Shown here: positions 1 through 32,677 of the stretch, one piece after another
How positions within the stretch are numbered: the stretch's first letter is position 1
Layout of the letters: every line of letters starts with the position of its first letter
Source: Bacteroidetes bacterium HGW-Bacteroidetes-21
Lineage (GTDB): Bacteria; Bacteroidota; Bacteroidia; Bacteroidales; GWA2-32-17
Assembly: GCA_002840935.1 (NCBI GenBank)
Contig: PHDH01000014.1
Location: 1-32,677 of the forward strand
DNA length: 32,677 nucleotides
Direction: 5' to 3'
The notes under the pieces: generated by a model
What the model was told of the DNA's origin: nothing
The model's database searches: none
Seen by the model: the letters and a program-made list of their open reading frames with translations, nothing else
Program-made: the position numbers and the translations under genes

Positions 1-1
1 G

Positions 2-616
2 CTTAAAAAGGAACTTAACGACGATATACAAATTGTTTCGGTCTGGCCCGACTCCCTCAAAATTGAATTCAGCAAGTCTGCTGTTAAGAAAATACCTGTG
101 AATCTTTTGCTTACTTACACTACTGGATCGCAATATATTTCAATCAGACCACCAACATCATTCCCCGACTCTGTCACGGTTATTGGCCCTATACATATTT
201 TAGATACTATTACTCGGTTAAATACCGAAAGTATTGATCTGGGTGTCATTAATACAAGTTCAGAAGGCATGCTGTCTATGATTGCCGATAAAAATCTTCG
301 TATCATCCCACCAACAGTAAAATATCAGGTTAACCTCGACAGATATACTGAAAAAGAATTCAACCTCAGTCCGATAATAATAAATGTTCCCGATTCGGTT
401 CGAATCATGTTTTGGCCAGAGAAAATAAGCGTAAGATTATCTGTTGCGTTGAGTAAATTTAACGAATTTGACAGCAGAGACATCAATGTTTTTGCAGATT
501 TCAAAAAACTGGGATTAAACAATAAAAACCTGCCATTAGAAATAAATCATTTACCCGAAGGTGTTTTTAACCCCATCATTTTCCCATCTCAAATCGAGTG
601 TAATATTCAAAAGTAA
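2..616 (+). CDS. YbbR-like domain protein, C-terminal part (5' end outside window)
   Basis: The reading frame is open from base 2 through the TAA at 614-616, so the GTG at 98 in the ORF track is an internal codon and the gene starts upstream of the window. The visible ~204 residues contain KKIPV followed by beta-rich repeats, including VWPDSLKIEF, PDSVTVIGP and the parallel PDSVRIMFWPEKISVRLSV. This alternation is typical of YbbR domains (CdaR-like in Firmicutes, where such proteins modulate the c-di-AMP cyclase). In Bacteroidota a single YbbR-like protein is often encoded directly before coaE, and here its stop codon abuts the coaE ATG. The function in this phylum is not established and c-di-AMP regulation is only inference. 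The N-terminal membrane anchor expected for the family would lie outside the window. Confidence 0.8.
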   Translation, partial: LKKELNDDIQIVSVWPDSLKIEFSKSAVKKIPVNLLLTYTTGSQYISIRPPTSFPDSVTVIGPIHILDTITRLNTESIDLGVINTSSEGMLSMIADKNLRIIPPTVKYQVNLDRYTEKEFNLSPIIINVPDSVRIMFWPEKISVRLSVALSKFNEFDSRDINVFADFKKLGLNNKNLPLEINHLPEGVFNPIIFPSQIECNIQK

Positions 617-1198
617 ATGAAAACCGTTGGACTTACAGGTGGAATAAGCACAGGTAAATCTACTGTGGCAGCTGTTTTCGAAGAACTCGGCATAGCTGTT
701 TTTTATTCTGATTTTATTGCTCGAGAGCTAATGATCACTCAACCCGGCATTATCTCATCCTTAAAAAAACATTTTGGAGATGCAGTATATAACCAAGATC
801 AAAGTCTGAATAAAGCATTACTCTCAAAATTGATATTCGAAAATATCAATGCTCGTCAAACAATTAACAGTATCGTTCATCCCTATGTTTGGAAGGCTTT
901 TAAGACATGGTCAGACGAAGCGATAAGCCCTTATGTGATCATGGAATCAGCCCTATTGTTTCAATCTGGTTTCTATAAAATGTTAGATTCCATTATTGTG
1001 ATTGAGTCGGAACTTGAACTCAGAAAACAAAGACTGGCTAAAAGAGATAGTATTTCGATAACCGAAGCCGAAAAGAGAATTACCAGTCAGGACTTTCAAA
1101 TTCCATCGGGCTCAAAATATGACACAATCAAAAATTCCAACGAACTCGTGTTGCCTCAAATTATAAAAATACACGAACAAAAAATATCCAACGTATGA
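617..1198 (+). CDS. coaE: Dephospho-CoA kinase
   Basis: Catalyses the last step of coenzyme A synthesis, ATP-dependent phosphorylation of the 3'-hydroxyl of dephospho-CoA, in the cytoplasm. The 193-residue length fits the family. The Walker A loop is at the extreme N-terminus (GLTGGISTGKST, residues 6-17), followed by the family-typical GIAVFYSDFIARELM substrate region with its Asp and a NSIVHPYVW segment (family consensus IxHPxV). A VIMESALLFQSGFYKMLD segment corresponds to the usual P-LLFE region. The start ATG directly follows the stop of the YbbR-like gene, and the last codons overlap the next gene as ATGA, so the three genes are very likely co-transcribed and translationally coupled. The serine in GISTGKS replaces the more usual G(S)GKS but keeps the P-loop pattern. 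Confidence 0.95.
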   Translation: MKTVGLTGGISTGKSTVAAVFEELGIAVFYSDFIARELMITQPGIISSLKKHFGDAVYNQDQSLNKALLSKLIFENINARQTINSIVHPYVWKAFKTWSDEAISPYVIMESALLFQSGFYKMLDSIIVIESELELRKQRLAKRDSISITEAEKRITSQDFQIPSGSKYDTIKNSNELVLPQIIKIHEQKISNV

Positions 1199-1908
1199 AA
1201 TTAGGCAAATGGATAGGCGGAGGACTGGGCTGGGCATTTCTGGGTCCCATAGGCGCCATACTGGGCTTTGCCGTAGGATCTATCTTCGACATGGACATCC
1301 AGGTAAAAAAATACCATGGAGTAACGCAACGAGGCGATTTTATGGCCAGTCTAATTGTACTTATTGCTGCTGTAATGAAAGCCGACGGCAAAATACTGCG
1401 GTCTGAACTCGACTATGTTAGAGTCTTCATGATTAAAAATTTTGGTGAAGAAGCTACTTCCGAAGCCCTAATTCTCTTACGTGATATTCTTAAAAAAGAC
1501 ATTCCTGTAAGGGAAGTCTCCGAACAGATTGCAGCCAATATGAATTATGAAATACGACTGCAGCTGCTTCACTTTTTATACGGTTTGGCAGATGCAGACA
1601 AACATATTGCTCAAAGCGAAATCGATACAATTAACATCATTGCCGCCAGTATGAGAATTAGTCCTGAAGACATTAAATCTGTCAGGGCCATGTTTATAAA
1701 AGAAACTCATTCGGCCTATAAAATTCTTGAAATACCCCCCGATGCGACCAACGAAGAAGTAAAAAAAGCCTATCGTCAAATGGCAAAAAAACACCACCCC
1801 GACATGGTTTCAAATCTGGGAGAAGAAATTCAAAAAGCAGCCCAGGAAAAATTCCGAAAAATCAACGAAGCATACGAAACGATAAAAAAGGAGCGCGGGT
1901 TTGTTTAA
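1195..1908 (+). CDS. TerB-like plus DnaJ-domain protein (DjlA-type co-chaperone)
   Basis: A 237-residue protein in three parts. Residues 1-35 are a glycine-rich hydrophobic segment (WIGGGLGWAFLGPIGAILGF) that could insert in or lie on the membrane. Residues ~50-165 form an all-helical TerB-like region with the typical DGKILRSELDYV and ADKHIAQSEIDTI pieces. Residues ~172-237 are a J domain (YKILEIPPDATNEEVKKAYR) with the HPD tripeptide needed to stimulate the DnaK ATPase (KKHHPDMV) and a C-terminal FRKINEAYETI helix. This order (membrane segment, TerB, J) matches DjlA, so the likely role is recruiting DnaK to the inner membrane; its clients are unknown. The ATG overlaps the coaE stop by 4 nt, indicating an operon with coaE and the YbbR-like gene. 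Confidence 0.88.
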   Translation: MKLGKWIGGGLGWAFLGPIGAILGFAVGSIFDMDIQVKKYHGVTQRGDFMASLIVLIAAVMKADGKILRSELDYVRVFMIKNFGEEATSEALILLRDILKKDIPVREVSEQIAANMNYEIRLQLLHFLYGLADADKHIAQSEIDTINIIAASMRISPEDIKSVRAMFIKETHSAYKILEIPPDATNEEVKKAYRQMAKKHHPDMVSNLGEEIQKAAQEKFRKINEAYETIKKERGFV

Positions 1909-1931
1909 AACATTCTGATTTCATACCTTTG
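1901..1931 (+). promoter_or_regulatory. Bacteroidota-type promoter for the DUF5606 gene
   Basis: TACCTTTG at 1924-1931 matches the Bacteroidota -7 consensus TAnnTTTG exactly, and TTG at 1901-1903 lies 20 nt upstream, as expected for the -33 element. Transcription would start near 1936-1938, about 28 nt before the ATG at 1965. The -33 element overlaps the end of the upstream coding region. The motif match is seen; use in vivo is inferred. Confidence 0.65.
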
Positions 1932-1964
1932 TAAGAACGTAAAAACTACTAATCTTTTAGAAAA

Positions 1965-2543
1965 ATGGATTTAAAGAAAATCATGTCAATCAGCGGATAC
2001 CCCGGAATATTCCAACTCGTATCACAAGGAAAGAACAGTGTGATTGTTGAATCATTGCTGGATAAAAAAAGAATGCCCGCATTCTCCAGTCATAAAATCA
2101 GCACTCTCGAAGACATAGCTGTTTTTACCGAAACCCGCGATGTTCCTTTAAAAGAAGTCCTGAAAAACATATATGATAAAGAATCCGGCAAAGAGTGTAT
2201 TGACACAAAATCAGACACTGAAAAGCTAAAAGCATACTTTGGCGAAATTCTGCCCGATTATGATAAGAATAGAGTTTACGTATCCGACATCAAAAAAATT
2301 CTGTCGTGGTACAATATACTTCAAAAAAACAATCTTCTCGACTTTACCGAAAAACCCGAAGAGACAGAAGAAAATAAAGAAAATGTAACCTCCGAAGAAG
2401 AAGGTGCATCAGAAAAGAAAGCCAAAGCTCCTGTCAAAAAGAAAGCTCCGGCAAAACCTAAAGCCACCAATATGGCAGCTAAAGGAAATGTAAAAGCTAA
2501 AGGAAAAGGAACCAGTTTCTCTTCTAAAAAAGGCGGAGAATAA
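1965..2543 (+). CDS. DUF5606 family protein with a Lys/Ala-rich tail
   Basis: The first ~125 residues match the Bacteroidota-restricted DUF5606 family (MDLKKIMSISGYPGIF, then VSQGKNSVIVESL, then STLEDIAVFTE). Its biochemical role is unknown; the N-terminus has the compact beta-rich look of a small barrel, which is inference. After an acidic linker (~126-148, rich in E) the C-terminus becomes strongly basic and low complexity, for example KKAKAPVKKKAPAKPKA and KGNVKAKGKG, resembling histone-H1-like or ribosome-associated tails and suggesting nucleic-acid contact. It has its own promoter and stands alone, with the convergent rnf operon downstream. There is no signal peptide, so it is cytoplasmic. 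Confidence 0.85.
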   Translation: MDLKKIMSISGYPGIFQLVSQGKNSVIVESLLDKKRMPAFSSHKISTLEDIAVFTETRDVPLKEVLKNIYDKESGKECIDTKSDTEKLKAYFGEILPDYDKNRVYVSDIKKILSWYNILQKNNLLDFTEKPEETEENKENVTSEEEGASEKKAKAPVKKKAPAKPKATNMAAKGNVKAKGKGTSFSSKKGGE

Positions 2544-2751
2544 TTTCAAAATCAATGCCTGTCGCAGGGACAGGGAATTGTTTTTCGGGTAAACTTACGT
2601 TTGGGTATTTTTTTGTGGGAAGAACAAGCCAAAAAACTTGCCAGTATCAGCAAAGATATAATTAAACGAAAACTATGTCTTGAAAAAAGCTTCACCCTGT
2701 ATTGTTTATACAAAGATAACGAATTTGTTTTGCTAACTGATATAAAAAAGA

Positions 2752-2774
2752 AACCCGCTTCCGCGGGTTCTTTT
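2752..2774. terminator. Bidirectional hairpin terminator between DUF5606 and rnfA
   Basis: A perfect 7-bp stem AACCCGC/GCGGGTT with loop TTCC (2752-2769) is followed by CTTTT on the plus strand and by TTTCTTTTTT on the minus strand. It can therefore end transcripts from both convergent units; on the minus strand it lies about 20 nt past the rnfA stop. The rest of 2544-2793 holds no gene I can support. Confidence 0.8.
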
Positions 2775-2793
2775 ATACATACAATACTATAAG

Positions 2794-3366
2794 TTAAACG
2801 ATTCCTGCAAAACCCATAAATGCGAGGGCTAAAATACCTGCTGTGACAAAAGCAATGGGAACACCTTTCATCCCTTTGGGAATATTTACTAAATCAAGTT
2901 GCTCACGGATACCTGCAAAAACCACTAAAGCCAATGTAAACCCTAGTGCATTTGCAAAACCAAAAACGACAGACTCTAGCAAACTGAAATCTTTCTGAAT
3001 GACAAGAATGGCGACTCCAAGTACAGCACAATTGGTTGTAATTAAAGGAAGATATACGCCCAAAGCCTGATATAAAGGAGGACTTACTTTTTTAAGAATA
3101 ATTTCAACCATCTGTACCAAAGCAGCAATAACCAAAATATAAGAAATGGTCTGCATATACTGAATGTTGAAAGGAATGAGCAAATAATGCATAACCAGCC
3201 AGGTTACAACCGTTGCCAGTGTAATAACGAATACCACAGCAGCACCCATTCCAATGGATGTAGTCACTTTAGTAGATACACCCATAAACGGGCATACGCC
3301 TAAGAACTGAGCCAATAATATATTATTGACAAAAACAGCGGAGATTATTATAATGATATATTCCAT
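2794..3366 (-). CDS. rnfA: Rnf complex subunit RnfA (membrane)
   Basis: An integral membrane subunit of the ferredoxin:NAD+ oxidoreductase (Rnf), 190 residues, as usual. It has six predicted transmembrane helices and the family-typical segments NNILLAQFLGVCPFMGVST near the N-terminus (residues ~14-32) and TTNCAVLGVAI in the second half. The cysteines in these two segments are those proposed to bind a membrane [2Fe-2S] centre between RnfA and RnfE (NqrD/NqrE in NQR). It is the last gene of the operon, 7 nt after rnfE, and is followed by the bidirectional terminator. RnfA and RnfE are inverted-topology homologues, which is visible in the matching VNNILLAQFLG and VVNCIVLGR type motifs. Confidence 0.96.
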   Translation of the reverse strand: MEYIIIIISAVFVNNILLAQFLGVCPFMGVSTKVTTSIGMGAAVVFVITLATVVTWLVMHYLLIPFNIQYMQTISYILVIAALVQMVEIILKKVSPPLYQALGVYLPLITTNCAVLGVAILVIQKDFSLLESVVFGFANALGFTLALVVFAGIREQLDLVNIPKGMKGVPIAFVTAGILALAFMGFAGIV

Positions 3367-3373
3367 AACTCAA

Positions 3374-3982
3374 TTATTTAGAAGTTCTTAATTTATTAAT
3401 CAGAGCAATAAGAAATCCAAGTGCAAGGAAAGCGCCGGGAGCCAGAACAAATACTAGCATACCATCTCCTTTCAGGAGTTTCATTCCAAAAATGGCATTA
3501 CTTCCCAGTAATTCTCTAACCCCACCAAGTATGGTAAGAGCCATAGAAAATCCGAGTCCCATACCTAATCCATCAATGGCAGAGGCCCCAATACCGTTTT
3601 TTGAAGCAAATGATTCAGCACGACCCAAAACGATACAGTTTACAACGATTAAGGGAATAAATAATCCAAGATTATCGTATAAACTAGGTTCCCCGTTGGG
3701 GCCTGGAGTATTGAAATAAGCTGCCATGAGAAGGTCAACTATCGTCACAAACGAAGCAATTACAACAATAAATGAAGGGATTCTGACCTTAGAAGGAATG
3801 ACATTCTTTATCATGGAGATTACCACATTCGACAATACTAATACAACCATAGTCGCCAGCCCCATACTTAATCCGTTTATGGCAGATGTTGTTGTTCCTA
3901 ATGTGGGACACAAACCCAACAGTAAAACAAATACCGGGTTTTCTTTGAAAAACCCTTTGGTTAAATTCTGCATATTATTCAT
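3374..3982 (-). CDS. rnfE: Rnf complex subunit RnfE (membrane)
   Basis: A 202-residue polytopic membrane protein homologous to RnfA and NqrD. The N-terminal [23 protein letters not shown] and central [20 protein letters not shown] segments are diagnostic and carry the two cysteines implicated in the intramembrane iron-sulphur centre. The start at 3982 is preferred over the Met three codons later because a strong Shine-Dalgarno (AAGGAGG on the minus strand, 3988-3994) sits 5 nt upstream. The start overlaps the end of rnfG by 8 nt, suggesting translational coupling. It is part of the electron path across the membrane, between RnfB on the cytoplasmic side and RnfG/RnfD flavins. Confidence 0.95.
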
Positions 3983-4556
3983 TATTGCCTCCTTTCATGT
4001 ACGAGTTATAAGCACGAGCTACAGCATCGCAAAAAGCTCTGGATGTAATAGTGGATGCGGTAATGGCATCTACATCTCCACCGTCTTTCTTAACCTGAAG
4101 TTTATAAGAAGAGGGATTCTTTCCATTAAACTGATCTTTAAAGAAAGGTTCCGTCATTTTGGTTCCTAAACCAGGAGTCTCTTTCTGTTCCAGTACAGAT
4201 ATATTGATAATTGTTCCGGTAGAATCGAGACCCACCATAAGACGAATAAGTCCACTAAATCCTTTCATGGTATATGTCTCAATAGCGGTTCCAACCATTT
4301 TACCATCTTTTTTCGCCGGATAGCAAATTAATGAATCACCTCCACCCTCTGCAGCAATTTTAAACTGCTCGGCATTGGGATCATTATTAAATTCAGGCAC
4401 TACTTTTTTAATGGCAAAATTCTTTTTTGTCTGATCTGCCTGCGCCTTTGGTCCCTTAGTTACCTGGTAAACAAAAGCTAGTGCTGTTGAAGCGAGCAGT
4501 GAAATGACCACCAGCGTCAGCACCATATTCGTTAAAGTTGATTGTTTATTAGCCAT
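3975..4556 (-). CDS. rnfG: Rnf complex subunit RnfG (covalent flavoprotein)
   Basis: A single N-terminal transmembrane anchor ([20 protein letters not shown]) is followed by a periplasmic FMN-binding domain; 193 residues if translation begins at MANKQS. The ORF track's upstream start (4601) would overlap rnfD by 53 nt, whereas ATG 4556 overlaps by only 8 nt and begins at the conserved N-terminus. The domain contains [13 protein letters not shown] and the [12 protein letters not shown] signature, where the family has ETPGLG. Near the C-terminus is the flavinylation region [13 protein letters not shown]. The canonical ApbE/Ftp target is S/T-G-A-T, whereas here it is T-A-S-T (166-169) with the acceptor Thr retained. 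It passes electrons via phosphoester-bound FMN on the outer face of the inner membrane. Confidence 0.95.
3988..3994 (-). promoter_or_regulatory. Shine-Dalgarno of rnfE
   Basis: AAGGAGG on the minus strand, 5 nt before the ATG at 3982 and inside the 3' end of rnfG. It decides the rnfE start and stands out because most genes in this window lack a recognisable SD, as is usual in Bacteroidota. Confidence 0.75.
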
Positions 4557-5553
4557 TTTTCTTAACCTCCCCGAAACGTTTAGGTTTAAATCCTTTATCA
4601 ATTAATGGTACAAATGCATTCATTATAAGAATAGCAAAAGAGACTCCCTCGGGATATGCGCCAAACACACGAATCAACACCGTGATGACACCTATTCCTA
4701 CCCCAAAAATAATTTGCCCTGTCCGCGTCATGGGTGATGTAACCATGTCGGTTGCCATAAAAATGGCGCCCAGCATAATACCTCCAGCTAAAAGATGAAA
4801 AATAGGGTCGGCGTATTGTTCAGGGGCAACGATATGAAGAATACCGGTAAAAATGGCAACACTGCCCAGTACAGATACCGGAATATGCCATGTAATGATT
4901 TTCTTCATCAACATATATATACCTCCGATAGCAATGGCAAAGGCAGAAATTTCGCCAAGCGAACCGCCCATATTTCCTAAAAATAAATGCCAAAGGTCAG
5001 GCACTTGATTCATAAGATCACTTATAGGTTCGCCTTTTTTTAGACCTTCTTTAATAATAGCCAGAGGAGTGGCTCCGGTCTGAGCATCTAACAATGCCAA
5101 ACGATTAACAACAGGACTTGGCCATGAAGTCATATCTACCGGGAAAGAAATGAGTAGAAAAACACGACCTACCAGTGCTGGGTTAAAAGGATTATTTCCC
5201 AGACCACCGAAAGACATTTTACCAACACCAATAGCAACCAATGCGCCAATTAACACCATCCAGATCGGAAGGTTGGAAGGCAGATTAAATGCCAGCAAAA
5301 TACCAGTTACAATAGCACTACCGTCAGTAACACTGGGTTGTACTTTAAGCATGTATTTTTGAATCAGCCATTCAAATAAAACACATGCAGCAACTGCCAC
5401 GAGTGTAATTTGTAAAGCTCCCAATCCGAAATAAAACAGGGAGACTGCCAGAGCAGGCAGCATGGCTATCACCACGCCATACATGATCTTTTTTACCGAG
5501 TTGCCACCATGAACGTGCGGCGACATTGAGACTCTTAACATATTATTTCCCAT
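4549..5553 (-). CDS. rnfD: Rnf complex subunit RnfD (membrane, covalent flavin)
   Basis: A 334-residue multi-span membrane subunit homologous to NqrB. Diagnostic pieces are the N-terminal SPHVHGGNSVKKIMYGVV, the TDGSAIVTGILLAFNLP helix and FGGLGNNPFNPALVGRVFL. The covalent FMN site TGAT is present at ~159-162 (DAQTGATPLA), so the acceptor Thr is about residue 162. The late FMATDMVTSPMTRTGQ segment is also typical. The start ATG overlaps the rnfC stop by 1 nt (TAATG) and has an SD-like GAGGAAA 5 nt upstream; its own stop overlaps the start of rnfG. It forms the membrane core and probably the ion channel of the complex; whether the coupling ion is Na+ or H+ cannot be told from the sequence. Confidence 0.96.
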   Translation of the reverse strand: MGNNMLRVSMSPHVHGGNSVKKIMYGVVIAMLPALAVSLFYFGLGALQITLVAVAACVLFEWLIQKYMLKVQPSVTDGSAIVTGILLAFNLPSNLPIWMVLIGALVAIGVGKMSFGGLGNNPFNPALVGRVFLLISFPVDMTSWPSPVVNRLALLDAQTGATPLAIIKEGLKKGEPISDLMNQVPDLWHLFLGNMGGSLGEISAFAIAIGGIYMLMKKIITWHIPVSVLGSVAIFTGILHIVAPEQYADPIFHLLAGGIMLGAIFMATDMVTSPMTRTGQIIFGVGIGVITVLIRVFGAYPEGVSFAILIMNAFVPLIDKGFKPKRFGEVKKNG

Positions 5554-6884
5554 TATGCTTTCCTCGCTCTTATTAGTTTATTAACAGTTTGCTTTCCAAG
5601 TCTGATATAATCCAGCAATGGCCGGCCAGAAGGACATGTGTAACTACAGGAACCACATTCGATACAATCTAACACATGCTGATTTTCGAGTGTTTCCCAC
5701 ATTGCTCTTTCGGATAATGCCATCTGCAAATAGGGAGCAAGACCCATCGGACAAACATATACACATTTGCTGCAACGAAGACAGTTTTCGACAGGCTTAC
5801 GGTCAGATTCCTTTTCTGAAAACATTAGTATGCCACTGGTTCCTTTTGTCACAGGCACATCCGTAGTATTCAGCGCTTTTCCCATCATAGGACCACCGTT
5901 CACTACTTTGGCAGTATCTTCGGGCAATCCGCCTACAGCTTCTATCAGCGAAGTAACAGGTGTTCCTACACGAACCATAAAATTAGCTGTATTATTCAGA
6001 CTTTTTCCGGTTACGGTAACGACTCTTTCGAATAAGGGTTTGTTTTTCTGAACAGCTTCATATACAGCAAAAGCGGTTCCTACATTATGGACAACACAAC
6101 CAACATCTATGGGTAATCCGCCAGAAGGAACTTCGCGATTAAGTACCGCTTTAATTAACTGTTTCTCTCCTCCCTGAGGATACTGTACCCTGAGTGCATT
6201 CACTTCTACGCCCTTATATTCAGCTGCTTTTTTACCAAACAACTCAATGGCATCGGGTTTATTATTCTCAATTCCTATATATGCTTTACTGACATTTAAG
6301 GCTTTCATGAGTATTGAGATACCGACCATAATTTCATCCGCTTTTTCGAGCATCAGCTGATGATCACTGGTAAGATACGGCTCACACTCCACTGCATTAA
6401 TCAGTAAAAACTCGGCTGTTTTTCCTTTGGGAATTGACAGTTTTACATGAGAAGGGAAAGTTGCTCCACCCAACCCAACGATACCGGCATCAGAAATCTT
6501 TTTAATGATTTCTTCGGGGCTTAAGCTGCATTCCTTTACCAAAGATGAATCTCTTACAATGGAATCTTCCCATACATCACCTTCAACATCTATGACGATA
6601 GCTTTGCGTTTGTATCCGCTGCTATCTGTAAAGAAGTCGATTTTTGTGACGGTTCCCGAAAGCGGCGAATGAATATTAGCCGATACAAAACCTTCTGATT
6701 TGGCAATCAGTTGGCCTGTTTTAACGACGTCTTTCACAGCGACGACCGGTGTCGATGGGGCTCCAATCTGTTGCGAAACAGGAATAATTACCTGCTTAGG
6801 CAAAGGTAATACTTCAATTTTCCGGTGAGCCGAAAACTTGTTTTCGTGCGGATGTACACCGCCTTTTGGAAAAGTTTTTAACAC
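5553..6884 (-). CDS. rnfC: Rnf complex subunit RnfC (NADH/FMN and 4Fe-4S subunit)
   Basis: A peripheral cytoplasmic subunit, 443 residues, that exchanges electrons with NAD(H). The N-terminal FPKGGVHPHENK is the RnfC hallmark. A barrel-sandwich segment follows (residues ~45-100), then the flavin/nucleotide loop AGIVGLGGATFPSHVKL (~133-149) shared with complex I NuoF. Two 4Fe-4S motifs lie at the C-terminus: C368-x2-C371-x2-C374-x3-C378 (CLRCSKCVYVCP) and C407-x2-C410-x2-C413-x3-C417 (CIECGSCSYTCP). Length is at the compact end, without the long Ala/Lys-rich tail of enterobacterial RsxC. The start codon is GTG, supported by the strong AGGAGG 4 nt upstream and by the conserved N-terminus. It is 18 nt after rnfB. 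Confidence 0.96.
   Translation of the reverse strand: MLKTFPKGGVHPHENKFSAHRKIEVLPLPKQVIIPVSQQIGAPSTPVVAVKDVVKTGQLIAKSEGFVSANIHSPLSGTVTKIDFFTDSSGYKRKAIVIDVEGDVWEDSIVRDSSLVKECSLSPEEIIKKISDAGIVGLGGATFPSHVKLSIPKGKTAEFLLINAVECEPYLTSDHQLMLEKADEIMVGISILMKALNVSKAYIGIENNKPDAIELFGKKAAEYKGVEVNALRVQYPQGGEKQLIKAVLNREVPSGGLPIDVGCVVHNVGTAFAVYEAVQKNKPLFERVVTVTGKSLNNTANFMVRVGTPVTSLIEAVGGLPEDTAKVVNGGPMMGKALNTTDVPVTKGTSGILMFSEKESDRKPVENCLRCSKCVYVCPMGLAPYLQMALSERAMWETLENQHVLDCIECGSCSYTCPSGRPLLDYIRLGKQTVNKLIRARKA
5559..5565 (-). promoter_or_regulatory. Shine-Dalgarno of rnfD
   Basis: GAGGAAA on the minus strand, 5 nt before the rnfD ATG and inside the 3' end of rnfC. It supports the start at 5553 and coupling of rnfC and rnfD translation. 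Confidence 0.6.
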
Positions 6885-6888
6885 GTGA

Positions 6889-6894
6889 CCTCCT
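6889..6894 (-). promoter_or_regulatory. Shine-Dalgarno of rnfC
   Basis: AGGAGG on the minus strand preceded by an A-run, 4 nt upstream of the GTG start at 6884. It decides the non-ATG start. Confidence 0.75.
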
Positions 6895-6902
6895 TTTTTG
6901 GC

Positions 6903-7784
6903 TTATGCGTTGTTTTCTTCATTTTTAACTGCTGTTTCTCCCGAAGTATCTTTCACTTTGCGGGGAGGAAAATTTAATTCGTGTATAGCATTGGTGGCAC
7001 ACTCGGTGACACATTTGCGACACAACTTACATTTGGTATAATCGATATATGCCAAATTATTTTCGATACGAATGGCATCATATTCACATACTTTCAGACA
7101 TTTGGTGCAAGCGGTACAAGCAACCTGACAGCTTTTCTTGGCAATACCCCCTTTTTCGACATTGATACAGGAAACAAAAATCCTGCGATCTTTCTTGCCT
7201 TTGTAACGAAGTTCGATAATTGCTTTCGGACAAGCTTTAATACAAGCTCCGCAGGCAGTACATTTTTCGTTGGATACTACGGGCAATTTAGAAACCGGAT
7301 CAATATAAATGGCATCAAATTTACATACAGTAACACAATCACCTAAACCCAGACAACCATTGGCACATCCGGTTTCGCCACTGAAAACCATAGATGAAAT
7401 AGCACACGTAGGTGCACTGTCATATTGACTAGTATTTGGACGTTTGTCAGGACTTCCAGAACAGCGTATAACGGCAATCATAGGCTCTTTTGCCACAGCT
7501 TCCTGACCCAACGCTTTAGCAACGCTTGCCATACAATCATTTCCTCCTACAGGACAAAATAAATTGTCGAGATTCTCTGCTTTCACACAGGCTTCGGCAA
7601 AGCCACGACAACCCGGTAAACCACAGCCTCCGCAATTGGCACCAGGAAGTACAGCTTCCACATCATCAATTCTTGGATCTTCAATCACTTTGAACTTCTG
7701 AGCGACAATAAATAAAACTACGGCCAGAACCAGTCCCAAAGCAACCAGCGTAACAACTGTAATAATAATGGTGTTAATGTCCAT
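6903..7784 (-). CDS. rnfB: Rnf complex subunit RnfB (ferredoxin-type)
   Basis: The electron-entry subunit that accepts electrons from reduced ferredoxin on the cytoplasmic side. Order: N-terminal transmembrane anchor (residues ~5-28), the Fe-S domain CGGCGLPGCRGFAEAC with C51, C54, C59 and C76, then a cysteine-rich region holding several 4Fe-4S motifs: C140/C144/C150/C154, C175-x2-C178-x2-C181-x3-C185, a C219-C223-C226-C229-C233 stretch, and C252-x2-C255-x2-C258-x3-C262. That is about four ferredoxin-type cysteine sets after the Fe-S domain, more than the two of the short enterobacterial RsxB, and the protein is correspondingly long (293 residues). It lies 12 nt after rseC and 18 nt before rnfC. 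The start ATG has no obvious SD. Confidence 0.95.
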   Translation of the reverse strand: MDINTIIITVVTLVALGLVLAVVLFIVAQKFKVIEDPRIDDVEAVLPGANCGGCGLPGCRGFAEACVKAENLDNLFCPVGGNDCMASVAKALGQEAVAKEPMIAVIRCSGSPDKRPNTSQYDSAPTCAISSMVFSGETGCANGCLGLGDCVTVCKFDAIYIDPVSKLPVVSNEKCTACGACIKACPKAIIELRYKGKKDRRIFVSCINVEKGGIAKKSCQVACTACTKCLKVCEYDAIRIENNLAYIDYTKCKLCRKCVTECATNAIHELNFPPRKVKDTSGETAVKNEENNA

Positions 7785-7796
7785 CGTATTTGGTTT

Positions 7797-8219
7797 TTAG
7801 TTTAATTTTTGAATTCTAAATGTAAACGTCTTACTCATTTTACCCCGAAACTGGCATAAAATAAAGTAATAGGGTGCAAGTATAAACAACGCAATCAATC
7901 CGCTTAATCCTTCTTTTTCTGTTAACTGAAGACTAATAATCAGTGTAAGCAAAAGAACGATAAAAGGCAATAAGTAGCCAAAAAAAACAGCCTTAAGTCC
8001 CAGGGATTGTTCCATTTTGACCATCACCTGTTCTCCCTTTTCATAATGCCCCTCGGAATCGTTAATATCAATGATTTTATCCTGGTGATCCCCCATACCG
8101 CAAGCAGATTTTGCATGACAAGCCGAACAGGCACTACTTGCCTGAATATTGACTTTTATCAGCGAACCTATTGTTTCACTGACAATTCCAAGATGTTGTA
8201 TGACGGCATTATCTGCCAT
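7797..8219 (-). CDS. rseC: RseC/MucC family protein (SoxR-reducing-system type)
   Basis: A 140-residue membrane protein. The N-terminus has the family cysteine cluster SACSACHAKSACGMGD (C-x2-C-x5-C), then a short beta region (GEQVMVKMEQSLGLKAVFFGYLLP), then two transmembrane helices (~78-95 and ~103-122). RseC-like proteins are regularly encoded at the head of Bacteroidota rnf operons. In E. coli rseC acts with the rsx genes in SoxR reduction, and elsewhere with sigma-E control. There is no SoxR in the window, so a maturation or redox-relay role for Rnf here is only inference. It is the first gene of the operon, with a candidate promoter directly upstream. The symbol follows the family; one-to-one function with E. 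coli RseC is not shown. Confidence 0.87.
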   Translation of the reverse strand: MADNAVIQHLGIVSETIGSLIKVNIQASSACSACHAKSACGMGDHQDKIIDINDSEGHYEKGEQVMVKMEQSLGLKAVFFGYLLPFIVLLLTLIISLQLTEKEGLSGLIALFILAPYYFILCQFRGKMSKTFTFRIQKLN

Positions 8220-8242
8220 GAAAAGTTAAATATATTTAAGCG

Positions 8243-8250
8243 CAAATATA
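8243..8250 (-). promoter_or_regulatory. Candidate -7 element of the rnf operon promoter
   Basis: TATATTTG on the minus strand matches TAnnTTTG and lies 24 nt before the rseC ATG. The -33 side shows only a T-rich TTTT about 20 nt upstream. The whole 8220-8413 spacer is very A/T-rich, so chance matches are likelier here than elsewhere. I see no gene or RNA in that spacer. Confidence 0.45.
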
Positions 8251-8413
8251 TAAGGTTTACAATATTAAAATATGATTATTTGTATTTTTATGTAATTTAT
8301 TTTGATTTTAAACAAGATATATATATTGCTAATATTGTGATATATATATAATTTATATGCTGCAAAACATTTATTATTTGCAAGACAATCAGAAATTTAA
8401 AAAATTCTCAACA

Positions 8414-9040
8414 TTAAAAGTCGCCCAGTACTGTTATCTTTTCTGATAGCGACATTTTACCGGGACTATTACCCGGGACTCCTTCAGGAATTGAACAGGA
8501 CAAAGCATCAAAATACTGAAGCCATTCGGGCATAAAATGAGTCTGTCCCTTACGTTTGAATGTCATAGGTTCGAGCGAGAAAAGAAAACCTCCATCCTCA
8601 ATATAAAGCAAAAATAATAGTTCCGAGCAGTAGTATAAATCGTTGTCGGGTATAAAGTAATCGTCATAAGCTTTACCTAAATATTTCGAATAATTAGTGG
8701 TCGCATTTTTAATGGCAGCTTCGTAATTGGGTTTGACACGGGCCAACGTATTCTGCTCCTTGGTCTCGGTCCTGTTTAAAAAACTATCTAACGGAGTAAG
8801 GCATACTACGGGCGAAATGGCTTCAAAAACTAACCAATGATTATCCTTAAAAATCAACATACCACAATGTGTGTAACCCCGATTTTCGTACGAAGGGGTT
8901 ACTTCGGCAATTGCAGCACACAATGGTCCGCAATGATAATCCTGAAATATTATATCCCCCTCTTTCAACTCAAAAGACTCTTTTTGTGCAAAAGTAAACT
9001 GGATTGAAGCCAGAAGAAGAATAAAACTTATTCGAATCAT
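8414..9040 (-). CDS. YiiX-like permuted papain-fold (NlpC/P60-type) hydrolase, exported
   Basis: The track starts this ORF at 9148, but the signal peptide MIRISFILLLASIQFTFAQ begins at 9040, where the ATG overlaps the stop of the upstream peroxidase gene by 4 nt (ATGA). That gives 208 residues. After the signal peptide come GDIIFQDYHCGPLC, then GYTHCGMLIF with His at ~58, and DNDLYYCSELLFLLY with Cys at ~138. The order His first, Cys later is the circularly permuted papain arrangement of the YiiX/YaeF family, which includes amidases, lipid acyl-transferases and thioesterases. The substrate is unknown; with a signal peptide it should act in the periplasm or outer envelope. Co-translation with a peroxidase suggests a shared stress or envelope role, which is inference. 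Confidence 0.82.
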   Translation of the reverse strand: MIRISFILLLASIQFTFAQKESFELKEGDIIFQDYHCGPLCAAIAEVTPSYENRGYTHCGMLIFKDNHWLVFEAISPVVCLTPLDSFLNRTETKEQNTLARVKPNYEAAIKNATTNYSKYLGKAYDDYFIPDNDLYYCSELLFLLYIEDGGFLFSLEPMTFKRKGQTHFMPEWLQYFDALSCSIPEGVPGNSPGKMSLSEKITVLGDF

Positions 9041-9576
9041 TTTCCTTCGATCCAGTTGGTAATTTTTTCGCTCATCGGACTTTCTTTTGGCGATAGGAAA
9101 TCCACAAAATTGCCGTTTTCGTCTATCATGAATTTCTGAAAATTCCACTTGACAGGGGCGTCAGCCACTCCATTTAAGTTCTTTTCCGTTAACCACTTGT
9201 ATACAGGAGCCATATCTTTTCCTTTGACAGAAATTTTCGACATCATAGGAAAAGTCACTCCATAATTGAGACTGCAAAACTGAACAATCTCTTCGTTAGT
9301 ACCTGGCTCCTGTCCTAAAAAATTATTCGCAGGAAAGCCAATTATTACAAAGCTACTGTCCTTGTATTTCATATAAAGTTCTTGCAATTCGCTGTATTGT
9401 GGGGTAAATCCACATTTCGAGGCCACATTTACAACAAGTATCTTTTTGCCTTTAAAATCAGACATTTTTACAGTTTTTCCTTGAATATCCTTCACTTCGA
9501 ATTGATGAAAATTCTTTTGCGCTGTGGTCACCAAAGCAAAAAGCATTAAATGGGATAATATAATGTATGTTTTCAT
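9037..9576 (-). CDS. Glutathione-peroxidase-family thiol peroxidase, exported
   Basis: A 179-residue enzyme of the thioredoxin-fold GPX family that reduces hydrogen or lipid peroxides. A short signal peptide (MKTYIILSHLMLFALVTTAQ) points to the periplasm. The peroxidatic residue is Cys in NVASKCGFTPQY, not selenocysteine. The GPX landmarks VIGFPANNFLGQEPG (with the Gln) and VKWNFQKFMID (with Trp-Asn) complete the active site. Bacterial enzymes of this type usually take electrons from thioredoxin-like proteins rather than glutathione, so the reductant here is probably a periplasmic thioredoxin-fold protein (inference). It forms a two-gene operon with the YiiX-like hydrolase. I saw no clear promoter consensus immediately upstream. 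Confidence 0.92.
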   Translation of the reverse strand: MKTYIILSHLMLFALVTTAQKNFHQFEVKDIQGKTVKMSDFKGKKILVVNVASKCGFTPQYSELQELYMKYKDSSFVIIGFPANNFLGQEPGTNEEIVQFCSLNYGVTFPMMSKISVKGKDMAPVYKWLTEKNLNGVADAPVKWNFQKFMIDENGNFVDFLSPKESPMSEKITNWIEGK

Positions 9577-9657
9577 ATTTTTTTATTTTAAAGTTAGGGC
9601 TTTATCAGTTTCAACAATTATTAATATATGTCAAATCAGTAAAGGGAAATAAAAAAT

Positions 9658-9754
9658 GGGTAAGCTACTTATATCGCACCGCTACAACCGCCTACCCTTG
9701 CTTCCTTCCGGACCTGGGGGGATTCAGCAGGAGCTGGTCGTATAAGACTTACCC
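9658..9754 (-). ncRNA. ffs: Small signal recognition particle RNA (4.5S type)
   Basis: Read on the minus strand this ~97-nt segment has the universally conserved SRP domain IV core CAGGTCCGGAAGGAAGCA, with the GGAA tetraloop and the asymmetric internal loop that bind Ffh. The ends pair (GGGTAAG at 9754-9748 with CTTACCC at 9664-9658), and further pairing (CTTATA with TATAAG) continues the long single hairpin typical of short bacterial SRP RNA. The 3' end runs into ATTTTTTATTT, a transcription stop. It has its own promoter. The RNA joins Ffh to target membrane proteins to FtsY and SecYEG. The exact mature ends are inferred from the closing helix. Confidence 0.95.
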
Positions 9755-9758
9755 GCTG

Positions 9759-9766
9759 CAAAGGTA
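9759..9766 (-). promoter_or_regulatory. -7 element of the SRP RNA promoter
   Basis: TACCTTTG on the minus strand matches TAnnTTTG exactly and ends 4 nt before the predicted first base of the RNA. A TTG lies 21 nt further upstream (on the minus strand GTTGATTTTG...), suitable as the -33 element. The spacing between motif and RNA end supports both calls. Confidence 0.75.
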
Positions 9767-9815
9767 GTAAAAATTCGGAAACAAAATCAACCATTAACAA
9801 ATTTTCTAAAAGAAA

Positions 9816-9848
9816 TTGTGAACTAGATATTTTCATTCATTATCTTTG
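9816..9848 (+). promoter_or_regulatory. Promoter for the DUF4199-GT2 operon
   Basis: TATCTTTG at 9841-9848 matches the Bacteroidota -7 element; TTG at 9816-9818 lies 22 nt upstream, slightly longer than the usual 19-21. The start would be around 9854, leaving a leader of about 17 nt before ATG 9871. The spacer 9577-9870 also holds the SRP RNA and nothing else I recognise. Confidence 0.6.
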
Positions 9849-9870
9849 CCCAATAAACGCGATATTAAAA

Positions 9871-10413
9871 ATGAATCCATTCAGAAAAAATGCCATGAAT
9901 TATGGCGCCATTTTAGGTTTAGTTCTAACCCTATTATTTTTCATTCAGTATTTTCTCGAACTCATGGCATCTTCGTGGCTTGGTCTGCTTCAATATGCCG
10001 CCATCATCGCCATTATTTCATGGGCTTGCGTTTATTACAGAAACAATGTCTTACATGGAAGCATAACTTATGGCAAGGCATTAGGCATGGGAACATTGGT
10101 TAGCTTCTTCGGATCGTTAATCATTGCATTTTTCATCTATGTGTTTTATACCTTTATCGACCCTAAAGCCCTCGACATGATATTCGTTCAGGTAGAAAAT
10201 CAAATGTACAATCAGGGACTGAGCGATACCGAGATAGAAATGGCCGTTGAAATGACGAAGAAAATGACTAATCCTCCATTTATGGCAATTGGAACCGTTA
10301 TTGGGCTTACTTTCTGGGGCTTTCTTTTTTCTCTGATCACCTCGGCATTCATTAAGAAGAATAACGGAAACGAGTTTAACGAAGCTATGAAAGAAATATC
10401 TAACGAAGAATAA
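9871..10413 (+). CDS. DUF4199 family membrane protein
   Basis: A 180-residue protein with four hydrophobic segments: ~11-30, ~34-52, ~67-95 and ~140-160. Between helices 3 and 4 is an extramembrane stretch ending in ...EMAVEMTKKMTNP. The pattern NPFRKNAMNYGAILGL at the N-terminus, ITYGKALGMGTLVSFF in the middle and FMAIGTVIGLTFWGFLFSLITSAFIKK at the end is that of DUF4199, a Bacteroidota family of unknown function. DUF4199 genes regularly precede a GT2 glycosyltransferase in this phylum. Here the intergenic gap is 1 nt, so the two proteins are made together, and a role in handling the lipid-linked sugar (for example as a partner or flippase-like helper) is a reasonable but unproven inference. 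Confidence 0.85.
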   Translation: MNPFRKNAMNYGAILGLVLTLLFFIQYFLELMASSWLGLLQYAAIIAIISWACVYYRNNVLHGSITYGKALGMGTLVSFFGSLIIAFFIYVFYTFIDPKALDMIFVQVENQMYNQGLSDTEIEMAVEMTKKMTNPPFMAIGTVIGLTFWGFLFSLITSAFIKKNNGNEFNEAMKEISNEE

Positions 10414-10414
10414 T

Positions 10415-11362
10415 ATGCAGTTATCCATTGTCATCCCTCTATTTAACGAAGAAGAATCCTTGCCAGAACTTTCATCATGGATACACGATGTTTGTCAAAA
10501 GCATAACTATAGCTATGAAATTATCTTCGTCGACGACGGGAGCAACGACAATTCGTGGAAAGTGATTCAGGACTTGTCTGCAACCAACAAGAATATTAAA
10601 GCCCTTCGTTTCAGAAGAAATTATGGCAAATCGGCTGGCTTATATTGTGGTTTCGAGGTTGCCCAGGGAGATGTTGTTCTAACCATGGATGCAGACCTTC
10701 AAGATTCTCCCGACGAAATTCCGGGTCTCTATAAAATGATTACCGAAGAAGGTTACGATCTGGTTTCGGGTTGGAAGCAGAAACGTTACGACCCATTTAT
10801 GAAAACCTTTCCCAGCAAGTTTTTCAACTGGACTGCCCGCAGGGTATCCAAAATAAAATTACACGATTTTAACTGCGGGCTCAAAGCATACCGCAAAGAA
10901 GTCATTAAAAGCATAGAAGTTTACGGCGAAATGCATCGTTATATTCCCATACTGGCTAAAAGAGCCGGGTTTGCAAAAATTGGAGAAAAAGTGGTTATGC
11001 ATCAGTCGCGAAAATATGGCGTAAGCAAGTTCGGTCTGGAGAGATTTGTGAATGGATTTCTCGACCTTTTATCGCTTTCCTTTATTTCACGTTTTGGCAA
11101 ACGACCCATGCATTTTTTTGGCGTCTGGGGAACCCTCATGTTCTTAATCGGAGGCGGCGTAGCCTTATACCTGCTTATCGAAAAAGTCGTCAAATCACTA
11201 AACAACACCCCATTACGCGACGTGACCGATCAGCCTTTGTTTTATCTGGCACTGCTGGCCATAATTCTTGGCGTTCAACTCTTTCTCGCCGGTTTCCTGG
11301 GCGAATTGATCTCCCGTAACGGCAGCGACAGAAACAAATATATGATTTCGGAGGAAATTTAG
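10415..11362 (+). CDS. GT2 family polyprenyl-phosphate glycosyltransferase (GtrB/DPM1-like)
   Basis: A 315-residue enzyme. Residues 1-225 form a GT-A fold with IVIPLFNEEESLPEL, FVDDGSNDNSW (~38-48), the metal-binding MDADLQDSPDEIP (~91-103) and the HDFNCGLKAYRKEV acceptor loop. Two transmembrane helices at ~235-256 and ~275-297 (FFGVWGTLMFLIGGGVALYL; LALLAIILGVQLFLAGFLGE) are typical of GtrB, ArnC and Dpm1 relatives that attach a sugar from a nucleotide donor to undecaprenyl phosphate at the inner membrane. The exact sugar cannot be read from sequence. It is expressed with the DUF4199 gene. The downstream gene is convergent, and the gap holds a palindromic repeat. Confidence 0.9.
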   Translation: MQLSIVIPLFNEEESLPELSSWIHDVCQKHNYSYEIIFVDDGSNDNSWKVIQDLSATNKNIKALRFRRNYGKSAGLYCGFEVAQGDVVLTMDADLQDSPDEIPGLYKMITEEGYDLVSGWKQKRYDPFMKTFPSKFFNWTARRVSKIKLHDFNCGLKAYRKEVIKSIEVYGEMHRYIPILAKRAGFAKIGEKVVMHQSRKYGVSKFGLERFVNGFLDLLSLSFISRFGKRPMHFFGVWGTLMFLIGGGVALYLLIEKVVKSLNNTPLRDVTDQPLFYLALLAIILGVQLFLAGFLGELISRNGSDRNKYMISEEI

Positions 11363-11388
11363 TATTAGCCTTTGGCTGTTGGCCTTAT

Positions 11389-11439
11389 GCTATTAGCTAT
11401 TGGCCATTAGCCTTTAGCTAACAGCCAATAGCTAACAGC
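11389..11439. repeat. Imperfect palindromic intergenic repeat (TTAGC/GCCAATAGC family)
   Basis: GCTATTAGCTATTGGC (11389-11404) and GCCAATAGCTAACAGC (11424-11439) form a stem with 15 of 16 pairs and a 19-nt loop. The flanks (AGCCTTTGGCTGTTGGCC, TTAGCC, TTTAGC) carry further copies of the same short words, so the whole 11363-11444 spacer is built from TTAGC/TTGGC units. It lies between two convergent genes (GT2 and outer-membrane protein) and could serve as a transcript-end hairpin, but there is no classical T-run. A related sequence is found inside the coding region at 31868-31939. Confidence 0.75.
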
Positions 11440-11444
11440 TATAT

Positions 11445-13898
11445 TTACTCTCCCATATCTATCGATTCCGATTCCATTTCCGAACGACCTTTTTTCTCGC
11501 GTTGTTTATTTCCTTCGTTCAGGCGGTAGGAGAAAGTCAGGAATACCACCCTGCTCTCGCGTTTAAACACCATGTTGCCAACCAAATCCGACTCGGTGGT
11601 TCTAATTTTAAACTCCATGGTATTGAAAATATCGCTCATTCGCAGAGACAAAGATGCTTTACGATCCCAAAAATCTTTTCTAATGGCGGCATCTGTTGTC
11701 CAGAAACCTTCACGTATAGATTGGGGCATGACACTGGGTCCGTTTACCCTGAAATTAATCTGTAGGCTGAAATCTTTGGGCAAAACAAAAGTAGCATTCA
11801 GTTTTCCATCATAACTGTAAATATCATTGGTAAGATCATTTTCTTCGTACGAACCATCAACTGAGGTTTTGTAGCAGGAAAAATCTGCCGCCAGACGAAT
11901 AGGTTTTATGGGCTGATAAGTAATGATAAAGTCAAGACCGTATGATTTTCCACTATTGGCATTGATCATAGTAACAAGAATACCGGGTATAGTATCGTTC
12001 GTAATACGATAGCGGCTTATAATATTCTCAATATTTTTGTAGAAAATTGAGGAAGTAAAGGACACTTTTTTCCAGTCTTTAATATGAGACAGCTCATACG
12101 AATTAATATATTCTGGTTTTAACTGCGGATTCCCCGTACGCAAAGTCAAAGGATCTGACGCATCAATAAAAGGATCCAACGCATGATGATCGGGGCGATT
12201 AATTCTTCGGCTGTAACTCAATTGAACTTTGTTCATGGCAGGAAGTTCATAAGTCATATGTACACTAGGGAAGAAATCTAAATACCCAACATCAAACTTT
12301 TGATTTGTAATAATCTGATTTCCTTGAATCATCGATTGTTCTGCTCTTATCCCAGCCTGCCCAGTAATTTTCTTAAAACTTCCCGAAACAATACCATATC
12401 CAGCATATACCTGATCGGTGTATATAAAGTGATTCGAAAGACTGGTTGCAACATAATCTGTAGTAATTGAATCCAGGTTATAAAATTTATAATCCGTATC
12501 CATCTCCCGAAAAGTCGTTTTTATACCCGTCTCGAGTTTCCACTTTTCATTCAAGGGATGAATGTAATCACTTTGAACAATAAGATTTGTTCTGTCGGAA
12601 ACTGTCTGTGATAATTGGTCCTGACCAGAAATTGACGGATAATTGTAATCTTCATAGAAATACTCATCTTCAGAAAACTTGCCAAAAGTATAATAAACAT
12701 CTGCTGTCAATTCCTGAATTGGACGGGAAAATCTTTTTCTATAGCTCAGATTCAAATCAGCATTAGTATTATTATCCACGGGAGAATCTTCATACCTTTT
12801 ATAATCACTTAAGACCTGCATATTATAATCTTTAATAAGGTAGTTCCCATCCGAGGTACCAGGATGCCCACCAGTTCTGAAATTACCAGAAAAAGTCAGG
12901 GTATTCATGGGGTTAAAATCATAATCGAGTCCCCCTTTAAAAGAATGGGATAATATATCACGGGTTGTTTTTGCGTTAATATCATAATAAGTAGCTGTGT
13001 CATTGCGATACATAGTGCGATACTGTGAGCGGGATCCGTTTCTTTCTTCTGATCTGAAGTCATATCCTCCAAAAAAGTTGAACTTATTCACCCGGTAATT
13101 TAAACTCACCGAGGCATTGTATTTATTCCAGGTGCCTATGCCAACAGAAGCAAGGCCGTTTAATCCATTGCGCTTTTCTTTTTTGGTTATAATATTTAAA
13201 ATCCCCGTCATTCCCTCGGGATCGTATTTTGCAGATGGATTGGTAATAAGCTCTATACTTTGGACCGAACTAGCAGGAATTTGCTCCAGGGCATCGGCAG
13301 CAGAAGAAGCCAAAGGCGCAGGTTTGCCATCAATTAGTATTCTGACATTGGTACTACCTCTAAGACTGACATTGCCATCCATATCGACAGAAACAGCCGG
13401 GGTATTTCGCAATATATCTGTGGCCGAGCCACCCGTGGTTACAATATTCTGCTCTACATTAATTACCTTTTTATCGAGATTAAATTCAACCAATGGTTTC
13501 TGATCAACAACATTAACTTCGCCCAACTGCTGAACAAATCCTTCAAGTTTAATTACACCCACATTAACCTGAGGTGTTTTGGGGGTCACCATTACATCGC
13601 CAGAATATCTGTTATACCCGATAAAATCAACTTTCAAAAAATATTTTCCACCAGGCACATCTTTCATTGTAAAATATCCTTTGGCATCACTAATGGTTCC
13701 AGAAACCAAAGAAGTATCTTTCATTTTGTATATCGAAATACTGGCATATTCTACGGGCTTATTACTTTTCTTGTCTAGAATCTGTCCCGAAATCTCTCCT
13801 TTAAAATCACCATTTGGTCCTCCCCCTCCGGGTCTTTGCGCAATCAACGAACTACTTGTCAATAATATAACTAAAATACTATAGGCTAAAATTTTCAT
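11445..13898 (-). CDS. Outer-membrane beta-barrel protein with CarboxypepD_reg-like and plug domains (TonB-receptor-like)
   Basis: An 817-residue secreted protein. After the signal peptide (MKILAYSILVILLTSSSLIAQ) comes a glycine-rich RPGGGGPNGDF stretch, then a CarboxypepD_reg-like Ig fold (~32-115: GEISGQILDKKSNKPVEYAS, SDAKGYFTMKDVPGGKYFL). Next is a plug-like domain (~125-235: TDILRNTPAVSVDMDGNVSL, IPASSVQSIELITNPSAKYD) and a large C-terminal barrel with alternating aromatic strands ending in ...RVVFLTFSYRLNEGNKQ. This is the layout of Bacteroidota TonB-dependent-receptor-like outer-membrane proteins. No SusD partner is adjacent, so it is not a SusCD pair and its ligand is unknown. The charged C-terminal tail (EKKGRSEMESESIDMGE) extends past the last strand, which is unusual for a barrel whose final strand normally ends the protein. 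Confidence 0.88.
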   Translation of the reverse strand: MKILAYSILVILLTSSSLIAQRPGGGGPNGDFKGEISGQILDKKSNKPVEYASISIYKMKDTSLVSGTISDAKGYFTMKDVPGGKYFLKVDFIGYNRYSGDVMVTPKTPQVNVGVIKLEGFVQQLGEVNVVDQKPLVEFNLDKKVINVEQNIVTTGGSATDILRNTPAVSVDMDGNVSLRGSTNVRILIDGKPAPLASSAADALEQIPASSVQSIELITNPSAKYDPEGMTGILNIITKKEKRNGLNGLASVGIGTWNKYNASVSLNYRVNKFNFFGGYDFRSEERNGSRSQYRTMYRNDTATYYDINAKTTRDILSHSFKGGLDYDFNPMNTLTFSGNFRTGGHPGTSDGNYLIKDYNMQVLSDYKRYEDSPVDNNTNADLNLSYRKRFSRPIQELTADVYYTFGKFSEDEYFYEDYNYPSISGQDQLSQTVSDRTNLIVQSDYIHPLNEKWKLETGIKTTFREMDTDYKFYNLDSITTDYVATSLSNHFIYTDQVYAGYGIVSGSFKKITGQAGIRAEQSMIQGNQIITNQKFDVGYLDFFPSVHMTYELPAMNKVQLSYSRRINRPDHHALDPFIDASDPLTLRTGNPQLKPEYINSYELSHIKDWKKVSFTSSIFYKNIENIISRYRITNDTIPGILVTMINANSGKSYGLDFIITYQPIKPIRLAADFSCYKTSVDGSYEENDLTNDIYSYDGKLNATFVLPKDFSLQINFRVNGPSVMPQSIREGFWTTDAAIRKDFWDRKASLSLRMSDIFNTMEFKIRTTESDLVGNMVFKRESRVVFLTFSYRLNEGNKQREKKGRSEMESESIDMGE

Positions 13899-13943
13899 TT
13901 TTCTCTTTTAGACCATTATTTGCAACAAAAGTTTAATTTTCTT

Positions 13944-13951
13944 CAAAAATA
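13944..13951 (-). promoter_or_regulatory. Possible -7 element for the outer-membrane protein gene
   Basis: TATTTTTG on the minus strand fits TAnnTTTG and would give a leader of about 40 nt before the ATG at 13898. The sequence is A/T-rich and the upstream TTTTG is only 14 nt away, so this is a weak call. Confidence 0.3.
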
Positions 13952-14007
13952 AAATATTGTGGCATCAAAATTGCTTGTACCTATGCTTTTTAACTAAAAT
14001 ATTTTTT

Positions 14008-14994
14008 ATGAAAAAATCAGGACTCTGGCTTATACTGCTTTCTTTTCTGAGCTTTTCGAGCGTCTTTGCTCAAAAGGGTGATGCCGAAGTAAGAATCAAT
14101 ATGCGCGATGGCAGTATATATAATGGTACGGTAAAAGTAATGAATATTGAACTGACGTCCGATTATGGCAAATTGTCTATTCCTTTTGCAGACATTTCGC
14201 AGATAGAACTGGGAATTATTCCTGAAAAGAAGAATAAAACTAAAATTGATTTTCAGCTGAAGCAATTATTGAACGAAGAAGAAACGACACGTCAAAATGC
14301 ATACGAAGAGCTGATGAAAATGGAAATTGGCGAGATTTATTTAGTCGAAGACTTTATCTCCTCCGAATCCTATACTATGGTCGAAGGAATATATACAGCC
14401 GACGAACTTTTATCGGAGATAATGCTAAAATACGGAGTAAAGGAACTCGTTCCTTACGATATGATAAGTTTCGGGACATCCTTTTCCATGGGAGGCATTT
14501 CTTCTTTCCAGAATGTAACGTTAAAGACCGAATTTGGCATGTTGACCATTCCCCGCAATAAGATAGAAACTTTTGAAGTGGTTTATGTCCCAGGCGAAAA
14601 TCAAAATAATCAGAAAAATATTATTTTACAGGCATCCAAGCACATTTCGGGCAATGTAAATGGAGGTTGGTTAAACACAGGCATCATTGTAAAAAAGGGA
14701 CAAAAAATTCAGATTACAGCCCGAGGATCTATCACACTGGCCAGTCTTTCTAACGCGAAATATACTCCAGACGGTCCCGAAGGAACAGCAAAAGCTGCCT
14801 ATACATACGAAGGAGCCTATCCGCAATACGGTATGGTAGTATATAAAGTAGGCGAACAAGGAAGCATGATTTCTGCCGGCAGCAAGTATTCCGGCTCGGT
14901 AAAAGACAGTGGCGTTCTTTATATATCAATCTACGAGACTGTTTACAATGCAGCCAATACAGGAACTTACAACGTAACCATTAAGGCTTTTTAG
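14008..14994 (+). CDS. Exported protein with paired small beta domains and a C-terminal LecA (PA-IL)-like domain
   Basis: I start this at ATG 14008 because it begins the signal peptide MKKSGLWLILLSFLSFSSVFAQ; the track's 13957 start adds an unlikely extension. The mature 328 residues have three parts. First, a segment of the type MRDGSIYNGTVKV...YGKLSIPFADISQIELG (~31-68), repeated later as VTLKTEFGMLTIPRNKIETFEV (~171-192), which looks like two small barrels. Second, a helical stretch between them (QLKQLLNEEETTRQNAYEEL). Third, residues ~208-328, with WLNTGIIVKKGQKIQITARG, YTPDGPEG, YGMVVYKVGEQG and LYISIYETVYNAANTGTYNVTI. This third part resembles the PA-IL/LecA galactophilic lectin fold (PxGDxI.., MKIG, the Ca-site loop and final SFSVNI strand). 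Sugar binding is unproven, because the LecA Asp100 position appears as Glu here. Confidence 0.7.
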   Translation: MKKSGLWLILLSFLSFSSVFAQKGDAEVRINMRDGSIYNGTVKVMNIELTSDYGKLSIPFADISQIELGIIPEKKNKTKIDFQLKQLLNEEETTRQNAYEELMKMEIGEIYLVEDFISSESYTMVEGIYTADELLSEIMLKYGVKELVPYDMISFGTSFSMGGISSFQNVTLKTEFGMLTIPRNKIETFEVVYVPGENQNNQKNIILQASKHISGNVNGGWLNTGIIVKKGQKIQITARGSITLASLSNAKYTPDGPEGTAKAAYTYEGAYPQYGMVVYKVGEQGSMISAGSKYSGSVKDSGVLYISIYETVYNAANTGTYNVTIKAF

Positions 14995-15013
14995 CTTTTT
15001 TTTGAAAAAAACT

Positions 15014-15046
15014 TTTGTATTATTCGTCTAAATTGTTTTACATTTG
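15014..15046 (+). promoter_or_regulatory. Promoter for the first shared-domain lipoprotein gene
   Basis: TTTG at 15014-15017 and TACATTTG at 15039-15046 are spaced by 21 nt, matching the Bacteroidota -33/-7 pair. The start would be near 15052, about 24 nt before ATG 15076. Confidence 0.7.
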
Positions 15047-15075
15047 CACTAACTAACCAAAAACCAAATATCATT

Positions 15076-15975
15076 ATGAAAAAAATCAAATTATTTGCTT
15101 TATTGCTCCTCGCAGGCGCAACAGTATTTACAAGTTGTAAAAAAGATGAAGAAACCGGACCTGCTCCAACTTTAACTTTTTCGAACTATCCTGCTGGCTC
15201 ATATGAAATCGATTTCGCTACCTTAGGTGCTACTACTTTCGATCTTTCTTTCGTAGTTTCAGTAACTGCCGAAGAAGAAATTTCTGCTTTCACAGCTAAA
15301 AAAACTGTAGGTGGTACAACAACTAACCTTACAGCTCCTGCTGATTTTTCTGGAAAAACCAGTTACTCATATAGCTATCTTGGTACATTCACCGAAACTG
15401 ACGTTTATCCTGTAAGCCTCGTTTTCACTTGTACTGACAAAGCTGATCAGGTAACTACCAAAACTTTCACAGTAACTAAGAAAACCGGAACAACACCTAA
15501 TCCTATTAATACTTTCACCGGTATTTCTTTAACTTCTGCTTACAGTGCTCCTACTGCTGCTGAATATGTTGCTGCAATAACTGGCGTAACTTATAATCAT
15601 ACTGCTGCAGGTGCTGCTTCATTTGGATTTGTAAGTGGTGGTGCTACCAATGGCGCAACTATCTTTACCAAAGGTTTTGATTTTACTTTATCATCAGTTC
15701 CTGCAACATGGAACAATCAGTCATATGTTAAAGAAACAAATTTAGATGCTGCTGCATTTGATGCAATTACAGATGAAGACGCTCTTCTTGCTGCCTTCCC
15801 TGCTGCTTTCACTCAGACAAAAGTAAATACTCTTCAGGATGGTGCTGCTAACGCAGGTGTTACAGTTATTGCTTTCATCGATGGCAGTGGTAAAAAAGGT
15901 TTTGCTAAATTACCCGCTTCAATGGACAATACAGCTGGACAGGTTATTTCTATCAGCATTAAAGTTCAACAGTAA
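15076..15975 (+). CDS. Lipoprotein with an unrecognised conserved C-terminal domain (paralogue 1)
   Basis: A 299-residue protein. The type II signal peptide ends at a lipobox (TVFTSCKKDEE, Cys ~21), and the following KKDEE is neutral on surface export. Residues ~30-135 are a beta-rich, Thr-rich domain that looks Ig/PKD-like (PTLTFSNYPAGSYEIDFATL; YPVSLVFTCTDKADQVTTKTFTV). Residues ~146-299 are the domain shared with the next gene: GISLTSAYSAP, GVTYNH, ATNGATIFTKGFDF, FDAITDEDALLAAFP, VNTLQDGAANAG, VIAFIDGSGKKGFAKL and a final ISIKVQQ. I do not recognise this domain. Alanine is frequent and codon use is biased toward GCT/ACT, suggesting good expression. It has its own promoter and a strong terminator, so it is monocistronic. 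Confidence 0.85.
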   Translation: MKKIKLFALLLLAGATVFTSCKKDEETGPAPTLTFSNYPAGSYEIDFATLGATTFDLSFVVSVTAEEEISAFTAKKTVGGTTTNLTAPADFSGKTSYSYSYLGTFTETDVYPVSLVFTCTDKADQVTTKTFTVTKKTGTTPNPINTFTGISLTSAYSAPTAAEYVAAITGVTYNHTAAGAASFGFVSGGATNGATIFTKGFDFTLSSVPATWNNQSYVKETNLDAAAFDAITDEDALLAAFPAAFTQTKVNTLQDGAANAGVTVIAFIDGSGKKGFAKLPASMDNTAGQVISISIKVQQ

Positions 15976-16000
15976 TCTACTGTTTTAATATTTTGTAAAA

Positions 16001-16025
16001 GGCTGCCACAAGGCGGCCTTTTTTT
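16001..16025 (+). terminator. Rho-independent terminator of lipoprotein paralogue 1
   Basis: GGCTGCC/GGCGGCC, a 7-bp stem with one G-T wobble, and loop ACAA (16001-16018) followed by TTTTTTT. It is 25 nt after the stop and nearly the same as the terminator of the next gene at 17301, as though the 3' ends were duplicated together with the coding domain. Confidence 0.9.
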
Positions 16026-16046
16026 ATTTGTTATTACAATTTTATT

Positions 16047-16054
16047 TATATTTG
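16047..16054 (+). promoter_or_regulatory. -7 element for the second shared-domain lipoprotein gene
   Basis: TATATTTG matches TAnnTTTG, 28 nt before ATG 16083. TTG at 16028-16030 lies 16 nt upstream, shorter than normal, so the -33 element is uncertain. Confidence 0.55.
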
Positions 16055-16082
16055 CTTTCTAATAATGTTATAATTTAAATTT

Positions 16083-17273
16083 ATGAAAAAGCAAAATCTA
16101 CTCTTTTTAATCATTTATCCAATTACATTTCTGTTTTTGATCTTTACAGGTTGCAAAAAAGACGATGACGATGAGACCAACGATCCTACTCCAAGACAAA
16201 TAGTGGTTAGTACTTCTGCTATTTCAAATCTAACGACAACTTCAGCTACCTGCGGTGGGAATATTACTGATGATGGTGGCGCCATGATTACAATAAGAGG
16301 AGTATGCTGGAACACAAATCCGGACCCAACCATTAATGACAATTCAACATCCAACGGATCTGGATCTGGATTATTTAACAGTTCGTTAACCGGTTTAACT
16401 CCAAACACCCAATATTATATTAGAGCATACGCTATAAACACAAACGGAACTGTGTACGGAAATACTTTAACTTTCACTACAGTTGAAGCAACTTTACCTG
16501 AATTAAGCACAACAAATATTAGCAGTATTTCATTTACATCTGCTACATGTTCTGTACAGATAACATCCGATGGTGGACTTCCATTAAATTCAAAAGGGAT
16601 TTGCTGGAGTACTTATCCTACACCCGATATTAATAGCACTATAGTTACAAACTCTTCAACTTCTGAATCATTCTCTTGTAACATTTCAGGATTAGCTCCT
16701 AATACTGTTTACTACGCCAGAGCCTATGCTACAAATAGCGTAGGAACAGGCTATGGAAGCATACTATCTTTCACTACACTAGATTATTCTGGATCAATAA
16801 ATTTCTTTAGCAGCATTTCGTTAACATCCGCCTATTTAGCACCTAGCTCTTCTGAATATGTAAATGCAGTAACCGGGGTCACATATAATCATGCTGCTTC
16901 CGGTTCAAATAATGCAACTTTTGGATTTATCAGTGGTGGTGTTTCTAATGGCGCTACTTTGTATACAAAAAGTACTGATATGACTATATCAGCTACTCCC
17001 AACCCATGGACAAATGAATCCTACCTAGCTGCAACAACATTAACCGAAAGCGAATTTGATGCTATTACTGACGGCGCAGATCTATTGACTGCAATGCCTT
17101 CAATAATAAACGCATCAAAGGTGAATAATCTTCAGGATGGTGCTACAAATTCTAGTGTTAGAGTTATTGCTTTTATTGATGGAAGTGGTAAAAAAGGACT
17201 TATTAAAATTCCAGAATCTATTACTAATAATAACGATCAGGTTCTAACTATCAGCATTAAAGTTCAACAGTAA
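16083..17273 (+). CDS. Lipoprotein with two FnIII-like repeats and the shared C-terminal domain (paralogue 2)
   Basis: A 396-residue protein with a type II signal peptide and lipobox (LIFTGCKKDDDDE, Cys ~24). Two fibronectin-III-like repeats of about 90 residues follow (~40-132 and ~137-230). Each has the pattern TSATCGGNITDDGG, GVCWNTNPDPTI, LTGLTPNTQYYIRAYAINTNG...TFTT, repeated as TSATCSVQITSDGG, GICWSTYPTPDI, ISGLAPNTVYYARAYATNSVG...SFTT. The C-terminal ~150 residues (ISLTSAYLAP, GVTYNHAASGS, FDAITDGADLLTAMP, VIAFIDGSGKKGLIKI, ISIKVQQ) are homologous to the upstream lipoprotein's domain. So the same end domain is mounted on two different stalks. Surface display through the lipid anchor is likely, and the FnIII repeats suggest an extracellular spacer. 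Function is unknown. Confidence 0.85.
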   Translation: MKKQNLLFLIIYPITFLFLIFTGCKKDDDDETNDPTPRQIVVSTSAISNLTTTSATCGGNITDDGGAMITIRGVCWNTNPDPTINDNSTSNGSGSGLFNSSLTGLTPNTQYYIRAYAINTNGTVYGNTLTFTTVEATLPELSTTNISSISFTSATCSVQITSDGGLPLNSKGICWSTYPTPDINSTIVTNSSTSESFSCNISGLAPNTVYYARAYATNSVGTGYGSILSFTTLDYSGSINFFSSISLTSAYLAPSSSEYVNAVTGVTYNHAASGSNNATFGFISGGVSNGATLYTKSTDMTISATPNPWTNESYLAATTLTESEFDAITDGADLLTAMPSIINASKVNNLQDGATNSSVRVIAFIDGSGKKGLIKIPESITNNNDQVLTISIKVQQ

Positions 17274-17300
17274 TATGCTGCTTCAATATTTTGAAAAAAA

Positions 17301-17325
17301 GGCTGCCTTGAGGCAGCCTTTTTTT
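17301..17325 (+). terminator. Rho-independent terminator of lipoprotein paralogue 2
   Basis: A perfect 7-bp stem GGCTGCC/GGCAGCC with loop TTGA followed by seven Ts, and preceded by seven As, so it could also stop minus-strand transcripts. It lies 28 nt after the stop codon. Confidence 0.92.
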
Positions 17326-17355
17326 GTTTAGAATTCAGTATGTGTGATGAAGTAT

Positions 17356-17419
17356 GAGGTTCGTCGGGTATACTTCGCAAAGCTTCGTACCCTGAAAGGG
17401 ACGAACCTCCAGTGGGAGG
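17356..17419. repeat. REP-like nested inverted repeat upstream of sucA
   Basis: GAGGTTCGTC (17356-17365) pairs perfectly with GACGAACCTC (17400-17409). Inside it GGGTA (17366-17370) pairs with TACCC (17388-17392), which encloses TACTTCGCAAAGCTTCG. Overlapping the right arm is a second small hairpin, CCTCC AGTG GGAGG (17406-17419). There is no T-run, and a good terminator already lies upstream, so this is more likely a REP-type element than a terminator. The small minus-strand ORF here is an artefact of the repeat. Confidence 0.65.
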
Positions 17420-17494
17420 ATGGGGATTGTCGTTAATTTTTCCAAAAAAGAGCATTAGTTTATAATTTGTCTAAATTAGAACAACTATTTTGTT

Positions 17495-17502
17495 TAGTTT
17501 TG
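17495..17502 (+). promoter_or_regulatory. -7 element for sucA
   Basis: TAGTTTTG matches TAnnTTTG, 20 nt before the preferred ATG at 17523. Transcription would begin near 17507-17509, which argues against the upstream ATG at 17490 given by the ORF track. No well-spaced -33 TTG is seen; the nearest TTTG is about 25 nt upstream. Confidence 0.5.
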
Positions 17503-17522
17503 CATTTATTGTATTGACATCC

Positions 17523-20267
17523 ATGGATAAAAAAGACTATTTACAAAACATACCCTATATTGACGATCTGTATAAGGAATATTTGGAAAATCCCGAAAAT
17601 ACCGATGCTTCCTGGAAATCGTTTTTCGAAGGATTTGATATAGCCAGACAACAGTACCCCGTTATTCACGGCAAGGAGTTCGATAGTGAAGTCAAAGTAC
17701 TGAACCTGATTGATGGCTATCGTAAACGTGGGCATTATTTCACCGCAACCAATCCCGTCCGCAAAAGACGCGATTACCAACCCACCCTCGACATTACCCA
17801 TTTCGGTTTGCAGGAAAGTGATTTAACCCGCGAATTTCATGCAGGAAAAGAACTGGGACTGGGAAAAACAACTTTGTCGAACATCATTGGCTTCCTCCAA
17901 CAAACCTACTGCCGTACCATCGGGGTCGAATACCAATACATACGCAAACCCGAAGTGGTTGACTGGCTTCGACAAAAAATGGAGGAAAAACGGAATACCC
18001 CTACTTTTTCGCCCGAACATAAAAAGCACATCTACACTCATTTAGTTCATGCCGTAGGCTTTGAGACTTTCATTCATAAAAAATTCATCGGGCAGAAACG
18101 CTTTTCGCTCGAAGGAGCAGAGTCGCTGATACCCGCCCTGGATGCCATTATTGAAAAAGGCGCTGAACTGGGAGTCAAGGAATTTGTCATTGGCATGTCG
18201 CACCGCGGTCGCCTCAACGTGCTTACAAATATCATGAAAAAGCCTTATCTGGCAGTCTTTTCCGAATTCTCGGGCAAATCGTACGACGACGAAAACATTC
18301 TGGGCGATGTAAAATACCATTTAGGCTACGACAATATCATCACCACCGACACAGGTCATGATGTAAACCTCATCCTTTTACCCAATCCTTCTCACCTCGA
18401 AACAGTTGGTCCGGTGACCCAAGGAGTCGCCAAAGCCCGGATTGAAACAAACTATGCAAATAATGCCAACGCCGTTGCTCCCATTCTCATTCACGGTGAT
18501 GCCGCATTGGCTTCGCAAGGAGTGGTATACGAAACCATACAAATGTCGCAACTTCCGGGATATAAAACCGGTGGAACCATACATCTGGTTGTCAATAACC
18601 AGATTGGTTTTACCACCGATTATACCGAAGCCCGCTCCAGCACTTACTGTACCGACATTGCCAAAGTTGTCTGGGCGCCCATTTTCCACGTCAATGGCGA
18701 CGATGTGGAGGCCTTGGTTTACACCATACAGTTGGCGATGGAATACCGTGAAGTTTTCCACACCGATGTTTTTATCGATATACTTTGCTACCGTAAATAT
18801 GGCCATAACGAAGGCGACGAGCCGCGTTTCACCCAACCTGTTCTGTACAAAGCCATTTCTTCGCACCCCAATGTCAGAGATATTTATACGCAGTATCTGT
18901 TAGAAAAAGGTGTTGTTGAAGCACCTGTTTTAGAGAAGATTAAAAACGATTTTGAAGAGAAACTGGAGTCCGACTATAATCTGGCGCTCAGCAATCCTGT
19001 GGTACATGTAAAACATTTTCTGGCTGAAACCTGGAAAAATTACCGCCAGCCCGACGACCTATTCAAAACACTTGATACTTCCATCCCTCAGGAAGATTTC
19101 ATTAAATTACTCGATGCCATTAATTATTTACCAGAAGACAGGAAGTTTTTTAATAAGTCGTACAAAATTGTAGAAGATCGCAAAAAGATGGTAGAAACAG
19201 AACATCTCGACTGGGCATTGGGCGAATTGGCTGCTTATGGAAGTCTGTCGATTGCTGGCTTTCCCGTGCGACTCAGTGGGCAGGATTCTGTGAGGGGAAC
19301 CTTCAGTCACCGTCATGCGGCCTTTGTTGAAGAAGACTCCGAGAACAAGTATTTTCCACTTCAACATTTATCTTCCGGTCAGGCTAAAGTCGAAGTCTTT
19401 AACTCCCCACTTTCCGAATATGGCGTCATGGGTTTTGACTATGGCTATGCGCTGGCAAACCCCAAAGGACTGACTATTTGGGAAGCGCAATTTGGTGATT
19501 TTCACAATGTAGCACAAGTAATCATAGACCAATATCTTTCCTCTGCCGAAGAAAAATGGGGACTTATGAACGGACTTGTACTGCTTCTCCCCCATGGTTA
19601 CGAGGGACAAGGGCCTGAGCACAGCAGCGCCCGTATTGAGCGTTTTCTGATTCAGGCCGCTAACAATAACATGATTATTGCCAATTGCACCAGTCCCGCT
19701 AACTTTTTTCACCTGCTACGCAGACAAGTTCTACTATCGTTCCGCAAACCGCTGATAGTTTTCACTCCCAAAAGTCTGCTACGTCATCCTCAATGTGTGT
19801 CTGCAAAAAAAGATTTTACCCAAGGACATTTTCAGGAAGTAATTCCCGACGAGACAGCAAAGCCGGATGTACAACAGGTTGTTTTATGTTCAGGCAAATT
19901 ATACTATGATTTGCTGGCTGAAAGAGAAAATACAAAAGACAATACAACAGCCCTCGTACGGGTCGAGCAGTTACATCCTTTCCCGTTACAGCAGATAGAA
20001 GCTGAAATCCAGAAATATCCTCAAACTACGCGCGTTGTGTGGGCACAGGAAGAACCAGCCAATATGGGCGCCTGGTATTATGTTCAGCGTCAGTTCGAAA
20101 CCCGGAATATCATCGGTATTTGCAAGCCTGCTTCGGGAAGTACCGACTCGGGACTATATCAGCAACACCTGCTTCGTACCCGAAAAATTATGGATAAAGT
20201 TTTTAAACGGTGTAATTGCGACGACAAAGAAATTTTTTGTTCCATGAAATGTCAAAAAGCCTTATGA
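17523..20267 (+). CDS. sucA: 2-oxoglutarate dehydrogenase E1 component
   Basis: The thiamine-diphosphate-dependent decarboxylase of the oxoglutarate dehydrogenase complex, 914 residues from ATG 17523 ([20 protein letters not shown]). The ORF track's 17490 start would add MFSFAFIVLTS and lies before the probable transcription start. Visible landmarks in order: the E1o N-terminal [13 protein letters not shown]...[24 protein letters not shown]; the TPP/Mg region [15 protein letters not shown] with [26 protein letters not shown]; and in the transketolase-like domain [15 protein letters not shown] and [21 protein letters not shown]. The last residues are odd: [15 protein letters not shown], a cysteine-rich tail (CxC-x7-C-x3-C) just before the stop. 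The stop overlaps sucB (ATGA), so E1 and E2 are coupled. The E3 gene is not in the window. Confidence 0.96.
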
Positions 20268-21418
20268 AACTAGATATTAAAGCACCCTCACCTGGCGAAT
20301 CTGTCGCTCAAGTTAGCATTGCACGATGGATCAAATCCAATGGATCGGCTGTAAGTAAAAATGAAGACATTGCAGAAATTGAATCTGAAAAAGCCACATT
20401 AACAGTCACAGCCCCCGAAAGCGGAATACTAGAAATCGTTGTCAAAGAAGGAGAGACTATTGCGGTAAGCGCTGTCATTGCAAGAATTGAAACCGATGGA
20501 GCATCGACTATTGTTGAAGAAAAAGCCATTGCAAAAACCATTACCCAGAGTGCGGTAACGACCCCTGAGGCAACACATCCTGAGATTAAAGCTACGCCCT
20601 TAGCCTTATCCATGATAGAAAAAAATCATCTGGATGCGGGCACCATTATTAGTCGTTCCGAAAAAATCACTACTGAAGATGTTTACCGGGTGCTGGAAGA
20701 AAAGAAAACAGGGAAAAGACAGGGCAAACGTGGTGAAATAAGCAGCCCCATGACACCCCTACGTAAAAAGCTGAGTGAGAGACTCGTTTCGGTAAAAAAC
20801 GAGACCGCCATGCTCACGACTTTCAACGAAGCAGACATGAGCCGCATCATTGAACTACGTAAGACGCAAGGGGATGCATTTCTGAAAAAATATGGTATCA
20901 AACTAGGCTTTATGTCGTTTTTTGCCAAAGCCGTTTGCGAAGCCCTGAAAGAAATTCCAAATGTCAACTCACAGATCGACGGAGATCATTTGATTTCGTT
21001 TCCTTACGTCGATTTGGGCATTGCAGTCCAGACGGAAAAAGGGCTTATGGTTCCGGTCATTAAAAATGCACAGGATATGAATATTCCCACGCTGGAGCAA
21101 GCCATTTTTTCCATGGCAGAAAAAGCCCGGAACAAAAAACTCAGTCTGGATGAAATGCAGGGCGGTACTTTTACCATAACTAACGGGGGTGTATTTGGAA
21201 GTTTGCTTTCTACGCCTATCATTAATCCACCTCAAGCAGCGATTCTGGGCATGCATAATATAGTCGAACGCCCCATAGCCGAAAACGGACAAGTGGTAAT
21301 ACGTCCCATGATGTACATTGCGCTTTCGTACGATCACCGTATCATAGACGGAAAAGATTCTGTACTTTTCCTGAAAAAAATCAAAGCGTTTATTGAGAAT
21401 CCCGGAACAATTAATTAG
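20264..21418 (+). CDS. sucB: 2-oxoglutarate dehydrogenase E2 (dihydrolipoyl succinyltransferase)
   Basis: 384 residues from ATG 20264 ([17 protein letters not shown]), chosen because it starts at the conserved lipoyl-domain N-terminus and overlaps the sucA stop by 4 nt; the track's 20216 start runs through sucA. Residues 1-78 are one lipoyl domain with the lipoylated Lys in [10 protein letters not shown]. Residues ~108-148 are a short E3/E1-binding domain ([19 protein letters not shown]). Residues ~160-384 are the acyltransferase, with [43 protein letters not shown] and the catalytic [16 protein letters not shown] (His and Asp present). The PIINPPQ element agrees with succinyltransferase rather than acetyltransferase. 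With E1 it makes succinyl-CoA. Confidence 0.95.
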
Positions 21419-21424
21419 ACGATT

Positions 21425-22576
21425 ATGAAGTATTACGCTATGATAATTTTTTTCAGCGTTTTTCTGACGGTGTATTTTTTTGGCAACTGGTTTATTTATA
21501 GCCGGGGAGTCAAAGCTTTTGAGGGGGCATCTTTTCTGACCTTCTACAAATGGTCGTTCTGGATACTGGCATTGTCTTTTGTCGTTGGCCAAATACTCGA
21601 AAGGGGTGAACCCACTATCACTGGAAAAATTATTACACATATCGGCTCCATTTGGCTTGCTGTTTTGTTGTACATTCTACTTTCGATGCTCTTAACTGAT
21701 ATTGTTCGGGTTGTTGATTATTTCCTACCTTTTCTGCCTGAAAAAATTCTTTCGGGTTTTACCAATGCCAGAGTATTTTTTGTGGCTGGATTATTCATTG
21801 CCACAGGAATGACCATTTTTGGTCTCATCAATGCACGTAATCCAAAAATCACACAAGTTGATATTACGATAGACAAAACTTTTCCCGGTTTGTCGCAATT
21901 AAAAATTGTAATGGTATCGGATATCCACATGGGGGCCATGATCGCTAATAGCCGGGTGGAAGACATGATAGAAAAGATAAATCAGCTAAATCCCGATCTT
22001 GTACTTTTTGCAGGAGATTTGGTTGATCACAATCCACTCTATGTCAAAGCCGACGAAATGGGAAAACACTTTTTGAAACTTACTCCCCGATTGGGCGTTT
22101 ATGCCGTTACCGGCAATCACGAATATATCGGTCATCCGGAAATCAGTGTAGAATATCTGCAACAATTTGGCATCAAATATCTTCGCGACACAATAATAGA
22201 CATAGGCAACAATATTGTCATTGCAGGCAGGGATGATAAAGACAAGGTACAATTTGCCGGAAGTCCGAGAAAAAAGTTAGAACAAATAATCGGCGAAAAG
22301 CAGGATGAAAAATTTGTGATACTCATGGACCATCAGCCAGTGGATTATACCGAAGCCGAAAAACGGGGTGTCGACCTGATGGTATCCGGTCACACGCATA
22401 AGGGACAGCTATGGCCCTTTGGTTATATTACTTCGTTGGTTTACGAAAACGATTATGGTTTAGTAAAAAAAGGAAATACCAATTATTATACATCTTCTGG
22501 CTATGGCACATGGGGGCCGCCTGTGAGGACCGGAAACCGGCCTGAGATTGTTGTTTTTAATGTAAGTTTTAAATAA
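21425..22576 (+). CDS. Membrane-anchored metallophosphoesterase (YkuE/YaeI-like)
   Basis: A 383-residue protein. The N-terminal ~145 residues have four hydrophobic segments (IIFFSVFLTVYFFGNWFIY; FWILALSFVVGQIL; IWLAVLLYILLSMLLTDIV; FFVAGLFIATGMTIFGLINA), then a calcineurin-like phosphoesterase with all dinuclear metal motifs: VSDIHMGAMI (D-x-H), FAGDLVDHNP (GD), GNHEY (GNHE), MDHQPVDY and GHTHKGQLWPFG (GHTH). Family members of this layout include phospholipid-linked and YkuE-type enzymes; the substrate cannot be told. The gap to sucB is 6 nt, so it is probably read through from sucAB although functionally unrelated. The last transmembrane helix probably holds the catalytic domain next to the membrane surface. 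Confidence 0.88.
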   Translation: MKYYAMIIFFSVFLTVYFFGNWFIYSRGVKAFEGASFLTFYKWSFWILALSFVVGQILERGEPTITGKIITHIGSIWLAVLLYILLSMLLTDIVRVVDYFLPFLPEKILSGFTNARVFFVAGLFIATGMTIFGLINARNPKITQVDITIDKTFPGLSQLKIVMVSDIHMGAMIANSRVEDMIEKINQLNPDLVLFAGDLVDHNPLYVKADEMGKHFLKLTPRLGVYAVTGNHEYIGHPEISVEYLQQFGIKYLRDTIIDIGNNIVIAGRDDKDKVQFAGSPRKKLEQIIGEKQDEKFVILMDHQPVDYTEAEKRGVDLMVSGHTHKGQLWPFGYITSLVYENDYGLVKKGNTNYYTSSGYGTWGPPVRTGNRPEIVVFNVSFK

Positions 22577-22582
22577 TGTTGT

Positions 22583-22645
22583 AGACCTCCAAGGTCTACT
22601 GCAAAATAACGCCTAACTATATTATTACAAAGACCTTGGAGGTCT
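22583..22645. repeat. Inverted pair AGACCTCCAAGGTCT ... AGACCTTGGAGGTCT
   Basis: A perfect 15-bp inverted repeat (22583-22597 and 22631-22645) with a 33-nt spacer. Each arm is itself nearly palindromic (AGACCT...AGGTCT), so it can fold as one long hairpin or two small ones. A partial further copy, TGGAGGTCTTTG, lies near 22774-22785. It is located directly after the metallophosphoesterase stop, without a T-run. A REP-type element or processing hairpin is the likely nature. Confidence 0.7.
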
Positions 22646-22733
22646 TATTAGATTTTTGGGTGTTTTACAAAAAACAATTGGCAACCCCAGCAGTAAGTCC
22701 ATTTTCTTCGCACTAGCCTCCCGCTGAGTCATT

Positions 22734-22766
22734 AGATTTGACAACTTCTAAAAAGTTGTCAAATCT
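22734..22766. repeat. Perfect 14-bp palindrome AGATTTGACAACTT
   Basis: AGATTTGACAACTT (22734-22747) is followed after 5 nt (CTAAA) by its exact reverse complement AAGTTGTCAAATCT (22753-22766). It is a strong hairpin in either strand, without a following T-run, in the spacer before the small lipoprotein gene. Together with the preceding repeat, most of 22577-22861 is repeat DNA; the rest holds the promoter below and no gene. Confidence 0.75.
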
Positions 22767-22837
22767 CTTGCATGGAGGTCTTTGCCTTGGTTTTAATTAG
22801 CAGACGAAAAAAAAATAACACTATTATAAATATTTTG

Positions 22838-22845
22838 TAAATTTG
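22838..22845 (+). promoter_or_regulatory. -7 element for the small lipoprotein gene
   Basis: TAAATTTG matches TAnnTTTG, 16 nt before ATG 22862, giving a very short leader of about 10 nt. No clear -33 TTG precedes it. Confidence 0.45.
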
Positions 22846-22861
22846 TAAAAAATAAAATATC

Positions 22862-23086
22862 ATGAAAAAGCTATTGACTATTCTTTTTGCAGTTGCATTT
22901 ATTGGAGCTATGACCGTTTCATGTAAAGAAGATTGTAAAAACTGTAAAACGAAAACTACAAACAACGCAACAGGTGATGTTACCGAAGGTAGTTCATCCG
23001 AATATTGTGATGAACAATTAGATCAAGTAGAGAACGAAGCACCCACAACTGTAGGCGACAATACTTCAACCTGGGTCTGCGAATAA
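22862..23086 (+). CDS. Small Cys-rich lipoprotein
   Basis: 74 residues: a signal peptide with a lipobox (MTVSCKED, lipid Cys ~21), then a ~53-residue mature part with four more cysteines, C25 and C28 in CKNCKT, C49 in SSEYCDE, and C73 next to the C-terminus (WVCE). The middle is Thr/Asn-rich and low in hydrophobics. Four cysteines suggest two disulphides or a metal site in the envelope; neither is proven. I do not recognise the family. Its stop codon (23084-23086) directly abuts the stop of the convergent phosphatase gene, with no terminator between. Length, signal peptide and own promoter-like motif support it as a real gene. Confidence 0.75.
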   Translation: MKKLLTILFAVAFIGAMTVSCKEDCKNCKTKTTNNATGDVTEGSSSEYCDEQLDQVENEAPTTVGDNTSTWVCE

Positions 23087-25045
23087 TCAGATCCTAACAC
23101 CAATTACCAAGATATCGTCAACTTGCTCCAATGGTCCTTTCCATTCAAGAATGGTTTGGTTCAGGATGTCCTGTTGGCGATTCATATTTTCGTTCTGGAA
23201 TGAAAGCAGCAATTCTTTGAATCTGGAATACTTAAACTTCTTACCTCCTTCATTGAACTTAGGTCCGCCAAACTGGTCGGCATACCCATCGGAGAAAATG
23301 TAGAATGTATCCCCTTTTTCCAATTCTATCATTTGGTTGGTAAAAGGTTTATTCTCTTCGTAAAGTCCAATCGGTTGTTTATCCGCCTTAAATTCTGTCA
23401 ACTCACCATTTCTGATTAAATAGAGGGGATTGTTTGCACCAGAAAACTGGAGTTGATTATTATCCAAATCGAGTAAACATAAGGCCATATCCATTCCGTC
23501 TCGAGTCTGACTTTCGACACCTGGCTGATGCAACGCAGTAATTACATAATTTCTCAAATGATTGAGAATATCATTTGCGTGCATAAGTTCAATCTTATTG
23601 ATAATCTCTTTCAGAAAAGCGACGCCCAGCAAGCTCATAAAAGCACCTGGCACACCATGCCCGGTACAGTCGGCTGCAGCAATAATAATTTTATTGTCTC
23701 TTTCTGCCATCCAATAGTAATCGCCTGATACAATATCTCTGGGTTTATTCAGAATGAAATAACTGTCTTTCATCAAATCATTCAAAAATTTGGGAGGGGG
23801 CAATACTGCTTGTTGAATACGACGGGCATAGTGAATACTATCCGTGATTTCTTTTTTCTGATGTGCAATTTCATCACGCTGTTCAACGGCGACTCTTCTT
23901 TCTTCTTCTATCTCATCTCGTTGTCTTTCAATCTCGTCGCGTTGGGCTTCAATTTCTTCTTTTTGCTGACGAATTTCTTCGTTCTGCTGCATGATTTCGT
24001 GATTCTTCTCCGTCAGCATTTTATTAGATTGCTTTTTGATTTTGTAAGCCCGATAGATAAAAAACCCGAGTCCTATTAAAACCAAAGCCAACGCAACAAA
24101 CATATAAAGTATAAATTGCTGAAGATGAATTTTTTCCAATTGTTCGTTCAGTACCTTTTTTTGCTCTGCAATTTTTACTTCCTGATCAGTCATTTCGGCC
24201 TTTTGCCTGTCGAGGATTTTGCTTTGGGTAACAATTTGCTCTTTTTGCTCATCCAACTCCTTTTGCTTTTTTTCGAGTTCGGCCAGCTTCTGTCTCAGTA
24301 GCGCCTGATTTACCCCAACCCGCTGCATTAATGTGGTCAATTCCTTTTTCTGATCGTCAATTCTGGCTTGCTGTTCTTCAATTTCTTTTCTCTGTTTTAC
24401 CAGTCGTTCTTCCTGCGCAGCTATTTCAATTTTCTGATCCTCGATGACCTTGGTCTGCTTTTCAACAATTTCCTTTTCTTTTTGCAGCTCTATATCGGTT
24501 TTTTTATACAACTCTTCCCAGTCGGCTTTCGACTTAATTGAAAGAGCCGCGAACAGCGGAGTAACAGTAAAACCTTCTTCCTTCACTTTCGCTTCATTCA
24601 TTTCGAAGCGTTTTTCGTTGTTCACAACTATGAAATTGATCATTGATTTATGGAACTCGTAGTTTTCGGTAATGAGCAAAATATTTTTTCCCTGAACGAT
24701 TTCCTGTAGTTTGTATATATTATAGCCATTATCTTTGTTGGCAAAAAGGACCTGAGCATGAGGAATTTCTTCGGGCTGGGAATATCTTGTAACAGCTATA
24801 GGTTTACCATGCACATTACCTCTTTCTGCAGCCATCTTTTTTAATTCGTTGAGCAAATCGTCGTTATTGTCGAGGATAGCAATTTTGAACGTTTTAATAG
24901 AATCTTCACCTTGCCACTTCACATACTTAACAATATCAAAAATAAATACCGCTCTGCTTCGGTTATCAAATTTATTTTGTCCTGCTAGTGTTCCGGAAAA
25001 CAATACGAGGAAAAATAAGACTATTTGTAAAAGCTTTGTTTTCAA
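23087..25045 (-). CDS. YfiR-like sensor, coiled coil, transmembrane, SpoIIE/PP2C phosphatase
   Basis: A 652-residue signalling protein. Signal peptide (1-22), then a periplasmic YfiR/HmsC-like (DUF4154) domain at ~25-185 (RAVFIFDIVKYVKWQ, FKIAILDNNDDLL, PHAQVLFANKD, KNILLITENYEF, VVNNEKRFEMNEAKV). Next are a long Gln/Glu/Lys coiled coil (~190-305), one transmembrane helix (FILYMFVALALVLIGLGFFIY), a second coiled coil (QQNEEIRQQKEEIEAQRDEI...) and a C-terminal SpoIIE-type PP2C domain with metal-binding aspartates in DIVSGDYYW, AADCTGHGVPGAFMS, GMDMALCLLDLD and FSDGYADQFGG. It probably dephosphorylates Ser/Thr of an anti-anti-sigma-like or similar target in response to an envelope signal (inference). 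No such partner is encoded nearby. It shares its output module with the phosphatase at 29597. Confidence 0.88.
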   Translation of the reverse strand: MKTKLLQIVLFFLVLFSGTLAGQNKFDNRSRAVFIFDIVKYVKWQGEDSIKTFKIAILDNNDDLLNELKKMAAERGNVHGKPIAVTRYSQPEEIPHAQVLFANKDNGYNIYKLQEIVQGKNILLITENYEFHKSMINFIVVNNEKRFEMNEAKVKEEGFTVTPLFAALSIKSKADWEELYKKTDIELQKEKEIVEKQTKVIEDQKIEIAAQEERLVKQRKEIEEQQARIDDQKKELTTLMQRVGVNQALLRQKLAELEKKQKELDEQKEQIVTQSKILDRQKAEMTDQEVKIAEQKKVLNEQLEKIHLQQFILYMFVALALVLIGLGFFIYRAYKIKKQSNKMLTEKNHEIMQQNEEIRQQKEEIEAQRDEIERQRDEIEEERRVAVEQRDEIAHQKKEITDSIHYARRIQQAVLPPPKFLNDLMKDSYFILNKPRDIVSGDYYWMAERDNKIIIAAADCTGHGVPGAFMSLLGVAFLKEIINKIELMHANDILNHLRNYVITALHQPGVESQTRDGMDMALCLLDLDNNQLQFSGANNPLYLIRNGELTEFKADKQPIGLYEENKPFTNQMIELEKGDTFYIFSDGYADQFGGPKFNEGGKKFKYSRFKELLLSFQNENMNRQQDILNQTILEWKGPLEQVDDILVIGVRI

Positions 25046-25065
25046 TTATCTTCAGATTAATTAAG

Positions 25066-25073
25066 CAAAGATA
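25066..25073 (-). promoter_or_regulatory. -7 element for the YfiR-SpoIIE gene
   Basis: TATCTTTG on the minus strand, an exact TAnnTTTG, 20 nt before the ATG at 25045. The -33 region is not clear. It lies in the 46-nt gap behind the MORN-repeat gene, so the phosphatase can be transcribed separately from it. Confidence 0.5.
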
Positions 25074-25091
25074 ACTACTAATCATTGAAAA

Positions 25092-25790
25092 TTACTCATC
25101 GGGGGTTTGAATTTTCAACGCTTTACCGTTAATATCCCATTCCTGATAACGCACTACTAATCCGTTCTTTGCATTTCCTTCAATTTGCTTCTGCCCATTT
25201 TCAAACCATCCCGTAAAGACTCCGTTTTCAATACCATTGACAAAAGTCCTCTGTATCATGATTTTTCCTGAGCTATAATACCATATTTCAAGACCATCCT
25301 TTTGACCATCCTTATAGTCGCGTTCATTAATGAGTAATCCTTTATCATTCCAATACATCCAATGTCCATCTTCAATTCCGTTTTTCACATTACCTTCCCG
25401 CTCTTTAGTGCCGTTTTCGCGATAATAAACCCAGAATCCATTGGCGGTCCCCGATTTAAAGTACCCTGTTGCTTTCATTTTCTTCCCGGGGTAATACCAC
25501 TGCCATAGACCATGTTCCATCCCGTCGAGATAAAAACCAGTACTTTCGATCTCACCTGCCTTATTGTAAAAAACCGCTTTACCATTCTCGAGACCTTCAA
25601 CATACTCGATAATAAACTGAGGTTTGCCTGGACTATGCCATTTAACTGCAGTTCCAGAAAAAGGCTCTTTTTCGCCTTTCTTAAAGGTGAGATAGCCTTC
25701 TTTTTCTTCCAGTGAAGAATATTCCGTCAGTTGCCCAACGACTAACAGACTATGGATAAAGCATAAAACAAGAAAAAACCATTTAATCAT
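25092..25790 (-). CDS. MORN_2-repeat exported protein
   Basis: 232 residues from ATG 25790 (MIKWFFLVLCFIHSLLVVGQ, a signal peptide); the track's start 12 codons earlier adds a Tyr/Phe-rich leader that is unlikely. The mature protein consists of about eight MORN_2/YwqK-like repeats of ~23 residues with the alternation Y..G......G.W..Y..NG.....G...NG, for example GLENGKAVFYNKAGEIESTG, DGMEHGLWQWYYPGKKMKATG and NGIEDGHWMYWNDKGLL. Such repeats form an open beta solenoid and are common in secreted Bacteroidota proteins; ligand and role are unknown. Some relatives are annotated as toxin-antitoxin YwqK proteins, but nothing here supports that. It is on the same strand as, and just upstream of, the YfiR-SpoIIE gene. 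Confidence 0.82.
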   Translation of the reverse strand: MIKWFFLVLCFIHSLLVVGQLTEYSSLEEKEGYLTFKKGEKEPFSGTAVKWHSPGKPQFIIEYVEGLENGKAVFYNKAGEIESTGFYLDGMEHGLWQWYYPGKKMKATGYFKSGTANGFWVYYRENGTKEREGNVKNGIEDGHWMYWNDKGLLINERDYKDGQKDGLEIWYYSSGKIMIQRTFVNGIENGVFTGWFENGQKQIEGNAKNGLVVRYQEWDINGKALKIQTPDE

Positions 25791-25977
25791 AACAGGGTAA
25801 AAATAATCATAATGACAGAAAAACAAATTAAAATACTATTAGAAATATGGACTATTTATCAACTAAAATAATAAAAAATCAGGATTTAAGTAAAATCCAG
25901 CTTACAAATAAAAATTGAGTTAAGTTAAAAAATCATATTCATTAAAAAAAAGACATCAAATACTTGGATTATTATGA

Positions 25978-26018
25978 GCATATGCATATTTTTGCCATTC
26001 ATGCAAATGAGCATATGC
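25978..26018 (+). promoter_or_regulatory. Paired GCATATGC palindromes overlapping the DUF134 start (candidate operator)
   Basis: ATGAGCATATGC occurs twice: the perfect 8-bp palindrome GCATATGC lies at 25978-25985 and 26011-26018. The centres are 33 bp apart, about three helical turns, so two dimers would face the same side. The second site covers the start codon of the DUF134 gene. This is a good arrangement for autoregulation. It is also the reason the ORF track places the start too early. Seen: the repeats. Inferred: the operator role. Confidence 0.5.
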
Positions 26019-26317
26019 CAAGATTAAAATGCAAAAGGAATGTCTGTTTCGAACCCGGTACAGTTTACTTTAAGCCAGCTGGTATACCAGTAAGGGAACT
26101 AGAAGAAGTTGTTATTTATCATGATGAGCTAGAGTCGATAAGACTTTGCGATTTAGAGGGATTATATCATGAGCAGGCAGCTGAACAAATGCATGTATCA
26201 AGGCAAACGATTGGAAGAATGCTGGAATCAGCCCGCAAAAAGATAGCCGATGCCATGATCCACGGAAAAGCCATTCGCTTCGAAAAAGAAAATTCAGTAA
26301 AAAACTTAAACCAATAA
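26015..26317 (+). CDS. DUF134 (UPF0251) family DNA-binding protein
   Basis: 100 residues from ATG 26015 (MPRLKCKRNVCFEPGTVYFKPAG), the conserved family start, instead of 25964 in the track. The N-terminal half carries RxxxCxR/P-type residues with two cysteines (C6, C11) and the PAGIPVRELEEVVIYHDELESIRLCD region. The C-terminal half is a sigma-70 region-4-like helix-turn-helix (GLYHEQAAEQMHVSRQTIGRMLESARKKIADAM). The family usually sits beside NifX/NifB-type iron-molybdenum-cluster-binding proteins, as here, where the next gene starts 2 nt after the stop. The likely role is transcriptional control of that operon, perhaps with a metal or Fe-S signal; this is inference. Confidence 0.88.
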   Translation: MPRLKCKRNVCFEPGTVYFKPAGIPVRELEEVVIYHDELESIRLCDLEGLYHEQAAEQMHVSRQTIGRMLESARKKIADAMIHGKAIRFEKENSVKNLNQ

Positions 26318-26319
26318 TT

Positions 26320-26682
26320 ATGAAAATTGCAATTCCAACCCGCGACACACAAGTAGATGATCATTTTGGTCACTGTGCGTATTACACGATTTACGAAATC
26401 GCCGACAATAAAATTTCGGATAAAAAAATGCTCCCTTCTCCCCAGGGATGTGGGTGCAAATCGAATATAGCCGGGGTCTTAAAACAGTTAAATGTTACCA
26501 TCATGCTGGCAGGCAATATGGGCGAAGGCGCTTTACAGATGCTCAAATCGCACGGCATAGAAGTTATTAGAGGCTGTCAGGGAGAGTGCGACAAAGTAGT
26601 CGCAGACTATCTTTCAGGCGGAATAAAAGACAGTGGTCAAGGATGTGCCAGTCACGACGAAGGTCATAGCTGCGGACATTAA
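26320..26682 (+). CDS. NifX/NifB-type iron-molybdenum cluster-binding domain protein
   Basis: 120 residues of the dinitrogenase iron-molybdenum cofactor family (MKIAIPTRDTQVDDHFGHCAYYTIYEI, GNMGEGALQMLKSHGIEVIRGCQG). The domain occupies ~1-105; the end is a Cys/His-rich tail (GQGCASHDEGHSCGH), suitable for metal binding. Cys also occurs in the PSPQGCGCKSN loop. No nif genes are in the window, and stand-alone members of this family are common in anaerobes without nitrogenase. The reading frame begins 2 nt after the DUF134 gene, so the two are one operon. Its actual cargo (an Fe-S or Mo-Fe-S cluster) is unknown. Confidence 0.88.
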   Translation: MKIAIPTRDTQVDDHFGHCAYYTIYEIADNKISDKKMLPSPQGCGCKSNIAGVLKQLNVTIMLAGNMGEGALQMLKSHGIEVIRGCQGECDKVVADYLSGGIKDSGQGCASHDEGHSCGH

Positions 26683-26818
26683 ACTTTCTTTTCGAGATAA
26701 CGTTTTTGCCATTAAAACGATTTTGATTTTTGTAAAAGTTGCTAGATTTGACTTATTGATTATTATTACAACATAGCTGATTCTATCCTATTTTTCATCA
26801 ATTAATGATGTTAAATTT

Positions 26819-26848
26819 TTGTTTAATTATTTAAATTCTATAGTTTTG
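26819..26848 (+). promoter_or_regulatory. Promoter for the ELWxxDGT-repeat protein gene
   Basis: TTG at 26819-26821 and TAGTTTTG at 26841-26848, separated by 19 nt, the ideal Bacteroidota spacing. The start would be near 26854, about 18 nt before ATG 26872. No other element was found in the 26683-26871 spacer. Confidence 0.7.
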
Positions 26849-26871
26849 CAACAAAAATTAAGATTTTCGAC

Positions 26872-28509
26872 ATGAAAAAAGTGGTATTTTTTATTGGTAT
26901 GCTTTTACTTGTATTCAGCGTAAAAGCACAAAATATTGAAATGGTAAAAGACATTAATCCTAGCGGGTCCAGCTCTCCAAGCTGGATGAAAGTCGCTAGC
27001 TATAATTCGGGCTTACAATTTGTTTCTAAATTGTTTTTTAATGCTGACAATGGCGTGAATGGAAAAGAATTATGGGTTACAGACGGGACTTCGGCAGGCA
27101 CTACCATGATAAAAGATATTAATCCTTCGGGTAATTCGTCTCCATACAGATTCTTTTCAGTTGGAATTGGATTATCCCAAAGAGTTATATTCCTTGCCAA
27201 CGATGGCACCAACGGCACTGAATTATGGACGACCAATGGAACAGCTGGAGGAACCAATATGGTGAAAAATATTTATACGGGAGCTTTACAAAATGTTGAG
27301 ATAACCTGTCTTTTCAGTAATTTATTTAAAGTATATTTTAATGCCGACGACGGTGTAAATGGTCGTGAAATATGGGTGACCGACGGGACTTCAGCTGGAA
27401 CAAATATGATAAAAGACATTAACCCTGGAAGTTCGAGCTCTACTCCTTCTAACTTTATCCTCTATAACAATAAACTATATTTTGTTGCTGACGATGGCAC
27501 ATCTGGAACCGAGTTATGGTGTACAGATGGAACAGAAGCCGGAACAACTTTTGTGAAAGACATAAATCCAGGCTCCGGCTCGGCATTTAATAGTTCTACT
27601 ATTAGTTCTTTTTATGGGGAAGTATATAACAATAAACTTTATTTCACTGCCAATAATGGAACTAGTGGCACTGAACTTTGGGTCACAGATGGAACAACAT
27701 CTGGAACTACGATGATAAAAAACATAAATGCATCAGGAGATTCGAACCCACAAAACTATACTGAGTTTAATGGCAAACTTTATTTTGCTGCAACAGATGA
27801 CATCTATGGTAGGCAATTGTGGTGTACTGATGGGACAACCGCTGGCACACAAAGAATAACAAATTGGTTTGTGGCCAATTACCCAATCTACAACCTCACA
27901 GTTTTTAATGATCAATTATACTTTTACGCAGCCGACTCTACACATAATTTAGAACCATGGATCAGCGACGGAACAACCACAGGTACATCGATGATTAAAG
28001 ATATCAATCTAAGTGGCCCCAGCCTTCCTTACGCCATGCCTTTTACAGAGTATAATGGTTATTTATATTTTGCCCCCTATACAACAAATGGCTACGAGCT
28101 TTACAGAACAGATGGCACAGAAACCGGCACGACTTTACTTGCCCCATCCATTGCGCCAAATACCAGTCCACTTGACAATTCTACAGCGGTAGTATTTAAC
28201 GGATCTCTTTATTTTCTGGCAAACTTCGATAGCAATGGCGCAGAGTTATGGAAATTAACCGATTCGACAACAAATGTTGTCTTTGAGCAAATGAGTAATA
28301 CGAACTTATACCCGAATCCTGCTACAGACATTTTACATGTCACACTTAAAGAACAAGACAATGTGCTTATTTACAATATGATTGGGATCAATGTCATGTC
28401 TTTTGAAAGTCATGAAAATGAACCTGTCGACATTTCTCATTTGCCAGCAGGTTCATATGTTTTAGTCTCGGCTAAAAACAACTACAGAAAAAGCTTTATT
28501 AAACTGTAA
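26872..28509 (+). CDS. Secreted ELWxxDGT-repeat protein with T9SS sorting domain
   Basis: A 545-residue exported protein. Signal peptide MKKVVFFIGMLLLVFSVKAQ, then about eight repeats of ~47-55 residues, each with an ELWVTDGTSAGTTMIKDIN-like core (variants ELWTTNGT, EIWVTDGT, ELWCTDGT, QLWCTDGT, EPWISDGT, ELYRTDGT) and a linker such as YNNKLYFVADDGTSGT; a degenerate ninth is ELWKLTDSTT. The cores are the hyperconserved ELWxxDGT repeat found in predicted beta-propeller-like proteins. The C-terminal ~70 residues (NLYPNPATDILHVTL, LPAGSYVLVSAKNNYRKSFIKL) are a type A sorting domain for the type IX secretion system, so it is carried across the outer membrane. It is transcribed from its own promoter; the ligand is unknown. 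Confidence 0.93.
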   Translation: MKKVVFFIGMLLLVFSVKAQNIEMVKDINPSGSSSPSWMKVASYNSGLQFVSKLFFNADNGVNGKELWVTDGTSAGTTMIKDINPSGNSSPYRFFSVGIGLSQRVIFLANDGTNGTELWTTNGTAGGTNMVKNIYTGALQNVEITCLFSNLFKVYFNADDGVNGREIWVTDGTSAGTNMIKDINPGSSSSTPSNFILYNNKLYFVADDGTSGTELWCTDGTEAGTTFVKDINPGSGSAFNSSTISSFYGEVYNNKLYFTANNGTSGTELWVTDGTTSGTTMIKNINASGDSNPQNYTEFNGKLYFAATDDIYGRQLWCTDGTTAGTQRITNWFVANYPIYNLTVFNDQLYFYAADSTHNLEPWISDGTTTGTSMIKDINLSGPSLPYAMPFTEYNGYLYFAPYTTNGYELYRTDGTETGTTLLAPSIAPNTSPLDNSTAVVFNGSLYFLANFDSNGAELWKLTDSTTNVVFEQMSNTNLYPNPATDILHVTLKEQDNVLIYNMIGINVMSFESHENEPVDISHLPAGSYVLVSAKNNYRKSFIKL

Positions 28510-28521
28510 TTGCTTTCTCCC

Positions 28522-29388
28522 TTATTCTATCGGGATACAAATATCCGTTTTGAGTTTTTCGGGTTTGGTCTTTTCGGGCGAATTCAGATAATGCTCAAAA
28601 CAAGGCATATTGCGTAAAATAAAATTATTATCCGGAATTATCTTCCCATAGATATAATTATACGTCTCGCTAAAGTTTTCGTAAGGTCCATTGTGCTGTA
28701 CAATCAAATATTTTCCAGCAGGAATGGTTTTATACCCGATTTCGCCTTCGGGTTTCACTTCTTTACTCACCACAACACATGCTTCGTAACGACATTTTTC
28801 GGGTTCGGTCACACCCGGGTCGTCGTAGCTTAATCCCAGAAATTCTGTTTTGAAGCCAAAAAGACGTTTTTCTTTGGCAAAAGTGCACACTTTATCCCAG
28901 CAAGGACCCGCCACATCGGCATATACTCCAATGCCATGAGCATAAATTATTTTCTTTTCCTTCAGTTCTTTTACCTTAAATTTCAATGTTTTTTCCATCA
29001 TGATTTTGTTTTGTTGATTTGACATTTCTGTTGAAATCAGACTGCTTTTGCCTTCCCTGAATTCTTCAGGACTTACCTTAAAGCGCTTGCGGAAAGCTTT
29101 ACTAAAAGATGATGCCATCTCGTATCCGCATTCCCATGCGATTTCCTGTACCGGTTTCTGCGTCAGTCTGAGCTGATGCGCGGCCCCGTCGAGCCGTATA
29201 CGCTGCAGAAAGGTTCCCACAGGCTCACCCAGATGCGCTCTGAGTATCCGATGAATGTGATAAGGAGAATAGCCCGATATGCCGGCAATTTTATCAAGGT
29301 CATACTCCTCCATGGGATGCTCGTACAGATAACGAATCACTTTGTTGATTCGTTCAAGATGTTCATGTTTAGTGATTGATTTCAACAT
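28522..29388 (-). CDS. AraC-family regulator with GyrI-like effector domain
   Basis: 288 residues. The N-terminus (~8-115) is an AraC-type double helix-turn-helix (YDLDKIAGISGYSPYHIHRI; VQEIAWECGYEMASSFSKAFRKRFKVSPEEF). The C-terminus (~130-288) is a GyrI-like small-molecule-binding domain (IIYAHGIGVYADV, CRYEACVVVSKEV, IPAGKYLIVQHNGPYENFSETYNYIY, then a FEHYLNSPEKTKPEKLKTDICIPI end). The order DNA-binding first and GyrI second is that of the Rob/BltR-like regulators that sense drugs or lipophilic compounds. It is convergent with the ELWxxDGT gene (12-nt gap) and divergent from the TPR-SpoIIE gene; a target operon is not obvious, and self-regulation is possible. Confidence 0.92.
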   Translation of the reverse strand: MLKSITKHEHLERINKVIRYLYEHPMEEYDLDKIAGISGYSPYHIHRILRAHLGEPVGTFLQRIRLDGAAHQLRLTQKPVQEIAWECGYEMASSFSKAFRKRFKVSPEEFREGKSSLISTEMSNQQNKIMMEKTLKFKVKELKEKKIIYAHGIGVYADVAGPCWDKVCTFAKEKRLFGFKTEFLGLSYDDPGVTEPEKCRYEACVVVSKEVKPEGEIGYKTIPAGKYLIVQHNGPYENFSETYNYIYGKIIPDNNFILRNMPCFEHYLNSPEKTKPEKLKTDICIPIE

Positions 29389-29406
29389 TTTATTTCATTT
29401 ACAAAA

Positions 29407-29414
29407 CAAAAGTA
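29407..29414 (-). promoter_or_regulatory. -7 element for the AraC-family gene
   Basis: TACTTTTG on the minus strand, 18 nt before ATG 29388. It matches TAnnTTTG; the -33 element is not clear. The 29389-29596 divergent spacer otherwise holds only the promoter of the phosphatase gene. Confidence 0.45.
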
Positions 29415-29575
29415 GGTCACAAAATTACACTTATCTTTTCCAATCTTGCTAAGTTTTTCGGGGCAAATCAACTAAAAAATAATCGATAAACAATTAATAT
29501 GCATATAGTAAATCGAGGCAATACACAAATATTCACATTTCTCTTCCCAATTTTTACCGATGTAAAAGAAAATCT

Positions 29576-29583
29576 TATCTTTG
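29576..29583 (+). promoter_or_regulatory. -7 element for the TPR-SpoIIE phosphatase gene
   Basis: TATCTTTG matches TAnnTTTG. The start point would be at about 29588-29591, only 6-9 nt before the GTG start codon, so the mRNA would be almost leaderless. The -33 side is T-rich without TTG. Confidence 0.5.
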
Positions 29584-29596
29584 AAAAAAAGTCCGG

Positions 29597-32341
29597 GTGG
29601 TATTTTCGAAACACATATTAGTATTTGCATTCGTTTCTCTTCTACCTGTATTTTCTTTTTCTCAAGCCAGCAAAACAGATTCACTTCAAAATGCAATTAC
29701 CCGGGCAAAGCACGACACTATAAAAGCACGCTTATACGTCGAAATGGGTGATGCCTTGAGATCTTCGCTCCCCGACTCCGCATTATTTTACTACAAAGAA
29801 GCCATTACTCTGGCGGGAAAAAAGTTAAAAGACTGTCCAAATTGTTCAGATACCGAAAAAGGGCTTTACTTGCTCAGAAAAGCTTCTGCCACAAGGCACT
29901 CCGGAATTGTTTACATCAACTGGAGTGAATATAACACAGCAACAGACTATGTACAGACAGCCTTAAAGCTTTTCAGGGAGTTGAAAGATTCACCGGTGCT
30001 TTTTCTTGCGGATGAAGGTAAAAAAGGTCTCTCGAAATGCTACAGCAATTTTGGCAGCATATTCAAAGAACAGGGCCAATTAGACGAAGCCACGCAGTAT
30101 TTCAGGAAGGCCTTACAAATGGCAAAAGAAGCCGGGGACAAAAAAAGTATGTCATCTTGCTATAACGGACTGGGTATTATTCATTATTATCAGGGCGATT
30201 ACGATAAAGCTGTTTTTCAATATCTGAATGCCATTAAAATATTCCACGAACTTAACGATAATAGTGGCATGTCGGCTGCCTATTCGAATATCGGACTGGT
30301 GTATGCCGGACAAGGGCTCTACGATAAGGCACTGGAGAATTACCAGAATGCCCTTAAAATACTCGAGAAAATGGGAGACGAAAAAGGCATTGCTTCTTGC
30401 TATAATAATATTGGATTACTCCAATATGATCAGAAAAGCTACGAGACTGCTCTTGACTACTTTTTCAAATCACTAAAAATCAACGAGAAAATCGCAAATC
30501 AGACACAGTTGGCCAGCAACTTCAATAATATTGGCAATGTTTACAGCGATCAGTCGAAATACGACGAAGCCATTGCGTATTACAAAAAGTCATTAAAAAT
30601 AAGAGAAGATACTCAGGATAAAATCAGCATGTCGGGCTGTTACAATAATATTGGTTTGATTTATTTTTATAAAGGCGAATTATCCCGTTCGCTCGAGTAT
30701 TACAATAAAACACTGGCCATTTCGCTCGAATTAGGCGACAAAAGCGGGATAGCCAAAGTCTACGGCAATCTCTCTTCGTTATATCTGGAGTTATCGGAAA
30801 AAGGAGGAAACAATACCGCTGAGCTACTAAAGAAAGCACTCGAATGCGGTCAAAAGTCGTACGATCTGGCAGTAGAAATTGGTGCCATTCCCGTTCAGAA
30901 CACCACGGCTGCTCACCTGAAAAAAGCTTACACTAAGCTGGGACTTTATAAAGAAGCCATCTACTATGCCAACATCTACATTTCTACCAAAGACAGCATG
31001 TTTTCGGACGAAAAAACCAATGCACTGGCCGAAATGGGTGCAAAATACCAATCGGAGAAAAAGCAACTTGAGATAGACAACCTCAGCAATGCCAACAAAC
31101 TTAAAGCGCTTGAATTATCTAAAAGTGAAGAACAAAGGGCAAAACAGAAAATCATACTCTATTCTTTTATCTTTGGGTTTATATTAATTCTTACTTTTTC
31201 TATCTTAATTCTGCGCCTCTTTGTGCAAAAGAAAAAAGCAAACATACTTCTGGCCAAGCAGAAAGAGCAGATTGAATTAAAAAACAACCTTTTAGAACAA
31301 GCCAACGAAGAAATCAATGCACAGAAAGACGAAATTCAGGCACAGCGCGACATGGTCATAGGTCAAAAGGAATTTATCGAAGGTCAACAAAAAGAGATTA
31401 TCGATAGCATTAACTATGCAAAAAAGATACAACAGGCGGTGATTCCTGTCAACAAGGAGTCGCGCGAAATACTGGGTAAGCACTTTATACTTTTCAGGCC
31501 CCGTGATGTGGTCTCTGGCGACTTCTATTGGGCCACCCGCATTGAACACAATCTGGTGGTTGCCGTTGCCGATTGCACAGGTCATGGCGTCCCGGGGGCA
31601 TTTATGTCGATGCTGGGCATTAGTTCGCTGAACGAAATTGTGAGAAGAAAAGACGTAACACGGGCCAGCGACATCCTCAATCAACTCAGAGCTTATATTA
31701 TCTCTACCATGCGACAATCCGTTGATGCAGATGCCGGATCGGTATACTCGGCCACCCCCGGTCACATGAAAGATGGCATGGACATCAGCTTAACAGTGAT
31801 CAACTTAATTACTGGTCGTTGTCAATGGGCAGGAGCCAATAATCCACTTTACATAATTAGAAATGCGGCTATTAGCCAAGAGACCTCAGCCCACCTTGCC
31901 TGCCAGCAGGTAGGTGGCCAATGGCCAAAAGCCAATAGCAATCTTGAGGAGGTAAAAGTGGATTTAACTCCCGGAACCGCAACGCTAGTGGAGGTGAAGG
32001 GAGATTCATCTCCCGGAACCGCAACGTTAGTGGAGGTGAAGGGAGACAAAATGCCCATCGCCGTGCATGTACGCATGAATGAATTTACAAATCATGAATT
32101 ACAATTAAACAAAGGCGACCGTATCTATTTATTTTCCGATGGTTATGCCGATCAGTTCGGGGGGCCCAAAGGCAAAAAAATACTCTACAGCGAATTTAAA
32201 CGCATCATAACGGATACATCGCACCTCGACATCGAGGCACAAGGTAAAGCTATGGAAAATATTCTCGACGAATGGATGCAATACGACGAAGTTAAATACA
32301 AGCAGGTAGACGATATTGCTATATTGGGAATGGAAATTTAA
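29597..32341 (+). CDS. TPR sensor, transmembrane, SpoIIE/PP2C phosphatase
   Basis: 914 residues with a GTG start. A stop codon in frame at 29582-29584 and the lack of an ATG before the signal peptide VFSKHILVFAFVSLLPVFSFS make GTG 29597 the only sensible start. A periplasmic tetratricopeptide region (~40-470, around eight repeats such as ASCYNNIGLLQYDQKSYETA) is followed by a helix, a transmembrane segment (IILYSFIFGFILILTFSILIL), a coiled coil (AQKDEIQAQRDMVIGQKEFIEG) and a PP2C domain with metal-binding aspartates in DVVSGDFYW, ADCTGHGVPGAFMS, KDGMDISLTVI and FSDGYADQFGG. Between NNPLYIIRN and KMPIAVH the domain carries ~50 extra residues made of repeat DNA (see repeats), while the catalytic residues remain intact. 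It shares the output module of the gene at 23087. Confidence 0.9.
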   Translation: MVFSKHILVFAFVSLLPVFSFSQASKTDSLQNAITRAKHDTIKARLYVEMGDALRSSLPDSALFYYKEAITLAGKKLKDCPNCSDTEKGLYLLRKASATRHSGIVYINWSEYNTATDYVQTALKLFRELKDSPVLFLADEGKKGLSKCYSNFGSIFKEQGQLDEATQYFRKALQMAKEAGDKKSMSSCYNGLGIIHYYQGDYDKAVFQYLNAIKIFHELNDNSGMSAAYSNIGLVYAGQGLYDKALENYQNALKILEKMGDEKGIASCYNNIGLLQYDQKSYETALDYFFKSLKINEKIANQTQLASNFNNIGNVYSDQSKYDEAIAYYKKSLKIREDTQDKISMSGCYNNIGLIYFYKGELSRSLEYYNKTLAISLELGDKSGIAKVYGNLSSLYLELSEKGGNNTAELLKKALECGQKSYDLAVEIGAIPVQNTTAAHLKKAYTKLGLYKEAIYYANIYISTKDSMFSDEKTNALAEMGAKYQSEKKQLEIDNLSNANKLKALELSKSEEQRAKQKIILYSFIFGFILILTFSILILRLFVQKKKANILLAKQKEQIELKNNLLEQANEEINAQKDEIQAQRDMVIGQKEFIEGQQKEIIDSINYAKKIQQAVIPVNKESREILGKHFILFRPRDVVSGDFYWATRIEHNLVVAVADCTGHGVPGAFMSMLGISSLNEIVRRKDVTRASDILNQLRAYIISTMRQSVDADAGSVYSATPGHMKDGMDISLTVINLITGRCQWAGANNPLYIIRNAAISQETSAHLACQQVGGQWPKANSNLEEVKVDLTPGTATLVEVKGDSSPGTATLVEVKGDKMPIAVHVRMNEFTNHELQLNKGDRIYLFSDGYADQFGGPKGKKILYSEFKRIITDTSHLDIEAQGKAMENILDEWMQYDEVKYKQVDDIAILGMEI
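31868..31939. repeat. Nested palindromic repeat inserted in frame in the phosphatase gene
   Basis: Outer arms GCTATTAGC (31868-31876) and GCCAATAGC (31931-31939) pair with one mismatch. Inside is a strong stem, CCACCT-TG-CCTGC / GCAGG-T-AGGTGG (31891-31917), with a CA loop, followed by TGGCCAATGGCCA. It is translated as AAISQETSAHLACQQVGGQW in frame, at a place where the related phosphatase (23087) goes directly from LIRN to GELTEFKADKQP. The outer arms are the same word family as the intergenic palindrome at 11389-11439. Confidence 0.75.
31940..32065 (+). repeat. Three 42-bp (14-residue) tandem units in the phosphatase gene
   Basis: Units at 31940-31981, 31982-32023 and 32024-32065 encode NLEEVKVDLTPGTA, TLVEVKGDSSPGTA and TLVEVKGDKMPIAV. 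The last unit corresponds to the native sequence (LTEFKADKQPIGL in the paralogue), so the first two look like duplications of it. Units 1 and 2 share CTCCCGGAACCGCAACG at their junctions with the next unit; units 2 and 3 share GTGGAGGTGAAGGGAGA. The reading frame is preserved throughout. Confidence 0.8.
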
Positions 32342-32348
32342 CGAGGGA

Positions 32349-32370
32349 AAGAGCTTTCTTTTAAGCTCTT
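32349..32370. terminator. Possible hairpin after the TPR-SpoIIE gene
   Basis: AAGAGCTT/AAGCTCTT, an 8-bp stem with loop TCTTTT, 7 nt past the stop codon. There is no T-run after it, so it is a weak terminator or 3'-end stabilising hairpin. Confidence 0.4.
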
Positions 32371-32413
32371 AAATCAATCATTTTAATATATTTAGCTCAC
32401 AAAGATCCCATTT

Positions 32414-32443
32414 AAAGCTCATTTAAACCTCTTTTTGAGCTTT
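32414..32443. terminator. Possible terminator hairpin between convergent genes
   Basis: AAAGCTCA (32414-32421) and TGAGCTTT (32436-32443) form an 8-bp stem with a 14-nt loop, followed on the plus strand by ATTTTA. It overlaps the stop of the minus-strand DUF4143-like gene. The GAGCTT words are also in the preceding hairpin at 32349-32370. Confidence 0.4.
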
Positions 32444-32677
32444 ATTTTACGGTCTTTGTTAGCCAATCTATTGCGTTTATTTTTTTTATTCCGTTATATG
32501 TGCCTGTGTCGTAGTCCATTGTGATTAAAAGTTTTTCATGATGGTCTGCAATACTGTCAAATGGCGCTAACTCACGTTCTAATGTCGTAGCGTTTTCAAC
32601 TGTTTGCGAAACTTGTATGTATTGTGTAAAACCTTCGTTGTTGCGAACAACAAAATCAACTTCTAAATTGTTGGTTT
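32442..32677 (-). CDS. Probable DUF4143-type ATPase, C-terminal end (rest outside window)
   Basis: This reading frame is not in the ORF track because it runs off the window edge. Read on the minus strand it is open from the edge to a TAA at 32444-32442 and gives ~77 residues: NNLEVDFVVRNNEGFTQYIQVSQ, then ENATTLERELAPFDSIADHHEKLLIT and GIKKINAIDWL at the end. This matches the C-terminal nuclease-like domain (DUF4143) of the AAA-type ATPases common in Bacteroidota, in which E/D-V-D-F is followed by IQVS. Those proteins have an N-terminal P-loop ATPase and a C-terminal restriction-endonuclease-like fold. Their function is poorly known. Confidence 0.72.
   Translation of the reverse strand, partial: TNNLEVDFVVRNNEGFTQYIQVSQTVENATTLERELAPFDSIADHHEKLLITMDYDTGTYNGIKKINAIDWLTKTVK

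Follow-up and report, generated by a model that had tools for sequence, protein, structure and literature searches.

The window, that is, the whole stretch of 32,677 nucleotides that was analyzed, is contig C13 of a 3.9 Mb genome that is 88% complete and split into 326 contigs. Two lipoprotein genes, A and B, lie there in tandem on the forward strand. Gene A (15076–15975) encodes 299 residues, with the lipobox Cys21 followed by KKDEE. Its stalk (15160–15495), a single Ig-like beta-sandwich according to the AF2 model, is orthologous to stalks of the same family in sequence comparisons and in the tree, and it is followed by a C-terminal HmuY/DUF4466-like domain (15496–15972), as indicated by sequence, profile and model comparisons, and then by a 3' UTR with an intrinsic terminator (15976–16029). 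Gene B (16083–17273) encodes 396 residues, with KKDDD after the lipobox Cys, and combines a stalk of two FnIII modules (16179–16787; Pfam fn3 with 33.9 bits over 2 stretches and an N-terminal match to NCBIfam NF049889 with 103 bits) with the same kind of C-terminal domain (16788–17270), the C-domain in what follows, and a 3' UTR and intrinsic terminator homologous to those of A (17274–17329).

Bacteroidetes promoters follow the consensus TTTG/TAnnTTTG, and a pattern search with this consensus found 9 promoter-like sites in the window against 3.0 expected. One of them precedes each gene on the plus strand: TTTG-N21-TACATTTG at 15014–15046 for A, and TTTG-N16-TATATTTG at 16027–16054 for B, the latter beginning where the terminator of A ends. 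The gene upstream of A (13957–14994) is conserved, with 48–50% identity, in three genomes of the same family, where it lies in synteny with genes of the A type; it had no match in Pfam, NCBIfam or the PDB, and its C-terminal part resembles a secreted beta domain. Further upstream, a TonB-type protein (11445–13898) is encoded on the strand opposite to A and B and differs in type from the receptors linked to one clade of relatives, described below. An Rfam scan of the window returned a single RNA, an SRP RNA of the Bacteroidales small kind on the minus strand (9654–9761; RF04183, 108.7 bits), which marks the genome as being of Bacteroidales type. Between the terminator of B and sucA we also noticed an imperfect inverted repeat (17333–17440; GGTTCGTC ... 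GACGAACC), possibly the remnant of a small repeat element.

The original prediction described A and B as tandem lipoproteins with a homologous C-terminal domain, different N-terminal parts and similarity continuing past the stop codon into GGCTGCC-type terminators, and all of this was borne out. The C-domains, of about 156–158 residues, align by BLASTP from residue 144 of A and residue 239 of B up to the last residue with 93 of 158 positions identical (59%, E 9e-61), while the stalks are of different kinds. A local DNA alignment gave the break points: similarity starts at the domain boundary, crosses the stop codon and stops just past the T-run of the terminator. A stretch of 25 nucleotides, ATCAGCATTAAAGTTCAACAGTAAT, is identical in both genes, and 42 of 50 positions are identical in the region after the stop codon, including the terminator (84%).

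As GGCTGCC-type stems recur in the genome, the stem alone proves little; the exact stem motif was found at three sites only, those of A and B and one 3' of a uvrA-like gene on C113. What makes the homology of the 3' ends convincing is that the region between stop codon and stem is similar in register, with 17 of 22 positions identical, while the best other terminator-like site reached 11 of 22 in a control on 257 kb of the same genome from which the sites of A and B were excluded and in which the start of the stem was only approximated. In a control by alignment score, the best non-self match of the terminator of A was that of B. Domain, stop codon, 3' UTR and terminator were thus duplicated as one unit, as had been proposed, and these data support it. 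On the contrary, the duplication is not recent as had been supposed: dS is about 1.0 and dN 0.30 (NG86), and only 20 of 39 four-fold sites in the domain are identical (51%), so that the duplication is old and has been under purifying selection.

The four-fold sites are significantly less conserved than the region after the stop codon (20/39 against 42/50; Fisher p 0.001), and this excess, which takes in the last eight codons together with the 3' UTR, would be expected if gene conversion between A and B kept their 3' ends alike. The pair would then be perhaps older than it appears and the terminator a conversion tract. We hold this to be possible, if rather unlikely, because selection on terminator function could likewise preserve the stem, and only one such pair is known. 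The family search returned no second genome of the genus to which the window genome belongs. Elsewhere, a much younger tandem duplication was seen at L175, where whole family genes including the signal peptide are repeated (1006–1914 and 1939–2853).

We also asked which part of these proteins moves, as the original prediction had invoked a swap of the N-terminal stalk. The stalk of A is 60% identical to that of a relative in genome G007, and in the stalk tree the members from the family of the window genome stand together, with A joined to L024 (SH-aLRT 96). The C-domain tree is different: A and B are joined with L032, from another family (support 100), while L024 groups with L030 and L031 (100). 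AU tests agreed with this conflict, even if the groups were partly picked after the trees had been seen: the C-domain data rejected A with L024 (p 4e-6) and L029 with L030 and L031 (p 2e-5), and the stalk data rejected A with L032 (p 2e-4) and L024 with L030 and L031 (p 3e-4). Considering that the stalk and the upstream neighbor of A are those of its family, whereas the C-domain of A falls with those of B and L032, the C-domain is the moved part in A. The predicted swap is therefore right in that the two stalks differ over a common C-domain, and wrong for A in the part that moved. In B the same C-domain is carried by the FnIII stalk, for which the best candidate donor in its own genome reached at most 32% identity.

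A second case comes from two congeneric draft genomes, G009 (L029) and G008 (L031), whose flanks are mostly 85–95% identical in DNA. Conservation between the two loci extends to the genes on both sides, the promoter region, the signal peptide and the terminator; the mature stalk is less conserved than the flanks, and the C-domains have no detectable similarity. Judged from these sequences, in-place replacement of a cassette would be the natural reading. Together with the conflict between the stalk and C-domain trees, this case suggests that the moving part is usually the C-domain and not the stalk. The flanks of both loci contain a large secreted endopeptidase-like gene and p13957 upstream, and a gene for a very large repeat protein downstream.

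The same conflict could in principle arise without recombination, from very unequal rates, if C-domains diverged beyond detection while stalks and flanks stayed alike. This would fit with the mature N-terminal domain also being less conserved than the flanks, and with the C-domain data not rejecting a clade of all four members of genus g3 (p 0.57). We nonetheless regard it as very improbable, since the C-domains of L024, L030 and L031 are still 43–76% identical to each other. Moreover, L024 shares 50% stalk identity with L031 and L029 shares 63%, yet it is the C-domain of L029 that has no similarity to that of L031 (z about 3 or less), and the C-domain of A is closer to that of another family than to those of its own. 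Replacement of the C-domain is thus the reading that we retain.

Relatives are spread over the phylum. A single-sequence search (E 0.01) found matches in 18 of 393 genomes at the order level, and a domain profile (0.001) showed that the domain is carried by 69 of 395 genomes at the class level, including 62 of the 338 good Bacteroidia genomes. At the phylum level, a full-length profile (1e-5) matched 30 of 396 genomes, a figure that is not a count of C-domains as some matches covered the Ig-like part only. In the window genome, the search for further copies returned no close member besides A and B, but it did return one very divergent member with two Ig-like modules, on C150. In four genomes from another part of the phylum, the family gene lies 3' of a conserved same-strand run of genes for an ABC ATPase, a protein of 677 residues and, between them, a small lipoprotein.

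In nearly all members seen, the domain is located at the C-terminus, and what precedes it varies widely. A and most relatives have one Ig-like module, L079 has two and L132 three; three members have no stalk, two have three PKD modules, and L181 has an SprB-type module. Two FnIII modules are found in B and in L216, where the assignment was made from the sequence and from subthreshold Pfam matches. The C-domain of L216 shares 53% identity with that of a one-Ig relative of its own family, against 41% with that of B, which also scored far lower. As it groups with its own family and not with B, the combination of FnIII and C-domain arose at least 2 times.

What the domain is was addressed with structure and profile comparisons. 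Its AlphaFold model (pLDDT 89, pTM 0.87) was compared with the PDB by Foldseek, and 7 of the 8 best matches were HmuY-family proteins (8B6A, 6EU8, 6R2H, 6EWM and 3H8T; best E 8e-3, prob 0.98), with TM about 0.45–0.5 and none passing E 0.001. For the full-length model of A, the sole significant PDB match was 4EI0, a DUF4466 protein (E 6.6e-9, two chains), with a TM of only 0.39, owing to a domain orientation that is either different or poorly predicted; 4EI0 was absent from the 50 best matches of the C-domain alone. A PDB search by sequence gave Ig-like matches only for the stalk and none for the C-domain. A phage tail-fiber origin was not indicated, as the viral structure library gave no significant match.

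Profile comparisons pointed to the same two families. By hhalign, the C-domain matched the C-terminal half of DUF4466 with P 1e-8 over 142 columns, a value that depends on the alignment, since another alignment gave P 6e-4 and the larger one P 1e-8; the full-length family profile matched DUF4466 with P 5.6e-10. The comparison with the HmuY profile gave P 7.7e-5 and a score of 34.5, against at most 20.2 in 30 column shuffles, and at normal stringency this match covers the last 40 residues only. In the comparisons with both families, reversed and shuffled controls scored far below the real profiles. In direct Pfam searches, no family member reached the PF14725 cut-off of 25 bits: the best genome match had 22.3 bits, A and B had none, and 5 of 53 relatives had weak ones (best E 1.1e-4). 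PF14064 had no match in the window genome (G000) and none among the Pfam matches of the 53 relatives. We also looked for a conserved His, Met or Cys column, and none reached 25% in the family. This weighs against HmuY membership without excluding it, as axial heme ligands vary among known HmuY proteins (PMC6200708).

Judged from these profiles and predicted structures, the C-domain is an unnamed distant relative of HmuY and DUF4466, and we consider it likely that the three are branches of one superfamily. The domain had been called unrecognized; this is correct as to a curated name, with no Pfam or NCBIfam family above cut-off for A, B or their relatives, but it does not account for the remote relationship to DUF4466 and HmuY.

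Both A (CKKDEE) and B (CKKDDD) carry after the lipobox the C-X-K-(D/E)2 signal reported to send Bacteroidota lipoproteins to the surface (PMC5080379), so that they are probably surface-exposed lipoproteins of the outer membrane. Among 53 relatives, 22 fit the signal strictly and most others are acidic there. In 11 sampled genomes, a TonB-dependent receptor is encoded on the same strand 3' of a family member, either next to it or after one intervening gene; the two genes overlap or lie within about 100 bp in most cases, and a gene of about 0.9 kb stands between them in two. These receptor-linked members form one clade (SH-aLRT 96), with A and B outside, and several of its genomes have two lipoprotein genes in tandem. 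Three full receptors were tested and all scored best with TIGR01785, the heme/hemoglobin receptors, at about 200–222 bits for a cut-off of 316.85. At the A/B locus, no adjoining receptor of this kind is present. HmuY is a lipoprotein that binds heme and hands it over to HmuR, a TonB-dependent receptor (PMC2671838), and this role is retained even by relatives of HmuY that have diverged strongly (PMC9331221).

By considering the parallel with HmuY, the receptor-linked clade and the export signal of A and B, surface ligand capture would be their most likely role. We favor, with some reservation, a model in which A and B are stalked surface lipoproteins presenting a cassette-like domain of ligand-binding type. 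One Ig-like module in A and two FnIII modules in B would hold the same beta domain, a putative ligand would be captured at the cell surface, and a TonB-dependent receptor would then take it over, in the way that HmuR receives heme from HmuY. At the level of genes, the C-domain behaves as a cassette, exchanged between stalks or replaced in place with the surrounding locus unchanged, and at this locus cassette, stop codon and terminator are present twice, in A and in the adjacent B, and a promoter-like site precedes each of the two genes. That heme would be the ligand for A and B themselves seems doubtful to us.

A different role would be structural or adhesive, with the C-domain at the tip binding a glycan or another cell, and its replacement serving antigenic or phage-receptor diversification instead of nutrient capture. 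The speed at which the entire mature region has diverged although its flanks are almost the same, the recurrence of tandem duplicates and the absence of a conserved metal-ligand residue are all compatible with it, as is the clustering of relatives in three genomes with large secreted adhesin-like proteins. We judge this role unlikely, considering the link of one clade with TonB-dependent receptors and the location of DUF4466 genes, the nearest family, in loci of SusD type that include a polysaccharide lyase-like gene, likewise an uptake context. Ligand capture and hand-over thus remains our preferred role. Going further, and only tentatively, the domain may be a phylum-wide exchangeable ligand-binding cap, swapped in place while signal peptide, stalk, terminator and locus are kept, with one clade acting together with heme-type TonB receptors as a second hemophore-like system, borne on stalks.

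In conclusion, a common unnamed domain of the Bacteroidota can be placed between DUF4466 and HmuY and given a testable role, and many "hypothetical lipoproteins" may thereby be connected with uptake of the TonB-dependent kind. Where flanks are kept at about 90% identity, an in-place exchange of the C-domain would alter binding at the surface with expression and anchoring unchanged. The fold of HmuY was reportedly presented as new in 2009, and the possible ancestry of HmuY becomes directly testable through structure determination.

Among known systems, DUF4466 (PF14725; PDB 4EI0 from Parabacteroides merdae) is like A and B a lipoprotein in which an N-terminal beta domain precedes a homologous C-terminal domain, alignable from end to end, but its genes, at the loci seen, are in SusD-type polysaccharide loci and A and B are not. 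At three such loci, the DUF4466 gene adjoins genes for a SusD-like protein and a small lipoprotein, and two of them also encode a large secreted protein that, by eye, is polysaccharide lyase-like. HmuY (PF14064; PDB 3H8T, 6EU8, 6R2H, 8B6A), of all-beta fold, offers the best PDB fold matches for the C-domain and a profile similarity over the C-terminal hairpin VIAFKTxxGKxGLIKV...G.I...K. It binds heme through His-His or Met-Met axial ligands, whereas the family of A and B has no conserved His or Met column, and the HmuY sequences fetched usually have no Ig or FnIII stalk, unlike A and B. The receptor-linked clade has TonB-dependent receptors as neighbors, in the way that hmuY lies beside hmuR, while no receptor is adjacent to A or B. 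Finally, HfpY of the HfpY-HfpR system of Flavobacterium psychrophilum is a HmuY relative of very low conservation that is co-transcribed with its TonB-dependent receptor and described as a heme-binding member of the HmuY family (PMC9331221).

Follow-up and report, generated by a model that had tools for sequence, protein, structure and literature searches.

The window analyzed here, a stretch of 32,677 nucleotides, comes from Bacteroidetes bacterium HGW-Bacteroidetes-21 (a draft genome of 3.9 Mb, G000 below). Toward its right-hand end lies a gene whose SpoIIE-type phosphatase domain is interrupted, in frame, by a palindromic repeat and copies of a host segment. The genes and features that bear on this interruption are the following.

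29597–32341 (+): host gene, 914 aa, encoding TPR repeats, a probable transmembrane segment and a SpoIIE-type PP2C (PPM) domain
31865–32026 (+): in-frame insert of 54 codons at the turn between beta6 (PLYIIRN) and beta7 (LVEVKGDKMPI), delimited against the paralogue at 23087–25045 and others
31868–31877 (+): left heptad arm, GCTATTAGCC, consensus GCYNTTR (sequence and genome-wide family), with GCTATTAGC at 31868–31876
31891–31918 (+): inner inverted repeat, CCACCTTGCCTGCC/AGCAGGTAGGTGG, with arms CCACCTTGCCTGC at 31891–31903 and GCAGGTAGGTGG at 31907–31918
31917–31939 (+): right heptad arm, GCCAATGGCCAAAAGCCAATAGC, complement of GCYNTTR, with GCCAATAGC at 31931–31939
31943–31984 (+): first added copy of a 42-bp unit (LEEVKVDLTPGTAT)
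31985–32026 (+): second added copy of the 42-bp unit (LVEVKGDSSPGTAT)
32027–32057 (+): native beta7 segment LVEVKGDKMP, from which the 42-bp unit probably derives, present in uninterrupted paralogues
23087–25045 (−): SpoIIE paralogue without the insert, empty site RNGELTEFKADKQPIG (sequence comparison and Pfam)
11360–11442 (no strand): intergenic hairpin copy of the heptad repeat, between genes 10415–11362 (+) and 11445–13898 (−)

The host gene matches Pfam families TPR_12 and SpoIIE (PF07228); the insert cuts the latter profile match into two pieces, both of which score over the cut-off. No variation is seen at the metal-binding aspartates (D41, D58, D247 and D304/D305) in an alignment of 51 sequences, the host protein among them. 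With the profile over its cut-off and the metal-ligand aspartates in place, the domain belongs to PF07228; its best match among solved folds is the PP2C domain of SiaA (6k4e, E 5.1e-21). The host protein would be ordinary as an enzyme and presumably retains activity.

PLYIIRN ends at 31864 and LVEVKGDKMPI begins at 32027; the reading frame is open across the 54 added codons between them, which translate as NAAISQETSAHLACQQVGGQWPKANSNLEEVKVDLTPGTAT LVEVKGDSSPGTAT LVEVKGDKMPIA. The first half of the insert consists of degenerate heptads, GCYNTTR and its complement, flanking a CCTGCC/GGCAGG core (heptad pattern matches in the right arm: 31917–31932 and 31924–31939, − strand), and the second half of the two added 42-bp copies. 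The latter belong to a tandem array at 31948–32046 (2.4 copies, 87% match; the two full copies are 81% alike) whose last, partial unit is the native segment. An earlier note on this DNA had described about 50 residues absent from the paralogue at 23087, inserted into the host domain as a nested palindrome followed by a 42-bp triplication with a native last unit, the frame and the metal-binding aspartates being kept. This description holds: the paralogue has RNGELTEFKADKQPIG where the host has 54 codons, and other uninterrupted paralogues and relatives exist. The palindrome itself is degenerate when taken singly; folded as single-stranded DNA it gave z = −1.39, and 14 of 200 shuffles were equally good.

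Where in the fold does the insert lie? In an AF2 model of the domain (mean pLDDT 81.6, pTM 0.83), strands 150–155 and 208–213 flank the insert and the block pLDDT inside it is mostly 36–58; the surface loop proposed earlier is predicted, at low confidence, to bulge out between two beta-strands. The distance from the LIRN arginine to the SDG aspartate is 41 residues in the uninterrupted paralogue, versus 40 for Arg706 to Asp746 of SpoIIE, and that from the KGD aspartate to the metal aspartate is 7 residues, as for SpoIIE Asp739. By this aspartate spacing, the turn would correspond to the beta6–beta7 turn of B. subtilis SpoIIE, just after Arg706. Three loops dock substrate: the switch-loop, the flap (beta7–beta8) and the alpha3/4 loop (PMC11418112); the beta6–beta7 turn is therefore not a docking loop. 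The flap had been a candidate for the enlarged loop and was ruled out, because the spacing to the metal aspartate is that of beta6–beta7 and the flap comes after it. Placed by correspondence in this way, the turn is probably distal to the active site and likely to be structurally tolerant.

The repeat and the 42-bp unit in the window's genome

G000 has about 33 SpoIIE-type phosphatase genes, and the sets in related genomes are as large or larger. The GCYNTTR pattern matches this genome 80 times, versus 7 times for a reversed control, and loops built of it stand at the same codon in 8 of the roughly 33 genes (C13, C42, C72, C95, C105, C151 and two in C269). Because of this recurrence, in the genome at large and at one codon in seven SpoIIE genes besides the host, the insert's palindrome is above chance. 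Genome searches with the insert as query returned SpoIIE genes repeatedly, and the insert shares its CCTGCC..GGCAGG core with the C269 and C151 loops. The empty site, a short turn, was seen in 11 of 25 distinct G000 domains retrieved. Strong heptad clusters number about 21 in all; roughly 10 lie beyond SpoIIE genes at intergenic or gene-end positions and one inside a T9SS sorting domain (C10:3705 and C290:7344 lie outside this location survey). The intergenic copy at 11360–11442 folds well as DNA (z = −4.25), and the host-gene palindrome is decayed relative to it; the likeness earlier noted between the insert and the intergenic repeat (11389–11439) is that of two members of one heptad family. 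A further sequence at 26504–26523 (−), overlapping the ORF 26320–26682, matches the insert's inner palindrome arm at 90%.

The 42-bp unit was found in seven SpoIIE genes and nowhere else in the genome search, reaching 93% identity over 70 bp in pairs of genes with domain identities of about 50%. In C128 it stands without any palindrome. The earlier suggestion that the host segment was copied alongside this particular insertion fails on these grounds. The status of AAGGTTGA as a dispersed repeat of G000 was unsupported: it gave 4 matches versus 1 in the control, three of the four in SpoIIE loops. One gene (L175 on C234, GCAGCTAACAGCCAATTAG) has a slightly enlarged turn, RNAANSQL, and its DNA resembles a GCYNTTR remnant or seed.

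Unrelated repeats at one turn

In several genomes of the same family, other hairpin repeats fill this turn: in G006, heptads of the AGTNNGC kind as well as the palindromes AACCTAACAGGTTTTCAAAACCTGTTAGG, GATTTGACAACTTTTGAAAAGTTGTCAAATC and AAACCTTAAGGTTT, AAAAGTN heptads in G004 and G008, and GTCATTCTGAACG-type repeats in G002, G004 and G008. That the turn is occupied in so many paralogues, and in other species by unrelated sequence, had not been foreseen. The main families have dispersed copies. AGTMNGC matches G006 155 times (control 0), and the GTCATTCTG family (GTCATYCTGARNG..GAAGRATCT) has 65, 43 and 52 matches in G002, G004 and G008 (control 0) and 7 in G006. The G000 genome search gave no match to GTCATYCTGARNG..GAAGRATCT, and G000 loops are also free of it; loops of the VILNEREE type were seen only in genomes that hold this repeat. 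AAAAGTN is less clear cut (26 versus 4 control matches in G004, 10 versus 3 in G008). Within the loci examined, GATTTGACAACTTTT was also present outside SpoIIE genes in G000. Similar hairpin-bearing loops occur in more distant Bacteroidota (L067, L068, L093, L094 and L106), and no stop was found in repeat loops among the matches listed, in a search that reads through and counts stops. Recurrence at this one site is close to certain. In L228 (G026:C266), a SpoIIE domain carries an in-frame tandem duplication of about 45 residues spanning beta6, beta7 and the flap, another route to enlargement.

Could slippage at a tolerant turn have made repeat-like DNA in place, as ordinary length variation with no link to dispersed repeats? 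Variation of the turn is indeed seen throughout the phylum, and a recognized repeat or hairpin signal is missing from many long loops, so that part of the variation is of this ordinary kind. As an account of the repeat loops it is very unlikely, since their DNA agrees with dispersed repeats specific to the genome, for which controls gave few matches or none, and their class follows the genome (see below).

Hairpins are enriched in the loops. An RNA folding z below −2 was obtained for 49% of 61 long loops from related genomes versus 4% of 393 control windows, the controls being same-length windows of the same genes; in a more distant set the values were 21% and 3%. This bias, the frequency of long loops in the SpoIIE family and the lack of stops among the matches listed (in a search that would have read through them) are what would be expected if the peptide, or an mRNA or DNA hairpin, were useful, for example to tether a partner, to delay translation ahead of the flap or to separate paralogous pathways. 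Against such selection, the peptides at the site are unrelated, short-turn paralogues persist in the same genome, homogenization makes the loops of one genome alike (where insulation would need them to differ) and the known specificity loops lie elsewhere in the domain (PMC11418112). We thus regard a selected loop as quite unlikely.

Distribution of loops among paralogous genes

To what extent does a loop follow its gene? A maximum-likelihood tree of 72 domains was built with the loop removed, and 13 loop classes were mapped onto it. The classes change 41 times on this tree, as compared to a shuffled mean of 50 and a least possible value of 12; loop type tracks genome more than gene. The host gene groups most closely with L215 of G006, which has a different palindrome, L226 of G004, which has another loop, and L176 of G000, which has no insert (joint support 100/96). 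The sister orthologues L198 (G002) and L225 (G004) have unrelated loops, with an identity of 0.35 next to flanks of 0.78–0.89. The tree rules out a single insertion followed by gene duplication.

Paralogues within a genome gave the reverse picture. L213 and L214:612 (G006) have loops that are 100% identical between flanks of 64% and 58%; the values are 95% (70% and 65%) for L208:5222 and L287 (G004) and 88% (61% and 54%) for L198 and L199 (G002), and four KFDNLK loops of G004 are 97–99% identical, with 79–96% upstream and 79–94% further downstream; all the genomes are draft assemblies, in which the collapse of near-identical loops could inflate such identities. Three loop types on one contig (that of L214) and private substitutions argue against collapse as the main cause. 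A wider artefact of assembly or binning, for which one could cite the draft state of the genomes and repeats about as long as a read, is highly improbable: several assemblies made independently show the same pattern, the L214 contig holds loops of different types and every one of the matches listed has its loop in frame.

Loops change as block replacements, not by scattered substitutions. A genome-wide search allowing one mismatch placed the G006 loop core AATGARATGCACRAACTGC in five SpoIIE loops and nowhere else (at two mismatches there is one match, in an unrelated gene), and the full L199 loop of G002 is carried by only one further SpoIIE gene. At least some of the spread is therefore attributable to copying between these genes, and we consider it probable that loops have been copied between paralogues. 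The 42-bp unit shows the same behaviour. A rival account is a selfish element that prefers this short DNA target, each family transposing itself, so that every loop is independent and no conversion is required. Loops do occupy the same codon in genes of different clades, dispersed copies exist and the L198/L199 identity tract begins and ends at the repeat edges, a pattern in which transposition could mimic conversion. Such an element is nonetheless unlikely. Unrelated families would all have to require one target, the G006 loops have a common core absent from every dispersed copy and the near-identical tracts of L213/L214 (with some 20 bp of conserved host codons at either end) and L212/L239 take in flanking host codons. 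The earlier note had envisaged a mobile repeat that enters genes. Its insertion and its copies elsewhere stand; a large share of the spread has the look of loops being copied from one SpoIIE gene to another, not of a fresh transposition in each case. The comparisons that the note had proposed, with orthologues and with the rest of the genome, showed that the loop is not common to orthologues and that the repeat has other copies, so that neither outcome named there as refuting the insertion was seen.

Interpretation and comparison with known systems

We judge the best explanation, and a likely one, to be that a repeat-derived loop at the beta6–beta7 turn was tolerated there and then copied between paralogues. 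The insert would be a coding copy of the genome's own dispersed hairpin heptad repeat, lodged in the turn. Dispersed inverted repeats may occasionally enter genes in these Bacteroidota; copies at beta6–beta7 would survive because this turn lies away from the active site, and the number of paralogous domains, dozens in each genome, would multiply the target. The loop, comprising the repeat and a few flanking conserved codons, could then be copied from gene to gene by short-tract gene conversion or template switching, with the conserved codons for PLYII and KGDKMPI as anchors, and through such copying loop type would come to track genome more than gene. The two added 42-bp units may have arisen by local duplication of the native beta7 segment and then spread in the same manner. 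We infer the copying mechanism, and we take neutral tolerance as the default reading: the loops would be tolerated, not selected. A bolder proposal, which we hold to be decidedly improbable, is that the turn is a true cassette site. Hairpin repeats would then be taken up there and exchanged among dozens of paralogues at a higher pace than the remainder of the gene evolves, and the loops would serve in partner tethering or pathway tagging. If real, such a site would give the cell a non-retroelement route to diversify a signalling domain.

Other proteins carry similar inserts. Homologous T9SS proteins of G000 (L182, C290:28914–28944) and G004 (L307, C207:10488) have different, genome-specific heptads at the same turn of Por_Secre_tail, which is a second landing site, and an asparagine synthase (L309, G008:C68, about 1500–1620) has an in-frame insert of an AAAAGT/GTCATTTCGAGCG repeat. 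These cases suggest that tolerance at exposed turns is probably the general rule, of which the SpoIIE turn is the most frequent case seen here. In L254 (G006:C179:24343), an ORF with AGTNNGC heptads, the 21-nt period reads as coiled-coil-like 7-residue units (LQSAVGS/QQSEIGS); a dispersed DNA repeat has apparently turned into a repeat protein segment there.

The phosphatase turn is a natural record of non-coding repeats becoming protein, and it is unusual as a record of sequence birth: at a single homologous position, across dozens of genes in several genomes, unrelated repeat families have settled, and empty, filled and exchanged loops occur together, so that capture, frame selection, spread by copying and decay become countable. 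It also carries a warning, because at this turn domain profiles split and orthologue alignments mislead. We found no report on repeats in Bacteroidetes SpoIIE loops in the open-access literature, an absence that is weak evidence.

How do these loops compare with known systems? Cyanobacterial STRRs are heptanucleotide repeats, with 7-bp units that are mainly intergenic and lineage-specific. The repeats described here share these three traits with heptanucleotide repeats (PMC4679880). In the TAACTGA sets of Beggiatoaceae, Cyanobacteria and some Bacteroidetes, a single fixed heptamer is repeated in direct arrays (PMC4679880), whereas ours are degenerate heptads (GCYNTTR, AGTNNGC, RAAAGTN) that build the two arms of a hairpin and lie partly in coding sequence. 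As short dispersed inverted repeats they resemble REP and MITE-like palindromes, whose marks are GTAG/CGTC tags, a RAYT transposase, terminal repeats and target-site duplications (PMC3733652, PMC10969869). The coding palindromes of nematomorph mitochondria are also inverted repeats in translated genes, but there both arms encode conserved residues (PMC6649704), whereas here residues are added at a variable turn. In fold and metal-binding residues the domains are like SpoIIE/RsbU/SiaA-type PPM phosphatases (PDB 6k4e, 5ucg, 5mqh), from which they differ in a beta6–beta7 turn enlarged by repeat-coded residues. Diversity-generating retroelements, with their reverse transcriptase, template repeat and A-specific changes, offer an analogy; the changes here are block replacements.

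The seeding of protein segments by small dispersed repeats has so far been discussed mainly for Rickettsia. As described in the cited accounts, the Rickettsia palindromic elements (RPEs; Ogata et al. 2000, 2002) are about 150 bp long and were reported from unrelated genes (PMC10969869, PMC6649704). Like these, our repeats are palindromic and dispersed, lie in frame in protein genes and are translated, and the host protein apparently still works. The insert is translated within its host gene, dispersed copies include intergenic ones and hairpins mark the loops as a group, the host-gene copy alone being weak in this respect. Relative to the RPEs as so described, the families here are unrelated to one another, mostly shorter and convergent on a single codon position within one domain family; the loop seems to travel apart from its gene through copying between paralogues, and the phylum is Bacteroidota. 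Knowing RPEs by description, we would regard the SpoIIE-loop repeats as like them in effect and do not file them as RPEs. What sets them apart from RPEs is the convergence of unrelated repeats on one site, together with the exchange of loops between paralogues.
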